A stretch of 57,287 nucleotides of DNA from Thiomonas sp. FB-6 (GTDB taxonomy: Bacteria > Pseudomonadota > Gammaproteobacteria > Burkholderiales > Burkholderiaceae_C): positions 1 through 57,287 of the forward strand of contig NZ_KB898488.1 of the NCBI RefSeq assembly GCF_000377645.1, written 5' to 3'. The notes below the pieces were generated by a model. The model searched no databases and was not told the origin of the DNA. It worked only from the letters and a program-made list of their open reading frames with translations. Below, piece by piece: positions 1 through 57,287 of the stretch (the first letter of the stretch is position 1; each line of letters starts with the position of its first letter). Position numbers and translations under genes: made by a program.

Positions 1-99
1 GGCAACGAGTCGATCCGCTTCATGCGCTCCAGTGCCGACGCCAGGACGCGGATCAAGAGCCGGGAACAGGCTCGCAAGGCGCCAGCACAGACCACCTAA
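1..99 (+). CDS. C-terminal tail of a protein, probably IstB transposition ATPase
   Basis: Frame 1 is open from the first base to a TAA at 97-99 and gives 32 residues beginning GNESIRF and ending QARKAPAQTT. IstB helper ATPases end in a comparable G-x-S-x-R segment followed by a basic tail. The hairpin and terminal repeats downstream match the 3' end of an IS21-family element. Only the tail is present, so the family call rests mainly on context. Confidence 0.4.
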   Translation, partial: GNESIRFMRSSADARTRIKSREQARKAPAQTT

Positions 100-104
100 G
101 ACAC

Positions 105-151
105 CGAGGGGGAAGCCGTTCCGGGCTACGCCCTCCACGGCTTCCCCCTCG
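105..151 (+). terminator. perfect 15-bp hairpin after the partial first gene
   Basis: CGAGGGGGAAGCCGT at 105-119 is the exact reverse complement of 137-151, with a 17-nt loop. It starts 6 nt after the TAA of the first frame. There is no U-tract, so it may be a Rho-assisted or mRNA-protecting hairpin, or a barrier that insulates the IS from flanking transcription. Confidence 0.5.
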
Positions 152-237
152 ATCAAACCGACCACCAGGAGATCACCGACCCAGGCCACGACCTACACTT
201 ATCCACCGCCGGACATCATCAGACCGGCTCCCATCCC

Positions 238-283
238 TGGCTCACTATTGGGTCGGCACGGTGGCTCAGAATTGCATCGGCGC
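238..283 (+). repeat. two 22-bp direct repeats at the IS end
   Basis: Copies at 238-259 and 262-283 both start TGGCTCA and share ATTG and TCGGC (17 of 22 positions identical), with a 24-bp period. Multiple transposase-binding repeats of this size and spacing are typical of IS21-family ends. The copies stop where the tnsB frame resumes. Confidence 0.55.
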
Positions 284-289
284 ACACAG

Positions 290-1912
290 TTTCGCAAGCC
301 TGGAGTGTCGATCACAGAGGCGTTCGAAAAGACCAAGCATCACTTCTTCGTGGAAAGCGTCGCGTTCGACGGCGTCAAGGCTGACGTCAAGCTGAAGGAG
401 GAGGTCAAGCAATACACCGTCGAGCAGTTCAAGTACTGGGGTGAGCGCGCCGAGGCGGTTCTCAAAGCCAAGGTAGGCCCGTTGGGCCTTTCGCCCGACG
501 CGATCCGGCGCGCTGCGCGCATGGGCAGCATGAAGGGCAGGTCGTCGGCCTACAACGAGGTGGCCTACATCGACAGCACCGCCACGGATCAGACGCTGGT
601 GTCCTGCGTCTCGCGTTTGAAGGTCATCGGATCTCCGTGGCGGACGGTGGTCATGGAGGGCACTTCGAACTACATCTTCGGGCTGCACGCCGGGTTTGAG
701 AACGTGTCCGCGATGACGACTCTCCTGGCCATTCTTCACGCGGCCGAGAGCAAGGTGGACTTCTGCGCTCGTTACGGCATCCATATCGAGGAGAACGATT
801 GGCTGGCAACGACCTTCCACCGACACCCTGGCGACAACGGTGAGCCCAAGGGACGCGATGCCATGGATGCCATGCAAGAAGCGGAAATTGGAGCGTCCTT
901 CGGGCCCGCCTACAACTCGCTGAACAAGTCACCGCTGGAATCGGACCACAAAAAGAAGCAAGGCCGGGTGGATCATCGCACGCCGGGCTCGACGATGGGG
1001 CGGGTCAGGAAGCGCGGGGAGCCCTCGCGGGCGGAACTCGCCCGACTGAATTTTCCCGAGTACATGGCGCTGCTCATCAACGAGATCCTGTATCACAACA
1101 ACCAGGAAATCATCGAGCTTCCGACCCTCGAGATGCGCCGGGCCGGTGTGGAGCCAACACGTCGCGGCGTCATTCTGTGGATGCAGCAAAACGGCTACGT
1201 CGCCTCGACGCCCCGCAATCTCGACAGCTTGCGCGTGCGCTGCCTGCCCACCCTGAAGGGCGTGATTTACCAGGACGGCGTGCATCTGCTCGATCCTATG
1301 ACGAAAACCCGGCGCGTGATTCCCGGCCTCGTCTACCGCAGCGAATGGCTGAACAGTCATGTCCTGTCTTCCTACAAATCATCCAAGAACGTCAGGGTGC
1401 ATCTGAACCCCTCCTATCCCAGCGAAGCGTGGATTCACCTCGAAGGCCTTCAGAAGGTCGACCTCGTCACCCACGACCCCGAACGGCGCGAGCTGACGCT
1501 CTTGGACTGGCTCGGACTGATGCAAGACCAACGGATGGAAAAGCACCTCGGAGCCACCGCGCGTACGCAAGCCGCGGTCAACCGCATCGAGGAGACCCAA
1601 CGTGCAACCGCACGCGCCGACAAGGAACGCAAGGCCGAACTGCGCGAACTGAAGGAGGCGGGGAAGGTCCCCAGCAAGACTTCCCTGAACAAGGACATCC
1701 GAAAGAACAAGGCCGAGGAGTTGGCGGCCATGACCGGCATGCCGCGGTTCACCCAATCCCTCCAGAGCGAGGCTCGCGCGAGCGCAGTCACGCAGGAGGC
1801 CACCAGCATGGCCGTCCCACGACCGTCCGACGCGGCTATGCACGATCCCTTCGAGGCCCTGGTCCACCAGTCCCTGCGGCAGGGATCCGATCCCACTGTC
1901 TCCCAGGAGTAG
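290..1912 (+). pseudogene. tnsB: TnsB-like DDE transposase, N-terminus cut off by an IS
   Basis: TnsB cuts and joins the 3' ends of Tn7-type elements. The readable part has an RNase H-fold core with catalytic Asp codons at 572 (YIDST) and 833 (GDNGEPKG) and Glu at 938 (PLESDHK). The resulting spacing of 87 and 35 residues is nearly that of Tn7 TnsB. A beta-barrel-like region and a basic helical tail rich in Arg/Lys/Glu follow, ending 4 bp before tnsC. The ~200-residue DNA-binding N-terminal part expected of TnsB is absent: upstream bases are IS sequence, although the frame happens to stay open back to 32. Family assignment is firm. Loss of function is inferred from the missing N-terminus. Confidence 0.85.
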
Positions 1913-1916
1913 CCCC

Positions 1917-3407
1917 ATGAACGTGCTTCAGCAGATGCTTCAAGCCATGCAATCCAACCCTCTCGTCGCGGGACTCCCACCGCGCATGAGCGATGCGCAG
2001 CTCTACGAAAAGCTCCGCGTGAGCCCGATCACTCCGGAGAATGTTGCAGAGATTCCGATCGCGATGCGCCAGGACCTGGTTCATGTCTTCAAGCAGATCC
2101 TGGTGCCGACCCCCCAGACCCTGAAGATCGCGTCGCACATCCAGGACATGCTCTACACCGGGCTGCACCACCGCGACCCGCGGGAGGAGCGGAACCGGCG
2201 GTTCATCTTCGAGTCGGGAAGCCAGAAGGGACAAACGATCGAGGAGGCCCGTTGGTGGGCGTCCTATGCCAACGGCGCCGTGATTCAAGGTATCACCGGA
2301 ACAGGCAAGTCGCATGCCATCGATGCGTTCTTGCGCTTGCACCATCAGGTCATCGAGCATGGGCCCAACGAGGATGCGGGGTGGCGATCGCTCAAGCAGT
2401 TGGTCTGGCTCAAAGTCCACATGCCATCCGATGGAACGCGCGGTGGCTTCCTGCAGGGGGCCTTCCTCGAACTCGACAAGGCGCTCGGGGAGAACTATTC
2501 CGAGCAGTACAAGGGGTCGAACTGGACTGTGGAGAAGCGCCTGGTGGTGTTTCTGCACCTGCTCGCGGTCCACCGCTGCGGGCTGCTCGTGATCGAGGAG
2601 GCGCAGGAGCGAAACCTCGCCGTCAACGAATTCGGTTCCGACTTCCTGACCTTCTTCCTTCGTCTGCTGAACTGGGGGGTGCCGACGCTGCTCATCGGCA
2701 ATCCCCTGGCCTTCAAGGTGCTTCGTACGTTCAGCCAGGATGTCGACCGCTTCTCCGAGAGCGGCTGGTTCGAGACCCAGCCGAGCTTCAGCCACGAAAG
2801 CGAGACCTGGAAGAACCAGTGGATCCCCTCCCTGTGGCTGCCCACTCTCCTGGAGGAGCCGGACGAGCCGTATCGGCCGTTTTCCGATCACCCGTTGGAC
2901 CAGACACTGGAGGGATTCATCTGGCGGCGCACGGCGGGATTTCCTCGGTACGTCTCCCGACTTCGCCGCGCCGTGCAGATGCATGCGCTTCGGTGTGGCC
3001 TTCGGCGCGTCACCGCAGAACTGGTCGACGCCGTCTACCGGACCAGCGAGATGATGATCCCCATACGTCCCCGGATCGAAGCGTTCGTTCGTCGCGACGC
3101 CAACGCCCTCGGGGCCTACGTGGACATTCCGAGTGGCGTCTACAAGGCGCTATGGGCCGCTGACGCGGCTCCTGCGGCGGCGAGCACGGCGGCCGCTTCA
3201 CCGCGGAGCGGGCCGGTGGCCGCGGGGGATGAACAGGGCCAGCCGCAAGAGGCTCCCGCGAAGGCCAAGGTCAAGGCCAAGGGAGCCTCGTCGCGAGGCA
3301 AGCGCCAACCTGGCGGACAGGTGAACTCCACCGAGCCTGGATCGCCGCAATGGAGGGGCAACCTCCTTGCCAACATGCGCACCGCGAGCGGGCTGGAGTC
3401 CCAGTAG
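1917..3407 (+). CDS. tnsC: TnsC-like AAA+ transposition regulator
   Basis: TnsC is the ATPase that links the target selector (TnsD/TniQ) to the TnsAB transposase. The 496-residue product has Walker A GITGTGKS at 125-132 and Walker B LLVIEEAQ at about 223-230, followed by an AAA+ lid region. Its size is closer to Tn7 TnsC (~555) than to the ~300-residue TniB of Tn402-type elements. The last ~80 residues are an Ala/Pro/Lys-rich low-complexity tail, perhaps the part that contacts partners. It starts 4 bp after tnsB, so the genes are probably co-transcribed. Confidence 0.9.
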   Translation: MNVLQQMLQAMQSNPLVAGLPPRMSDAQLYEKLRVSPITPENVAEIPIAMRQDLVHVFKQILVPTPQTLKIASHIQDMLYTGLHHRDPREERNRRFIFESGSQKGQTIEEARWWASYANGAVIQGITGTGKSHAIDAFLRLHHQVIEHGPNEDAGWRSLKQLVWLKVHMPSDGTRGGFLQGAFLELDKALGENYSEQYKGSNWTVEKRLVVFLHLLAVHRCGLLVIEEAQERNLAVNEFGSDFLTFFLRLLNWGVPTLLIGNPLAFKVLRTFSQDVDRFSESGWFETQPSFSHESETWKNQWIPSLWLPTLLEEPDEPYRPFSDHPLDQTLEGFIWRRTAGFPRYVSRLRRAVQMHALRCGLRRVTAELVDAVYRTSEMMIPIRPRIEAFVRRDANALGAYVDIPSGVYKALWAADAAPAAASTAAASPRSGPVAAGDEQGQPQEAPAKAKVKAKGASSRGKRQPGGQVNSTEPGSPQWRGNLLANMRTASGLESQ

Positions 3408-3423
3408 CGCAGGACTTCCAGCC

Positions 3424-4788
3424 GTGTCGTCCCTGGCGTTCGTCCCAAGCTGGCAGGGTGATGAAACCCTGTACTCCTGGTGCGCGCGCTTCCACCAGGT
3501 TTGCGGCAACGGCTCGGCCCGCAGGACCTCGTCCGTTCTGTTCGGAGGCGAGCACGCCGTGCGCGAGCGAGACGCGCCGATGCATCTTCGGCACTTTGTC
3601 GATGCCACGCATGGCGCCCTTGGCTCCGTCGAGTCGATCCTGCGCACCCGCACGGCGACCGGCCTGTATTGGCCGTTCCTGCACCCTCATCGACGCGAGC
3701 AGATCCGGACGTATTTTGAGGGCACCTCGGGCAGCGGATGGGTGACCCGGATCGGCATGCCGGCCAGCGCAATCGCCGCGAGGGATCTGCGCTACTGCGA
3801 CGAGTGCGTGCTCAAGGATGTCTCGGCGATCGGAATTGCGCGCTGGCGCCTGGCCCACCAGCTCATTTGCGCCCACGTATGCCTCGACCATGGAAATCCG
3901 TTGCGGACGCTGAAGGTCAAGGCCTCGACCTGGCTTCTTCCCCCAGCGGCCAAGGCTGCCATGGGCGCAACCGAGGAAGTCGCCTGGTCACCCGTCGTGG
4001 GACGGATCCTGCAGCGTCTCGCGCATCTTGCCTGGGCGTGCATTGGTGTGGATGCCATCGAACTGGATCTTGTCCGGTCGGCAGCGCTGCATGGCTTACG
4101 AACCGCCGGTGTCGCCAGCTGGCAGTTCCCGGTGGATGGGGCCCGGTTGGCTCGATGGTTCCGTGGCACCGATCTCGCGAGAGCGATGCGTGACGCGCAG
4201 CCGTCGCAGTCGCGCATCGCAGATGGGCTTTGGGTGCATGCGCTCTTGCGACGGCGCCGGGAGGAACACCCCGTACTGTGGCTCATGCTGTGGTGTGCCA
4301 TCCACCCCGAGCATTCGCTGGGCGCGTTGACGAGCGGCTTCCTCGCGCCGGCGGCGTCCACCGAAATCTGGGATGAGCGCGGCCAGGGCTGCTTTTGGTC
4401 GGCCCCACGCTTCGCGCTTCCGCCCAACGTCATGGAGCTGATCCTCAGCCACGGGTCGCTCAAGTGCGCAGCCAAGGCCCTTGGGATCTCCGTCGTCACG
4501 CTGCGCAGGCATCTGGAGCTCGAGGGATGTCGTGGCGGCCAGTTCATTGCAGAGGCGCATGCATCCCAGCGGCGACACGAGGCGCTTGAGGCCATCCGTC
4601 AGTACGTGACCCAGCATCCTGGGTGCTCTCGAACTGCGATTCATCGCGATTGCAAGGCAGCGGTTGCCTGGCTGGGTCGATACGCGAAGGAGGACCTTGT
4701 GCAACTGCTGGCAACGATTCCCGAGCGCCGGCCCCGGCAGCTGGACCTTCTGCGCTCGACTTCCGGCCCTATGGATCCAAAGGTGTAG
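3424..4788 (+). CDS. tniQ: TniQ/TnsD-family target-site selector
   Basis: TniQ/TnsD proteins bind the insertion site and recruit TnsC. The N-terminus has the family signature DETLYSWCARFH. A zinc-finger region follows (YCDEC, then WRLAHQLICAHVCLDHG), and a helix-turn-helix-like C-terminal part contains KCAAKALGISVVTLRRHLE. From the GTG at 3424 the product is 454 residues. An ATG at 3367, overlapping tnsC by 41 bp, is in the same frame, but the conserved part begins just after 3424 and AGGA precedes the GTG. Only one TniQ-family gene is visible, so this may be the element's sole targeting route. Confidence 0.88.
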   Translation: MSSLAFVPSWQGDETLYSWCARFHQVCGNGSARRTSSVLFGGEHAVRERDAPMHLRHFVDATHGALGSVESILRTRTATGLYWPFLHPHRREQIRTYFEGTSGSGWVTRIGMPASAIAARDLRYCDECVLKDVSAIGIARWRLAHQLICAHVCLDHGNPLRTLKVKASTWLLPPAAKAAMGATEEVAWSPVVGRILQRLAHLAWACIGVDAIELDLVRSAALHGLRTAGVASWQFPVDGARLARWFRGTDLARAMRDAQPSQSRIADGLWVHALLRRRREEHPVLWLMLWCAIHPEHSLGALTSGFLAPAASTEIWDERGQGCFWSAPRFALPPNVMELILSHGSLKCAAKALGISVVTLRRHLELEGCRGGQFIAEAHASQRRHEALEAIRQYVTQHPGCSRTAIHRDCKAAVAWLGRYAKEDLVQLLATIPERRPRQLDLLRSTSGPMDPKV

Positions 4789-4791
4789 AAA

Positions 4792-5055
4792 ATGGCAAGC
4801 TATGTTCGACGTCACGCATTCATGGGCGCGATGGCCATGTTTGCTCTCCTTGTCGTGTGTGTGGTGCGGCATGTGCACCTGCGCTACTACGTGTTGCTCG
4901 CCGCCGTTGGCGCGCTGCAGGCCGTTGTCGTCTGGGGCTTGAACCGCAGGCTCGGCAGGCAAGGCGAGTCGCTTGGCCAAACAGCGATCGGTCATCCGGA
5001 CGATTCCCGGCCGATGGTGCAGAAAGGTCAAAGGCGAGGCGGACGAGGAAGGTAG
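4792..5055 (+). CDS. small two-helix membrane protein of unknown function
   Basis: An 87-residue product starting 3 bp after the tniQ stop, so probably in the same transcript. Two hydrophobic stretches (about residues 9-26 and 31-50) predict a hairpin in the inner membrane. The tail is polar and basic, rich in Gly/Arg/Gln. I recognise no family. The tight packing between tniQ and the exonuclease gene is the best evidence that it is real. Confidence 0.5.
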   Translation: MASYVRRHAFMGAMAMFALLVVCVVRHVHLRYYVLLAAVGALQAVVVWGLNRRLGRQGESLGQTAIGHPDDSRPMVQKGQRRGGRGR

Positions 5056-5059
5056 GGCC

Positions 5060-5560
5060 ATGCAACGCCTTTTCCTGGATTGCGAGTTCACCAGCTTCGA
5101 GGCGCCATCGCTCATCTCCATTGGCCTCGTGTCCGAGGATGCCGCGCATCGCTTCTATGGCGTTCGAGATGATTTCGATCTGGCTTCGTGCAGCGACTTT
5201 GTGCGTCGCGCGGTGCTGCCCATGCTGTATCAGCCGATGCCCGGCAGTGGCATCGCGGCCGGCGGAGCAATGCACGGCCTCGAGCTTCGCTACGCATTGA
5301 TCGCGTGGCTCGGAACCATTCCCGGCGAGATCGAAGTCTTGTACGAGGCGGACGTCGATTGGGGGCTCTTCACCGAGCTGCTTGAGCAGGTGCCCGCGCG
5401 CGTACGGGGGCGCAACGTCCGGACGGACGTTGACTGGATTGGTCATTGGGAGGGGGAGTACGCCCACAACGCATTGCACGACGCGATGTGCCTTCGATGG
5501 GACTGGCTGCACCGCCACGGTTTGGGCAACCCCGGGGACAGCGCGTCACGGATCGACTGA
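5060..5560 (+). CDS. DEDDh 3'-5' exonuclease, RNase AS-like
   Basis: A 166-residue single-domain protein. The N-terminus LFLDCEF carries the D-x-E metal-binding pair (D7, E9) followed by SLISIGLVSED, much like the polyadenylate-specific RNase AS (Rv2179c) family. The C-terminal HNALHDA supplies the ExoIII His and Asp. A central Asp in ADVDWGLF is a plausible ExoII residue. The expected activity is trimming of RNA or DNA 3' ends. The start at 5060 lies 4 bp after the membrane-protein gene, with a purine-rich AAGGTAGGG upstream. Its role beside the transposition genes is unknown. Confidence 0.75.
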   Translation: MQRLFLDCEFTSFEAPSLISIGLVSEDAAHRFYGVRDDFDLASCSDFVRRAVLPMLYQPMPGSGIAAGGAMHGLELRYALIAWLGTIPGEIEVLYEADVDWGLFTELLEQVPARVRGRNVRTDVDWIGHWEGEYAHNALHDAMCLRWDWLHRHGLGNPGDSASRID

Positions 5561-5564
5561 AACC

Positions 5565-5675
5565 ATGCACGCACTACGAGACCTTCTTCATGGCTTCCTG
5601 CGGGGCGCGAAGGAAGCACCTGCGGGCTTCGCAGGCCCACTTCGTTGGCTGTCTCGGCGGCGTTGGCGACGCTAG
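5565..5675 (+). CDS. possible 36-residue basic peptide
   Basis: ATG 4 bp after the exonuclease stop. The peptide begins MHALRDLLHGFLRGAKEAP and ends in an Arg-rich cluster (LSRRRWRR), amphipathic and strongly cationic. No ribosome-binding site beyond the upstream stop region is obvious. It could be a genuine coupled mini-gene or chance. Confidence 0.3.
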   Translation: MHALRDLLHGFLRGAKEAPAGFAGPLRWLSRRRWRR

Positions 5676-6551
5676 TCGATGCGCATCACCCCGCCCCGTT
5701 GTGCCCGTTGGCAGGCGTTGCTGGGAACAGGCTCACTTCTGCGGGATCGCGTGCGAGCTCGAGATGTATGGAACGCGCCGCCGGCACGATGCCGCTCCTA
5801 CACTTCGCTAGGCAAGCCACCACATGTCAATTTGGCCGGAGCGAGCCTGGCGGCGCTGGGACATAGGCGGCGGAGGCGAGACTTCCATGACGACAAAACA
5901 CAGGCGCATGTCTCGTCGCAAAACGGACAAGGACGTAGCCACAAAAAGCGAACTGTCACCGTGCGATGGGCTGCCTCTGTGGCCGGCCGCGAGACAGCTC
6001 TATCGATCGACGGTGCGCTGGAAGCCAGGCGTTCCGAATTGATGGTCGATCACACGCTTCGCCACTTCGATGCCGGCGCGCACTGCGTCCTCGTAGCTGC
6101 TGTGTCGGTCCAAGCGAACGCCTATCGGCCAGAACAGTCGTTGGACATATGCTGCCGCGATGACCGGTGTGCAGCGGCCAGCAGTCACTGGAGGCATCGC
6201 TCTTCAGAGCGTTGGCTTCACGCGACTGCCAACGGGCACTCTCGACCCGTTGCAGCCCTTCGCCTCATGCACACGTAACGCTTCTGGTTGGTCGCAAGCG
6301 GTCACTCATCACAAGACCTCGCACCCCCTCGTCATTGTGCTCTCTCGCCCATGTCCATGAGCATGGAAGGAGCTCAATGCGTGCTCGATGGACATGCGAG
6401 TGGCGTGAGGGGCCTTTCCGCCTGAGCGGGCGAAGCGTGGCGACGGCACATCGGCCATTGCAGCCACTCGCGTCGCAAACGCCAGAGGCTGGTGTCGACC
6501 CAGAACCGAGGTCGGCGTGGGTGCAGAGATTCTGTGCTGGCCAGTAGGCGA
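5676..6551. other. 876 bp with no convincing gene
   Basis: Several short frames exist, but none has a familiar domain. The least unlikely are a 51-residue + frame at 5887-6042, preceded by GGAGG-like bases, and a 65-residue - frame at 6000-6197 with a helical composition (SYEDAVRAGIEVAKRVID) but no ribosome-binding site. The region may be decayed coding DNA between the tns module and the cargo. Confidence 0.4.
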
Positions 6552-7550
6552 CTATCGGCTCAGACCAGCCAGGTCGAAAGCCTGTACCTTGATCTCACGC
6601 TGCGCAGCGTGCTCCGTCGACCACGCCGCCTCTGCCTTGGCAAACACGTCTTCGAGCTTGTCCACGGTCTCCCGGTAGCTGGCGAGCGACGCGGCGAAAT
6701 CCGCGCAGGAGGCGGTTCTCATTTGCGCCGGTTCGGTGCAAAAGCGTGTGGCCCGGCCAACTTCGCCCTGTGTCGACGGTTGCGGGATCTGCCCATGGGC
6801 GTAGTGCATTGACATTTCCTGATCATTTAGCGCATAGCGCTGATCTTGCGCACGGAAGCCGATGTCATTGATCTCGAAGGCGATCTGATTTCTTGGGAAC
6901 GATCCGGCGCCGTTGTACACCTCCCCTTCCTTCGCGAGCTTACCGCGCATGATCGTCGTGTACTGCGAGAAGGTCTTGGTGATCGCGCGTATGGTCACAA
7001 TGATCGCAGGAACCTGATCATCGAACTGGCGCAGTTCGTGCGTGGCGGATACCACGTTGTCGCGTCGTTCCTGCATTTGCTTCAACTGTTTCTTCGCCGT
7101 CGCCGCTTCAGCTTGCATCTGAGCCTGCGCGCTGGCCAGCGTGTCGAGGCGCCGGAGCTGGCTCTGGAAGGCTGCCGCGCTCGACCGCACCAGGTGGAAG
7201 TCAAAGTTGGCTCCCATGCGCCCGCCCGACAGGTCCATGGTGTTGCCATCGAGGTCCCCAGATGCCGGAATCGTCCCGCCGAAGGCCTCGGCAAGCTTGA
7301 TTTGCAGCACCACGGTGTGGCCGCCGGCAGCGCCATTCACGGTACCGTTGATGATCTGGACCTGGGTCCCGCGGGGGGCGACGTAGAACTGCTCGAATCG
7401 CCCCAGAACGTTGCCGCCTTGACTTTGCACCAACTGGAGCATTACGGATGAATTTGGTGCGGTGCCGACGTACGTGCCGGAAATGTCAGCAGCGTGCGCA
7501 GCCACAGTCAAGGCGCAATAGCCAATGGCACTTATGAGTGACCGCTTCAT
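6552..7550 (-). CDS. secreted or periplasmic protein with a coiled coil, unknown function
   Basis: A 332-residue product starting at the ATG at 7548-7550, chosen because GGAGGGGA precedes it and a clean signal peptide follows (MKRSLISAIGYCALTVAAHA, cleavage after AHA). Residues ~21-120 are beta-rich (SGTYVGTAPNSSVMLQLVQS), resembling small lipocalin-like or domain-of-unknown-function folds. About 125-170 is Ala/Gln/Lys-rich and likely a coiled coil. The rest is helical with a Cys pair. It lies between the transposition genes and the integron integrase, on the same strand as intI. No family recognised. Confidence 0.65.
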   Translation of the reverse strand: MKRSLISAIGYCALTVAAHAADISGTYVGTAPNSSVMLQLVQSQGGNVLGRFEQFYVAPRGTQVQIINGTVNGAAGGHTVVLQIKLAEAFGGTIPASGDLDGNTMDLSGGRMGANFDFHLVRSSAAAFQSQLRRLDTLASAQAQMQAEAATAKKQLKQMQERRDNVVSATHELRQFDDQVPAIIVTIRAITKTFSQYTTIMRGKLAKEGEVYNGAGSFPRNQIAFEINDIGFRAQDQRYALNDQEMSMHYAHGQIPQPSTQGEVGRATRFCTEPAQMRTASCADFAASLASYRETVDKLEDVFAKAEAAWSTEHAAQREIKVQAFDLAGLSR

Positions 7551-7794
7551 GGGGCTCCCCTCCAGGTTCCTTGCTCGCAACGCTCGCCCGCGGGCGACGG
7601 GTAGGATAAGCGAGAAGGGCAGGCCCTCATCTGAAACGGGGCGAGGAACGGACGATTTCTGGGGATCCGCTCCCGTGTGGGTCACATGGCCTCGCCAGAC
7701 CGCTCCTCGGCCTGAACGGACTCTCGCCGGATTCGACCTAGTGGCCGGTCACGACCCGTTGCAGTCGGTCGCACACATTCCGGAAAACGGTCAC

Positions 7795-8736
7795 TCAACG
7801 CTCCAGCGCCAATGCATCCAGCGGGCTGGCCGGTGCCGCCCGCCGCCACCTTGAGCACATGGGTGTGGATCATGGTGGTGCTCACGTCCGAGTGCTCCAG
7901 CAATTCCTGCACCGTGCGGATGTCCGTGCCCGATTGCAGCAGATGCGTCGCGAAGGAATGGCGCAAGGTGTGCACGGAGACGGGCTTGGCAATCCCTGCG
8001 TCTGCGACGGCCTTCTTGATGGCGCGCTGGAGCCGTTCTTCAAACAAATGGTGGCGGCGCTCCACACCCGTGGCCGGGTCCACCGACAAGGTTGGCGATG
8101 GAAACACCCAGAACCATCCCCAGCGATGCCCCACGTTGGGATACTTCTGATCCAGCGCAGGCGGCGCGTCTGCACCCCGCCGCGCCCGGTTTTCCGGTCG
8201 CGTTCCCGCAGCGCACGGGCCTCTCGCATCTGCTACCGCAAGGCTGGCGCAAGCGACTGCGGCAGCATGACCACCCGGCCCTTGTTGCCCTTGGCTTCGC
8301 GCACGATGATCGCATGGCGGTCAAAATCCACGTCCTTGACGCGCAGGCGCAATCCCTCCAACAAACGCATGCCCGTGCCATACAGCAGTCTCGCCAGCAA
8401 GGCCATCTCGCCGTCCAGAAATTGAAACAGCGCCGCCACCTCATCCTGGGTCAGCACACTGGGAATGCGGCGCTTCTGCGCCGGGCGGTTCACACCGTCG
8501 AGCCAGGGCAGATTCACGCCCAGCACCTCGCGGTACAAAAACAGCAAGGCGCTGAGCGCCCGATTGTGCGTGGAGGCCGACACATGGCGTTCAGTCGCCA
8601 GCATCGTGAGGAAAGCTTCTACTGCGGCCTCGCCCATCTCACGCGGATGCCGCATAACCCCGCCCCGCCCATTCCACCGAATGAAAAAGCGAACCCAATA
8701 CACATAAGCCTTCTCGGTGCTGAGGCTATAATGCAT
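7795..8736 (-). pseudogene. intI: integron integrase, inactivated by several mutations
   Basis: Tyrosine recombinase that inserts and excises cassettes at attI/attC. IntI-type segments are clear: LHYSLSTE-like start, [20 protein letters not shown] with the first catalytic Arg, [15 protein letters not shown] and [12 protein letters not shown] with the HxxR box. Lesions read directly: an in-frame TAG at 8233-8235; a frameshift near 8165-8172, after GGVQT; another near 7830, where the usual ending [10 protein letters not shown] is in a different frame and stops at 7795; and the nucleophile Tyr in TTMIYTHV replaced by His (CAC, codon 7865-7867). Upstream of the ATG at 8736, conserved residues ([11 protein letters not shown]) continue without an in-frame start, so the 5' end is also damaged. 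Cassettes downstream are probably frozen. Confidence 0.9.
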
Positions 8737-8945
8737 GTAGCGGATGCGCTCGCGAAGCTGATCGAGCAGGCGAACCGCGTGCGCACGGGCATGCCGGGTT
8801 TTATGGTTTATTTAGACCTGTGTTTTTTCACGGTCTATTCATCCGAAACCCAGTCTGCAAGTCACTTCGCAGCGCAAGCTTTTGCCAGAATATCCCGCAC
8901 CGGCCAGTTTATTTTACAGAGCTTGCGGAATACATTACGTTGGGC
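8737..8945 (+). promoter_or_regulatory. attI-like region between intI and the first cassette
   Basis: In integrons this interval holds attI and the cassette promoter. GTTGGGC at 8939-8945 matches the core site GTTRRRY, with exchange expected after G8939. It is followed 12 bp later by the first cassette start codon. The stretch is AT-rich (for example the TTTTTT run near 8825) compared with flanking DNA. I could not fix a promoter or the weaker integrase-binding sites with confidence. Confidence 0.5.
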
Positions 8946-8957
8946 CTCAGAGGCAAC

Positions 8958-10232
8958 ATGACCGACTCGGCCGTTCTCGACTACATCACCGAGTTCTATC
9001 TCTCTTCGCGAGACTTCAACGGTGTGCCAGTCAGGACACTTCGAAAGCACCTCGGACTCGACATGCTCGCTACAGGTGAATTGCTTGAGAGATTGGTCAA
9101 GTCCGAAGAAATCGATCTGCTTTTTGGCAACGCTCACCCGAACCCTCACATCAAGGCATTCTCCCACATCACTCATGGGCAGCAGCTTGAGTTCCTGAAG
9201 GAGTTGGGCCTCACTGACTCTGTCAGTGTGTATCCAGGAAAGAAGCACCTAGCAAAGCTCCCCTTAGATTCACAATTCGAAGGTCGCCCATTCGAATTGG
9301 AGCTCGCGCGGGGCTATGGGCAGTTGGAGTACCGCGCATTTGATCTCTCCGTATTAGAGCATTATCGGAATGATCCACGGTACTACTACGAAACCGACTT
9401 TATTAACGGCTCCATTTCGATCAAGGATGAGTACTTCGAGAACCCGTCGATGCCGAAGCATGACCAAGTGCTCATGCAATCCTTTGGCTTTGCATATGAC
9501 AAAGACCTGAACCGCGCAGTCGCGGTATTTCTGCGCTACTTGGCAGATCTGAGTCCAGAGCATCAGCGTGTGTGGCACGCCAAGATGCTTTCTGGTGACT
9601 ACAAACTCCACCCTGATTATTACCGCAACAGCATTCTCGGTGATTGGGGCACCCGAATCTCAATATTCGAGGCGTTCACACTGGAGCTGAAGGTCATCAA
9701 CCAAATGGCCGCGCTAATTGGAAAGCCAGCGCTATTCCGGAATGTGTTTCAGTCTGAGAGGCCGAAAGAGTTTGGCTTCCTGCTTCGCCCAACGCTTGCA
9801 GAGTTCAATGCCTTCGTTTTGCTACTGGACAAGATGTTATCGGACAACATCGACAAGGCGTTCTTCGAGAACGATGTACCTCTTGAAGAGGATAAGACGC
9901 GACCCGATGGAAAGATTGAGGTAAGGCAAAAAGGCACTCTCGCACTGTTGGAGGAGTGGCTCCGCAAGTACTTTCGTCCGGCAGACCCGAAGCCCTTCGA
10001 AAGTATGTTCACGGCATTCCGAACGGTTCGCCGTCTCCGGCAGAAGCCAGCCCATGCCGTGAATGAAAACATCTTCGACCTGACCTACTTCAAGGAACAG
10101 CGCAAAATTATGATTGACGCCTACGACGCGCTCCGTACGCTGCGCCTTGTTCTTGCAAACCATCCCAAGGTTCGTCGGAATCCGCCCGAGCTTCAAGAGC
10201 ACTTGGAGAAGGGTGAGATATGGGACATCTGA
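8958..10232 (+). CDS. integron cassette 1: protein with HEPN-like C-terminus, unknown function
   Basis: 424 residues. The ATG at 8958 is the first start inside the cassette, after the GTTGGGC core site. The gene ends 2 bp before attC. The N-terminal ~70 residues look like a winged-helix (YITEFYLSSRDFNGVPVRTLRKH would be its helices). The middle is alpha/beta and unfamiliar. The C-terminal ~110 residues are helical and contain LRQKPAHAV, an R-x4-H arrangement like the catalytic motif of HEPN ribonucleases. Motif plus helical context is suggestive only. Base composition is AT-richer than the host. Confidence 0.75.
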   Translation: MTDSAVLDYITEFYLSSRDFNGVPVRTLRKHLGLDMLATGELLERLVKSEEIDLLFGNAHPNPHIKAFSHITHGQQLEFLKELGLTDSVSVYPGKKHLAKLPLDSQFEGRPFELELARGYGQLEYRAFDLSVLEHYRNDPRYYYETDFINGSISIKDEYFENPSMPKHDQVLMQSFGFAYDKDLNRAVAVFLRYLADLSPEHQRVWHAKMLSGDYKLHPDYYRNSILGDWGTRISIFEAFTLELKVINQMAALIGKPALFRNVFQSERPKEFGFLLRPTLAEFNAFVLLLDKMLSDNIDKAFFENDVPLEEDKTRPDGKIEVRQKGTLALLEEWLRKYFRPADPKPFESMFTAFRTVRRLRQKPAHAVNENIFDLTYFKEQRKIMIDAYDALRTLRLVLANHPKVRRNPPELQEHLEKGEIWDI

Positions 10233-10233
10233 G

Positions 10234-10304
10234 GCCCAACTCATCCATCAACACGGGCGCTGCGCGATGAAGTCGCGCAGCGCCGGTTATGTCAGACGTT
10301 AGAC
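10234..10304 (+). repeat. attC site of cassette 1
   Basis: 71 bp with outer core sites GCCCAAC (RYYYAAC) and GTTAGAC (GTTRRRY). A perfect 12-bp inner palindrome, GGCGCTGCGCGA (10256-10267) and its complement (10273-10284), is separated by 5 nt. This is the folded-strand recombination site of integron cassettes. Confidence 0.9.
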
Positions 10305-10309
10305 CTCTC

Positions 10310-10873
10310 ATGTCGAATCTCGCCATCTTCCTCCGCCAAGTCCGCAGCCGTTCGCTGGAGCATCAGCGAGCAATGGAACTTCTCGCCAGGGCCAGACTTG
10401 CAGGGCAAATGGTTTCTGTGTTGCGGCAAGAACTGGATTCAATGGTTCGTGTTATCTACTTACTCACGCAAACTCCAGAGCGCCGGGAACTACTAATCGA
10501 CGCTTCAGTGTGCGGCGAGAAATGGTCACAGGAAGCTTCGCGCGCGAAGGTCACAGATAAGGAAATGGTTGAGCTTGCTCAGGCGCTTCAAGGTTGGACA
10601 CAGTCCGTGTACAAATTCGGGTGTGCGTTCATCCATCTGTCTGGCCTTCACGACTACAACGACCGCGATCCGTTGTCACAACTACCTACCGAGGAACGCA
10701 GGGACATCTTGGAGCACTGCCGTTATTACCATGGTGGCCCCGCTCCTGCTGCCGAACGTTTTGAAGACCTTGTTCCGTATCTACCCCGCGTACTCGAGAA
10801 AATCGCGGGAAACCTTGAGTGCTACCTTGAGTCTTTAGAAAACGGCGAGGTGCTAAATGCGAACGAGGTCTAA
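10310..10873 (+). CDS. integron cassette 2: helical protein of unknown function
   Basis: 187 residues, all-helical in composition. The start at 10310 was chosen because the in-frame ATG at 10289 lies inside the preceding attC. The stop TAA overlaps the next attC core site (GTCTAAC), the usual compact cassette layout. The N-terminal half (HQRAMELLARARLAGQMVS) looks like a four-helix bundle. A Lys/His-containing stretch, YKFGCAFIHLS, lies near the middle. I recognise no family. Confidence 0.7.
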   Translation: MSNLAIFLRQVRSRSLEHQRAMELLARARLAGQMVSVLRQELDSMVRVIYLLTQTPERRELLIDASVCGEKWSQEASRAKVTDKEMVELAQALQGWTQSVYKFGCAFIHLSGLHDYNDRDPLSQLPTEERRDILEHCRYYHGGPAPAAERFEDLVPYLPRVLEKIAGNLECYLESLENGEVLNANEV

Positions 10874-10939
10874 CAGTCCGCTCCAGCCGACCGTCAGCCA
10901 GCTACGCTGTCTGCAGTCGGCTGAGCTCGCACGTTATAT
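10868..10939 (+). repeat. attC site of cassette 2
   Basis: Core sites GTCTAAC (10868) and the degenerate GTTATAT (10933). Inner arms CAGCCGAC and GTCGGCTG pair. 72 bp overall, between the stop of cassette 2 and the ribosome-binding site of cassette 3. Confidence 0.8.
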
Positions 10940-10954
10940 GCCATAGGAGGGGTA

Positions 10955-11878
10955 GTGGAAACGACAGACACTGTCCGCAAACTATTCGACGGTGTTGTTC
11001 CTGAGAGAGCATCAGAGATTGAGTCTATCGTTAATTATTATGATGCCCAGTTTCGCCTGATTGGCGACCGCGAAGGATTTAACTTGGATGCTGGAGGGTT
11101 CTCCGCGATCCAATACACCAGCAGATCAACGCGTCAAATGTGGCTTTTCGGTTATGCCGGAAGGCAGGCGCTACACTGTTATGCTTCGTTGATCGTATTG
11201 TTCAAATCAAGGGGTGACACTCTCGATATCAACGAAATAAGCAGAATTCCAGATCAGGCGGCAGAAGATGAAACTTTCAAGTCGATACTTGGTTCCGTGA
11301 AAGACCTTAGTACTGCATTTCATGAAGATGACTTTGAATGGCCTGTTGGTATTCCAGAACCAGAGAAGGGTAGGCCATCAGATGCAGAGCGCGCTGCAAT
11401 ATATGATCTAACGTGCATGGCGACGGCTTTTGTGTTTTTACATGAACTGAAGCACATTATTTTCTCAGCTGAAGGCAATTCACCGGAAGATCCGAAGGAC
11501 GAGGAATATTGCTGTGATGAGTTTGCGAAGGATATGATGATATCCAGAATCAATCAGTACGCCACAAGCAGTGGGTACCCCGAGGAAAAGGTTAGGATGA
11601 AGCGTATGATGGGGATCGCTCTAGCATCCGCCTTTATCCTTTTCGCAACAGGAAAAGGTCGTCTCGCCGGTTCAGAGACTCATCCACCGATTCACGGGCG
11701 TTGGTCGGCGACTGTGAAGGATGTCAACTTATCGGATGATGACTGGTTCTGGCTGTATTTTTCTTCATTCGCCCTTGCGTTGCTAAAATATTATTCAATA
11801 GCAATTCAGCCGAAGGTCGTAAATAATTACAAGTCGCTATGCTTGGACCTAATCTCAGATCTTGAGAATGGGATATAA
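10955..11878 (+). CDS. integron cassette 3: HExxH metallopeptidase, Lit/U49-like
   Basis: 307 residues from a GTG at 10955 with a strong GGAGGGG 3 nt upstream. FVFLHELKHIIF gives a zinc-binding H-E-x-x-H. EEYCCDEFA follows about 30 residues later and could supply the third ligand and structural Asp/Glu. Size and motif placement resemble peptidase family U49, whose founder Lit (297 residues) cleaves EF-Tu in T4-infected E. coli and aborts infection. Remote homology is my inference; other HExxH families remain possible. The gene is notably AT-rich, consistent with a foreign cassette. The C-terminus has a hydrophobic stretch (DDWFWLYFSSFALALL). Confidence 0.75.
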   Translation: METTDTVRKLFDGVVPERASEIESIVNYYDAQFRLIGDREGFNLDAGGFSAIQYTSRSTRQMWLFGYAGRQALHCYASLIVLFKSRGDTLDINEISRIPDQAAEDETFKSILGSVKDLSTAFHEDDFEWPVGIPEPEKGRPSDAERAAIYDLTCMATAFVFLHELKHIIFSAEGNSPEDPKDEEYCCDEFAKDMMISRINQYATSSGYPEEKVRMKRMMGIALASAFILFATGKGRLAGSETHPPIHGRWSATVKDVNLSDDDWFWLYFSSFALALLKYYSIAIQPKVVNNYKSLCLDLISDLENGI

Positions 11879-11950
11879 CAAAGCAATCAAATTCGCTCCC
11901 TTTGGTCGCCGGACGCTCGTTCCTCGCGCCGTTTGTCGCAGGCGTTGGGC
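11873..11950 (+). repeat. attC site of cassette 3
   Basis: The outer core GTTGGGC (11944-11950) matches GTTRRRY. The other end, ATATAAC (11873-11879), is a degenerate RYYYAAC overlapping the stop codon of cassette 3. The inner palindrome is weaker than in the other three sites, so folding efficiency may be low. Confidence 0.7.
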
Positions 11951-11955
11951 ATCTA

Positions 11956-12546
11956 ATGACAAACACTGCTGACAAGTGGGATCGATTCCTTGATCCTGAG
12001 GTAGTCAGGCCGTCGCTATTTCTGGCGACGATGTTTATCACCACATTCGAGATCCTCAAGGACTCGATCGTGGACGACGTTCGCGGCTTTTATACAAACG
12101 GATTTGATGAGCATGGGCCCACTGTTGGGGCTGAGTACCACTCCAAGGTGCTGTCCAACAACAAGAGCCCGCTCTATGCGTCTCTTCAATGGCTACGCGC
12201 GAACGATGCCATTGACGATGAAGACTTGATCATCTTTGAAAAGATAAAGAGCACCCGCAATCAACTAGCTCACCAGCTCTTCGCCGTGGTGACTGGGCAA
12301 GTCGAGTCCGCCCACGAAACTCAGTTCACTGATCTAGTGGGGCTGTTGCGCAAGATTGGCGTATGGTGGGTAGCGAACGTAGAAATCCCGACCAATCCAG
12401 ACTTCGATGGACAGGAGATTGATGAAGCGGGAATTGTTCCCGGTGCGGTCCTCTCACTGCAAATGCTCATTGAGGTGGCATCAGGAAGCACTGAGCTTCT
12501 AGAGCATTGGCGCAATGAGCGCGTGAAGAGGCGAGCAGATGCCTAA
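11956..12546 (+). CDS. integron cassette 4: HEPN-like protein, unknown function
   Basis: 196 residues. The ATG at 11956 is 5 bp after the attC core of cassette 3; an upstream in-frame ATG lies inside that attC and was rejected. Mostly helical, with KSTRNQLAHQLF near residue 100, an R-x4-H motif of the type used by HEPN RNases, preceded by an acidic helix. The stop codon lies within the GCCTAAC core site of the next attC. Known HEPN proteins act as toxin or anti-phage RNases. Membership is inferred from motif and helicity alone. Confidence 0.72.
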   Translation: MTNTADKWDRFLDPEVVRPSLFLATMFITTFEILKDSIVDDVRGFYTNGFDEHGPTVGAEYHSKVLSNNKSPLYASLQWLRANDAIDDEDLIIFEKIKSTRNQLAHQLFAVVTGQVESAHETQFTDLVGLLRKIGVWWVANVEIPTNPDFDGQEIDEAGIVPGAVLSLQMLIEVASGSTELLEHWRNERVKRRADA

Positions 12547-12621
12547 CCACGCCATCAACTCGGACGCGCAAAAGCTACGCTGCGCTCCGCTTCTGCGCGC
12601 CGGTTATGGCGAGCGTTGGAC
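12541..12621 (+). repeat. attC site of cassette 4, last in the array
   Basis: 81 bp with GCCTAAC (12541) and GTTGGAC (12615). Inner arms GACGCGCAAAAGC and GCTTCTGCGCGCC are nearly complementary. No further attC is visible downstream, so either the array ends here or the following cassette has lost its site. Confidence 0.88.
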
Positions 12622-12935
12622 GACAGCTTTTCTCAAAGCGCAACGGTAGCAACGGGTCGAAACCTGCCCCGGACCAGATGAAGTCGGAAGACCGCAAAGG
12701 CCGAGGTCCTGCCATTCACGGCACCCATCAAGCGATTGCTCGACGGCTACATCGGTCATTGGCCCCTTCCTGCGATGCTTGCGCGGGGGGTGCCCCGCGC
12801 TGCTGGATGCGCCAACATACTAAGGTTGCCGACGGCGCCCGCGCGCTTGGCAACCTGCCCCACGGCGCCTGGCGCCACTTCATGTGCATCGAGTCGGTGC
12901 GGATTAATCGTCCGCTCGAGCTGGCACCGGGTGTG
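12622..12935. other. intergenic stretch between the array and mazEF, no gene seen
   Basis: No frame here has a recognisable domain. Composition returns to high GC. It could be the body of a former fifth cassette or flanking DNA joined to the array. Confidence 0.4.
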
Positions 12936-12965
12936 TGTCGTTGCGCCCCCAAGAGTATCTATAAT
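12936..12965 (+). promoter_or_regulatory. candidate promoter of mazEF
   Basis: A perfect TATAAT at 12960-12965 lies 28 bp before the mazE ATG. The -35 region is poor (TGTCGT at 12936, 18-bp spacer). MazE-type antitoxins usually repress their own promoter; I see no clear palindrome for that. Confidence 0.5.
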
Positions 12966-12993
12966 GTAGCTACTTTGGAGTCGGGAGAATCCC

Positions 12994-13227
12994 ATGCGTG
13001 TCGAGATTCAAAAGTGGGGCAACAGCGCCGCATTGCGCATTCCTGCGCCTGCGCTGAAAGACGCTGGCATGCAAGTCGGGCAGAGCCTTGACCTTCGGGT
13101 CGAGGGGGGTAAGCTGGTCATTGAGCCGACACGCGAAAGCCTCGAAGACTTGCTGGCGAAGATGACCCCAGCGAATAGCCACGATTTGGCCGTCGTAGGA
13201 CCCGCTGTGGGAGATGAGGCTTGGTGA
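12994..13227 (+). CDS. mazE: MazE/AbrB-type antitoxin
   Basis: 77 residues. The N-terminal swapped-hairpin AbrB fold is clear (MRVEIQKWGNSAALRIPAPA), followed by the acidic toxin-binding tail (ESLEDLLAKM). GGGAG precedes the ATG. It binds DNA and neutralises MazF. Its stop codon overlaps the mazF GTG by 4 bp (GTGA), so the two are translationally coupled. Confidence 0.88.
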   Translation: MRVEIQKWGNSAALRIPAPALKDAGMQVGQSLDLRVEGGKLVIEPTRESLEDLLAKMTPANSHDLAVVGPAVGDEAW

Positions 13228-13564
13228 CGGGGCACGATGCGCCGGAACGCGGCGATGTGGTGTGGCTGGACTCACGCCTCAAGCTGGGCATGAGCAAGCT
13301 GGCCGCCGTCCGGCGCTGGTCCTCTCTCCCGCGAGTTACAACGGCAAGAGCGTCTTGATGCTTTGTTGCCCCGTGACGAGCCAAGTCAAGGGACACCCCT
13401 TCGAAGTCGCGGTAACGCCATCGGCCGGCAAGGTGACGGGCGTCGCGCTGGCCGACCAAGTCCGATGCCTTGACTGGCGCTCGTGTAACGCTTCCAAGTT
13501 CGCATCCGTCACGACCCAATGCACGCTCGACGTGGGCGCGAAGATCAGGCTGCTGCTGCCCTGA
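13224..13564 (+). pseudogene. mazF: MazF-type endoribonuclease toxin with a 1-nt frameshift
   Basis: The GTG start at 13224 gives APERGDVVWLD, the usual MazF N-terminus. Then the frame breaks: the expected FTPQAGHEQAGRRPALVL continues in the -1 frame. Comparing GACTCACGCC with the expected GAC TTC ACG CC shows one missing T near 13270. Downstream, SPASYNGKSVLMLCCPVTSQ and LADQVRCLDW are well preserved to the stop at 13562-13564. MazF cleaves mRNA at short motifs. Here the toxin would be inactive unless the missing base is a sequencing error or is bypassed by frameshifting. Confidence 0.8.
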
Positions 13565-13602
13565 CCTGATCGGCCGGGGCTTCGAGCGCGGCGGATGGGC
13601 TC

Positions 13603-13847
13603 AAGCCTTCCTGGCATAAAGCACCGCTGACGTTGGAGGACGTCTGGGCAATACGGGTCAACCTTCAAATGAAGCGCGCGTCCGGGAACTTGCCCTGTTC
13701 AACCTTGCCATGGACAGCAAACTCCGCGGTTGCGCCCTTGTTGCCCCGCGCGTTCGCGATGTCTGCCATGGCGATGCAGTGACCGGTCGGACCAGCCTGG
13801 TCCAAAACATGTCCGACCACCCAGTCCAGCTTGAGAGGGCCCGTTAA
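13603..13847 (+). pseudogene. fragment of a tyrosine recombinase (integrase)
   Basis: Read with one missing base near 13684, this gives PLTLEDVWAIRVNLQMKRAS, then ELALFNLAMDSKLRGCALVA, then DAVTGRTSLVQ, ending in TAA at 13845-13847. This matches the N-terminal arm of a common short proteobacterial phage-type integrase (pattern VWAIR-x-L-Q ... LALFNLAIDSKLRGCDLV). The catalytic domain is absent, so it is a remnant. It may mark a second, older insertion within the cargo. Confidence 0.65.
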
Positions 13848-14083
13848 CGTTTGCCCTGCAGTTCAAGAAGCTGGTCAAGCTTCTTCTCAAGGCGAAGGTT
13901 AACTGCGCCAATGAAAAAAGCGAGGCAGAAGTAGTTGATCAACGGAACGAAGCCAAGCACGGTCCATAGCGTGACGTTGCGCCCCTTCTCTCTTGCCAAC
14001 ATGCGGGCGATGAAGCCCAGTGGGATCGTCATGATGACAAGAGGGAGTAGATTCATCAGTGTTGACACGTTTCCTTGTTCCAT
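13844..14083 (-). CDS. small membrane protein, two transmembrane helices
   Basis: 79 residues, with a near-ideal AGGAGG 5 nt before the ATG at 14081-14083. Helix 1 is about residues 10-28 (LMNLLPLVIMTIPLGFIARM), helix 2 about 39-62 (WTVLGFVPLINYFCLAFFIG), followed by a charged coiled tail ending LEKKLDQLLELQGKR. No family recognised. It lies 10 bp downstream of the decayed gene on the same strand, which suggests a former operon. Its stop overlaps the integrase remnant on the other strand. Confidence 0.6.
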   Translation of the reverse strand: MEQGNVSTLMNLLPLVIMTIPLGFIARMLAREKGRNVTLWTVLGFVPLINYFCLAFFIGAVNLRLEKKLDQLLELQGKR

Positions 14084-14092
14084 TTGATCCTC

Positions 14093-14822
14093 CTAGTTTC
14101 TCGGTTCCTTGCGGTGTGATGAATCGTGTTTCTGATCGTGGGCATGGGCGCGGCCGCAAAAAGCGGCCAGCCTATGCCGGCTCAATGAATCGCTTGCACG
14201 GCCCCCGTCGACCGCGATCACGCTGAAACAGCGTCCACGATCAGCCCGAATTGCCTCGGCTCGATCGCCGTAAATCTGGGGCGCATGGTCATGGAGAGTT
14301 TCGAAGGTGCCGATGGTGTCCATGAACATGCCCATCACGCGCCGCTGCGCACTTCGAGGGTTGTCGTTCGACAAGGGAATGATCGCGGCCCTCCAAGCCG
14401 CGAGTGGAGCTTCTGCACAAGCACGGCATGCTCGCTCTCACCGAGAGCCGCGCGTCAATGTCAGCTTCAACTGCGGAGGCGATTTTCGGGCGAAACTGGT
14501 CAGCAGCGCAACCAGGATTCCACCGGGCGTTGTGCACATGGCGGAGCGCTCAGCGTATCGGCGGACGTCCAGGCTCGGCGCGTTGACTGTCGAAGCCCTC
14601 GAACACCGGCCGTAGTTGGCAGTGCAGGAAGGCTTCCAACAGGTTCAGCACTGGCATTCCGACCCGTTCGTCCAGGATGAAGTTCATCTGCGTCGTGTGA
14701 TCCATGATCCATTGCCCCACGGTGTCAATGGTTAGGGCCCGGACGTGAACATCGATTGCCCTGAGATCATTACATCCCGCAAGTCGAGCGCCTAAGATGA
14801 ATCGATTGAGTGGGGGGCTGAT
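14093..14822 (-). pseudogene. probable decayed gene, family not recognised
   Basis: Three consecutive coding-like segments on the minus strand: 14550-14822 (contains TIDTVGQWIMDHTTQMNFIL and LLEAFLHCQLRPVFEGFD), then in another frame down to a TGA at 14438 (GGILVALLTSFARKSPPQL), then in that same frame from 14437 to 14093 (MFMDTIGTFETLHDHAPQIY, DRAEAIRADRGRCFSVIAVD). One frameshift near 14555 and one stop would join them into ~240 residues. No start codon is visible at the 5' end. I cannot name the family. The last segment could be an intact short gene on its own. Confidence 0.35.
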
Positions 14823-15051
14823 TCACATGTGGCGTGCCCGGGTTCATGGAGAAGTGTGTCCCGTGGATTTTCTGACAAGCATTCTGTCGATGACGCGACA
14901 GTCATCAGTCGAACGACAGATCCGGCGCTCTTCCATCGAGCCATTCGGGCCGGCGGAACTTTGCTGTTGGGGCATTTTGCGGCTACAGGGGAGGTCTGCC
15001 TTGCAAATTTCAGGTATTGTTTGGGCTTAACGCCAACATCTGGAGAAATCG

Positions 15052-15354
15052 ATGCCAACATACCAAGAACTTTCCGCGCAGATTGCATCTCTCATGCAGC
15101 AAGCTGAGGCCCAGCGCCGGGCCGAGGTGGCGACGGTGATTCGAGACATTCGCGCCAAGATGGCCGAATTCGGCATCTCCGCCGCGGATCTCGACATGGG
15201 CCGTGCGGTGCGTAGTTCTCGGCGGGGGCAAACGGTCGCCGTCAAGTACCGCAATGTGGCCACGGGCGAGACGTGGACGGGGCGTGGGAAGATGCCGCGC
15301 TGGCTTGCCGCCGAAGTGGCGAAAGGGCGGACAAAGGAGCACTTCGCAGTTTGA
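15052..15354 (+). CDS. hns: H-NS family nucleoid protein
   Basis: 100 residues. The N-terminal oligomerisation helices (residues 1-50) are followed by the classic DNA-binding segment YRNVATGETWTGRGKMPRWL, typical of the Bv3F/H-NS proteins of Burkholderiales. GGAGAA lies 5 nt upstream of the ATG. H-NS proteins coat AT-rich foreign DNA and silence it, and copies on mobile elements can keep cargo quiet in a new host. This one lies about 0.9 kb inside the inferred transposon end. Confidence 0.9.
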   Translation: MPTYQELSAQIASLMQQAEAQRRAEVATVIRDIRAKMAEFGISAADLDMGRAVRSSRRGQTVAVKYRNVATGETWTGRGKMPRWLAAEVAKGRTKEHFAV

Positions 15355-15576
15355 GCGGTGGCGGCGGCCATGACGCTTCGCGTCCAGAGTCGTGCGCGTG
15401 GGCCCTGGCCTCAATAGCTCTTCCAGTGGTCGTGCACCGCTGAGTTGGCGCAACTGGGCTTCTGCCGGCTTGGTGGCCACCAACCCAAGCATTTCGCACC
15501 GGAGCGAACTGGACCGGGTTGTTGCTGCCGGTGGCCGCGCGAAGGGGGCGCCCAAACCAGCGAACTTGGCGGGCTT

Positions 15577-15945
15577 TCATCCGGCGAAGCCGGCGGCGAT
15601 GGACTCGAGATATACGATCGCGTCGTCCGTTCGGCCTTCCTGGACGACTTGCAGCAAGGTCTTGTGGCGGAACGCAGCAACAGGTTCGTTTTTGACGAAA
15701 AAGACCAGTCGCAGCCAATCGGTTTGAACGGCCGCCGCAGCCGACAACACCGTTACGAGGTCGCGCAGCCTGGCCTGCAGGCGTGGCGATTCTGAATGTA
15801 GTCGCAAGGTGTTGCGATGAACGCCTGCCAGAGCCGCCAGCTCTTGCTGCTGCATCTCGAGCAGCGCGGCGAGCCTGGAGGGGGACAGCCGGGAGGTGCC
15901 CGGCTCGCGCATGGACTCAAGCACATCCGCGGAAAGCGCTGGCAT
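15577..15945 (-). CDS. MbcA/ParS/Xre-type antitoxin
   Basis: 122 residues from the ATG at 15945, chosen because AAGGAG precedes it. An Xre-like helix-turn-helix (LAALAGVHRNTLRLH) is followed by the toxin-binding domain ending FFVKNEPVAAF...EGRTDDAIVYLESI, characteristic of the DUF2384 family. Partners are normally RES-domain toxins that destroy NAD+, encoded immediately downstream. The stop overlaps an ATG (ATGA at 15577-15580), as expected for a coupled toxin, but no RES domain can be read in the following 220 bp before the H-NS gene. The antitoxin appears orphaned. Confidence 0.8.
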   Translation of the reverse strand: MPALSADVLESMREPGTSRLSPSRLAALLEMQQQELAALAGVHRNTLRLHSESPRLQARLRDLVTVLSAAAAVQTDWLRLVFFVKNEPVAAFRHKTLLQVVQEGRTDDAIVYLESIAAGFAG

Positions 15946-16150
15946 CGGGATCTCCTTGGTGGTTCCCAGTGTGCACATCCTACGCACAGTGCACGCACAT
16001 TTTCAATCCATTCCCGCGGCCGATGGCGCTTGGGTCGCTCGATGCGCGTGCCTGCGCCGACCAGACTCGACGGTCTCGAATGCGGAGTCAACGGCGCGAC
16101 CCGGCATCCTCAGCAGCGGACAGGCAAAATCTCCCTATCGAACAAGGCGC

Positions 16151-16236
16151 TTCAACACTCTGTTTCCTCCCCGCAGGCGGAAAAAGAAGAGGCGTTTGAC
16201 ACTTTGTTCTCGGTTTTGACACTTTGTTATCCGACA
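16151..16236 (-). repeat. Tn7-like transposon end with TnsB-type repeats
   Basis: TTTGACACTTTGTT occurs exactly at 16195-16208 and 16215-16228 (20-bp period), with a degenerate third copy (TTCAACACTCTGTTT) at 16151. The last copy is followed by ATCCGACA, ending in ACA at 16236. Read from the outside the end begins TGTCGGATAACAAAGTGTCA. Tn7-like ends start with TGT and carry several ~20-bp TnsB sites in tandem, as here. CCTCC at 16237-16241 would be the 5-bp target duplication, untestable without the other end. Confidence 0.7.
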
Positions 16237-16248
16237 CCTCCCGGCCCC

Positions 16249-16887
16249 ATGCTCCGCTACCAGATCCTCCCCGTCACCCCCTTCGCCCAGAACTGTTGCC
16301 TGCTCTGGGACGACGCCACCGGCGAGGCGGTGTTCACGGATCCGGGGGGCGAGGTCGAGCGCCTGCTGGGCGAGGCCGCGCGGCGCGAGCTGCGCGTGGG
16401 GGCGATCTGGCTGACCCATGCGCACATCGACCATGCCGGCGCAGCCGGCGAGCTGGCGCAGCGCCTGGACGTGCCCATCGTCGGGCCGCATCGCGACGAC
16501 CAGTTCTGGATCGACATGCTGCCGCAGCAGTCGCAGATGTTCGGCTTTCCGCCCGCGCAGGCTTTCACGCCGACGCGCTGGCTGGTCGACGGCGACCGGC
16601 TGGAGCTCGGCGAGCTGGAGTTCGAGGTGCGCCACTGCCCGGGGCACACGCCGGGCCACGTGGTGTTCCACCACGCGCCGGCGCGGCGTTGCTGGGTGGG
16701 CGACGTGCTGTTCGCGGGGTCCATCGGGCGCACCGATTTCCCGCGCGGCAACCATCAGCAGCTGATCGACAGCATCGTCACCCGGCTGTGGCCCATGGGT
16801 GACGACACGGTGTTCATTCCCGGCCATGGGCCGGAGTCGAGCTTCGGCGCCGAGCGGCGCAGCAACCCCTACGTGGGCGGGACCTGA
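16249..16887 (+). CDS. metallo-beta-lactamase-fold hydrolase (YcbL/glyoxalase II-like)
   Basis: 212 residues with THAHIDHAG (HxHxDH), HCPGHTPGHVVFHH, GDVLFAGSIGRTDFP and FIPGHGPES, the metal-binding series of the YcbL branch of glyoxalase II proteins. Such enzymes hydrolyse thioesters like S-lactoylglutathione. The ATG at 16249 lies only 12 bp from the transposon end, and the bases between (CCTCCCGGCCCC) contain no ribosome-binding site. The insertion has probably removed its native promoter and leader. Confidence 0.88.
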   Translation: MLRYQILPVTPFAQNCCLLWDDATGEAVFTDPGGEVERLLGEAARRELRVGAIWLTHAHIDHAGAAGELAQRLDVPIVGPHRDDQFWIDMLPQQSQMFGFPPAQAFTPTRWLVDGDRLELGELEFEVRHCPGHTPGHVVFHHAPARRCWVGDVLFAGSIGRTDFPRGNHQQLIDSIVTRLWPMGDDTVFIPGHGPESSFGAERRSNPYVGGT

Positions 16888-17072
16888 TCGGCCTGCGCCG
16901 CGGCCGTGGGCATCGGCAGCACGCGCCCGGCACGGGCGAACAGCGCGCTGGCCGTGCTCGCGCCCTGCGAGACATGGATCGGTTCGCACGCGCAGGCACG
17001 TTGCAGCGCGAGGGCGAACATTGCGTCGTGGTCGACACGGCTGCTGCGTCCGGGGCGTGAATTCGTGCTCAT
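16869..17072 (-). CDS. small protein of unknown function
   Basis: 67 residues beginning MSTNSRPGRSSRVDHD, with GAGGAG 7 nt upstream of the ATG at 17072. It contains a Cys pair (ACACEP). The 3' end overlaps that of the hydrolase gene by 19 bp in convergent orientation. No domain recognised; the ribosome-binding site is the main support. Confidence 0.45.
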   Translation of the reverse strand: MSTNSRPGRSSRVDHDAMFALALQRACACEPIHVSQGASTASALFARAGRVLPMPTAAAQADQVPPT

Positions 17073-17379
17073 GGCGGTCTCCTCAGGTGGGCCGGCGTCC
17101 TGCCGGGCTTTCCCGATCCATTGAGCAATTCCCGTGCTAGCGCCCGGGCGCGCCGCCGCATGCTTGCGCAAGTGTCCGATTCCGCACGGAAAAATCCCCG
17201 CCGAAGCGGAGTCCGCGCGGCGCGGCAGGCATTGCGTCGTATGACGCGGGCCGCGATTTCGTCGCTTTGCGGCGACAGCGTGGACCCGGCCTTGTCTCGG
17301 AAGCGCGCAAACGCGAGCTGGCGCCCTGTCGCCATGCGGCGACAGAGCCGGAAACCGGCCCCCGGCCGGGGCTCGCGGC
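17073..17379. other. 307 bp without a convincing gene
   Basis: Frames here are Arg-rich and typical of non-coding GC-rich DNA. It separates the 3' end of pyrE from the 5' end of the small minus-strand gene. Confidence 0.4.
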
Positions 17380-18057
17380 TCAGCCGCGGCTGACGCCGTA
17401 GCGGGCCCGGTAGTCGGCCACCTCGGGCAGCCAGCGTGCCAGTTCGGGGTCGCGCGCGGCGTCGAGCACGGCCAGCAGCGCGTCCAGGTCGGCGATGGCC
17501 ACCACCGGCAGGTGGTGTTCGCTCTGCGCGTGCTGCACGGCCGAATGGGGCAGGGTGCTGCCGGCCACCGCGGCCTTCTCCTGGCGGTCCAGCGCGATCA
17601 GCACGGCGGCCGGCTGGGCGCCGGCGCCGCGCAGCAGGCGCACCGATTCGCCCACCGCGGTGCCGGCGGAGATCACGTCGTCGACGATCACCACGCGCCC
17701 CTGCACCGGCGCGCCGATCAGGTTGCCGCCCTCGCCGTGGTCCTTGGCTTCCTTGCGGTTGTAGGCGAAGCCCACGTTGCGCCCGCGGCGCGCCAGTTCC
17801 ACGGACAGCGCCGCCGCCAGGGCGATGCCCTTGTAGGCCGGGCCGAACAGCATGTCGAACTCGATGCCGCTGGCCAGCAGCGCATCGGCGTAGAAGCCGG
17901 CCAGGCGACCCAGGCGCTCGCCGTCGTTGAACAGGCCCGCGTTGAAGAAATACGGGGTCTGGCGCCCGGCCTTGGTGACGAAGGAGCCGAAGCGGATGAC
18001 TCCGCTGTCGACGGCGAAACGGACGAATTCCTTGGCGAGGCTGCTGGGTTCGGACAT
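17380..18057 (-). CDS. pyrE: orotate phosphoribosyltransferase
   Basis: Converts orotate and PRPP to OMP in pyrimidine synthesis. 225 residues from the ATG at 18057 (MSEPSSLAKEF). The PRPP-binding loop VVIVDDVISAGTA is intact, as are the KAGRQTPYFFNAGLF substrate segment and the flexible loop AYNRKEAKDHGEGG. Length is normal for the family. Divergent from the AmpG-like gene. Confidence 0.95.
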   Translation of the reverse strand: MSEPSSLAKEFVRFAVDSGVIRFGSFVTKAGRQTPYFFNAGLFNDGERLGRLAGFYADALLASGIEFDMLFGPAYKGIALAAALSVELARRGRNVGFAYNRKEAKDHGEGGNLIGAPVQGRVVIVDDVISAGTAVGESVRLLRGAGAQPAAVLIALDRQEKAAVAGSTLPHSAVQHAQSEHHLPVVAIADLDALLAVLDAARDPELARWLPEVADYRARYGVSRG

Positions 18058-18221
18058 GGCGGCGATGGGCGGGGGCGGGGGCGTGGATGGGCAGGGCGGG
18101 CTCGGCAGCGGGGCCGCGCGCGGGCTCGGCAGCGCCCCTGCACGGGCGCGAGCGCCCGCTATGCTACGGCCTGCCCGCCACCCCGCGCATCGGCGGGAAT
18201 CGGCCGTGGCGCCTGTCCCCG

Positions 18222-19586
18222 ATGCCCATGCCCGTGTCCGCCTCCCGACGCCAGCCACCTTCCGCCACCACGCTGCGCGCGGTGTTCGCCAACCGCGGCG
18301 TCGCTTCCATGCTGTTCCTGGGCTTTTCTTCGGGGCTGCCGCTGGCCCTGAGCTCGGGCACGCTGCAGGCCTGGCTGACGGTGCGCGGGGCCAGCCTGCA
18401 GGCCATCGGCCTGGCCACGCTGATCGGCCAGGCCTACGTGTTCAAGTTCCTGTGGGCGCCGCTGATGGACCGCGTGGAACTGCCCGGCCTGGCCGGGCGC
18501 CTGGGGCGCCGGCGTGCCTGGCTGCTGCCGCTGCAGGCGGGCCTGGCCTTGCTGCTGGGGGCCATGGCCTGGTCGGGCATTCCGGAGGGCACGGCGTTGC
18601 CGTCGTGGCTGAGCGCACTCACCGGGACCCTGCCCGCCGCGCAGGCCCGGCTGCTGCCGGTGGTGGTGCTGGCGGTGGCGCTGGCCTTCGTGTCGGCCTC
18701 GCAGGACGTGGTCATCGACGCCTACCGCACCGATCTGCTGCCGCCGGAGCAGCGCGGCGCCGGCGCGGCGGTGATCGTGCTGGGCTACCGCCTGGGCATG
18801 GTGGTGTCCGGCGGCCTGGCGCTGTGGCTGGCCGCCGAGTGGCTGGGCTGGCGCGGCATGTACGCGGCCATGGGCGCGGTGATGGCCCTGTGCATGCTGG
18901 CCACGCTGTGGGCGCCGCGGCCTCCGGCGGGGCTGCCGGCGCCGTCCACGCTGCGCGAGGCGGTGCTGGAGCCGGCGCGGGAGTTCTTCGGGCGTCCGCA
19001 GGCGGTGGCGCTGCTGGTGGCCATCGTGCTCTACAAGCTCGGCGACGCCTTCGCCGGGGCCTTGTCGACCACCTTCCTGATCCGCGGCGCCGGCTACAGC
19101 CCGGCGCAGGTGGGACTGGTCTACAAGAGCATGGGCCTGCTGGCCACCATCGCCGGCGCGCTGCTGGGCGGCGCCTGGCTGGCGCGCCTGGGGCTGTGGC
19201 GCTCGCTGATGGTGTTCGGGCTGGCCCAGGGCCTGTCGAACCTGGCCTACTGGGGCCTGGCGGTGCTTCCGGCCTCGCTGCCGCTGATGGCCGGCGCCGT
19301 GGGGGTGGAGAATTTCACGGCGGGCATGGGCACGGCGGCCTTCGTGGCCTTCCTGTCGGCGCTGTGCGACACGCGCTACTCGGCCACGCAGTTCGCGCTG
19401 CTGTCGGCGCTGTCGGCGGTGGGGCGGGTGTACGTGGGCCCGCTGAGCGGCTACCTGGCGCTGCACCTGGGCTGGCCCGGTTTCTACCTGTTCAGCGTGG
19501 CCAGCGCGGCGCCCGGACTGCTCATGCTGCTGGCGCTGCGCCGCCTGATCGAGCAGCGCGACCAGCCACCGGGCGCGGCCGCCTGA
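18222..19586 (+). CDS. ampG: AmpG-like major facilitator permease
   Basis: 454 residues with about 12 hydrophobic segments. FLGFSSGLPLALSSGTLQAW and SQDVVIDAYRTDLL are signature stretches of AmpG permeases, which import anhydro-muropeptides for cell-wall recycling. The start MPMPVSASRR at 18222 was chosen because homology begins soon after. The AmpG subfamily is likely; the exact substrate is inferred. Confidence 0.82.
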   Translation: MPMPVSASRRQPPSATTLRAVFANRGVASMLFLGFSSGLPLALSSGTLQAWLTVRGASLQAIGLATLIGQAYVFKFLWAPLMDRVELPGLAGRLGRRRAWLLPLQAGLALLLGAMAWSGIPEGTALPSWLSALTGTLPAAQARLLPVVVLAVALAFVSASQDVVIDAYRTDLLPPEQRGAGAAVIVLGYRLGMVVSGGLALWLAAEWLGWRGMYAAMGAVMALCMLATLWAPRPPAGLPAPSTLREAVLEPAREFFGRPQAVALLVAIVLYKLGDAFAGALSTTFLIRGAGYSPAQVGLVYKSMGLLATIAGALLGGAWLARLGLWRSLMVFGLAQGLSNLAYWGLAVLPASLPLMAGAVGVENFTAGMGTAAFVAFLSALCDTRYSATQFALLSALSAVGRVYVGPLSGYLALHLGWPGFYLFSVASAAPGLLMLLALRRLIEQRDQPPGAAA

Positions 19587-19642
19587 TCTGCGGGCACGCG
19601 CGGCGGCGGCGCGGCGCCCGCCCGCTGCCTATACTGCGGTCG

Positions 19643-20641
19643 ATGAGATCGGACTTCTCCCCCGACAAGGCCTTGCGCCTGGCGCGCGAAACCCTGCAGA
19701 TCGAAGCCGCCGCGGTGCAGGCGCTGGCCGACCGCGTCGAACGCGAACCCCTGGCCTCGGCCTTCGCGCAGGCCGTGCGCAGCCTGCTGGAATGCAAGGG
19801 CCGGGTGGTCGTCTCCGGCATGGGCAAGAGCGGGCACGTGGCGCGCAAGCTGGCCGCCACGCTGGCTTCCACCGGAACCCCGGCGTATTTCGTGCATCCG
19901 GCCGAGGCCAGCCACGGCGACCTCGGCATGGTCACCGAGCAGGACGTGTTCATCGCCATGTCCAACTCCGGCGAGGTGGAGGAGCTCACCCGCATCGTGC
20001 CCCTGGTCAAGCGCATGGGCACGCGCCTGATCTCCATCACCGGACGGGCCGATTCCACGCTGGCGCGCTACGCGGACATCCACCTGGATTGCGCCGTCGA
20101 GCGCGAGGCCTGCCCGCTGCGCCTGGCGCCCACCACCAGCACCACCGCGCAACTCGCGCTGGGCGACGCGCTGGCGGTGGCGGTGCTGGACGCACGCGGC
20201 TTCGGCGCCGAGGACTTCGCGCGCACCCATCCCGGCGGCGCGCTGGGGCGCCGGCTGCTGACCCACGTGGCCGACGTCATGCGCGTCGGCGAGCGCGTGC
20301 CGCGCGTGAGGGAGAGCGCTTCCTTCTCCGAGGCCTTGCTGGAGATGACTCGCAAGGGCCTGGGCATGACCGCCGTGGTCGACGCGCAGCAGCGCCTGCG
20401 CGGCGTGATCACCGACGGCGACCTGCGCCGCCTGGTCGAGCGCGGGGTCGACCTGCGCAGCCTCAGCGCCGGCGAGGCGATGCACCCGAAGCCGCGCACC
20501 ATCGGCGCCCAGGCGCTGGCGGTGGAGGCGGTGCAGAGCATGGAGCGCCACCGCATCAGCCAGATGCTGGTGGTCGACGAACACGAGCAGGTGATCGGCG
20601 CGCTGCACATGCACGACCTGTTCGACGCCAAGGTGGTCTGA
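19643..20641 (+). CDS. kdsD: arabinose-5-phosphate isomerase
   Basis: First step of Kdo synthesis: ribulose-5-P to arabinose-5-P. 332 residues. A SIS domain (residues ~35-170, with GMGKSGHVARKLAATLASTG and AMSNSGEVEEL) is followed by tandem CBS domains (~205-330). It ends 1 bp before kdsC, so it is the first gene of an LPS operon. Confidence 0.93.
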   Translation: MRSDFSPDKALRLARETLQIEAAAVQALADRVEREPLASAFAQAVRSLLECKGRVVVSGMGKSGHVARKLAATLASTGTPAYFVHPAEASHGDLGMVTEQDVFIAMSNSGEVEELTRIVPLVKRMGTRLISITGRADSTLARYADIHLDCAVEREACPLRLAPTTSTTAQLALGDALAVAVLDARGFGAEDFARTHPGGALGRRLLTHVADVMRVGERVPRVRESASFSEALLEMTRKGLGMTAVVDAQQRLRGVITDGDLRRLVERGVDLRSLSAGEAMHPKPRTIGAQALAVEAVQSMERHRISQMLVVDEHEQVIGALHMHDLFDAKVV

Positions 20642-21226
20642 GTGGCCGTGAACGAATCCGCTCCTTTCGACGTCGCCCCGCGGGCCGCCTTCGACCCCGA
20701 CATCCTGCTGCGCGCCCAGCCGGTGCGCGTGCTGCTGCTGGACGTGGACGGCGTGCTCACGCCCGGCGACCTGCTGGTGGGAGCCGACGGCGAGCAGCTC
20801 AAGCGCTTCAGCACCCTGGACGGCCACGGCCTGAAGCTGCTGGCCTCCTGCGGCGTGCGCCCGGCGGTGGTGTCGGGGCGCGACAGCCCGGCCCTGCGCG
20901 CGCGCCTGCGCGAGCTCGGCCTGCTGGAGCACGCCGTGCTCGGGCGCAGCCACAAGCTGCCGGGCGCCGAGGGTGTGTTGCGCGAGCTGGGCGTGGACTG
21001 GGAGCAGGCGGCCGTGATCGGCGACGACTGGCCCGACCTGCCGCTGCTGGCGCGCGCGCGCCTGGCGGCCTGCCCGCCGCAGTCCCACCCCGAGGTGCTG
21101 GCCCGGGTGCATTACCGCACGCGCGCCGGCGGCGGGCAGGGCGCGGTACGCGAACTCTGCGACCTGCTGCTGTGCGCGCAGGGCGCCTACGCCGCCCTGC
21201 TGGAGCAGGCGGTGCGCGGGGAGTGA
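20642..21226 (+). CDS. kdsC: Kdo-8-phosphate phosphatase, HAD family
   Basis: Removes phosphate from Kdo-8-P. 194 residues. HAD motif I is LLLDVDGVLTPG, motif II VVSGRDS, and motif III/IV KLPGAEGVLRELG with IGDDWPDLPLL. The GTG at 20642 directly follows the kdsD stop; a second GTG 6 bp later is an alternative. Operon position supports the name. Confidence 0.92.
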   Translation: MAVNESAPFDVAPRAAFDPDILLRAQPVRVLLLDVDGVLTPGDLLVGADGEQLKRFSTLDGHGLKLLASCGVRPAVVSGRDSPALRARLRELGLLEHAVLGRSHKLPGAEGVLRELGVDWEQAAVIGDDWPDLPLLARARLAACPPQSHPEVLARVHYRTRAGGGQGAVRELCDLLLCAQGAYAALLEQAVRGE

Positions 21227-21231
21227 GCGCC

Positions 21232-21876
21232 ATGACGCCGCCGCGGCCGGCCAGGCCCCCGCGCGGCAGGCGCGCGCGCCCGGACCTGTTCCTGTGGTGG
21301 CGCCGCGTGTCCAGCATGCTGCCGCTGGCGATGATGCTGCTGCTGGCCGGCTTCAGCGCCTGGGTGGCGCGCGAGGCGCTGCTGGCCATCCACCGCGGCG
21401 GCAGCTCTGCCGCCGCCCCGCAGAAGCCCGACTATTTCCTGCGGGACTTCCAGACCCGCAATTTCGACAGCCTGGGGCATTCCAGCGCGGAACTCAGCGG
21501 CGCCGCCATGGAACACATTCCCGGCAACCAGACGGTGCGCATCGTGCAGCCGCGCCTGCGCGTGCACGACGCCCAGGGCGCGGTGACCCTGGCCAGCGCC
21601 GACGTGGGGCTGAGCAATGCCGACGGCAGCAACGTGCAGTTGTACGGCCAGGCCGTGCTGCGGCGCGAGGCGCCGAAGGCGCAGACCATCACCGTGCGCA
21701 GCACCTTCCTCAACGTGTTCCCGCAGGAGCGGCGCATCCGATCCAACCGCCCCAGCACCGTGCGCCAGGGCGACTCGGAGTTCTCGGGCGGTGACCTGCA
21801 GATGAACGGTCTGGACGGCACCTTCAGCATGCACGGCGCCGTGCGCGGCAGCCTGCGCCAGGGGGCGGCGCCGTGA
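21232..21876 (+). CDS. lptC: LPS export protein LptC
   Basis: 214 residues. One N-terminal membrane anchor (MLPLAMMLLLAGFSAWVA) precedes a periplasmic beta-jellyroll with the family segment KPDYFLRDFQTRNFD. It carries LPS from LptBFG to LptA. ATG at 21232; a GTG at 21223 overlapping the kdsC stop is also possible. The usual next genes lptA and lptB are missing here; an SDR gene overlaps the stop instead. Confidence 0.88.
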   Translation: MTPPRPARPPRGRRARPDLFLWWRRVSSMLPLAMMLLLAGFSAWVAREALLAIHRGGSSAAAPQKPDYFLRDFQTRNFDSLGHSSAELSGAAMEHIPGNQTVRIVQPRLRVHDAQGAVTLASADVGLSNADGSNVQLYGQAVLRREAPKAQTITVRSTFLNVFPQERRIRSNRPSTVRQGDSEFSGGDLQMNGLDGTFSMHGAVRGSLRQGAAP

Positions 21877-22709
21877 CGGCCGCCGGCGCGGCGCGCGGCG
21901 AGGCCTCGGTGGCGGTGATCACCGGCGCTTCCAGCGGCATCGGCGCGGCGCTGGCCCAGGCCTACGCCGCGCGCGGCTGGCGCGTGGTGCTGGTCGGACG
22001 CCGCGGCAGCGCGCTGGACGCCACCGCCATGGCCTGCGCGCAGGCGCAGGGCCTGCAGGTGGTGGACCCGGCGCGCCTGCGCCTGATCAGCCTCGACCTG
22101 CGCGACCGGCAGGCCTGGTGCGAGCACGCGGTGCGCCTGCTGCAGGACTGGGGCTGCCCGCAGGTGGTGGTGGCCGCGGCCGGCATCAGCCACGGCGTCG
22201 ACCTCTCCCACGGCCCGGACCTGCAGGTGGCCGGCGAGATCATGCACAGCAACTGGCTGGCGGCGCTGGCCACGCTGTCGCCGTTCATCGCCCCGATGCG
22301 GGCGCGCGGTTCGGGCACGCTGGCGGCCATCGCCAGCGTCGCCGGGGTGCGCGGGCTGCCCGGGCATGCCGCCTACAGCGCCAGCAAGGCGGCGCTGATC
22401 CATTCGCTGGAGAGCCTGCGCGTGGAATTGCGCGGCAGCGGGGTGCGCGTGGTCACGGTCAGCCCCGGCTTCATCGCCACGCCGATGACGGCCGGCAACC
22501 CCTTCCCCATGCCCTTCCTGCTGGACGCCCACGCCTTCGCGCGGCGTGCCCTGCGCGCCATCGACCGCGGCCGCGCCTACGCCACCATCCCCTGGCCCAT
22601 GGCCGTGCTGAGCAAGCTGATGCACGTGCTGCCGCGCGCCTTGTGGGACCGCGTGGCGCGCCTGCAGGGGCGCAAGCCGCGCCGCGCGCCGGAGGACGAT
22701 CCGTCCTGA
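21873..22709 (+). CDS. short-chain dehydrogenase/reductase
   Basis: 278 residues. The NAD(P)-binding motif TGASSGIG lies near residue 18, with the catalytic Ser in ASVAGVRGLPGHAAYSASKAA and the Tyr/Lys pair YSASK. The C-terminus is long and basic (DRVARLQGRKPRR), with a possible membrane-associated helix. The GTG start overlaps the lptC stop by 4 bp. The substrate is unknown. Placement in the LPS operon hints at envelope lipid or sugar chemistry, but that is only context. Confidence 0.88.
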   Translation: MTAAGAARGEASVAVITGASSGIGAALAQAYAARGWRVVLVGRRGSALDATAMACAQAQGLQVVDPARLRLISLDLRDRQAWCEHAVRLLQDWGCPQVVVAAAGISHGVDLSHGPDLQVAGEIMHSNWLAALATLSPFIAPMRARGSGTLAAIASVAGVRGLPGHAAYSASKAALIHSLESLRVELRGSGVRVVTVSPGFIATPMTAGNPFPMPFLLDAHAFARRALRAIDRGRAYATIPWPMAVLSKLMHVLPRALWDRVARLQGRKPRRAPEDDPS

Positions 22710-22731
22710 GCTTGCGCCGAGCCCGCCGGGC

Positions 22732-23313
22732 TCAGCCGGCCTGCCCGGCCGCGTCGGTTCTGTCGGTCTCGCCGATCTCGTCGAGCTCGCTGTGCACGCC
22801 CAGCGCGACCAGGAAGCGCGAGACCATGTTGTAGCTGGCCACGACCCCCACCAGTTCCACCAGTTCCTGCCGCGGGAACTGGGCGGCGGCGGCGGCGAAT
22901 TCCGGCTGCGCGGGGCGTACGTCGCGGGTCATGCCCCGGGTCAGGCCGAGCACCGCGCGTTCGCGCGCATCGAAGCGCGCCTCGTCGCGGCTGGCGGCGT
23001 CCACGTCGTCCAGCGCGTCGAGCTGCTGCTGCGTGCCGCCCGCGGCGAGGAACTCGGGAGCGTGCTGCTCGAACTCGTAGGCGGCGCCGTTGAGCCGGGC
23101 CACCGCGCAGATGGCCAGCTCGCGCAGCCGCGCGTCGAGCCGCAGGCGCGTGCGCACCGCCCCCAGCAGCGCGTTCCAGCCCGCCGCGAATTCCGGGCTG
23201 TACAGCAGCATGCGGTCGAGCTTGAGCAGGTCCCCGCCGCGCCGCCGGCGGATCGCCGCCACCAGCTCGGCGGGGTCGGCCAGGTCGGCGGGCAGGTAGG
23301 GAATGCGCGGCAT
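22732..23313 (-). CDS. carboxymuconolactone decarboxylase family protein
   Basis: 193 residues, all-helical. The core RLRELAICAVARLNGAAYEFEQHAPEFLAAG matches the CMD/AhpD fold, although the typical CxxC redox pair is absent, so a peroxidase role is unlikely. The start MPRIPYLP at 23313 was preferred over upstream frames that lack coding character. Convergent with the SDR gene; their 3' ends are 22 bp apart around a short hairpin (GAGCCC/GGGCTC). Confidence 0.82.
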   Translation of the reverse strand: MPRIPYLPADLADPAELVAAIRRRRGGDLLKLDRMLLYSPEFAAGWNALLGAVRTRLRLDARLRELAICAVARLNGAAYEFEQHAPEFLAAGGTQQQLDALDDVDAASRDEARFDARERAVLGLTRGMTRDVRPAQPEFAAAAAQFPRQELVELVGVVASYNMVSRFLVALGVHSELDEIGETDRTDAAGQAG

Positions 23314-23510
23314 GGTCGTCGGGGCTCCTGGAACGGGGAGGGAGGTTGGCGCACGCAGCGTACCGTAGCTAGGCAGGCTGTTGAAGTACCGGAGGGGGCC
23401 GCGCGTCGCGCGAGCCGGGGGCTTGAAGCCGGCTCCGCGCCGCCCCATATACCTAGCGGAGTACATGCCGCCGGCCCAGGCGCCGGCATCCTCGTTTCGC
23501 GGGAGTCACC

Positions 23511-23927
23511 ATGCACGTCGTCTGCCCCCATTGCTCGGCCATCAACCGCGTTCCGGAGGAACGCTTGCAGCAGCACCCCCAATGCGGAAGCTGCCACCAG
23601 GCGCTGTTCGGGCCCGAGCCCCTGGCCCTGGGCGATGCCGATTTCGAGCGTTTCGTCGCGCGCAGCGAGTTGCCGCTGCTGGTGGACTTCTGGGCGCCGT
23701 GGTGCGGCCCTTGCCGCACGATGGCGCCGCAGTTCGAGCAGGCCGCGCAGTTGCTGCAGGGGCGCGCCGTGCTGGCCAAGGTGAATTCCGACGACAACCC
23801 GCAGGCTTCGGTGCGCCATCGGATCCGCAGCATTCCCACCTTGCTGCTTTTTCGCAACGGTCAGGAAGTACGCCGTCACAGCGGCGCGATGCCCGCACGA
23901 GAGATCGTGCGCTGGGCGGGGTTGTAA
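23511..23927 (+). CDS. trxC: thioredoxin 2
   Basis: 138 residues. The N-terminal zinc finger has CPHC (5-8) and CGSC (25-28), followed by a thioredoxin fold with the active site WCGPC (C65, C68). This domain order is specific to TrxC, a cytosolic disulfide reductase often induced by oxidative stress. Confidence 0.93.
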   Translation: MHVVCPHCSAINRVPEERLQQHPQCGSCHQALFGPEPLALGDADFERFVARSELPLLVDFWAPWCGPCRTMAPQFEQAAQLLQGRAVLAKVNSDDNPQASVRHRIRSIPTLLLFRNGQEVRRHSGAMPAREIVRWAGL

Positions 23928-23951
23928 CCAGTCGTGACGTCTCGGGGTCTG

Positions 23952-23994
23952 TTGACCCTGGTCAAGCGCCGGGACCTGGGTGGTTCCCTAGCAT
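23952..23994 (+). promoter_or_regulatory. FNR/CRP-family box and promoter of the cytochrome-porin gene
   Basis: TTGACCCTGGTCAA (23952-23965) is a perfect TTGAC-N4-GTCAA palindrome of the FNR/Anr type. A -10-like TAGCAT lies at 23989-23994, placing the box centre about 42 bp before the predicted transcription start, the class II activator position. The gene starts at 24042. Oxygen- or redox-responsive activation is inferred. Confidence 0.55.
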
Positions 23995-24041
23995 GAGTTG
24001 CAAGGGGGTTTTTCCCCTGCTCGTGCCCAAAGGGGGCCATC

Positions 24042-25508
24042 ATGACAAGAAATCTCGCTCTCGCTTCACCGCGGCCGCCGCACGGCGGACCGCTTGCCAC
24101 CTCGCGGGCCCGCCTGTCGCTGGCCCGCATGTCGCTGACCCGCGTGCGCGGCCTGCTCCAGGGTCTCGGCGCCCTGGCCTTCGTCGGCCTGACGGCCGCG
24201 CCGGCGCATGCCGTGCCGGCCTTCGCGCGCCAGACCGGCCAGGACTGCGTGGCCTGCCACGTCGGCGGCTTCGGCCCGCAGCTCACGCCCTTCGGCCGCG
24301 CCTTCAAGCTCGGCGGCTACACCCTGAAGGGCGGCAGCGCCAAGCACGACATCCCGCTGTCGGCGATGCTCGTGGCCTCCTACACCCACACCACGGCCGA
24401 CAACAGCGCGCCGCCGGCCGGTTTCAGCGCCAACGACAACGTCACCGCGCTGCAACAGGCTTCCGTGTTCCTGGCGGGGCGCCTGAGCGACCACGTGGGC
24501 GTGCTGGCCCAGGCCACCTATTCGGATCCGGGCTCGCAGAACATCGCGCTGGACAACTCCGACCTGCGCTTCGCCAACGAGTACAAGATTGGCTCCACCA
24601 GCGGCATCTTCGGCGTCTCGCTGAACAACAACCCGACGGTGTCCGACGTGTGGAACACCGTGCCGGCCTGGCAGTTCGGCTTCATGACCAGCCCCTTCGG
24701 CGCGGGCTACGGGCAGACCCCGATCATCGAGGACCTGGGCGGGCACGTGCTCGGCGCTACGGTCTACACCCTGGTCGACAACCACTGGTACGGCGAACTG
24801 GGCCTGTACCACCAGATGTCCAACTGGTGGGGCAACCGGTTGCACGCGGGCGGTTCGGCCGATCCGCTCAACGACGCGGCCGGCGTGAACGGGGACCTGG
24901 TCGCGGGCGGCGGCATGGTCACGGGTTATGCCCCGTACTGGCGCTTCAACTACTCCAACTCGGTGGGTTCGAACAGCTATGAGTTCGGCGTGCTGGGAAT
25001 GCAGACCAAGCTGAATCCGCAGAACCCCAACGGCGACCCCACGATCAGCGGCAACGGGCCCGACGAGACCTACAAGGATCTTGGCGTCGACGCCAGCTAC
25101 CAGTACTTCGGCGACACCGGGATCTGGTCGGTCAACGGGCTGTACATGCACGAGCGCCAGGACTTCACGCAGAGCTACTCGACCGGGGCGACGTCGAACA
25201 ACAGCGACACCCTCAACGCGATGAACGTGAACGCGGCCTACTGGTACCAGAACACCTACGGCGCCACGATCCAGTTCTTCAACGTCACCGGCAGCACCGA
25301 TCCGAACCTTTACAACCCCAACACCAACGCGCAGACTTCGGGCGTGACCTGGGAGTTCGATTGGAATCCCTTCGGCAAGAGCTGGGTGGACCCGGAGAAG
25401 AACCTGCGGCTTGGGGTGCAGTACACCACGTACAACAAGTTCGCCGGATCCTCGCAAGGGGCCAGCTCGAACAACAGTCTGTACGTCTACGTCTGGACGG
25501 CCATCTGA
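24042..25508 (+). CDS. monohaem cytochrome-porin fusion, Cyc2-like
   Basis: 488 residues. A long N-region is followed by a signal peptide ending in APAHA. A single haem motif CVACH (C69-H73) lies in FARQTGQDCVACHVGG, then PFGRAFKLGGYTL. The remaining ~390 residues are rich in alternating aromatic and polar strands ending in Trp/Ile, as in an outer-membrane beta-barrel (final YVYVWTAI). This architecture and length match Cyc2 (485 residues in Acidithiobacillus), which takes electrons from Fe(II) outside the cell. The haem site is certain, the barrel very likely; iron oxidation is inferred. A Met at residue 30 is an alternative start. Confidence 0.75.
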   Translation: MTRNLALASPRPPHGGPLATSRARLSLARMSLTRVRGLLQGLGALAFVGLTAAPAHAVPAFARQTGQDCVACHVGGFGPQLTPFGRAFKLGGYTLKGGSAKHDIPLSAMLVASYTHTTADNSAPPAGFSANDNVTALQQASVFLAGRLSDHVGVLAQATYSDPGSQNIALDNSDLRFANEYKIGSTSGIFGVSLNNNPTVSDVWNTVPAWQFGFMTSPFGAGYGQTPIIEDLGGHVLGATVYTLVDNHWYGELGLYHQMSNWWGNRLHAGGSADPLNDAAGVNGDLVAGGGMVTGYAPYWRFNYSNSVGSNSYEFGVLGMQTKLNPQNPNGDPTISGNGPDETYKDLGVDASYQYFGDTGIWSVNGLYMHERQDFTQSYSTGATSNNSDTLNAMNVNAAYWYQNTYGATIQFFNVTGSTDPNLYNPNTNAQTSGVTWEFDWNPFGKSWVDPEKNLRLGVQYTTYNKFAGSSQGASSNNSLYVYVWTAI

Positions 25509-25512
25509 GTCC

Positions 25513-25536
25513 GGCCGCGGGCTTCGGCCCGCGGCC
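25513..25536 (+). terminator. 10-bp hairpin with UUCG loop after the cytochrome gene
   Basis: GGCCGCGGGC-TTCG-GCCCGCGGCC starts 4 bp after the stop. It is exceptionally stable, with no U-run. It could protect the upstream mRNA end or attenuate expression of the small gene at 25567. Confidence 0.55.
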
Positions 25537-25566
25537 TGGCGCCGTGCCACGACCCTGGAGATCGAC

Positions 25567-25842
25567 ATGAACGCGGTGCGAGACCTCTACTTGGCCCAGG
25601 CCTTCGAGCATGGCGAACCCGAGCGCCACAGCTACGTGGTCGCGGTGGGAAGCCTGGAGTCCGTGCAACGCCTGGCGCGCAGCGAGCACGCACGCCGGCA
25701 GGGCGAGTACGGCATCGCCATCTACGAGGTCGAGCCCGACGTGCCCATGCAGCAGCATCCGCTGCTGGTCGACTACCTGGGCTCCGTCATGGGCGAGCGC
25801 TGGGTGGCCCAGGCGACGGCCCAGGCCGCTTCCGCGGCCTGA
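25567..25842 (+). CDS. small protein of unknown function downstream of the cytochrome
   Basis: 91 residues (MNAVRDLYLAQAFEHGEPER...), soluble, mixed alpha/beta, preceded by CTGGAGA at a good distance. It follows the cytochrome-porin gene by 58 bp across the strong hairpin. No domain recognised. It may be an accessory factor, but only proximity suggests so. Confidence 0.6.
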   Translation: MNAVRDLYLAQAFEHGEPERHSYVVAVGSLESVQRLARSEHARRQGEYGIAIYEVEPDVPMQQHPLLVDYLGSVMGERWVAQATAQAASAA

Positions 25843-25846
25843 GCCT

Positions 25847-26029
25847 TCAACCCGGGCGGTGCTGCTTCATCGTGTCGGCGCCCTTGCCGGGCGCGCGGCT
25901 TTCCTCGTCGCGGATCCTGCGCAGGAAGAACAGCACGAAGAACACGCCCATGCCGAGCATGAAGACGAATACGCCCACGGTCATCCATCCGTAATCGGTG
26001 GTGAGCAGGGTGGTCCACGCCGATTGCAT
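25847..26029 (-). CDS. DUF3149 small membrane protein
   Basis: 60 residues, with GGAGAAATGCG before the ATG at 26029. One membrane helix (TVGVFVFMLGMGVFFVLFFL) follows the conserved start WTTLLTTDYG. The family is short, widespread in betaproteobacteria and of unknown role. The 3' end is 4 bp from that of the convergent small gene. Confidence 0.75.
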   Translation of the reverse strand: MQSAWTTLLTTDYGWMTVGVFVFMLGMGVFFVLFFLRRIRDEESRAPGKGADTMKQHRPG

Positions 26030-26085
26030 CGCATTTCTCCTGGTGTCATGGCTCGCGCGGGAATCGCGCAGACTGCGGTAGCAGC

Positions 26086-27588
26086 CTAGGCAAGCGGGAG
26101 CTCGGAGGTGTTGACCCCGCGCAAGGGCTGCGCGGCCGGCCGCGGCGCGCACGCGCGAAGGGCTCTTGCGTACTCGCGCCAGAAGGCGGGGTCCTGCGCA
26201 TGGGCGAAGTTCAGGCGCATGCGCGTGCTGGGGCCTGCCTCCGGGTCGAACAGGCGCCCGGGCGCGATCAGATAGCCCCGGTCGTGCAGGCATAGCGCGA
26301 GCCCTTCGGTGTCGACGCCGGTGTCGACCCAGCCGAACAAGCCGCGCGGCGGGAAATCGAAGCGGCAGCCATGCTGGCGCGCGGCCTGCACGGCCTGGCG
26401 GCGGGCGCGGGCCAGGCGCTCGCGCAGCGCCGCGGCCTGGCGCGGCACCGCGCCGCGCTCGAACAGCAGCGCCAGCGCCCGTTCCGTGAGCGTGGGCGAG
26501 GCCAGCCCGGCGAGCAGCTTGGATTCGCGCAGGCGCTCGGCCAGGAAGTCCGGCGCGGCGACGAAGCCCACGCGCCAGCCGGGGGCCAGCAGTTGGGACA
26601 GGCTTCCCAACAACAGCGTGCGCCGCAGTCCGTCCATGGCCGACAGCAGCGGCGGGCCGCGCTCGCACAGCGGGGCGTAGACGTCGTCCTCGGCGATCAG
26701 GAAATCATGCTCGCGCGCCAGTTCCAGCAACTGGTGCGCGCAGCCGGTGGCGATGTCGCCGCCGGTGGGGTTGTGCAGGCGGGTGGACACCAGCATCAGG
26801 CGCGGTCGGCGGGTGCGCGCCCAGTGCAGCACCTGCTGCAGGTCCGGCCCCTGCGGCCCGCGAGGAACGGGCAGCAGGCACAGGCCCTGGCGCGCCAGTT
26901 GGGCGAAGGCCAGCGGCGGGCCGGGCCGCTCGACCATCACGGCATCGCCCGGGCGCAGCAGGCTGCGCGCCACCAGGTCCAGCGCCTGCGTCGAGCCGTT
27001 GCACAGCAACAGGTGCGAGGGCGCGGCCGGCACGTCCTGCTCGGCGAGCAGGCGCGCCAGTTGCGCGCGCAGGCGCGGATCGCCCTCGGTGCAGCCGAAG
27101 GCCTGCACGGAGTCGTCCTCGCGCAGCAGGCGGCGCAAGGCCTGCGCCAGCGGCGTGGCCTGCAGCCAGTCGGCGGGCAGGCTGCCGCAGCCGGGCATGG
27201 CGCGCGCGCCCGCGGCTTCGTCCCCCCGGGCCAGCACGGCGCGCAGCAGCGCGACCGCACGGGTCGGCGGCGGCGCGCGCCGGGCCGGCGCATCGCCCGG
27301 CTGCCGTGCGGCGCCGGCCTCGCCGCCCGAGTGCGTGGCGCACCCGGGCGCGGCGCGCACGAAAAAACCCTGGCGCGCGCGTGCCTCCACCAGGCCTTGC
27401 GCCTGCAGCAGGTCGTAGGCGGCCACCACCGTCTGCGGGTTCACGCCATGTTCGCGCGCGCAGGCGCGCACCGAGGCCAGGCGGGTTCCCGGGGGCATGG
27501 CCTGCAGGCGGATCTGCTCGCGCAGGCGCTGGGCAAGCTGCAGGTGCAGGGCCTGCGCCGCGGCGCCGCGCTGCCAGGTGTGTGACAT
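26086..27588 (-). CDS. MocR-type GntR/aminotransferase-fold regulator lacking the PLP lysine
   Basis: 500 residues. An N-terminal GntR winged helix (residues ~12-78: LAQRLREQIRLQAMPPGTRL, HGVNPQTVVAAYDLLQAQG) is followed by a fold-I aminotransferase domain. Cofactor-site elements remain (HNPTGG, AEDDVYAPL, RMRLNF). The position of the Schiff-base lysine in the usual S-F-S-K-x-L-x-P-G is Gln: GSLSQLLAPGWRVGF, codon CAA. MocR regulators sense PLP or amines and control divergent genes; the neighbour at 27747 is divergent and belongs to the same fold. It may bind a ligand without forming an aldimine. Confidence 0.85.
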   Translation of the reverse strand: MSHTWQRGAAAQALHLQLAQRLREQIRLQAMPPGTRLASVRACAREHGVNPQTVVAAYDLLQAQGLVEARARQGFFVRAAPGCATHSGGEAGAARQPGDAPARRAPPPTRAVALLRAVLARGDEAAGARAMPGCGSLPADWLQATPLAQALRRLLREDDSVQAFGCTEGDPRLRAQLARLLAEQDVPAAPSHLLLCNGSTQALDLVARSLLRPGDAVMVERPGPPLAFAQLARQGLCLLPVPRGPQGPDLQQVLHWARTRRPRLMLVSTRLHNPTGGDIATGCAHQLLELAREHDFLIAEDDVYAPLCERGPPLLSAMDGLRRTLLLGSLSQLLAPGWRVGFVAAPDFLAERLRESKLLAGLASPTLTERALALLFERGAVPRQAAALRERLARARRQAVQAARQHGCRFDFPPRGLFGWVDTGVDTEGLALCLHDRGYLIAPGRLFDPEAGPSTRMRLNFAHAQDPAFWREYARALRACAPRPAAQPLRGVNTSELPLA

Positions 27589-27746
27589 GGTGGAAGGACC
27601 CGCACAGCAAACTGAGACGGGCCGGCATCTGTGTTGGTGGGGGCGCAGTGTCCGATCTAGGCTGAACCTGTGTCAAATTGCGACCACACGGTGCGTCCGG
27701 GTTCTCCGGGCGCGTCCGCGGGGGCGCAGCCAGCCGGAGGTTCCGC

Positions 27747-29048
27747 ATGTTCCAGTCCCCCCCCATTCCCCCGATGGCACAGCGCGCGGCGCTGCTCGAG
27801 GCCGGCGAGGGCCGGGAGTCGCCGGCGTGGCCCGGCGAGGCCGAGGCCTTCCCCGTGGAGGCCGTGAGCCGGGCGATGCGCCGCGTGCTGGCGCGCAGGG
27901 CGCGCGAGGCCTTGCAGTACGGCCCCGCCGAGGGCCTCGAAGGCCTGCGCGAGTGGGTGTGCGCGCATCTGGCCGGGCAGGGCCTGCGCCTGCGGCCCTC
28001 GCAGGTGCTGATCAGTTCCGGTTCCCGCCACGCGCTCGACCTGCTGGGCAGGGTGCTGCTCGATCCCGCCAGTCCGCTGCTGGTGCAGCGCCCGACCCGC
28101 CTGGGTGCCTTGCGCGCCTTTCGGCCCTATGCCGCGCGCCTGGTCGGCCTGCGCTGCGACGAGCAGGGTCCCGCGCCCGAGGCGCTGGCCGATGCCTTGC
28201 CGGGCGCGCGCATGGCCTACCTGCAGACGCGCTTCGCCGACCCCACCGGGCTGGCCGTGCCCGAGGCTCGCGCGCGGGAACTGGCGGACTTGCTGGCCGG
28301 CTCGCGTTGCTGGCTGGTCGAAGACCAGACCTACGGCGAGCTGTGGCTGGACACGCCGCCGGCCCCGGGCCTGCTGGCACGCGGCGTGGAGCACGGCGTG
28401 CTCGTCGGCAGCTTCTCCCCCCTCGTGTTCCCGGGGCTGCGCCTGGGCTGGGTGGCCGGGCATCCGAGCCTGATCGCCAGGCTCGCCCAGGCACGCCGCG
28501 CCGCCGAGCTGCAGCCGGGCAGCCTGAGCCAATGGGTGCTGCTGGAAATGCTGCGCGAGGGTTTCGTCGAGCGTCACCTGCCCGCGTTGCGCGAGCGCTG
28601 CCGCGAACGCCGCGACGCGGTGCTCGAGGCCTTGCGGCGCCACATGCCCGAAGGCGTGGCGTGGACCCGCCCGCAGGGCGGCGCCCACCTCTGGCTGCGC
28701 CTGCCTGATGGCGTGGACGCAGCCGAACTGCTCGCGCCGGCCGGGCGCGAAGGCCTGCCGCTGCTGCCCGGCCGGGCCTTCGACGCCGGCGCCGGCGGAT
28801 GCGCCAGTTTCGGCGAATGCAGCCAATGCCGCTTCGCCGAGGATCCGCAAGGGGCCGCGCCCACGCGCCACGCGCTGCGCCTGAGTTTCGCCGCCTTGGC
28901 GCCGCGAGCGGCCGAGCCCTGCGCGGCGCGCCTGGCGCAACTGCTGCGCGGGCAGGCGCCCGCAGCGTGGCGACCCCGCGAGCCTGCCACGGTGCGGGAC
29001 GCGCCCCGCCTTTCCCTGGTGCGCCCGCATCCCATGAGGCCCGCATGA
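27747..29048 (+). CDS. fold-I aminotransferase-like protein lacking the PLP lysine
   Basis: 433 residues, ATG 6 nt after CGGAGG. It has the aminotransferase class I/II layout (YGPAEGLEGLREWV, SSGSRHALDLLGRVLL, EDQTYGEL, RLSFAAL) but no winged helix. At the lysine position it reads GSFSPLVFPGLRLGW, so Pro replaces Lys. The Asn of the usual NPTG is Asp (ADPTG). A Cys cluster (CASFGECSQC) near residue 355 is unusual for the family. It is probably not a conventional aminotransferase; it may be a co-sensor or a repurposed enzyme. Confidence 0.82.
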   Translation: MFQSPPIPPMAQRAALLEAGEGRESPAWPGEAEAFPVEAVSRAMRRVLARRAREALQYGPAEGLEGLREWVCAHLAGQGLRLRPSQVLISSGSRHALDLLGRVLLDPASPLLVQRPTRLGALRAFRPYAARLVGLRCDEQGPAPEALADALPGARMAYLQTRFADPTGLAVPEARARELADLLAGSRCWLVEDQTYGELWLDTPPAPGLLARGVEHGVLVGSFSPLVFPGLRLGWVAGHPSLIARLAQARRAAELQPGSLSQWVLLEMLREGFVERHLPALRERCRERRDAVLEALRRHMPEGVAWTRPQGGAHLWLRLPDGVDAAELLAPAGREGLPLLPGRAFDAGAGGCASFGECSQCRFAEDPQGAAPTRHALRLSFAALAPRAAEPCAARLAQLLRGQAPAAWRPREPATVRDAPRLSLVRPHPMRPA

Positions 29049-29272
29049 AGCGCCCGTCAGGCGCGGGCGCCGCCGCGGGGTTTTGCAGCGCCCGCGCCGC
29101 ACTCCGGGGGCCTGCGCACTTGCCTGGCGCCCGAGGGGCTATAAGATGCGCGCACGGGGCCTGTCCGGGCGGTTGTTCGCGGGCGGGCGCCGAGCAGGGC
29201 CGCCGCGCGCGCCCGGACCGCGATCCGGGCGGCGGGCGGCGACCACCTCAGGCATCTCACGGAGTACAAGAC

Positions 29273-29575
29273 ATGGCAACTGCTGCAAAACCGGCCCCCG
29301 CGAAAAAGGCCGCCGCCAAACCCGCCCGGACGCCGAACGCGGCGTTCATGAAGCCGCTGACGCCCAGCCCGCAGCTCGCCGCGGTGGTCGGCGCGGCCCC
29401 GCTGCCCCGCACCGAGGTGGTCAAGAAGGTGTGGGAGCACATCAAGGCCGCCAAGCTGCAGGACGCGGCCAACAAGCGCATGATCAACGCCGACGACAAG
29501 CTGCGCGCGGTGTTCGGCAAGGCGCAGGTCACCATGTTCGAGATGACCAAGCTGATCAACGCCCACCTGAAGTAA
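29273..29575 (+). CDS. SWIB/MDM2-domain protein
   Basis: 100 residues. An Ala/Lys/Pro-rich basic tail (residues 1-25) precedes a SWIB domain with TEVVKKVWEHIKAAKLQDAA and KRMINADDKLRAVFG. Eukaryotic SWIB domains belong to chromatin remodelers. Bacterial stand-alone versions, common in Burkholderiales, are thought to bind DNA or nucleoid proteins. GGAG lies upstream of the ATG. Confidence 0.9.
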   Translation: MATAAKPAPAKKAAAKPARTPNAAFMKPLTPSPQLAAVVGAAPLPRTEVVKKVWEHIKAAKLQDAANKRMINADDKLRAVFGKAQVTMFEMTKLINAHLK

Positions 29576-29712
29576 TCCGGGCGCCTCGCGCGCGGCCCGG
29601 CGCCGCGCGCCGCCCCCGCACCGCGCAAGGCGGCGCGGCGGCGTAAAATGCCCGCTCTCGGCCTCACGGGCGCGGCCTTCGCGCACGTGGGCGCAAAGGC
29701 AAGGGGTTTGCG

Positions 29713-30240
29713 ATGCGAGCATCGAACAAGAGTCTGTGGGGCGCGATCGCCGGCGTGGTGCTGGTCGCGGCGGCCGCGCTGCTGGCCTGGAACGCCTTCG
29801 GGCGTGATCCGAAAGCCCCCAGCGTCGACTACCACCTGGTCGGCGGCAACACGCTGAGTTCCGCGAACCTGCGCGGCAAGGTCGTGCTGGTCGAGTTCTG
29901 GGCCACCAGCTGCACCACCTGCGTGGCCGACATGCGCAACATGGTGCGCACCTACGACGCCTTCGCGCCCAAGGGCTTCGACCTGGTCGCGGTGTCGATG
30001 TACTACGACAACCCGCAGTACGTGGAGAACTTCACCCGTTCCGGCCCGGTGGGCAAGTTGCCCTTCCCGGTGGCGATGGACCGCTCCGGCGACGTCGCCA
30101 AGGCCTTCGGCGACGTACGCCTGACCCCGACCAGTTTCCTCATCGACCGTTCCGGGCGCATCGTCAAGCAATATGTCGGCCCGCCGAACATGGACGAACT
30201 GCACGCGATGATCGGGCAGTTGTTGCAGCGACAGGCCTGA
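29713..30240 (+). CDS. membrane-anchored TlpA/ResA-like thioredoxin
   Basis: 175 residues. An N-terminal anchor (AIAGVVLVAAAALLAWNAF) is followed by a periplasmic thioredoxin fold. The redox pair is in FWATSCTTCVADM, with the cis-Pro in LTPTSFLID. It likely reduces or oxidises disulfides of exported proteins, for example in cytochrome c maturation, which would fit a cytochrome-making host. Confidence 0.87.
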   Translation: MRASNKSLWGAIAGVVLVAAAALLAWNAFGRDPKAPSVDYHLVGGNTLSSANLRGKVVLVEFWATSCTTCVADMRNMVRTYDAFAPKGFDLVAVSMYYDNPQYVENFTRSGPVGKLPFPVAMDRSGDVAKAFGDVRLTPTSFLIDRSGRIVKQYVGPPNMDELHAMIGQLLQRQA

Positions 30241-30372
30241 AGGCGCGATTGCGCGGCGAGCACCACCGAGCCGCGATCGTGAATCCCCGCCGCGTGCCCG
30301 ATCCGCACAGAGACCGCATGACCCATGCCAGAAATCCGGGGAAACCCGAATTCTCGCGCTAGGATGGAAGGT

Positions 30373-31242
30373 ATGGTCGCCTCTTTCCATCCGGGCTCCC
30401 CCATGGTCGACGGCAAGGCAAGCCTTTCCGACGCACCGGGTCCCGGGCGCGCATCGTCCACCGCGCTGTTCGCGCGGGATGCCGCAGCCGGTGTCGCCCA
30501 CGCGGACGAGCAGGCGATGCGGCGCGCGCTGGCCCGGCCGGCGCAGACCCTCCCCGGCGGCTTCCTGCTGCGCAGCCTGGGCCTGCAGTCCTACCTGCCC
30601 ACGTGGCGCGCGATGCGCGCCTTCACCGATGCGCGCGGCCCCGACACGCCGGACGAGATCTGGCTGCTCGAGCACCTGCCCGTGTACACCCTCGGACAGG
30701 CCGCCGACCCCTCCCACGTGCTCGACCCGGGCGCCATCCCCGTGGTGCCCACCGATCGCGGCGGCCAGGTCAGCTACCACGGCCCCGGCCAGGCGGTGAT
30801 CTATTGCCTGTTCGACCTGCGGCGTCGCCGCTGGATGGTGCGCGAGACCGTGCAGCGCCTGGAAGAGGCGGTGATCCGTACGCTGGCCCGCCACGGCGTG
30901 GTCGGCCTGCGCCGCCCCAGCGCACCGGGCGTGTACGTCGGCGCCCCCCATGCGCGTGCCGGCGCCAAGGTCTCGGCGCTGGGCCTGAAGGTGCGCAACG
31001 GCTGCACCTACCACGGCGTGTCCATCAACGTCGACATGGACCTGCGCCCCTTCCAGGGCATCAACCCCTGCGGCTACCGCGGCCTGGAAAGCGTCGATCT
31101 GGCCACGCTGGGCGTGCACGCGCTGCCCGACGCGGTGGCCATGTGTTTCGCCACCGAACTGGCGATGCTCGCCGAGGACCTGGAGCACGCGCAAGCCGCG
31201 GGCCCCTGCGCCGGCGGCCCACCCCCTACCCGAAGCTCATGA
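30373..31242 (+). CDS. lipB: octanoyl-ACP:protein octanoyltransferase
   Basis: Transfers octanoate from ACP to lipoate-dependent enzymes. The core is clear: [29 protein letters not shown] (catalytic Lys) and [10 protein letters not shown] (catalytic Cys). The conserved domain begins near [14 protein letters not shown], so the first ~55 residues are an extra, low-similarity extension. I placed the start at 30373 (AGGA 8 nt upstream), but ATGs at 30325, 30364 and 30403 are in frame. The stop overlaps lipA by 4 bp. Confidence 0.9.
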
Positions 31243-32189
31243 GCCAAGCCATCGATCCGCGCCAGAAGCAAAAAGGCGAATCCAAGACCGCGCGCATTCC
31301 CATCAAGATCGTCTCCGACGCGCCGGCGCTGAAAAAGCCGCAGTGGATCCGCGTGAAGGCGCCGCCCGCATCGTCGCGCTTCAACGAGATCAAGGGCATC
31401 CTGCGCGAACAGTCGCTGGTCACCGTGTGCGAGGAAGCCAGTTGCCCGAACATCGGCGAGTGCTTCGGGCACGGCACCGCGACCTTCATGATCATGGGGG
31501 ACAAGTGCACCCGGCGCTGCCCCTTCTGCGACGTCGGCCACGGCCGCCCCGATCCGCTGGATGCGCAGGAGCCGCAGCGCCTGGCCGACACCATCGCCCG
31601 GCTGCGCCTGCGCTACGTGGTGGTCACCAGCGTCGACCGCGACGACCTGCGCGACGGCGGCGCCCAGCATTTCGTGGGCTGCATCCGCGCCATCCGCGAG
31701 CGCTCCCCGGCCACGCAGATCGAGGTGCTGGTGCCGGATTTCCGCGGGCGCCTGGAGCGTGCGCTGGAAGTGTTCGAGGCCGCGCCCCCCGACGTGATGA
31801 ACCACAACCTCGAAACCGTGCCGCGCCTGTACCGTCAGGCCCGTCCCGGCGCCGACTACGCGCATTCGCTCAAGCTGCTGCAGCAGTTCAAGCAGGCGCA
31901 TCCGCAGGTGCCCACCAAGAGCGGCCTGATGGTCGGCCTGGGCGAGACCGACGAGGAAATCGTGCAGGTCATGCGCGACCTGCGCGAGCACCAGGTGGAC
32001 ATGCTCACCGTGGGCCAGTACCTGGCCCCCAGCAACCACCATCTGCCGGTGCTGCGCTACGTCGACCCGGACGGCTTCGCGGCGCTGGAACGCGAGGCCC
32101 AGGCCCTGGGCTTCAGCCACGCCGCGGTCGGCCCGATGGTGCGCTCCAGCTACCACGCCGACGCCCAGGCGCGCGAAGCGGGGGTCTGA
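31239..32189 (+). CDS. lipA: lipoyl synthase
   Basis: Radical-SAM enzyme inserting two sulfurs into octanoyl groups. 316 residues. The auxiliary cluster Cys set is in [12 protein letters not shown] and the radical-SAM motif in [22 protein letters not shown] and VRSSYHAD are also conserved. ATGA overlap with lipB means coupled translation. Confidence 0.96.
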
Positions 32190-32196
32190 GCCCCTG

Positions 32197-32222
32197 GCGC
32201 TACGGGCCCGAGGTCGTAGCGC
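32197..32222 (+). terminator. hairpin after lipA
   Basis: GCGCTACG at 32197-32204 pairs with CGTAGCGC at 32215-32222 (10-nt loop), starting 8 bp after the lipA stop. No U-tract, so the terminator call is tentative. Confidence 0.4.
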
Positions 32223-32571
32223 AAACGGGAAGGACCTGGCGATCCATGCACGCTGCAGTCGTCTCGCGGCTCGCGGCACGTCCCGGGACAATGAGCAGCG
32301 GCTGAGCCGGCTTGCGCCGAGACATCGTGTTGCTCGATCGTCCGTCGCGTTCTAGCGAGACCTCCGCCACTCTCTGCATCGACTGCAGCGCAGCTCAGTT
32401 CGGCAGGGCGGATAAGGAGTAGAGCAAGGCAACGCGTTGTTTCCAACCGCGATGCGGCCTTGCTATCTGCCTAACACGCACTCCTACTCAGTCCCGGGGA
32501 TGATCGGATTTGACGGTGGCATCGCTCTCTAGCAGGGAGCCGGCGTCGCTCCGCGCGCCGGTAGCGCCGGC
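32223..32571. other. 349 bp without a gene
   Basis: Lies between the lipA hairpin and the 3' end of the TetR gene. I see no coding frame, RNA gene or clear repeat in it. Confidence 0.4.
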
Positions 32572-33153
32572 TCAGCCCCCGGAGCCGGCGCAGCCCTGGC
32601 AGAAGACCTCCGCCAGGGCCTCGAACACCGCGGGTGTGCGTTCCAGGCGGGCGATGGTTCGAGCGCCCTCGAGGGCGGCTGCCAATGCGGCCGCGGTCGC
32701 GGTGGCGCGCGCCGGCGCGAAGCCGCAGGCCCCGAAATGCTCGGCCATGATCCGCGTCGAGTCCGCGAAGCCGCGGGCGATGCGGGCGGTCAGCGCGGGG
32801 TCGAGGGCGGCCAGTTCGTTCGCCAGGTTCTGCATCAGGCATCCGTACTGGAAATCCGAGTCGACCATTTCCTGCGCGAAGGCGCCGAAGACCCGGCGGA
32901 TGAATCCGGGGGCATCGCCCGCCGTGCCGGCGGACAGACTGCGCAACACGGCCATTCGGCCGGCGACGTAGTCATCGATGGCTTCTTCCGCGAGTTGAGC
33001 CTTGCCGCGGGGAAAGTGAAAGTAGAACGATCCCTTCGGGGCTCCGCTTTGTTCAAGGATCTGGGTCAACCCGGTCGCCGCGTAGCCCTGGATGCGGAAC
33101 AGCTTCACGGCGGCGGCGATGGCGCGGGCGCGGGCGTCGGACTTGCGTGTCAT
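32572..33153 (-). CDS. TetR-family repressor
   Basis: 193 residues from the ATG at 33153 (MTRKSDARARA). The helix-turn-helix is RIQGYAATGLTQILEQSGAPKGSFYFHF, classic for the family, followed by a helical ligand domain similar to the AcrR/YcdC-type C-terminal half (CLMQNLANEL). Divergent from the epoxide hydrolase; the palindrome between them is its probable operator. Confidence 0.9.
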   Translation of the reverse strand: MTRKSDARARAIAAAVKLFRIQGYAATGLTQILEQSGAPKGSFYFHFPRGKAQLAEEAIDDYVAGRMAVLRSLSAGTAGDAPGFIRRVFGAFAQEMVDSDFQYGCLMQNLANELAALDPALTARIARGFADSTRIMAEHFGACGFAPARATATAAALAAALEGARTIARLERTPAVFEALAEVFCQGCAGSGG

Positions 33154-33217
33154 GGCAGGAACGTAGCACGCCGGCTCGGCGGCCCCCACGAGGCTGGACG
33201 GGACGCGGCGACGGGCT

Positions 33218-33262
33218 TTGACAGAGCTATGGTGATCGACATACTATGGCAATCACCATAGT
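33218..33262 (+). promoter_or_regulatory. sigma70-type promoter overlapped by a TetR operator
   Basis: TTGACA (33218-33223), 18-bp spacer, TACTAT (33242-33247). A palindrome ACTATGG-N6-CCATAGT (33243-33262) covers the -10. A further CTATGGTGAT (33227-33236) repeats the half-site and pairs with ATCACCATAG (33252-33261). Repressor binding would block transcription toward the hydrolase at 33335. Confidence 0.7.
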
Positions 33263-33334
33263 CGTTCGCCGGTGTGCCACTCCGGGCGCGCCCGCGCCGG
33301 GACGACCCCGCGCAATCCCCCGAAAGGAACCGCC

Positions 33335-34516
33335 TTGTCCACTTCGTCCTATGGCGCAGGAACCCTTGCGCCGGGTGTCCGCTCGCGCATGCTTGAGGGA
33401 GTCAACGGCCTCGACGTCCATGTGCTCGAGGCTGGCTACGAGGGCCGCGACCGTCCGCTCGCGCTGCTCCTGCACGGTTTTCCGGATCTGGCCTACGGCT
33501 GGCGCCGCCTGATGCCCATCCTGGCCGAGGCCGGCTACCACGTGGTGGCGCCCGACCTGCGCGGCTACGGCCGCACCACCGGCTGGGTGAACGCCTACGA
33601 CACTGCGCTGGCGCCCTTCGGCTTCCTGAACCTTGCGCGCGACGCGATCGGGCTGGTTTGCGCCCTGGGCTACCGGCGCACGGCCTTGCTGGTCGGGCAC
33701 GACCTGGGCTCGCCGGTGGCGGCCTATTGCGCGCTGGCCCGGCCCGACGTCTTCGCCTCGGTGGTGCTGATGAGCGCGCCCTTCCCCGGGCCGCCGGCCT
33801 TCGCCTTCGACATCGCGCAAGGCGAGGTGCCGTCAGGATCACCCAGGGACGCGCAGCGGGAATTGGCGGCCGCGCTGGCGGCGCTGGATCCGCCGAGGGT
33901 GCACTATCAACAGTATCTGGGCAGCCGATCGGCGAACGAGGACATGTGGCATCCCCCGCAAGGCCTGCATGCCTTCCTGCGGGCCTTCTTCCACGTCAAG
34001 AGCGGAGACTGGCCGGGAAATCAGCCGCATCCCCTGAAGGCGCCGACCGCCTCGGAATTCGCGCGAATGCCCGCCTATTACCTGATGGAACTCGGCAGGA
34101 CCATGCCCGAGACCGTCGCGCCCCTCCTGCCTTGCGCCGACCGGATCCGGGACTGCCCATGGCTCACCGAGGCGGAACTCGGCGTGTATGCGGAGGAATT
34201 CGCCCGCACCGGCTTTCAGGGCGCGTTGCAGGCCTACCGCGTGCTGGCCGACCCCGAACTCAACGCCGAATTGCGCCTGTTCTCGGGCAAGACCCTCGAC
34301 GTGCCCTCCCTGTTCATCGGCGCAAGCCGCGACTGGGGCACCCACGCGGCGCCGGGCGCCTTGGAGCGCATGAGGACCCAGGCCGCGCCGGCCATGGCGG
34401 GCACGGAGATGATCGAGGGCGCCGGCCACTGGATCCAGCAGGAGCGCCCGGCTGAACTGGCCAGGCTCCTGCTCGCCTTCGCCAGGCAGGCGGGCAGGGC
34501 TTCGCTGCGCCCGTGA
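33335..34516 (+). CDS. alpha/beta hydrolase, epoxide-hydrolase type
   Basis: 393 residues from a TTG at 33335, with AAAGGA 6 nt upstream (the ATG at 33389 is an alternative). HGFPD forms the oxyanion hole, the nucleophile Asp is in GHDLGSPVAA, the acid is probably Asp in GASRDWGT, and His is in GAGHWIQQ. The Asp nucleophile points to epoxide hydrolase rather than esterase; the family usually has GHDWGG. Probably controlled by the divergent TetR protein and the operator upstream. Confidence 0.85.
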   Translation: MSTSSYGAGTLAPGVRSRMLEGVNGLDVHVLEAGYEGRDRPLALLLHGFPDLAYGWRRLMPILAEAGYHVVAPDLRGYGRTTGWVNAYDTALAPFGFLNLARDAIGLVCALGYRRTALLVGHDLGSPVAAYCALARPDVFASVVLMSAPFPGPPAFAFDIAQGEVPSGSPRDAQRELAAALAALDPPRVHYQQYLGSRSANEDMWHPPQGLHAFLRAFFHVKSGDWPGNQPHPLKAPTASEFARMPAYYLMELGRTMPETVAPLLPCADRIRDCPWLTEAELGVYAEEFARTGFQGALQAYRVLADPELNAELRLFSGKTLDVPSLFIGASRDWGTHAAPGALERMRTQAAPAMAGTEMIEGAGHWIQQERPAELARLLLAFARQAGRASLRP

Positions 34517-34673
34517 GGCTGCACGCGCGGGCCCGGTCCGGTAGCGCCGGGGGCGTCGCGCCGCCCGCGCTACAGTGGGAGCCACGGCATCGTCTCGGCA
34601 CCGTGCCGTTCGCGACACGGCTGCCTCGAGGCGGTCTCGCGCGACCGCGCGCGTCCCAGGAAAGGAAATGATC

Positions 34674-35003
34674 ATGGCCATCGATCACGCACGTTCCGGC
34701 GAAGCCGTCGACGTGAGACCGCTCGGGCAGGGCGTGCAGGCCGAGCGCAGCAAGGCGCTGTTCAAGGCCCGCGACCTGGAGGTCGTGCGGCTGGTGCTGC
34801 GCACGGGCGAGCAGATGGCGCCGCACAAGGTCGCGGGGGACATCACCATCCACTGTCTGGAGGGCGCGCTGAAGGTCACGGTCGACGGTGCCGAGCAGCC
34901 GATGCTCGCGGGCCAGCTGATGTACCTGCAGGGCGGCTGCCTGCACGGACTGGTCGCCACCGAGGATGCCTCGGCGCTGCTGACCATCGCATTGCCGCGT
35001 TGA
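34674..35003 (+). CDS. cupin-fold protein
   Basis: About 109 residues. The cupin beta-barrel is seen in LRTGEQMAPHKVAGDITIHCLEG and YLQGGCLHGLVA, with His residues for a possible metal. The start at 34674 (MAIDHARSG) has AGGAAAGG 8 nt upstream; an ATG at 34668 is also in frame. Small single-domain cupins of this sort often act in stress or quenching roles. The function is unknown. Confidence 0.8.
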   Translation: MAIDHARSGEAVDVRPLGQGVQAERSKALFKARDLEVVRLVLRTGEQMAPHKVAGDITIHCLEGALKVTVDGAEQPMLAGQLMYLQGGCLHGLVATEDASALLTIALPR

Positions 35004-35028
35004 AGCCGCCGCGGCGCGAGCCTGTGGA

Positions 35029-36066
35029 CTACGGCTGCGCGCGCGTCGGCCCCGAGCCGGCCCCGCTTTGCTCGATCGCCGAGGCGATCGCGGCCAGGTC
35101 GGCGGCGTCCAGTTCCAGGGTCGCCGCGTCCAGCCAGCCGTCGACCTGCTGCGGCGTGCGCGCGCCGACGATGGCGCCGGTCACGCCGGGCCATGCGAGG
35201 GTCCACGCGATCGCCACCGCGGCCACGGTGCTGCGATGGCGCTCGGCCAGCGCTTGCAGCAAGGCGGCCAGCCTCAGGTTGCGCTGCAGGCGCTCGCCCG
35301 TGAACTCCGGGCTGCGCGAGCGCCAGTCGTCGGCGGGCAGCGCGGCCGCGCGCTCGGCGCTGAAACGTCCGCTGAGCAGGCCGGCCTGCATGGGGCTGTA
35401 GACGATCACGCCGGTCTGGTGCGCGGCGCACAAGGGCAGCTCCTTCAGGGCCACGTCGCGGCGGATCGCCGAAAACGGCGGCTGCAGCGTGTCCACGTGG
35501 CCCAGGCGCTCGGCCGCCTCGAGCTGCGCGGCGTCGTGGTTGGACAGGCCGACCGCGCGCACCTTGCCCGCGCGCTTGAGATCGAGCAGGGCCTGCCAGT
35601 ACTCCTCCAGCGGCGCGCCGTCCTTGGCGGGCCAGTGCATCTGGTACAGGTCGATACGCTCCACGCCCAGGCGGCGCAGGGATTCCTCCACCTCGGCGCG
35701 TATGCTCGCGGCCGCGCCGACGGCGCGCGCCGGGGCCTTGCGATCCTGGGGGTCCCAGCGCAGGCCGCATTTGGTGAACACGTAGGGCCTGTGCTCGGCG
35801 GGTAGGCCGGCCAGAGCCTGGCGTACGACCTCCTCAGAATGTCCCAGCCCGTACACGGCCGCGGTGTCGATCCAGTTGACGCCGCGCTCCACGGCGTGAC
35901 GGATCGCGGCGATGGAGTCGCGGTCGTCCTGCGCGCCCCAGCCCACGGCCCAGTCCGGGCCGCCCGCGGCCCAGGAGCCGAAGCCCACGCGGGTGATGTG
36001 CATGTCGGTGCTGCCCAGCCGGCGCAGCGGCAGCGCGCCGCCGTCGCGGTCTTGTGCCTGGTTCAT
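35029..36066 (-). CDS. aldo/keto reductase
   Basis: 345 residues from the ATG at 36066. The (beta/alpha)8 enzyme has the catalytic Tyr in NWIDTAAVYGLGHSEE, Lys in VFTKCGL and His in YQMHWP. NADPH-dependent carbonyl reduction is expected. It resembles the YajO/general stress protein 69 type. It lies 95 bp after the EamA transporter gene on the same strand. Confidence 0.9.
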   Translation of the reverse strand: MNQAQDRDGGALPLRRLGSTDMHITRVGFGSWAAGGPDWAVGWGAQDDRDSIAAIRHAVERGVNWIDTAAVYGLGHSEEVVRQALAGLPAEHRPYVFTKCGLRWDPQDRKAPARAVGAAASIRAEVEESLRRLGVERIDLYQMHWPAKDGAPLEEYWQALLDLKRAGKVRAVGLSNHDAAQLEAAERLGHVDTLQPPFSAIRRDVALKELPLCAAHQTGVIVYSPMQAGLLSGRFSAERAAALPADDWRSRSPEFTGERLQRNLRLAALLQALAERHRSTVAAVAIAWTLAWPGVTGAIVGARTPQQVDGWLDAATLELDAADLAAIASAIEQSGAGSGPTRAQP

Positions 36067-36161
36067 GTCGGGTCCCTGATCGGTCTGAAACCGACATTCT
36101 TGTGCATCTGCGCGATTCCTTCCCGTCATGGCTCGAAGCGGCCGCCGAGGCGCGGCCGGCT

Positions 36162-37037
36162 TCAGCTCGCGCGCTGCGGCAGCAGGCGTCGCCACTGGCC
36201 TGCGGCCAGCGCGGTGCCCGCCAGGATGACGGCGCAGCCCAGCAGCATCGGGGCCGTGATCGCTTCGTGCAGGAACAGGCGCCCCCACAGCATGCCGAAT
36301 ACCGGGATGAGGAAGGTGACCGAGGCCGCATAGGCCGCGCCCACCCTCGCCAGCAGGCGGAAGTACAGGACGTAGGCGACGGCGGTGCACAGCACGGCCA
36401 GTGCCAGCACGTAGGCCCAGACGACCGGCGGTACCGGGGCGCTCGGCCACAGCGCCGCGCCCGGAAGCGCCAGCATCAGCGCGGCGAAGCCCTGGCTGGC
36501 GAATGCCGTGAGCAGGGGATCCACCTGGGCCAGGTGCCGGCGCGCGTAGTGCACGGCGAAGCCGTAGGACATCGGGGCCAGCAGCACCAGGCCGGCCGCC
36601 GCCAGCGAGCCCGCGGGCCCGGTGTCGGCCTGGCCGGCGACCAGCAGCACCACGCCCCCCAGGCCCACCACGAGGCCGACCCCCTGGGTGCGGGTGACGG
36701 CGGCTCCGAAGGCCAGCGCGCCGACCAGTGCGGCCCACAGCGGCGTGGTGGCGTTGAGGATGGATTCATAGCCCGCGCCCAGATGCCGGGCCCCCGCCGC
36801 GAACAGCGAGAAGGGCAGGGCCGAGTTGCTCAGGCCCACCACGGCCAGCGCCCGCCAGTGGCGCCGCAACTGCGCGCGCCGGCTGGCGTTGCGCAGCACC
36901 GGCAGCAGCACCAGCGCGGCGATGCTCACGCGCAGCGCGATCAGCGGCAGCGCGCCCAGCACCGGCGCGCACAGGCGCAGGAACAGGAAGGAGCCGCCCC
37001 AGATGGCGGCGAGCAGCAGGAGTTCGAACAGCGGCAT
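36162..37037 (-). CDS. EamA/DMT-family transporter
   Basis: 291 residues with ten predicted membrane helices in two EamA repeats (LLAAIWGGSFLFLRLCAP begins the first). Related exporters move amino acids, sugars or small metabolites across the inner membrane. The substrate cannot be told. Probably co-transcribed with the aldo/keto reductase. Confidence 0.87.
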   Translation of the reverse strand: MPLFELLLLAAIWGGSFLFLRLCAPVLGALPLIALRVSIAALVLLPVLRNASRRAQLRRHWRALAVVGLSNSALPFSLFAAGARHLGAGYESILNATTPLWAALVGALAFGAAVTRTQGVGLVVGLGGVVLLVAGQADTGPAGSLAAAGLVLLAPMSYGFAVHYARRHLAQVDPLLTAFASQGFAALMLALPGAALWPSAPVPPVVWAYVLALAVLCTAVAYVLYFRLLARVGAAYAASVTFLIPVFGMLWGRLFLHEAITAPMLLGCAVILAGTALAAGQWRRLLPQRAS

Positions 37038-37177
37038 GGTTGCGGGCCTTCAGCGAGCGCGGGAAGCGCGTAGCCGCAATGTAGCCGCCGCCCGCGCGCC
37101 GGTCTGGCCGGAAACGGACCTGCGCCTGCTCGCGTGGCGCGCGCGTCGGGGCCGCTCCCCCCCCCGGGCGAAGGCGC

Positions 37178-37203
37178 AAAAAAAGCCGCCCCGGAGGGCG
37201 GCT
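37178..37203 (-). terminator. Rho-independent terminator of aceB
   Basis: On the minus strand, AGCCGCCC-TCCG-GGGCGGCT is followed by seven Ts (37178-37184 on the plus strand read A). It starts about 22 bp after the aceB stop. Stem, loop and U-run are all canonical. Confidence 0.85.
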
Positions 37204-37225
37204 GCCTGAGCGCTCGCGGTCGGCT

Positions 37226-38812
37226 TCAGCCGAGTTCCTCGTACAGCGGCAGGGTCAGGAATTCCACGAAGTCCTGGGCCGTGGCCATCTGCTCGAAAAT
37301 CCGCGCGGCCTTGTCGAAGTGGCCTTCGGCGCCGGTGGCCTTGACCTTCGCCAGTTCCTCCGGGATCAGCGCGCGCACCATGTCGGCGCTGACCTTGCGG
37401 CCGTCGTCGAGCACGCCCTTGGGGCTGTGGATCCACTGCCACACCTGGCTGCGCGAGATTTCGGCCGTGGCGGCGTCTTCCATCAGGTTGTGGATGGGCA
37501 CCGCGCCGCTGCCGGCCAGCCAGGCACCCAGGTAATGGATGCCCACGTTGACGTTGTTGCGCAGCCCGGCCTCGGTGATCGGCGATTCCGGGCGGAAGTC
37601 CAGCAGGTCGGCCGCGCTGACCTTCACGTCGTCGCGGGTCTTGGAGAACTGGTTCGGCTTGTCGCCCAGCACGGCGACGAACTCCTCCATCGCCGGCCCC
37701 ACCAGCCCGGGGTGCGCCACCCAGCCGCCGTCGTAGCCGTCGGTGGCGTCGCGACGCTTGTCGGCGCGGATGCCTTCCATGGCCTTGGCGTTCTTCTCCG
37801 GATCGTTCTTGATCGGGATCAGCGCGCTCATGCCGCCGATGGCGGGCGCGCCGCGGTGGTGGCAGGTCTTGAGCAGCAGCAGCGCGTAGGCCCGCATGAA
37901 CGGCGCCGTCATCGTGATCAGCGCGCGGTCGGCCAGGCAGAAGTCGCGGTTGCTCTTGAACTTCTTGATGGCGCTGAAGATGTAGTCCCAGCGCCCGGCG
38001 TTCAGCCCGGCGCTGTGCTCGCGCAGTTCGTACAGGATCTCGTCCATCTCGAAGGCCGCGGTGATGGTCTCGACCAGCACGGTGGCCTTGATGGTGCCGC
38101 GCGGCAGGCCCAGCTCATCCTGCGCGGCCACGAACACGTCGTTCCACAGGCGCGCTTCCTGGTGGCTCTCCAGCTTGGGGAGGTAGAAGTAGGGGCCCGC
38201 GCCGCGCGCCAGCTGCTCGCGAGCGTTGTGGAACAGGAACAGGCCGAAGTCGAACAGGCCGCCGCTGACGCGCTGGCCGTCGATCAGCACGTGCTTCTCG
38301 TCCAGGTGCCAGCCGCGCGGGCGCACCTGCAGCACGGCGATCTTGTCGGCCAGGCGGTAGGTCTTGCCGTTCTGCTCCAGCGAGATCTCGCGGCGCACCG
38401 CCTGCGACAGGTTGAACTGGCCGCGGATCTGGTTGTCCCAGTTCGGGGTGTTGGCGTCCTCGAAGTCGGCCATGTAGCTGTCGGCCCCCGAGTTGAACGC
38501 GTTGATGATCATCTTGCGGTCGACCGGGCCGGTGATCTCCACGCGCCGCGTGTGCAGCGCCGGCGGCACCGGGGCGATGCGCCAGTCGCCTTCGCGCACC
38601 GAGCGGGTCTCGGCCGGGAAGTCGGGGCGCTCGCCGGCGTCCAGGCGCTTGGCGCGCTCGACACGGGCGGCCAGCAGTTGCTGGCGCCGCGCCTCGAACT
38701 GGCGGTGCAGCTTGGCGACGAAGCCCAGCGCCTCGGCGCTGAGCACGGAATCGAATTCAGGGTTGTGCGGCGCCGTGATGGTCACGCCCGCCGGCAGTTG
38801 AGGGTGCTGCAT
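37226..38812 (-). CDS. aceB: malate synthase A
   Basis: Glyoxylate-shunt enzyme condensing glyoxylate with acetyl-CoA. 528 residues, normal for isoform A. FEDANTPNWDN, LQVRPRGWHLDE, KLESHQEARLWNDVF, GRWDYIFSAIKKF and GGMSALIPIKND are characteristic. CTGGAGA precedes the ATG. No isocitrate lyase gene is nearby. Confidence 0.96.
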   Translation of the reverse strand: MQHPQLPAGVTITAPHNPEFDSVLSAEALGFVAKLHRQFEARRQQLLAARVERAKRLDAGERPDFPAETRSVREGDWRIAPVPPALHTRRVEITGPVDRKMIINAFNSGADSYMADFEDANTPNWDNQIRGQFNLSQAVRREISLEQNGKTYRLADKIAVLQVRPRGWHLDEKHVLIDGQRVSGGLFDFGLFLFHNAREQLARGAGPYFYLPKLESHQEARLWNDVFVAAQDELGLPRGTIKATVLVETITAAFEMDEILYELREHSAGLNAGRWDYIFSAIKKFKSNRDFCLADRALITMTAPFMRAYALLLLKTCHHRGAPAIGGMSALIPIKNDPEKNAKAMEGIRADKRRDATDGYDGGWVAHPGLVGPAMEEFVAVLGDKPNQFSKTRDDVKVSAADLLDFRPESPITEAGLRNNVNVGIHYLGAWLAGSGAVPIHNLMEDAATAEISRSQVWQWIHSPKGVLDDGRKVSADMVRALIPEELAKVKATGAEGHFDKAARIFEQMATAQDFVEFLTLPLYEELG

Positions 38813-38860
38813 GCGAATCTCCAGGGTTTCCAGCTTTTTTCAGCTTGTTCATCGATGATC

Positions 38861-38877
38861 GGGACAGATCATGTCCC
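38861..38877. promoter_or_regulatory. palindrome upstream of aceB
   Basis: GGGACAGATCATGTCCC, a perfect 6-bp inverted repeat with 5-bp centre, 49 bp before the aceB start. A plausible operator; the regulator is unknown. Confidence 0.4.
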
Positions 38878-39003
38878 AAGGGGCGCCGGCGCGGCGCCAC
38901 CGTGCCGGCCCGGCGGTAGCCTCGGCACGGAAGGTTCCAATCCATTATTAGACACCAGCGCGCGCCGGACGACTCGCGGGCGCTGTACCCATGCTGCGCT
39001 GCG

Positions 39004-39813
39004 TCAACGCAGGGTGTCGCGCAGGGAGCGCCAGCCCTGCGCGGCCAGGTACAGCGCGAAGCTCAGCGCGGCGATCCAGGTGCTGGCGGGCCAGCCCACG
39101 GCATAGGAAGCCTCCAGCCCCGCGCAGGCCAGGCCCACGCCGAGCAGCATGGACAGCAGCACGCCCGGGCCCAGGCGCCGGGTCAGCGCCTGCGCCGCCG
39201 CGGGCGGGCCGACCAGGAAGGCGAAGATCAGCAGCGCGCCGATCACCGGCACCGCCACCGCCACCGTGGCCGCCAGCAGCAGCGCGAACAGCAGGTCGAG
39301 CAGGTTCACCGGCACGCCTCGGGTGCGCGCCATGTCCGGGTTGAGGCTGGCCAGGCACAGCGGGCGGTAGATCAGGCCCAGGCCGAGCAGCGCGCCGGCC
39401 GCCACCAGCAGCGACAGCCGCGCCTGCGCGGCGCTGATGCCCACGATGCTGCCGAAGAGCATGCTCATGGCCGATTGCGCGTTGCGCGTGTACAGGCTGA
39501 GGAACAGCACCCCCAGGCCCAGCGCGAACATGAGCACCATGCCGATGCCCACGTCGCGCTGGCGCAGGCGCCGTCCGGCCAGGGCCAGCGCCACACCGGC
39601 CGCCAGCGTGAAGGCGAACAGCCCCAGGTAGGCGCTCAGGCCCAGCACGATGGCGCCCGCGGCGCCGGCGAAGCCGATGTGCGACAGCGCATGGGCGGCG
39701 AAGGTCTGGCGCCGCAGCGTGACGAAATAGCCCACCGCGGCGGCCGCCGCGCCGATGGCGCCGGAGGCCAGCAGCGCCTGGCGCATGAAGGCGTACTCGA
39801 GGCCCAGGATCAC
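39004..39813 (-). CDS. znuB: metal (zinc/manganese-type) ABC transporter permease
   Basis: 269 residues, GTG start at 39813 overlapping the ATPase stop by 4 bp. About 8 hydrophobic helices, with ALSHIGFAGAAGAIVLG and the ABC-3 family segment RARGVPVNLLDLLFALLLAA-like at residues ~170-190. Family members import Zn, Mn or Fe. Zinc is favoured by the His-rich tail of the partner ATPase. Confidence 0.85.
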   Translation of the reverse strand: MILGLEYAFMRQALLASGAIGAAAAAVGYFVTLRRQTFAAHALSHIGFAGAAGAIVLGLSAYLGLFAFTLAAGVALALAGRRLRQRDVGIGMVLMFALGLGVLFLSLYTRNAQSAMSMLFGSIVGISAAQARLSLLVAAGALLGLGLIYRPLCLASLNPDMARTRGVPVNLLDLLFALLLAATVAVAVPVIGALLIFAFLVGPPAAAQALTRRLGPGVLLSMLLGVGLACAGLEASYAVGWPASTWIAALSFALYLAAQGWRSLRDTLR

Positions 39814-40760
39814 GGCGGATCCTCCGACGCAGCGTGCGCAGGGTCGTGCGCATGGTGGTGCCCATGGCCGTTTCCAGGACCGTGCGCGCCCGGCGCGTCG
39901 GCGCTGCCGTGGTGGCAAGGCCCGCCTTCCTCGGCCATGAAGCCGCGCGCCGGGTGGATGAACAGGTAGCCGTCGTGGCGCGCCACCTGCATGGGCAGCC
40001 CGTACAAGGCACTCAGCACGCCGGGCTCGATGACCTCGTCGACGCGGCCCTGCCGGCCGCGCCCGCCGGCCAGGTACAGCACGCTGTCCATCAGGCCCAG
40101 CAGGGGGTTGATGTCGTGCGCGCTGAGCAGCACCGTCAGGCCCTGGCGGTCGCGCAGCGCGCGCACCAGTTCGAGCACGCCGAGCTGGGCGCGCGGATCC
40201 AGGTTGGCCAGCGGCTCGTCCAGCAGCAGCATGCGCACCGGGTTCACCAGCGCCTGCGCGATGCACACGCGCTGGCGTTCGCCGCCGGACAGCGTGTCCA
40301 TGCCGCGCTGCGCCAGATGCCCGGCGGCGGTCGCCTGCAAGGCTTCGCGCACCGCGGCAGCGCGCCGGGCCCGCCCGCCCGGCGACAGGCCGATGCCCCA
40401 GCGCTCGCCCTGCCAGGCGCTGGCCACGAAATCGCAGGCGCGCAGGCGCGACCAGGCCCCGTCGGGCACGCCCTGCGCGACGTAGCCGATGGCGCGTCGC
40501 GCTTGCGCGGCCGCGCCCCCGAACACGCGCAACTCGCCCTGGCGTACCGGCAGCAGCCCGGCCAGCGCCTGCAGCAGCGTGGTCTTGCCGGCACCGTTGC
40601 TGCCGAACAGGCCCACCACCTGGCCCTGCGCGATGCGCAGATCCAGGTCGCCTACCACGTCGCGCGCGCCGCGCGCCAGGTGCAGGCCCCGCGCCAGCAC
40701 CGCGGCGGTGGTGTCGGTCGCGCTGTCGGTCGCGTGCTCGGGGCCGGACGCGGTGGGCAT
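39810..40760 (-). CDS. znuC: metal ABC transporter ATP-binding protein with His-rich tail
   Basis: 316 residues. Walker [15 protein letters not shown], signature [15 protein letters not shown], Walker [14 protein letters not shown] and the H-loop AHDINPLL are present. The last ~35 residues contain about ten His ([14 protein letters not shown]), likely binding metal in the cytosol. Start [10 protein letters not shown] at 40760. No periplasmic binding protein (znuA) gene is next to it. Divergent from hemE across a palindromic box. Confidence 0.85.
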
Positions 40761-40803
40761 GAAGGAGGGCCTGGATCGGTCTGGATGGGAAGCGCCGATC
40801 ATA

Positions 40804-40820
40804 ATGCAAGTCGATTGCAT
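40804..40820. promoter_or_regulatory. palindrome between the zinc importer genes and hemE, Zur-like
   Basis: ATGCAA-N5-TTGCAT, flanked by A/T (ATA and AAA), 44 bp before the ATPase start and 47 bp before hemE. A Fur-family (Zur) operator would fit its place before a zinc importer. The assignment is from context. Confidence 0.45.
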
Positions 40821-40866
40821 AAAAGGTTTCGGCGGTAAGGGGCGGAGGCTTTGCGACAATACCCAC

Positions 40867-41964
40867 ATGAGCACGATCGCCAACGACACTTTCCTGCGTG
40901 CGCTGCTGCGCCAGCCCACCGAATTCACCCCCTTGTGGCTGATGCGCCAGGCCGGACGCTACTTGCCCGAATACAACGCGACACGCTCGCGCGCGGGCAG
41001 CTTCCTGGGCTTGGCCACGAGCCCGGACCTGGCCACCGAGGTCACGCTGCAGCCGCTGGAGCGCTGGGATCTGGACGCGGCCATCCTGTTCTCCGACATC
41101 CTCACCGTGCCCGACGCCATGGGCCTGGGGCTGCGTTTCGCCGCTGGCGAGGGACCGCGCTTCGAGCATGCGCTGCGCACCGAGGCGCAGATCCGCGCCT
41201 TGCAGGTGCCGGAACTGGACAAGCTGCGCTACGTGTTCGACGCCGTCTCGCAGATCCGCCGCGCGCTGACCCGCGACGGGGTGCAGCGCGTGCCCCTGAT
41301 CGGTTTCGCCGGCAGCCCCTGGACCCTGGCCTGCTACATGGTCGAGGGGCAGGGCAGCGACGACTGGCGCCAGACCAAGACCCTGATGTACTCGCGCCCG
41401 GACCTGATGCACCACATCCTGCGGGTCAACGCGCAGTCGGTGGCGGCCTACCTGAACGCCCAGATCGAGGCCGGCGCGCAGGCGGTGATGCTGTTCGATT
41501 CCTGGGGCGGCGCGCTGGCCGACGGCGCCTTCCAGGAGTTCTCGCTGCAGTACAGCCGGCTCGTGCTGGGCGCGCTTCGCCGCGAGCACGAGGGGCGGCG
41601 CGTGCCCGCGATCCTGTTCACCAAGGGCGGCGGGCCCTGGCTGCGTGAAATGAGCGAGTCCGGCGCGGACGCGCTGGGCGTGGACTGGACCGTCAACCTG
41701 GGCCGCGCGCGCGAACTGGTGGGCCAGCGCGTGGCGCTGCAGGGCAACCTTGACCCGACGGTGCTGTTCGCGCCGCCCGAGCGCATCGAGCACGAGGTGC
41801 GCGCGGTGCTCGACAGCTTCGGCCCCATCGCCGCCGGCGAGGCCGCGGGGCACGTGTTCAACCTTGGGCACGGGATTTCGCAATTCACCCCGGCCGAGCA
41901 TGTGGGAGTGCTGGTGCGGACCGTGCACGAGCACAGCCGCGCGCTGCACCAGCGCGGGGCCTGA
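40867..41964 (+). CDS. hemE: uroporphyrinogen decarboxylase
   Basis: Haem pathway: uroporphyrinogen III to coproporphyrinogen III. 365 residues. [15 protein letters not shown] at the N-terminus, [29 protein letters not shown] and [15 protein letters not shown] are diagnostic. The gene neighbour priA is frequent in Burkholderiales. Confidence 0.96.
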
Positions 41965-42029
41965 TTTCGGTGCGCGGCGGCGGGGGGAGCCGCCCAATTC
42001 CGCCCCGTTGTCAAGCCCGAAGCACCGAT

Positions 42030-42217
42030 TTATACACACCGCGCCCGATTTTAGGACATAGCGCAGGGATCCCAGACCTTACTTCAGGATGGGTCATTCA
42101 ACCCATTGAATTTCAAGGGTTTATGGCCGTTTTGTGCAGAGCGGCATGACTGGTGTCTGCAGTTATCCACAGATCTCGACATGATCAGGGCGGGCTCTAT
42201 GCACAAAGTTATCCACA
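42030..42217 (+). other. cluster of DnaA boxes between hemE and priA
   Basis: TTATCCACA at 42163-42171 and 42209-42217 (both inside the 13-mer GTTATCCACAGAT, 46 bp apart) and TTATACACA at 42030-42038 match TTATNCACA. A CTATGCACA near 42198 is one base off. The interval is AT-richer than its surroundings and holds three GATC sites. This could be a replication-origin fragment or a DnaA-regulated promoter region. dnaA itself is not in the window. Confidence 0.6.
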
Positions 42218-42242
42218 GATTGGGGATTCCCCTGATCGGCCG

Positions 42243-44672
42243 ATGGGCAGCACGCCGCGGGGCCGCGCGCGAGGCGAGCCGCTACTCACATTCCGCTGGC
42301 GGGGCGGGGCGCTGCTCGTGGTAAACCCGCAGGCCGCCGGGCTGCTTCCGGGCGAGCCGGCGGGAGCCGGCGCCTGGCGCCTGCGCGTGGCGGTGGACGC
42401 TCCGATCTGGGGCGCGCTGGACTACAGCGGCGAGCGCGAGCTGGCGCCAGGCACCGTGGTCCGCGTGCCCTTGGGGCGGCAGACGGTCTGCGGCGTCGTG
42501 CTGGAGGCGCTGGTCCTGGAGCCCGGCGCCGCCGAGGGCCTCAAGGCGGTGCACGAGGCCTGCGAGGCGCTCCAGCCCCTGGGGGCCGAGTGGATCGAGC
42601 TGCTGCGCTTCACCGCCGACTATTACCAGCGCCCGCTGGGCGAACTGATGGCGGCCGCGTTGCCGGGCTGGCTGCGCGAACAGGGGGCGCGGGCGGTGGA
42701 GCGCCGGCTGCAGGCCGCGCGCCGTGCCGGCATGCGCTACCGGCTGAGCCCGCAGGGGCGCGAGCAGCTGGCGCGCAGCCTGGGGCCGCGCAGCACCGCG
42801 CTGTGGCGCCTGGCCGAGGCGCTCGGCCTGCCCGCGCCGCGTGCATCGGGTGCCCAGGCTCCCGCGGCACAACCGCCCGCCGAGCCGCCGGCTGCCGCCG
42901 CGGCGCAGGCCGGCGCGCTTCACACGCTGGACGAGGCCGGCGCGCGGCGCCTGCATCCGCGCGGCGCGGCGCTGCTGCGGGAGTGGGCGAGCCTGGGCTG
43001 GTTGTGCGCGCTGGCGCCCGAGGCGCCGCCCGCGGCGGCCGGCGAGGCGCTCAGCCTGCACGCCGAACAGGAACAGGCCCTGCGCGTTCTGGCCGAGCAG
43101 CAGGGATTCGGCGCGCACTTGTTGTTCGGCGTGACCGGCAGCGGCAAGACCGAGGTCTACCTGCGCGCCGTGCAGCGGGTGCTCGAACGCGACCCGAGGG
43201 CCCAGGCGCTGGTGCTCACGCCGGAGATCAACCTCACGCCCCAGTTGCTGCGGCGCTTCGCCGAGCGTTTCCCCGGCGAGCGCCTGGCCCTGTTGCACAG
43301 CGGCCTGGCGGAAGCCGAGCGCTTCGACCATTGGGCCGCAGCGCACGCCGGGCATGCGCGCATCGTGCTGGGCACGCGCCTGGCGGTGCTGTCCAGCCTG
43401 CCGGGCCTGGCGCTGGTGGTGGTCGACGAGGAACACGATCCTTCCTACAAGCAACAGGAAGGCGCACGCTACTCCGCCCGCGACCTGGCGGTGTGGCGCG
43501 CGCGCCAGCGCGGCGTTCCGGTGCTGCTGGGCTCGGCCACGCCGTCGCTGGAGTCCTGGCATGCCGCCACCCAGGGGCGCTACGGGCTGCTGCGCATGCA
43601 GCAGCGTGCCAGCGGGGCCTTGCCCCGCGTGCGCCTGCTGCCCAGCCACCACGACCCCCTGCTGCGCGCCGGCGGTCCGATCGGGCAGATCCTGTTCGAC
43701 GCTCTCACGCAGCGCCTGGAACAAGGCGAGCAGAGCCTGCTGTTTCTCAACCGGCGCGGTTACGCGCCGGTGCTGTGCTGCCCCGATTGCGGCTGGAAGT
43801 CGGATTGCCCGCATTGCGACGCGCACCTGGTCTACCACCGCGACGACCGCAGCCTGCGCTGCCACCACTGCGGGCACCGCGCCGCCGTGCCCCGCGCCTG
43901 TCCGGACTGCGGCAGCCTGGACCTGCAGCCCCTGGGCCGCGGCACGCAGCGCGTGCAGGAGGCGCTGGCGCAGCTGTTCCCGCAGGCGCGCATCGCGCGC
44001 ATCGACGCCGACACCGCTTCGCGCAAGGGCCAGGCCGAGGCCGGTTTCGCGCAGGTGCACGCCGGCGAGGTGGACATCCTGGTGGGCACCCAGATGGTCA
44101 CCAAGGGGCACGACTTCCAGCGCGTCAGCCTGGTCGCCGCGCTCAACCCCGACGCGGGCCTGTTCAGCCACGACCCGCGCGCGCCCGAGCGCCTGTTCGC
44201 GCAACTCGTGCAGGCGGCCGGACGCGCCGGCCGCGCCGGCGGCTCCACGCTGGAGCCGCAGATGCTGGTGCAGACCGCCTACCCGGAGCACCCGCTGTAC
44301 CAGGCGCTGCAGCGCAACGACTACGCCGGCTTCGCCGAGCGCGAATTGCTCGAACGCCGGCGCGCCGGCATGCCACCCTTCAGCTTCCAGGCCCTGCTGC
44401 GCGCCGAGCATGCGCGCGAACAGCGCCTGCAGGAGTTCGTCGAGCAGGCCGCCGAACTGGCGGCCGGCCTCGTCGCCGACGCCGGGCCCACCATCTACCC
44501 GCCGGTGCCGGCGAGCCTGGCCCGGCTGGCGGGCGTGCATCGGCTGCAGCTGCTCGTGGAGGCGCCCCGCCGCGCGCTGCTGCACGCCTTCCTCGCACGC
44601 TGGCGCCAGGCCCTGCAGGACCTGCGCGGCGGCGTGCGCTGGGCCATCGACGTCGACCCCACCGAGTTCTGA
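42243..44672 (+). CDS. priA: primosomal replication helicase PriA
   Basis: Restarts stalled replication forks. 809 residues from the ATG at 42243; a GTG at 42318 would drop 25 non-conserved residues. The N-terminal DNA-binding part contains FTADYYQRPLGELM. The helicase core has Walker A GVTGSGKTEVY, DEEHDPSYKQ and GSATPSLESW. The zinc-binding Cys series runs CCPDCGWKSDCPHC then CHHCG and CPDCGS. QAAGRAGRAG is helicase motif VI. An Ala/Pro-rich linker (~residues 195-235) is longer than usual. Confidence 0.94.
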   Translation: MGSTPRGRARGEPLLTFRWRGGALLVVNPQAAGLLPGEPAGAGAWRLRVAVDAPIWGALDYSGERELAPGTVVRVPLGRQTVCGVVLEALVLEPGAAEGLKAVHEACEALQPLGAEWIELLRFTADYYQRPLGELMAAALPGWLREQGARAVERRLQAARRAGMRYRLSPQGREQLARSLGPRSTALWRLAEALGLPAPRASGAQAPAAQPPAEPPAAAAAQAGALHTLDEAGARRLHPRGAALLREWASLGWLCALAPEAPPAAAGEALSLHAEQEQALRVLAEQQGFGAHLLFGVTGSGKTEVYLRAVQRVLERDPRAQALVLTPEINLTPQLLRRFAERFPGERLALLHSGLAEAERFDHWAAAHAGHARIVLGTRLAVLSSLPGLALVVVDEEHDPSYKQQEGARYSARDLAVWRARQRGVPVLLGSATPSLESWHAATQGRYGLLRMQQRASGALPRVRLLPSHHDPLLRAGGPIGQILFDALTQRLEQGEQSLLFLNRRGYAPVLCCPDCGWKSDCPHCDAHLVYHRDDRSLRCHHCGHRAAVPRACPDCGSLDLQPLGRGTQRVQEALAQLFPQARIARIDADTASRKGQAEAGFAQVHAGEVDILVGTQMVTKGHDFQRVSLVAALNPDAGLFSHDPRAPERLFAQLVQAAGRAGRAGGSTLEPQMLVQTAYPEHPLYQALQRNDYAGFAERELLERRRAGMPPFSFQALLRAEHAREQRLQEFVEQAAELAAGLVADAGPTIYPPVPASLARLAGVHRLQLLVEAPRRALLHAFLARWRQALQDLRGGVRWAIDVDPTEF

Positions 44673-44677
44673 ACGAC

Positions 44678-44708
44678 CGTACCGAGCGCAGGGGCTGCGC
44701 TCGGTACG
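44678..44708. terminator. 13-bp hairpin between priA and the oxidoreductase gene
   Basis: CGTACCGAGCGCA pairs perfectly with TGCGCTCGGTACG across a 5-nt loop, 5 bp after the priA stop and between convergent genes. No U-run. Possibly a bidirectional terminator. Confidence 0.55.
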
Positions 44709-44751
44709 CTGACTCAGCGGGCGAAATCTCCGAGCAAGCCCTGGGCCATGT

Positions 44752-47700
44752 TCAATGGGGGAGCGTGGCGCCTCGGGCTGCGACGGGGGCGGCCGGCGCG
44801 GGCTGCGCCGCCGCGCGCCATTGCTGCAGCAGCGCCTCCCACTGGGGCAGCACCTGCTCCATGCTGCGCTGCTTCACCGGGCCGTAGCCGGCGATGCGCG
44901 AGGGCATCTCGGCCACGCGCACCGCCAGATCCAGGTTGTCGGCGCGCAGGCCCGCCAGCAGGCTCTCGACGCTCTCGCGGTAGCGCTGGATCAGCGCGCG
45001 CTCGGCCCGCCGCTCCCCGCTGCGCCCGAAGGGGTCGAAGGCGCTGCCGCGCAGCACCTTGCCGTGGCGCAGCAGGCGCAGCGCCGTGCCCATCCAGGGG
45101 CCGAACTCGACCTTGCGCGGGCGTCCGTCGGGGCCGGGGCGGCTGAACAGCGGCGGCGCCATGTGGTAGCGCAGCTTGAAGTCGCCGTCGAACTGTTCGC
45201 GCAGCGACCTGGCGAAGGAGGGGTCGCTGTGCAGGCGCGCGACTTCGTATTCGTCCTTGTAGGCCATCAGCTTGAACAGCGTGCGCGCCACCGCCTCGCT
45301 CAGGCGCTTGCTCCCCAGCGCCGACTCCGCCTGCGCCACGCGCGTCACCAGCTCCTGGTAGCTGCTCGCGTAGGCGGCGTTCTGGTAGCCGCTCAGGAAC
45401 TCGCTGCGCGTGCGCACCAGATCGTCCAGCCCGGGCCGGCGCGCGAAGGCGATGACCTGCTCGGTCGCGCCCAGCGCGGCCAGCTGCTGCGGGTGCGCGG
45501 CGGCATGTCGGCCCCATTCGAAGGCGGCGCGGTTCTGCGCCACCGCCACCTCGTTGAGCTCGATGGCGCGCAGCAGCGATTCGCGGCGCAGCGGGATCCA
45601 GCCCTTCTGCCACGCGAAGCCCAGCATCATCGGGTTGGCGTAGATGCTGTCGCCGAGCACGCGGCGGGCCAGCGCGTCGGCGTCGAAGCCGGCGATCTGT
45701 CCGGCGCCCACGGCCTGTTCCAGCGCCTGGTGGCAGGCCGCTTCCGGGAATTGCCATTGCGGCTGGTGCACCAGCGCGGCGGTCGGCGCGCCGTGGGTGT
45801 TCAGCGCGACGAAGGTGCGGTCCTTGCGCACGCGCGCCAGGGTCTCGCGGTCGGCCGCCACGATGGGGTCGCAGCCCAGCACCAGCTCGGCCTCGGCCAT
45901 CGCGATGCGCGTGGTGTGGATCTGCGCCGGATCGTCGGCGATGAGCACGTGGCTCCAGGTCGCGCCGCCCTTTTGCGCCAGGCCGGCGGCGTCCTGCGTG
46001 ACGATGCCCTTGCCCTCGATGTGCGCGGCCACGCCCAGCAGCTGTCCGATGGTGATCACCCCGGTGCCGCCGATGCCGGCCACCAGGATGCCGTAGTTGC
46101 CGCCGCCGGCGCGGTCGGCCTTCACCGGATCCGGCACCTGCGGCTCCTCCAGCGCGGGCAGCGCCTCCAGGCTGGGCGCCGCGGCCGCGGCGGCCTTGCG
46201 AGGCTTGGCCCCCTCCAGCGACACGAAGCTCGGGCAGAAGCCCTTCAGGCAGGAGAAGTCCTTGTTGCAGCTGCTCTGGTTGATGGTGCGCTTGCGCCCG
46301 AACTCGGTCTCCAGCGGCTCCACCGACAGGCAGTTGCTCTGCTCGGAGCAATCCCCGCAGCCCTCGCACACCAGCGGGTTGATGGCCACGCGGCGGTCGG
46401 GCTCGGCCAGGGTGCCGCGCTTGCGGCGGCGCCGTTTCTCGGTGGCGCAGGTCTGGTCGAAGATCAGCACCGTGGTGCCGGGCACTTCGCGCAGCCGGCG
46501 CTGCACCGGGTCCAGCTCGTCGCGGTGGTGCACGGTCACGCCGGGGGCGAGGTCGCGCACCTCGCGGTACTTGTCCGGCTCGTCGCTGAGCACGACGATC
46601 TCGCGCACCCCTTCGGCGTGCAGCTCGCGGCTGATCTGCCCCACGCTGAGCTGGCCCTCGACGGGCTGCCCGCCGGTCATCGCCACGGCGCCGTTGTAGA
46701 GGATCTTGTAGGTGATGTTGGCGCCGCTGGCGATGGCCTGGCGGATGGCCAGCAGGCCGGAGTGGTAGTAGGTGCCGTCGCCCAGGTTGGCGAACACGTG
46801 CTTGTCGGTGGTGAACGGCGCCTGGCCCACCCAGGCGGCGCCTTCGCCGCCCATCTGGCTGAAGGTGGAGGTGGAGCGGTCCATCCACACCACCATGTAG
46901 TGGCAGCCGATGCCGGCCATCGCGCGCGAGCCCTCCGGCACGCGGGTGCTGGTGTTGTGGGGGCAGCCCGAGCAGAACCACGGCGGGCGCTTCTCGCTGG
47001 GCGGCGCCTCGGCCAGCGCGCGCTCCTTGGCCTCGATCAGCGCCACGCGTTCGCGCACGCGGCGCTGCAGGTCCTGCGACGCACGCGCCAGCAGGCCCAG
47101 GCGCTCCAGGCGCGAGGCGATGGCGCGCGCGATCACCGCGGGGTTCAGGTCGGCCTTGGCCGGCAGCAGCCAGTTGTCGCCCGGGTTGGCCTGGCTCCAC
47201 TCGCCGCCGCTGCGGTCGCCGGGCGTCTCGTTGAACTTGCCGATCACGTTGGGGCGGACGTCTTCCCGCCAGTTGTACAACTCTTCCTTGAGCTGGTACT
47301 CGATGATCTGGCGCTTTTCTTCGATCACCAGGATTTCTTGCAATCCCGTGGCGAACTCGCGGGTGATGTGCGCCTCCAGCGGCCACACCACCGCCACCTT
47401 GTGCACGCGCAGGCCCAGTTGCGCGCAGGCCTGTTCGTCCAGCCCGAGATCGGCCAGCGCCTGGCGCGTGTCGTTGTAGGCCTTGCCCGAGGCCATCAGT
47501 CCCAGGCGGGCGTCGGGGCTGTCGATGACCGTGTGGTTCAGTCGGTTCGCGCGCACGTAGGCCAGCGCCGCGTACCACTTCACGTCCATCAGGCGGGCTT
47601 CCTGGCTCAGCGGATCGTCGGGCCAGCGGATGTGCACGCCGCCCTCGGGCATGGGAAAGTCCTCGGGCATCAGGATGCGCACGCGCTCGGGCGACACGTC

Positions 47701-48369
47701 CACCGAGGCCGAGGATTCCACCACTTCCTGGATGGTCTTCATGCCGGCCCACAGGCCGCTGTAGCGGCTCATGGCCAGCGCATGCAGCCCCAGGTCCAGG
47801 ATGTCCTGCACGTTGCTGGGGAAGAACACCGGGAAGCCCACGGCCTTGAACACGTGGTCGCTCTGGTGCGCCGCGGTGGAGCTCTTGGCCACGTGGTCGT
47901 CGCCGGCCACCGCGATGACCCCGCCGTGGCGTGCGGTGCCGGCCATGTTGGCGTGCTTGAACACGTCGCCGCAGCGGTCCACGCCCGGACCCTTGCCGTA
48001 CCAGATGCCGAACACGCCGTCGAAGCGCTTGCTCTGCGGGTACAGGTCGAGCTGCTGGCTGCCCCACAGCGCGGTGGCGGCGAGTTCTTCGTTGACCCCC
48101 GGCTGGAACACGACGTCGTTGTCCGCCAGCAGCTTGCGCGCCTTCCACAGCGCCTGGTCGTAGCCCCCCAGCGGGGAGCCGCGGTAGCCGCTGATGAAGC
48201 CGGCGGTGCGCAGCCCCTCCAGCTGGTCGCGCTTGCGCTGCAGCAGGGGCAGGCGCACCAGCGCGTGAATGCCGCTCATGAAGGCGCGGCCGGATTCCAG
48301 GGTGTACTTGTCGTCGAGACGGATCGTCTCCAGGGCCCGACGGACGGCTTCGGGCAGCGCTGCGTTCAT
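44752..48369 (-). CDS. indolepyruvate ferredoxin oxidoreductase, fused alpha-beta-gamma type
   Basis: 1205 residues. Oxidatively decarboxylates aryl-pyruvates to acyl-CoA, passing electrons to ferredoxin or a similar carrier. The N-terminal pyrimidine-binding domain contains GYRGSPLGGYDQALW. The central TPP domain has CSGCPHNTSTRVPEGSRAMA and GDGTYYHSG. A Cys-rich iron-sulfur stretch follows (CEGCGDCSEQSNC, CNKDFSCLKGFCP), then the gamma domain (GIGGTGVITIGQLLG). This fused form, without a separate ferredoxin domain, is common in aerobic proteobacteria. GAGGAG precedes the ATG at 48369. Confidence 0.93.
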   Translation of the reverse strand: MNAALPEAVRRALETIRLDDKYTLESGRAFMSGIHALVRLPLLQRKRDQLEGLRTAGFISGYRGSPLGGYDQALWKARKLLADNDVVFQPGVNEELAATALWGSQQLDLYPQSKRFDGVFGIWYGKGPGVDRCGDVFKHANMAGTARHGGVIAVAGDDHVAKSSTAAHQSDHVFKAVGFPVFFPSNVQDILDLGLHALAMSRYSGLWAGMKTIQEVVESSASVDVSPERVRILMPEDFPMPEGGVHIRWPDDPLSQEARLMDVKWYAALAYVRANRLNHTVIDSPDARLGLMASGKAYNDTRQALADLGLDEQACAQLGLRVHKVAVVWPLEAHITREFATGLQEILVIEEKRQIIEYQLKEELYNWREDVRPNVIGKFNETPGDRSGGEWSQANPGDNWLLPAKADLNPAVIARAIASRLERLGLLARASQDLQRRVRERVALIEAKERALAEAPPSEKRPPWFCSGCPHNTSTRVPEGSRAMAGIGCHYMVVWMDRSTSTFSQMGGEGAAWVGQAPFTTDKHVFANLGDGTYYHSGLLAIRQAIASGANITYKILYNGAVAMTGGQPVEGQLSVGQISRELHAEGVREIVVLSDEPDKYREVRDLAPGVTVHHRDELDPVQRRLREVPGTTVLIFDQTCATEKRRRRKRGTLAEPDRRVAINPLVCEGCGDCSEQSNCLSVEPLETEFGRKRTINQSSCNKDFSCLKGFCPSFVSLEGAKPRKAAAAAAPSLEALPALEEPQVPDPVKADRAGGGNYGILVAGIGGTGVITIGQLLGVAAHIEGKGIVTQDAAGLAQKGGATWSHVLIADDPAQIHTTRIAMAEAELVLGCDPIVAADRETLARVRKDRTFVALNTHGAPTAALVHQPQWQFPEAACHQALEQAVGAGQIAGFDADALARRVLGDSIYANPMMLGFAWQKGWIPLRRESLLRAIELNEVAVAQNRAAFEWGRHAAAHPQQLAALGATEQVIAFARRPGLDDLVRTRSEFLSGYQNAAYASSYQELVTRVAQAESALGSKRLSEAVARTLFKLMAYKDEYEVARLHSDPSFARSLREQFDGDFKLRYHMAPPLFSRPGPDGRPRKVEFGPWMGTALRLLRHGKVLRGSAFDPFGRSGERRAERALIQRYRESVESLLAGLRADNLDLAVRVAEMPSRIAGYGPVKQRSMEQVLPQWEALLQQWRAAAQPAPAAPVAARGATLPH

Positions 48370-48612
48370 GGCGCCTATCTCCTCAATGTGCGACTCGATG
48401 CGCAACGGCCGTCCCCCGCCACGGTGGTGGCAGGTGGTTCGCGACCGGCACGGCAGGGTGATGCCGCGCCCGCCACGGGGCGGGCTTCGTGGGCCCGCCC
48501 TGCGGTCGTCTCTCAGCGGGCATCCTAGTCGGGCGCCCGGCGCTTGCCAACAGCAGGGCTACCTATGCGCGGCGAGCCGCGTACGACGCTGCCCGGCGCT
48601 GCTCAGCGGTGC

Positions 48613-49302
48613 TCAGCGTTGCTCCAGGCACAGCACCGCGCTGCCCGGGTTGCGCAGGTTGGAGATCGTGGCCTGCCGGCCCTTGAACCACACCTGGACC
48701 TCGCCGTTGGCATAGCGCGCGCCGTCGGCGGCGACCGTCTGCTCGAGTTGCAGCACGCCCAGCGCGGTGCTCATGGTCACGCTGACGTCGCCGAAGCTGG
48801 CCAGGAAGGAGGTGCCGTCGTTGCACACGTAGCGCACGGCGCCGGGCGGCAGCGCAAGGGGTTGCGAGGCCGAGGGGGCCGGCGCCGAAGCCATGGGCGA
48901 GGGGGCGGAAGCCGCGGCGGGAGCGGAAGCCGCGGCACCCGCCGGGGCCGACGCGGAGGACGCAGCCGAGGCCGCCGCCGGAGCCGAGGCTCCCGGCTGC
49001 GCGGGCAGGCTGGCGGCGCTGGCCGGGGCCAGCGGCTGGACTTCCACGCCCGGCGTGGGCTGCAGGCCCTGGGCCTGCGCCGCCGGTTGCGCGGCCACGC
49101 TGGCAGCGGGAGCCGGCGCGGAAGCCGCGGACGCGGCCGGATGCAGCACCACCACCGGCGCGGGGCCGTTGAGCGAGACGGTCTCGCAGCCGCCGAGCAG
49201 GCCCAGCGCGGCCGCCGCGCCCAGCGCCAGGGCGCTGCGCGGCAGTCGCAGATGGGCGCGCAGCGCAGCAGACATTCGCATGGGGGACGTCGAGGCGGGC
49301 AT
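48613..49302 (-). CDS. lipoprotein with C-terminal MliC-type lysozyme-inhibitor domain
   Basis: 229 residues from the ATG at 49302 (AAGGAG 9 nt upstream; other in-frame ATGs lie on either side). The signal peptide ends in the lipobox LLGGC. About 100 residues of Ala/Pro/Ser linker follow, then VRYVCNDGTSFLASF...ARYANGEVQVWFKGRQATI, matching MliC, which protects peptidoglycan from host lysozyme. The unusually long low-complexity spacer may span the periplasm. Next to mltA, another wall-related gene. Confidence 0.82.
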   Translation of the reverse strand: MPASTSPMRMSAALRAHLRLPRSALALGAAAALGLLGGCETVSLNGPAPVVVLHPAASAASAPAPAASVAAQPAAQAQGLQPTPGVEVQPLAPASAASLPAQPGASAPAAASAASSASAPAGAAASAPAAASAPSPMASAPAPSASQPLALPPGAVRYVCNDGTSFLASFGDVSVTMSTALGVLQLEQTVAADGARYANGEVQVWFKGRQATISNLRNPGSAVLCLEQR

Positions 49303-49349
49303 CGAGGCGGACTCCTTGGCTGCGGATGACATGCATTACACCAGATCGC

Positions 49350-50657
49350 TCAGGGCGCGGTGCCGGGAGTGTCGGGCTGCGCGCGAGGCAGCAGGATCCA
49401 CATGCGCCCGGGCGACTGCATGCGCCCGGCCGCGTCGCCGGCTGCGTCGCCGGTGCCGAAGAACAGGTCGGCGCGAAGCGGGCCGCGGATGGCCCCTCCC
49501 ACGTCCTGGGCGAACACCAGGCGCCGCAGCGGCTGGCCGGCCACCCGGGTGGACAGCCACAGCGGCATGCCCAGCGCCAGCAGCTTCTTGTCCACCGCGA
49601 CGCTGCGCAGCGCCGTCAGCGGAACGCCCAGCGCTCCCAGCGGGCCGCGCCCGGCGTGCTGCAGCGGCGCGGCGTGGAAGAACACCACGCGCGGGTTGGC
49701 GTCCAGCATCTGCTGCACGCGCTCCGGGTGCAACTGCGCCCAGGCGCGGATGATCTGCATGGTGACGGTGCCGCGCAGGTCCCCCTGGTCCAGCAGCCAG
49801 CGCCCCACCGACTTGTAGGGCCAGCCGTTGTCCCCCGCGTAGCTCAGGCGCAGCATCGAGCCGTCGGGCAGGCGCAGCAGCCCCGAGCCCTGCACCTGCA
49901 GGAACAGCGCGTCCACCGGGCTGCTCAGCCAGGCGACCACGTTGCGGTCGAGCTGGCGCCGCGCCTGCGCGTCGCCTTCGATCTGCGCGCGGCTCCAGAA
50001 GGGCTCCACCCGCGGCGGCCCGTCGCCGGTGTCCACGGTGCGGCCGCGTCGCACCTCGCCGGCGGTGCTGGCGGGCAGGTCCACGAGGTCGTCCGGCAGG
50101 CCCCACAGCGGCACCACGTAGGGCCAGCCGCGCGTGGTCGAGCCCGCGAACACCGGTTCGTAATAGCCGGTGACCAGCCCATCGTCGGCCCCGCCCGGCG
50201 ACAGCAGCTGCCAGGGCTGGAACCACTGCTCGAAAAAGGTCCGTTGCGCCGCGAGGTCGGACTCGCCGATCGCCGCGGAGGCCGCGCAGGCTCGCGCCAG
50301 CAAGGGCACGCGGGCGCCGCAGTCGCGGCGCCAGGCGCGCCACAGGTCCTGGAAGTCGTCGGCGTTCCAGCCCGGCAGCTGCGCGAAGCTCGTCGCGCGC
50401 ATGGGCAGCGGGCTCGCGGCGGCGGGCGGCACGGGCGCGGAAGCAGCGGCGGGGGGCAGGGCGGGCGCCGCCGGCGACGAAGCCACCGGCGCGGACGAGC
50501 CGGCGCTCACCGGCGCCTGGCCCGAGCCCGGCAGCGGGGTGGTCGCGCAGGAGCCCAGCAGCACGCAGGCGCCCAGCAGGCCCGGCAGCAGCGCGCTCAG
50601 CCGGGCCAGGCGCCGCCCACGGGGCGCGGCACTCGGGGACTGCGCGGGCCGGGTCAT
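49350..50657 (-). CDS. mltA: membrane-bound lytic murein transglycosylase A
   Basis: 435 residues. Lipobox LLGSC near residue 37, an Ala/Pro linker, then the MltA barrel with GLVTGYYEP, DALFLQVQGSG and the 3D domain VFAQDVGGAIRGPLRADLFFGTG containing the catalytic Asp. Cleaves glycan strands with 1,6-anhydro formation. It starts 14 bp after the apaG stop on the same strand. Confidence 0.94.
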   Translation of the reverse strand: MTRPAQSPSAAPRGRRLARLSALLPGLLGACVLLGSCATTPLPGSGQAPVSAGSSAPVASSPAAPALPPAAASAPVPPAAASPLPMRATSFAQLPGWNADDFQDLWRAWRRDCGARVPLLARACAASAAIGESDLAAQRTFFEQWFQPWQLLSPGGADDGLVTGYYEPVFAGSTTRGWPYVVPLWGLPDDLVDLPASTAGEVRRGRTVDTGDGPPRVEPFWSRAQIEGDAQARRQLDRNVVAWLSSPVDALFLQVQGSGLLRLPDGSMLRLSYAGDNGWPYKSVGRWLLDQGDLRGTVTMQIIRAWAQLHPERVQQMLDANPRVVFFHAAPLQHAGRGPLGALGVPLTALRSVAVDKKLLALGMPLWLSTRVAGQPLRRLVFAQDVGGAIRGPLRADLFFGTGDAAGDAAGRMQSPGRMWILLPRAQPDTPGTAP

Positions 50658-50671
50658 GCGCGCCAGCGGCT

Positions 50672-51049
50672 TCAATGCAGGGTCACGCCCGGCGGGATCA
50701 GCGCGAATTCGGGGATGGGCGCGTCGAACTGCGATCCGTCCTCGGCCACGCACAGGTAGCTTCCGCGCATGCTTCCGCTGGGCGTGCGCAGGCGCGTCCA
50801 GCTGGTGTACTCGAACACCTCGCCGGGGCGCAGCAGCGGCTGGTGGCCCACCACGCCGAGCCCTCGCACCTCCTCGGTGCGGCCCGATTCGTCGACGATG
50901 ATCCAGTGCCGGGCGATCAGTTGCGCCGCGCGGCTGCCGCTGTTGCGGATGCGCACGGTGTAGCTGTAGGCCCACATGCCCTGCTGGACATCGGACTCGT
51001 CGGGCAGGAACGCGGGCTCCACCGACACCGAGAATTGATACGCATCCAT
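50672..51049 (-). CDS. apaG: ApaG/CorD-like protein
   Basis: 125 residues. A beta-sandwich with YTVRIRNSGSRAAQLIARHW, VVGHQPLLRPGEVFEYTSW and GSMRGSY, typical of ApaG. Linked to Co2+/Mg2+ and Ap4A phenotypes; the molecular role is uncertain. Start MDAYQFSV at 51049. Divergent from rpe. Confidence 0.93.
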   Translation of the reverse strand: MDAYQFSVSVEPAFLPDESDVQQGMWAYSYTVRIRNSGSRAAQLIARHWIIVDESGRTEEVRGLGVVGHQPLLRPGEVFEYTSWTRLRTPSGSMRGSYLCVAEDGSQFDAPIPEFALIPPGVTLH

Positions 51050-51114
51050 GGTGGCGACGATTGTAGACACGCCGCGCTCCGGGGGAAGGGGCCCCCTCCT
51101 AGAATGTGCGCACC

Positions 51115-51813
51115 ATGACGACCTACCGCATCGCTCCCAGCATTCTGTCGGCCGATTTCGCCCGCCTGGGCGACGAGGTCCGCAGCGTCATCGACGCCGG
51201 CGCCGATTTCATCCACTTCGACGTGATGGACAACCACTACGTCCCCAACCTCACGGTGGGGCCGCTGGTGGCGCAGGCCATCAAGCCCTATTGCAAGCGC
51301 GCCGACGGCACCCCGGTGGCGCTGGACGTGCACCTGATGGTCGAGCCCGTGGACGCGCTGGCGCAGATGTTCGCCAAGGCGGGGGCCGACATCATCAGCT
51401 TCCACCCCGAGGCCACCCGCCACGTGGACCGCACGCTGCAGCTGATCCGCGACGCCGGCTGCCGCGCCGGGCTGGTGTTCAACCCGGCTTCCAGCCTGGA
51501 CGTGCTCGACCACGTGATGGACAAGGTCGACCTGGTGCTGATCATGAGCGTGAACCCCGGCTTCGGCGGGCAGAGCTTCATTCCCGAGGCGCTGCGCAAG
51601 ACCGCCATGGTGCGCCAGCGCCTGGACGCCTACCGCGCGCACAGCGGGCGCGAGGTGCTGCTGGAGGTCGACGGCGGCATCAAGGCCGACAACATCGCCG
51701 CGGTGGCCGCCGCCGGCGCCGACACCTTCGTGGCCGGCAGCGCGATCTTCGGCCACAAGGACTACCGCGCCGTCATCGACGCGATGCGCGGCGAACTGGC
51801 CAGGGTGGCATGA
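51115..51813 (+). CDS. rpe: ribulose-phosphate 3-epimerase
   Basis: 232 residues. TIM barrel with [44 protein letters not shown] and [10 protein letters not shown]. Interconverts ribulose-5-P and xylulose-5-P. The TGA stop overlaps the ATG of the first repeat mini-ORF (ATGA at 51810). Confidence 0.96.
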
Positions 51814-52044
51814 GCGCCGTGCACGGCCGCTCCGAAGCGGCGCTCCACTCCCTCGGGGAGTCGAGCGTAGCGAGGAGGGTCGTCCCATGAGCGCCGTGCA
51901 CGGCCGCTCCGAAGCGGCGCTCCACTCCCTCGGGGAGTCGAGCGTAGCGAGGAGGGTCGTCCCATGAGCGCCGTGCACGGCCGCTCCGAAGCGGCGCTCC
52001 ACTCCCTCGGGGAGTCGAGCGTAGCGAGGAGGGCAGTCCAGTGA
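51810..52044 (+). repeat. three tandem 77-bp repeats encoding a chain of 26-residue mini-ORFs
   Basis: Copies at 51810-51886, 51887-51963 and 51964-52040. The first two are identical; the third differs at 3 of its last 7 bases. Each copy begins ATGAGCGCCGTG and contains one frame ([18 protein letters not shown]...) of 26 codons whose TGA overlaps the next ATG. A perfect Shine-Dalgarno GAGGAGGG ends 7 nt before each new start. The third mini-ORF ends over the gph GTG. Each copy also holds hairpins GCCGCT/AGCGGC and ACTCCC/GGGAGT. Whether the peptides are made is unknown. Confidence 0.9.
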
Positions 52045-52745
52045 GCCCGGCGGCGCCCGCCGGGGCCGCCGCGGTCTCGGTGGCCGGCGTGCCCGTGCGC
52101 GCGGCCATCGTCGACCTCGACGGAACCATGGTCGACACCCTGGGCGACTTCCTGGTGGCCCTGCGGGGCATGCTGCATGAACTCGGCCTGGGCGAGATCA
52201 CGCCCGAGCAGGTCGCGCAGCGCGTGGGCAAGGGCTCGGAGCATCTGGTCGCGCAGGTGCTGCGCCTGCACCTGCCGGCGCAGCAGGCCGACGCGCTGCA
52301 CCCGCGGGCGCTGCGCGTGTACCAGCAGCACTACACGCAGGCCAACGGCCGGCATTCCGCACTCTTTCCCGGGGTGCTCGAGGGCCTGCGGCGCCTGCGC
52401 GACGCGGGCCTGGCACTGGCCTGCGTGACCAACAAGCCCGGGATGCACGCGCGCGCACTGCTCGAACGCAAGGGCCTGCTGGAGTTCTTTTCCGAGATCG
52501 CCGGCGGTGACGCCTACGAGCGCAAGAAGCCCGATCCGCTTCCGCTGCTGCGCACCTGCGAGCGCCTCGGGCACGCACCCGCGCGCACCCTGATGGTGGG
52601 GGACTCCCAGAACGACGCCGCCGCCGCCGCGGCCGCCGGCTGCCCCGCGGTGCTGGCCACCTACGGCTACAACCACGGCGAGCCGATTCGCGCCACGCCG
52701 GCGCTGGCCTATTTCGACCGCCTGGACCAGCTGCCCCTGGCCTGA
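52041..52745 (+). CDS. gph: phosphoglycolate phosphatase, HAD family
   Basis: 234 residues, GTG at 52041 preceded by GAGGAGGG inside the last repeat copy. Motif I VDLDGTMVDT, motif II VTNKPG, motif III KKPDP and motif IV MVGDSQND are intact. Dephosphorylates 2-phosphoglycolate. The rpe-gph order is typical of proteobacteria. Confidence 0.92.
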   Translation: MSPAAPAGAAAVSVAGVPVRAAIVDLDGTMVDTLGDFLVALRGMLHELGLGEITPEQVAQRVGKGSEHLVAQVLRLHLPAQQADALHPRALRVYQQHYTQANGRHSALFPGVLEGLRRLRDAGLALACVTNKPGMHARALLERKGLLEFFSEIAGGDAYERKKPDPLPLLRTCERLGHAPARTLMVGDSQNDAAAAAAAGCPAVLATYGYNHGEPIRATPALAYFDRLDQLPLA

Positions 52746-52758
52746 GCGCCGCGCCCGC

Positions 52759-53466
52759 TCACTTCGAGTCGTCGAAGTCGCCCAGCAGGGCCTTCTTCAG
52801 GCCTTGCGCGGCGGGGCGCGGGCCCAGCCACACGCGCAGCAGGTTGTCGAAGAAGTGCGCGTCGGCGTAGGGCGCGCCCTCGACCTGCCCGTTGATGCTG
52901 ATGCGCATCCCCTGGCCCGGCACGTCGGCCAGCTCGACCACGTCGCCCTCGTGGAGCTCATGCCGGTCGGCGAACAGCCCGCCCATGCGCGCCAGGCCCG
53001 TGATCATGGTGGCGAAGTCGGCCGCGGGCACGTTGTTCTTGATGTCCTCGGTCAGCTTGTCGCCCAGTTCCTTGCCGCTGACGTCGCGCAGCATGACCAG
53101 GCGCATCAGCTTGGGCCCGGGCATGCCCAGCGCGGCGCTGGCGCTGTGCGCGGGCCGCGGCAGGTACAGCTCGGCCACGTAGACCTTGAAGATCAGGAAG
53201 TAGCGTGTTCCCGCGCCGTTGAGCATGAGCCGGGTGCTGCCCACCTGCGCGCTCGGCGGCACGCTGACGCCGTGCAGGCGCAAGGCGCCGGGCGCTTGCG
53301 CGGCCGGCGCCGACGCGCCGGGGGCGGCGGGTGCGGAGGCCGGTTGGGACGCCTGCGCGGCGCCGGCGCCTGGAGCCAGCGCCAGGCACAGTGCCAGGCA
53401 CGAGGGCAGGCTCAGCAGCGGCAGCGGCACGCGGCGCGGCGGTCTGGACGGGCGGGGCAGACGCAT
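52759..53466 (-). CDS. chalcone isomerase-like fold protein, exported
   Basis: 235 residues. The signal peptide (PLPLLSLPSCLALCLALAPGAGA) is followed by an Ala/Pro linker and a domain with LMLNGAGTRYFLIFKVYVAELYLP, the opening of bacterial chalcone-isomerase-like proteins. These are not true chalcone isomerases; they may bind fatty acids. GAGGAG precedes the ATG. Convergent with gph. Confidence 0.87.
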   Translation of the reverse strand: MRLPRPSRPPRRVPLPLLSLPSCLALCLALAPGAGAAQASQPASAPAAPGASAPAAQAPGALRLHGVSVPPSAQVGSTRLMLNGAGTRYFLIFKVYVAELYLPRPAHSASAALGMPGPKLMRLVMLRDVSGKELGDKLTEDIKNNVPAADFATMITGLARMGGLFADRHELHEGDVVELADVPGQGMRISINGQVEGAPYADAHFFDNLLRVWLGPRPAAQGLKKALLGDFDDSK

Positions 53467-53824
53467 CGGGGCTCCTCGACGGTTGAAAAGCGAACGACCG
53501 TTCGCATGGGGCGGCAGTGTGCCTGCATCGCGACGGCTTGGCAATCGGCCCGCGCCCACATGCTGCGCGCCGTGGGGATTTGCTAAAGTTCGCGCAGCTT
53601 GGGTATTGTCCGTTTTCCGCGGGCCCTGTCTTCGTCCTCGTCGATGTTCCTCTCTCGCAAGCACACCTTGGGTTCGCTGGACCGGGGAGCCTGGCCCTGG
53701 CGCCGCTGCTGCTCGCGCCGCTGCGCGGCGTGACCGGCGGCGCCACGCGCCGCAGCCGAGAGACCGCCCGTCGCGGGCGGCCCATGAACATCCGGCGGCC
53801 CCGGGGCCGCCAGTGAGTCCACCC
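53467..53824 (+). promoter_or_regulatory. leader region of trpE with a candidate promoter
   Basis: 358 bp with no convincing gene. TTGCTA (53580-53585), 18-bp spacer, TATTGT (53604-53609) is a fair sigma70 promoter facing trpE, implying a ~210-nt leader. I found no Trp-rich leader peptide or obvious attenuator, so leader-based control is not supported here. Confidence 0.4.
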
Positions 53825-55321
53825 ATGACCGAAACCGAATTCCAGGCCCTGGCCGACGCCGGCTACAACCGCATCGCGATGGTCTCGCAGGCCTTCGCCG
53901 ATCTCGAGACCCCGCTGTCGCTGTATCTCAAGCTCACCGACGGCGGCGCGGCGCGCAACACCTTCCTGCTCGAATCCGTGGTCGGCGGCGAGCGCTTCGG
54001 ACGCTACTCCTTCATCGGCCTGGCCGCCGGCACCGAGCTGCGCGTGAAGGCCGGCGTCACGCGCGTGCTGCGCGACGGCGTCGAGGTCGAGCGTTCCGAG
54101 CAGCCGCCGCTGGCCTTCATCGAGGCCTTCCGCGCCCGCCACAAGGTGGCACTGCCCCAGGGCATGCCGCGTTTTTGCGGCGGCCTGGCCGGCTACTTCG
54201 GCTATGACGCGGCGCGCTACATCGAGCCGCGCCTGCAGGCCTCGGCGCAGCGCAACCCGCGCCCGGACCCGCTGGAGCTTCCCGACATCCTGCTGCTGCA
54301 ATGCGAGGAACTGGCGGTCATCGACAATCTGGCGGGCCGCCTGAGCTTCATCGTCTACGCCGACCCGACCCAGCCCGATGCCCACGCGCGCGCCCGCGCC
54401 CGCCTGCTGGAGTTGCGCGAACGCCTGCGCGCCAGCGTGAAGGCGCCGGCCATGCCCGCGGCCGAGGTGACGCCGGTGGAGCACGAGTTCGAGCACGCCG
54501 ACTACCTGCGCGCGGTGGAGCGTGCCAAGGAACTGATCGCCGCCGGGGACTTCATGCAGGTGCAGGTCGGCCAGCGCCTGCGCAAGCGCTTCGGGCAGTC
54601 GCCGCTGTCGCTGTACCGGGCGCTGCGCACGCTGAATCCCTCGCCCTACATGTACCTGTACAACTTCGGCGACTTCCAGGTGGTGGGTTCGTCGCCGGAA
54701 ATCCTGGTGCGGCAGGAGGCCACGCCCGAGGGGCAGAAGGTGACCATCCGCCCGCTGGCCGGCACGCGCCCGCGCGGCGAAACCGCCGAGCGGGACCTGA
54801 CCAACGAGCGCGAACTTCTGGCCGACCCCAAGGAGCGCGCCGAGCACCTGATGCTCATCGACCTGGCGCGCAACGACCTGGGGCGCATCGCGCGCATCGG
54901 CACCGTGCAGGTGACCGAGGCCTTCGCCATCGAGCGCTATTCCCATGTCATGCACATCGTCAGCAACGTCGAGGGCCTGCTGCAACCCGGCCTGGGCGCG
55001 CTGGACGTGATGCGCGCCACCTTCCCCGCCGGCACGCTGTCGGGGGCGCCGAAAATCCGCGCCATGGAGGTGATCGACGAACTCGAACCCACGCGCCGCG
55101 GCCTGTACGGCGGGGCCGTGGGCTACTGGAGCTTCGCCGGCGACATGGACCTGGCCATCGCCATCCGCACCGGCATCGTCAAGGACGGCTGGCTGTACGT
55201 GCAGGCGGCCGCGGGCGTGGTCGCCGACTCGGTGCCCGAGATGGAATGGCGCGAGACCGAGGCCAAGGCGCGCGCGGTGCTGCGCGCGGCCGAGCAGGTG
55301 CAGCAGGGCCTGGACGCCTGA
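53825..55321 (+). CDS. trpE: anthranilate synthase component I
   Basis: 498 residues. The feedback-site segment FLLESVVGGERFGRYSF is present. The chorismate-binding core has SPYMYLYNFGDFQVVGSSPE, IRPLAGTRPRGET, LIDLARNDLGRIA and FPAGTLSGAPKIRAMEVIDE. Makes anthranilate for Trp synthesis with TrpG, whose gene does not follow here; instead an EamA-like transporter gene does. Confidence 0.95.
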   Translation: MTETEFQALADAGYNRIAMVSQAFADLETPLSLYLKLTDGGAARNTFLLESVVGGERFGRYSFIGLAAGTELRVKAGVTRVLRDGVEVERSEQPPLAFIEAFRARHKVALPQGMPRFCGGLAGYFGYDAARYIEPRLQASAQRNPRPDPLELPDILLLQCEELAVIDNLAGRLSFIVYADPTQPDAHARARARLLELRERLRASVKAPAMPAAEVTPVEHEFEHADYLRAVERAKELIAAGDFMQVQVGQRLRKRFGQSPLSLYRALRTLNPSPYMYLYNFGDFQVVGSSPEILVRQEATPEGQKVTIRPLAGTRPRGETAERDLTNERELLADPKERAEHLMLIDLARNDLGRIARIGTVQVTEAFAIERYSHVMHIVSNVEGLLQPGLGALDVMRATFPAGTLSGAPKIRAMEVIDELEPTRRGLYGGAVGYWSFAGDMDLAIAIRTGIVKDGWLYVQAAAGVVADSVPEMEWRETEAKARAVLRAAEQVQQGLDA

Positions 55322-55364
55322 GCAGGCGCCCGCGCCCCCTTTGCATCGCAGGCCGGCCGGCGGC

Positions 55365-56222
55365 ATGGACGCGAGTTCGCGCAAGGCGGCACGCGGCGAG
55401 GCCGTCGGGGCCATGCTGTGGGGCGTGCAGCTGGCGGCGGTGGCCGTTGCGGCCCGCGACGTGCCGCCGCTGCTGCAGGCCACGCTGACCAGCACGGCCT
55501 CGCTGCTCCTGTTGTGGCTGTGGACCCGCTGGCGCCACATCGCCGTGTTCGCGCAGGACGCCACGCTGACCCCCGGCATGGGCCTGGGCCTGCTGTTCAG
55601 CGTGCGCCTGGCGCTGCTGTACCTGGCCGTGCCGCACGTGGGCGCCGCCGCCACCGTGGAATTCAGCGCGGGCGCCGTGCTGCTGCAGGCCGCGCTGCGG
55701 CGCGGACCGCGCGCGTGGCCGGCCCTGCTCGCCGGCGTGCTGGTGCTGCTCGTGCTGAGCGCCGTGCTGCCGCTGCCCGGGCTGGCTCTGGCCGCGTGCG
55801 CCGCGCTGGCGTGGGTGGCCCAGCAACGCCTGCTGCGCGACCCGCGGCTGATCGACTGCGCCGGCGAGCAGTTCGTGTTCTACCAGCTGATCGGTGCCGC
55901 CGTCACCCTGCCGGTGGCCTCGGTGGTGGCCGGCGAGAACTGGTTGGTGCATCCGGGCGCCACGGCATGGTGGGCGCTGGCCGCGCAGGTCGCCTGCTGC
56001 GTGCTTGCGCTGGCCTTGCTGTGGATCGCGCCGCGCGACGGCGTGCGGCAGGGAACCCTGCCGGCGCTGCTGCCCCTGGCGGCCGGCGCGGCGCTGCTGC
56101 TGCAGTCCCTGCTGGAAAACGCGGCGCCGTGGGCCTGCTGGGCCGGCCTCGCCTTGCTCGTGCCCGGCGCGCTGTGGCTGCAGCTGGGGCTCAGGGATGC
56201 CGGGGCCCGGGCCTGGGGATGA
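55365..56222 (+). CDS. EamA-like membrane transporter
   Basis: 285 residues with about ten hydrophobic helices (GLGLLFSVRLALLYLAV, WPALLAGVLVLLVLSAV among them). ATG at 55365, 43 bp after trpE. The DMT superfamily is likely from size and helix pattern. The substrate is unknown; export of an aromatic amino acid is conceivable from position only. Confidence 0.78.
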   Translation: MDASSRKAARGEAVGAMLWGVQLAAVAVAARDVPPLLQATLTSTASLLLLWLWTRWRHIAVFAQDATLTPGMGLGLLFSVRLALLYLAVPHVGAAATVEFSAGAVLLQAALRRGPRAWPALLAGVLVLLVLSAVLPLPGLALAACAALAWVAQQRLLRDPRLIDCAGEQFVFYQLIGAAVTLPVASVVAGENWLVHPGATAWWALAAQVACCVLALALLWIAPRDGVRQGTLPALLPLAAGAALLLQSLLENAAPWACWAGLALLVPGALWLQLGLRDAGARAWG

Positions 56223-56643
56223 ATTTCCAGCTGCGCGCGCGGTAGGCGGCGTATTCGGGCCAGCGCCGCAGCAGCAGGCGCTCCTCCATCGAGGACTTGC
56301 CCTGCAGCACCAGCAGCAGCCCCACCCAGGCGGCCAGGCGGGGCAGGTCCGCGGCCGACGCCGCCACCGCGGCCATCAGCAGCAGCAGCGAGCTGTACAT
56401 GGGGTGGCGCATGCGCCGGTAGGGACCGCCCGTGACCAGGCGCCCCGAGGGCCGCGGCTCCGGGCGGATGTTGAAATTGCCCGGTCGGTTCCAGGCCAGC
56501 ACCCAGGCGCCCAGGCCCAGTCCGGCCGCCGCGAGGCCCAGCGCCGCGGCGTTCAGGCGCCAATGCGCCGGCCACAGCAGCATCAGCGCGATGAGGGCGA
56601 ACTGGGCCAGCACCCACAGGCGACCCTGGAGCCCCGGACTCAA
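56191..56643 (-). CDS. isoprenylcysteine carboxyl methyltransferase (ICMT/PEMT)-like protein
   Basis: 150 residues, 3-4 membrane helices. GGPYRRMRHPMYSSLLLL and EERLLLRRWPEYAAYRARSW are the SAM-binding hallmarks of the ICMT/phospholipid methyltransferase fold. The TTG start at 56643 was chosen because CGGAGGGA lies 7 nt upstream and no ATG fits. The 3' end overlaps the convergent transporter gene by 32 bp. The substrate is unknown. Confidence 0.82.
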   Translation of the reverse strand: MSPGLQGRLWVLAQFALIALMLLWPAHWRLNAAALGLAAAGLGLGAWVLAWNRPGNFNIRPEPRPSGRLVTGGPYRRMRHPMYSSLLLLMAAVAASAADLPRLAAWVGLLLVLQGKSSMEERLLLRRWPEYAAYRARSWKFIPRPGPRHP

Positions 56644-56844
56644 GATGTCCCTCCGTGCGCCCCTGGGGTTGTCCGCAAGGGGGTGAACGACGTTTCCATG
56701 CAACGCATGGTAGTGCGCGCCTGCCCGGGCTCCACCCTGAAAACCTGGCCGGCGGCTCCGTATCCACCCGTATCAGGGTTTGCCAGGGGGGCTGAGCAGG
56801 CGCAAAATAGGGTCTGGACACAATCCTTCGTGCAGGCTCCTCCG

Positions 56845-57270
56845 ATGCTAGATCCCACCGATCCGGCGGCCGTACAACGCGCCGTGCAACGGGCCTTGAA
56901 CCGTGATCTCCAGCCCGGGGAAATCCTGGTGCTGGGGCGCACGCACGAAGGACGCGCCTTCCGCCCCAGCGACTGGGCCGAGCGCCTGGCCGGGGTGATG
57001 TCGCGCTTCCGCCCCATCGGGGCCGGGCACGCCGAGGAACACCTGTGCTATTCGCCCCTGTGCATGCCCACGCTGGTCGACGGCGTGCGCGCGGTGGTGG
57101 TCAGCCGCGAACTGGCCGACGTGGAGCCCATGGCCTACCAGTTCGTGCTGCGTTTCGCGCGCGACAACAACCTCGAGACCGTGCAGGCCTGCATGCTGGA
57201 CCTCGACTCGGCCGGGCAGGCTACAGCGCATGCCCCCGCTGCCGACGCCAGCGGCTTGCGCGTGGCCTGA
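56845..57270 (+). CDS. DUF3579 protein
   Basis: 141 residues (MLDPTDPAAVQRAVQRAL...). GRAFRPSDWAERLAGVMSRF, LCYSPLCMPTLVDGVRAVVV and VEPMAYQFVLRFARDNNL match the betaproteobacterial DUF3579 family, whose function is not known. CTCCTCC rather than a purine-rich site precedes the ATG. Complete within the window. Confidence 0.82.
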   Translation: MLDPTDPAAVQRAVQRALNRDLQPGEILVLGRTHEGRAFRPSDWAERLAGVMSRFRPIGAGHAEEHLCYSPLCMPTLVDGVRAVVVSRELADVEPMAYQFVLRFARDNNLETVQACMLDLDSAGQATAHAPAADASGLRVA

Positions 57271-57287
57271 ACCATCGCCGGGCTGCA

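Follow-up and report, generated by a model that had tools for sequence, protein, structure and literature searches.

Supply et al., writing on mycobacterial interspersed repetitive units (MIRUs) in 1997, are said to have mentioned 77-bp units and DTGA sites. In those portions of the literature that bear on the locus treated here, MIRUs are short repeats of variable copy number (PMC12548453, PMC3635867) that are apparently mobile, insert at start codons and carry an ORF coupled with -4 nt spacing, their insertion having little effect (PMC12548453). Part of the same source deals with ATGA coupling in general, in which neighbouring genes are coupled at a 4-nt stop/start overlap (PMC12548453). A second family, the Beta-proteobacterial repeat element (BRE; Hot et al. 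2011), has full-length copies of 75-91 bp with a GC content of about 64-79%; they form tandem arrays of differing copy number, and hosts include Bordetella, Polaromonas, Delftia and Acidovorax. Mobility has been suggested and some copies overlap gene ends by a few bases, and the pertinent sections of that paper report neither a function nor an ORF relay (PMC3110155). The small mobile repeats RU-1/2/3 of enterobacteria, according to the relevant part of their description, carry open frames and can join coding sequences (PMC2759123).

Here we analyse an array of repeats at the rpe-gph junction of Thiomonas sp. FB-6. As judged by comparing sequences, it is very probably a tandem array of a dispersed repeat that lies at the NTGA overlaps of operons and carries with it a complete translational link, by which coupling would be preserved.

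Results

The window, that is, the whole stretch of DNA that was analysed, comprises 57,287 nt (positions 1 to 57,287 of the forward strand of NZ_KB898488.1), and all features given below are on its + strand. The gene rpe, encoding ribulose-phosphate 3-epimerase (51115..51813; TIGR01163, E 9.5e-89), was assigned its ATG by eye, the listed open frame starting with GTG at 51106; the gene gph, encoding a phosphoglycolate phosphatase of the HAD family (52041..52745; TIGR01449, E 4.6e-57, above cut-off), starts with GTG. Between them lie three tandem 77-bp units (51810..51886, 51887..51963 and 51964..52040; spacing 77 and 77), which TRF scores at 450 with 100% matches. All three are matched by our covariance model R2, unit 1 with 93.9 bits at 51811-51879; unit 2 repeats unit 1 exactly, and unit 3 departs from them at 3 of its 77 positions, all within the last 7 bases.

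Each mini-ORF consists of a unit and the first 4 bases of the sequence that follows, giving 81 nt, or 26 codons and a TGA (51810..51890, 51887..51967 and 51964..52044). Mini-ORFs 1 and 2 encode the same peptide, and that of mini-ORF 3 ends in ...RRAVQ. The TGA of rpe (51811-51813) overlaps the start of mini-ORF 1 in an ATGA at 51810, the next two junctions are ATGA at 51887 and 51964, and the last is the GTGA at 52041 with which gph starts. A 4-nt overlap of this kind demands a unit length of 2 modulo 3, for which 77 qualifies. The coordinates and the repeat analysis therefore bear out what had been described in a sequence-only reading of the window, namely a triplicated 77-bp unit with 26-codon frames overlapping as ATGA, ATGA and GTGA.

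That reading also gave each copy its own Shine-Dalgarno (SD) sequence, which is correct for the starts of copies 2 and 3, and for gph, each preceded at 8 nt by AGGAGG (51873..51878, 51950..51955 and 52027..52032), but not for the start of copy 1, where the preceding 20 nt contain no match of at least 4 bases to AGGAGG; the same holds for the 20 nt before the ATG of rpe itself. Because the first ATG has no SD and the SD of each unit precedes the next start, entry into mini-ORF 1 would depend on ribosomes that finish rpe. Counting against a relay, the SDs in the window could allow fresh initiation instead of hand-over.

When one unit was compared with its own genome, 17 matches of 34 to 84 bp were obtained with E below 1e-10 (the three in the window included), some of them complete copies and the shortest a 34-bp fragment where a contig ends, so that the unit cannot be put down to chance; the further copies for which the sequence-only reading advised a search are thus present. 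All 13 arrays that were read in this genome start with NTGA, and a frame of at least 80 codons ends there in 11 of them, the remaining two being cut by a run of N or by a contig end. Their neighbours include thiosulfate-transporter-like, ThiF-like, SsuA-like and TauC/SsuC-like transporter genes, as well as branched-chain-amino-acid-type permeases, kdsB and prfA. Elsewhere in the genome, on contig C19 (L027:1578-2897), the 5' half of a second element copy forms the in-frame N-terminus of an MFS-type transporter gene. On contig C24 (L032:1293-1518), three related but diverged repeats with a spacing of 79 lie 3' of a gene end with no relay seen (R2 E 1.7e-6 to 7.3e-5); GGGCCGCCCCAAGC is common to them and to the relay element of Variovorax.

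Among named contigs, exact matches to the core were obtained in 25 stretches, which come from Thiomonas bhubaneswarensis, a Thiomonas MAG and 'Proteobacteria bacterium' MAGs. Model R2, built from 33 copies, has hairpin 1 right and the second helix one column off, so that searches with it rest on sequence and hairpin 1, and its first three positions are the leading TGA, so that copies having a TGA are favoured; with these properties it finds the element, at an E-value no higher than 1e-4, in 110 of 299 family genomes and 8 of 300 order genomes (own genome counted in both), and in 1 of 369 genomes class-wide, which is the own genome alone. At E 1e-3, 22 of the 28 genomes of the genus have a match. 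Rfam gave nothing above its gathering score for positions 51500-52400 of the window, the single hit being a chance-level miRNA match of 21.1 bits against a required 90. Searches of plasmids and phages yielded no match with the window's unit or with the element of L066, and one matching Variovorax record with the element of L322.

The sequence-only reading treated the relay as a feature of rpe-gph, which comparison does not support: among the 26 of 28 genus genomes in which a match to rpe was obtained, the element stands at this junction in the own genome alone. In 16 of the 26, rpe and gph overlap each other directly through ATGA or GTGA (one, L209, was assigned by its likeness to L207), and the other 9 have some other arrangement. 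The three nearest relatives, with 97% Rpe identity, read gtggcGTGAGC (two genomes) and gtggcATGACG (the third) at the place where the own genome reads gtggcATGAGC...(3 units)...GTGAGC. Comparison with these junctions thus locates the element exactly at the stop/start overlap, with the overlap rebuilt on both sides. At the 7 empty sites examined, no SD-like match of at least 4 bases precedes gph, so that the element would also supply gph with an SD, with the caveat that for a start to be without an SD, as at these empty sites, is not unusual, the start of rpe being equally without one. At the same rpe-gph junction, three relatives (L200, L201 and L203, near 2196 when oriented with rpe) have an insert of about 62 nt that is unlike the element, forms a mini-ORF of 21 codons that has an NTGA overlap on either side, and is absent from L202; being single-copy in each of the three, it was ruled out as a second repeat family.

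The number of units does vary, as the sequence-only reading had thought it might: it differs at 5 of 14 sites shared between genomes, most of them draft assemblies (5 vs 1, 2/2/3, 1 vs 2, 4 vs 3 and 3 vs 2), and perhaps at a sixth, L273/L283, where one weak copy of L283 went uncounted. The arrays of L236, L254, L217 and L244 are long, with 5 to 6 units, and in some of them the spacing is not uniform. In the own assembly, contigs C15, C21 and C60 each have an end that falls within the element, and the copy upstream of kdsB (L004:1450-2399) comes after a run of N. On C60, prfA runs into the element at the contig end (L025:347-1534), and C1 reads ycaR, three units and prmC (L002:1173-2572). Judged by eye, prmC closely follows prfA in 19 of 27 relatives; here the end of prfA and the start of prmC both carry the element, and the ycaR-prmC join, which has probably linked two loci through the repeat, reflects either recombination between copies or misassembly. 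The neighbourhood of rpe and gph agrees with that of the relatives, and yet, because the element is a place where this assembly breaks and, in one apparent case, joins wrongly, a copy number of three at this junction is not secure.

Variation in copy number, together with the hairpins and SD that every unit brings, is what one would expect of a translational rheostat, in which the array is kept because the Gph:Rpe ratio depends on the number of units, a number that slippage alters. We consider this quite improbable, since the element stands at rpe-gph in one of 26 genus genomes, its unit also precedes unrelated genes, and its number at this site is not secure in the own assembly.

The hairpins inside the unit, also proposed in the sequence-only reading, are two in number (51812..51845 and 51846..51862 in unit 1, placed by the family alignment and present again in units 2 and 3; the outermost pair of the second is C-C here), and both covary across the family. 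Counted with the corrected structure on an alignment made without structure, 89.5% of cells in the two hairpins are paired, and both sides have changed in 36 cells as compared with 9.8 after shuffling, a number reached in 0 of 500 shuffles. Both-side changes occur at 3 of 9 pairs of hairpin 1 (92.2% of cells paired) and at 4 of 7 pairs of hairpin 2 (86.1%). As a possible alternative, the 3' arm of hairpin 1 may pair with a GAGCG downstream of hairpin 2, for which 90.9% of cells are paired and both sides have changed at 1 of 5 pairs. Four units were folded individually. The minimum-energy fold of the window's unit (z -3.3) pairs the SD and the next ATG, as would be expected if the next start can be opened only through translation of the mini-ORF; the L075 unit folds in a similar manner (z -2.1), and the units of L064 (z -2.3) and L066 (z -1.4, no better than expected) both form hairpins 1 and 2 and have no more than short pairings near the SD.

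To compare coupling across the family, we fetched 120 stretches around matches from family and genus and searched them together with the loci obtained earlier; because mostly best-scoring matches were taken, the fractions that follow describe strong copies, and copies within one genome are not independent. Grouping gave 176 arrays, 158 of which have at least 300 nt on both sides and 156 of which were usable for codon-position GC. Alignment A2 holds 150 of 160 matches, to which 5 of the remaining 10 were added by hand, leaving out L283:1173, L242:1-48 and three antisense echoes; L283 was consequently counted with 1 copy when it has 2, and L131 was removed as a duplicate of L062.

We defined an exact relay as a frame of at least 80 codons that ends at the element's first TGA, followed by a chain of NTGA overlaps into a long downstream frame. 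Such a relay is present in 88 of 158 arrays as against 9 of 26136 mock positions, a comparison that supports the chain of coupled mini-ORFs put forward in the sequence-only reading as a probable arrangement. Within a range of +-25 nt, 95 arrays have a relay and 16 are fused (mock positions: 408 and 619 of 26136). In Variovorax paradoxus (NZ_CP138516.1), for example, a sense relay leads from 381 open codons through a 26-codon mini-ORF and a GTGA to 182 codons. There remain 47 of the 158 arrays with neither relay nor fusion on the sense strand, and 7 of these 47 are linked on the other strand, which counts against the relay; in total, the other strand has 5 relays and 3 in-frame fusions. Also against the relay, 29 of 78 mini-ORFs have no SD-like match of at least 4 bases before the next start.

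These exceptions could be taken to mean that the element is a plain repeat, that is, a REP-like RNA or DNA palindrome whose frames are accidents of GC-rich, stop-free sequence. Consistent with this, the hairpins covary, the orientation can be reversed, and the related repeats of L032 lie 3' of a gene end without a relay. The element is mostly stop-free in two of its three frames, so that openness alone proves little; the frame control says little either, one of its frames necessarily starting at the stop and the other coinciding with that of the downstream gene. Taking the longest open frame as the downstream gene was also equivocal, giving the relay frame in 34, the third frame in 28 and the fused frame in 8 of 70 cases. 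At this GC shadow frames are often long, and that test was therefore replaced by one in which the coding frame is called from codon-position GC with a penalty for stops. So measured, 105 of 156 arrays have an upstream coding frame that stops at the TGA of the element. Among the single-copy arrays at an NTGA of this kind, 63 in all, downstream coding follows the relay frame in 48 cases, the fused frame in 9, the third frame of the sense strand in 2 and the antisense strand in 4.

Accidental frames are difficult to reconcile with precise coupling on both sides of the element at numerous unrelated sites, with sense calls that give the relay frame in 48 cases out of 59, or with mini-ORF lengths that differ by whole codons between genera. 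The same can be said of the tandem spacings, which, counted once per array and spacing, fall 32 times in class 2 modulo 3 (overlap), 29 times in class 0 (straight read-through) and 7 times in class 1. We therefore think it very improbable that the element is no more than a palindrome with chance frames. Overlap is not universal, units of 75 or 78 bp being read in frame with no relay.

What the mini-ORFs encode is far less constant than their position. Among 78 mini-ORFs from 32 genomes, 74 have 25-28 codons; since two phases of the same hairpin are read, their peptides are unrelated. In 20 previously unused stretches from other genomes of the order we found 20 arrays: 15 of them are reversed, and in the other five the sense strand carries 3 relays and 2 fusions. 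Reversed copies (L296, L303 and L375-L389) have a different mini-ORF, typically MKQPPYSLRSFPPEGEVSSFGTAVRN, that likewise bridges gene junctions. In the 25 rows of our table of reversed copies, one of which is an artefact (L375 minus), the start lies at most 6 nt from the upstream gene's stop in 18, the mini-ORF has 26 codons in 15, and the next ATG is one base past its stop in 15. Across the family, then, the link appears often to be kept where the peptide changes completely, even in frame or strand. That the mini-ORF encodes a functional 26-residue peptide is hardly credible: although MSAxHGRSEAALxSLGESSVARRxxP is common to many copies in the genus, other genera read the element's DNA in another phase (MSAARPFRRRSLPLGGTARSAKGAT) or on the other strand, the ratio of nonsynonymous to synonymous change among 39 distinct 26-codon mini-ORFs is 0.81, and minority letters are spread over codon positions 1/2/3 as 131/159/135.

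Discussion

The genomes compared here document the anatomy of the array, its dispersal, its position at an overlap that relatives have without the element, and a link often kept without its peptide. From these we infer that the mini-ORFs are translated, with reinitiation at the overlaps, that the element is mobile and that it has effects on gph. If the array is a dispersed repeat that carries its own translational link, the element's ATG would overlap the TGA of the upstream gene, about 26 sense codons would follow, and an SD would lie just before the element's own TGA, which overlaps the next start. Having completed rpe, a ribosome would restart on mini-ORF 1 and, in passing along it, melt the hairpins of the unit, which would free the next SD and ATG; translation would be handed from unit to unit and finally to gph, which would also receive from the element an SD that is absent from related empty sites. 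Because each unit is closed in itself, units could be gained or lost without breaking gph, and the main effect of this design would be tolerance inside operons.

A more far-reaching proposal is that this repeat of Burkholderiales, not known to be related to MIRUs, amounts to a self-contained ribosome conveyor whose frame spans gene junctions on either strand and in several phases, with a fold that hides the next start until a ribosome arrives, and that unit number is a heritable setting of downstream translation in many operons; we regard this as rather unlikely. Since it is the link that is kept, and not the peptide, small ORFs like these call for independent evidence before they are regarded as functional proteins. 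The natural arrays, with 1 to 6 units, offer ready test material for how many stop/start passages a ribosome survives. Our results further suggest that mycobacteria are not alone in having repeats that occupy the single place in an operon where a complete mini-ORF is harmless.

The sequence-only reading knew of no described example of such a relay, which has to be corrected, since the relevant part of one account already describes MIRUs as working in this manner (PMC12548453); among the papers listed in our literature search, none was recognised as describing such relays outside mycobacteria. The likeness to MIRUs extends to an ORF within the repeat that a 4-nt overlap couples to the next gene (here the GTGA at 52041, and the 78 mini-ORFs in 32 genomes), to a position at the start codon of an operonic gene (here judged from the empty rpe-gph sites, from which insertion would follow), and to a tandem arrangement in variable number (here at 5, perhaps 6, of 14 shared sites, mostly drafts). 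The two differ in their hosts, mycobacteria as opposed to Burkholderiales, and they are likened by the description of MIRUs, not by sequence; the covarying hairpins, the in-frame units of 75 or 78 bp and the reversed copies are features of the present element, as far as a comparison by description alone can tell. Because its named matches are Thiomonas, Variovorax and 'Proteobacteria bacterium' MAGs, we describe the element as working like a MIRU and do not file it as one.

General ATGA coupling joins two ordinary genes, whereas here a repeat is placed between the genes. RU-1/2/3, in the part of their description that concerns this point, are fused within genes (PMC2759123), whereas the present element forms a relay between an overlapping stop and start. 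Like the BRE, the element is tandem, variable in number, mostly located between genes and a resident of Betaproteobacteria; its units of 25-28 codons correspond to 74-83 bp from start to start, and its covariance-model matches have a GC of 0.62-0.87. Matched by description (hosts, tandem variation, gene-end overlaps and, approximately, size), the family may be the BRE of Betaproteobacteria, in which case our analysis would offer a role for a repeat described without one. What is new here, to the extent that genome comparison can reveal it, is that the working principle of MIRUs appears in a repeat of other bacteria.
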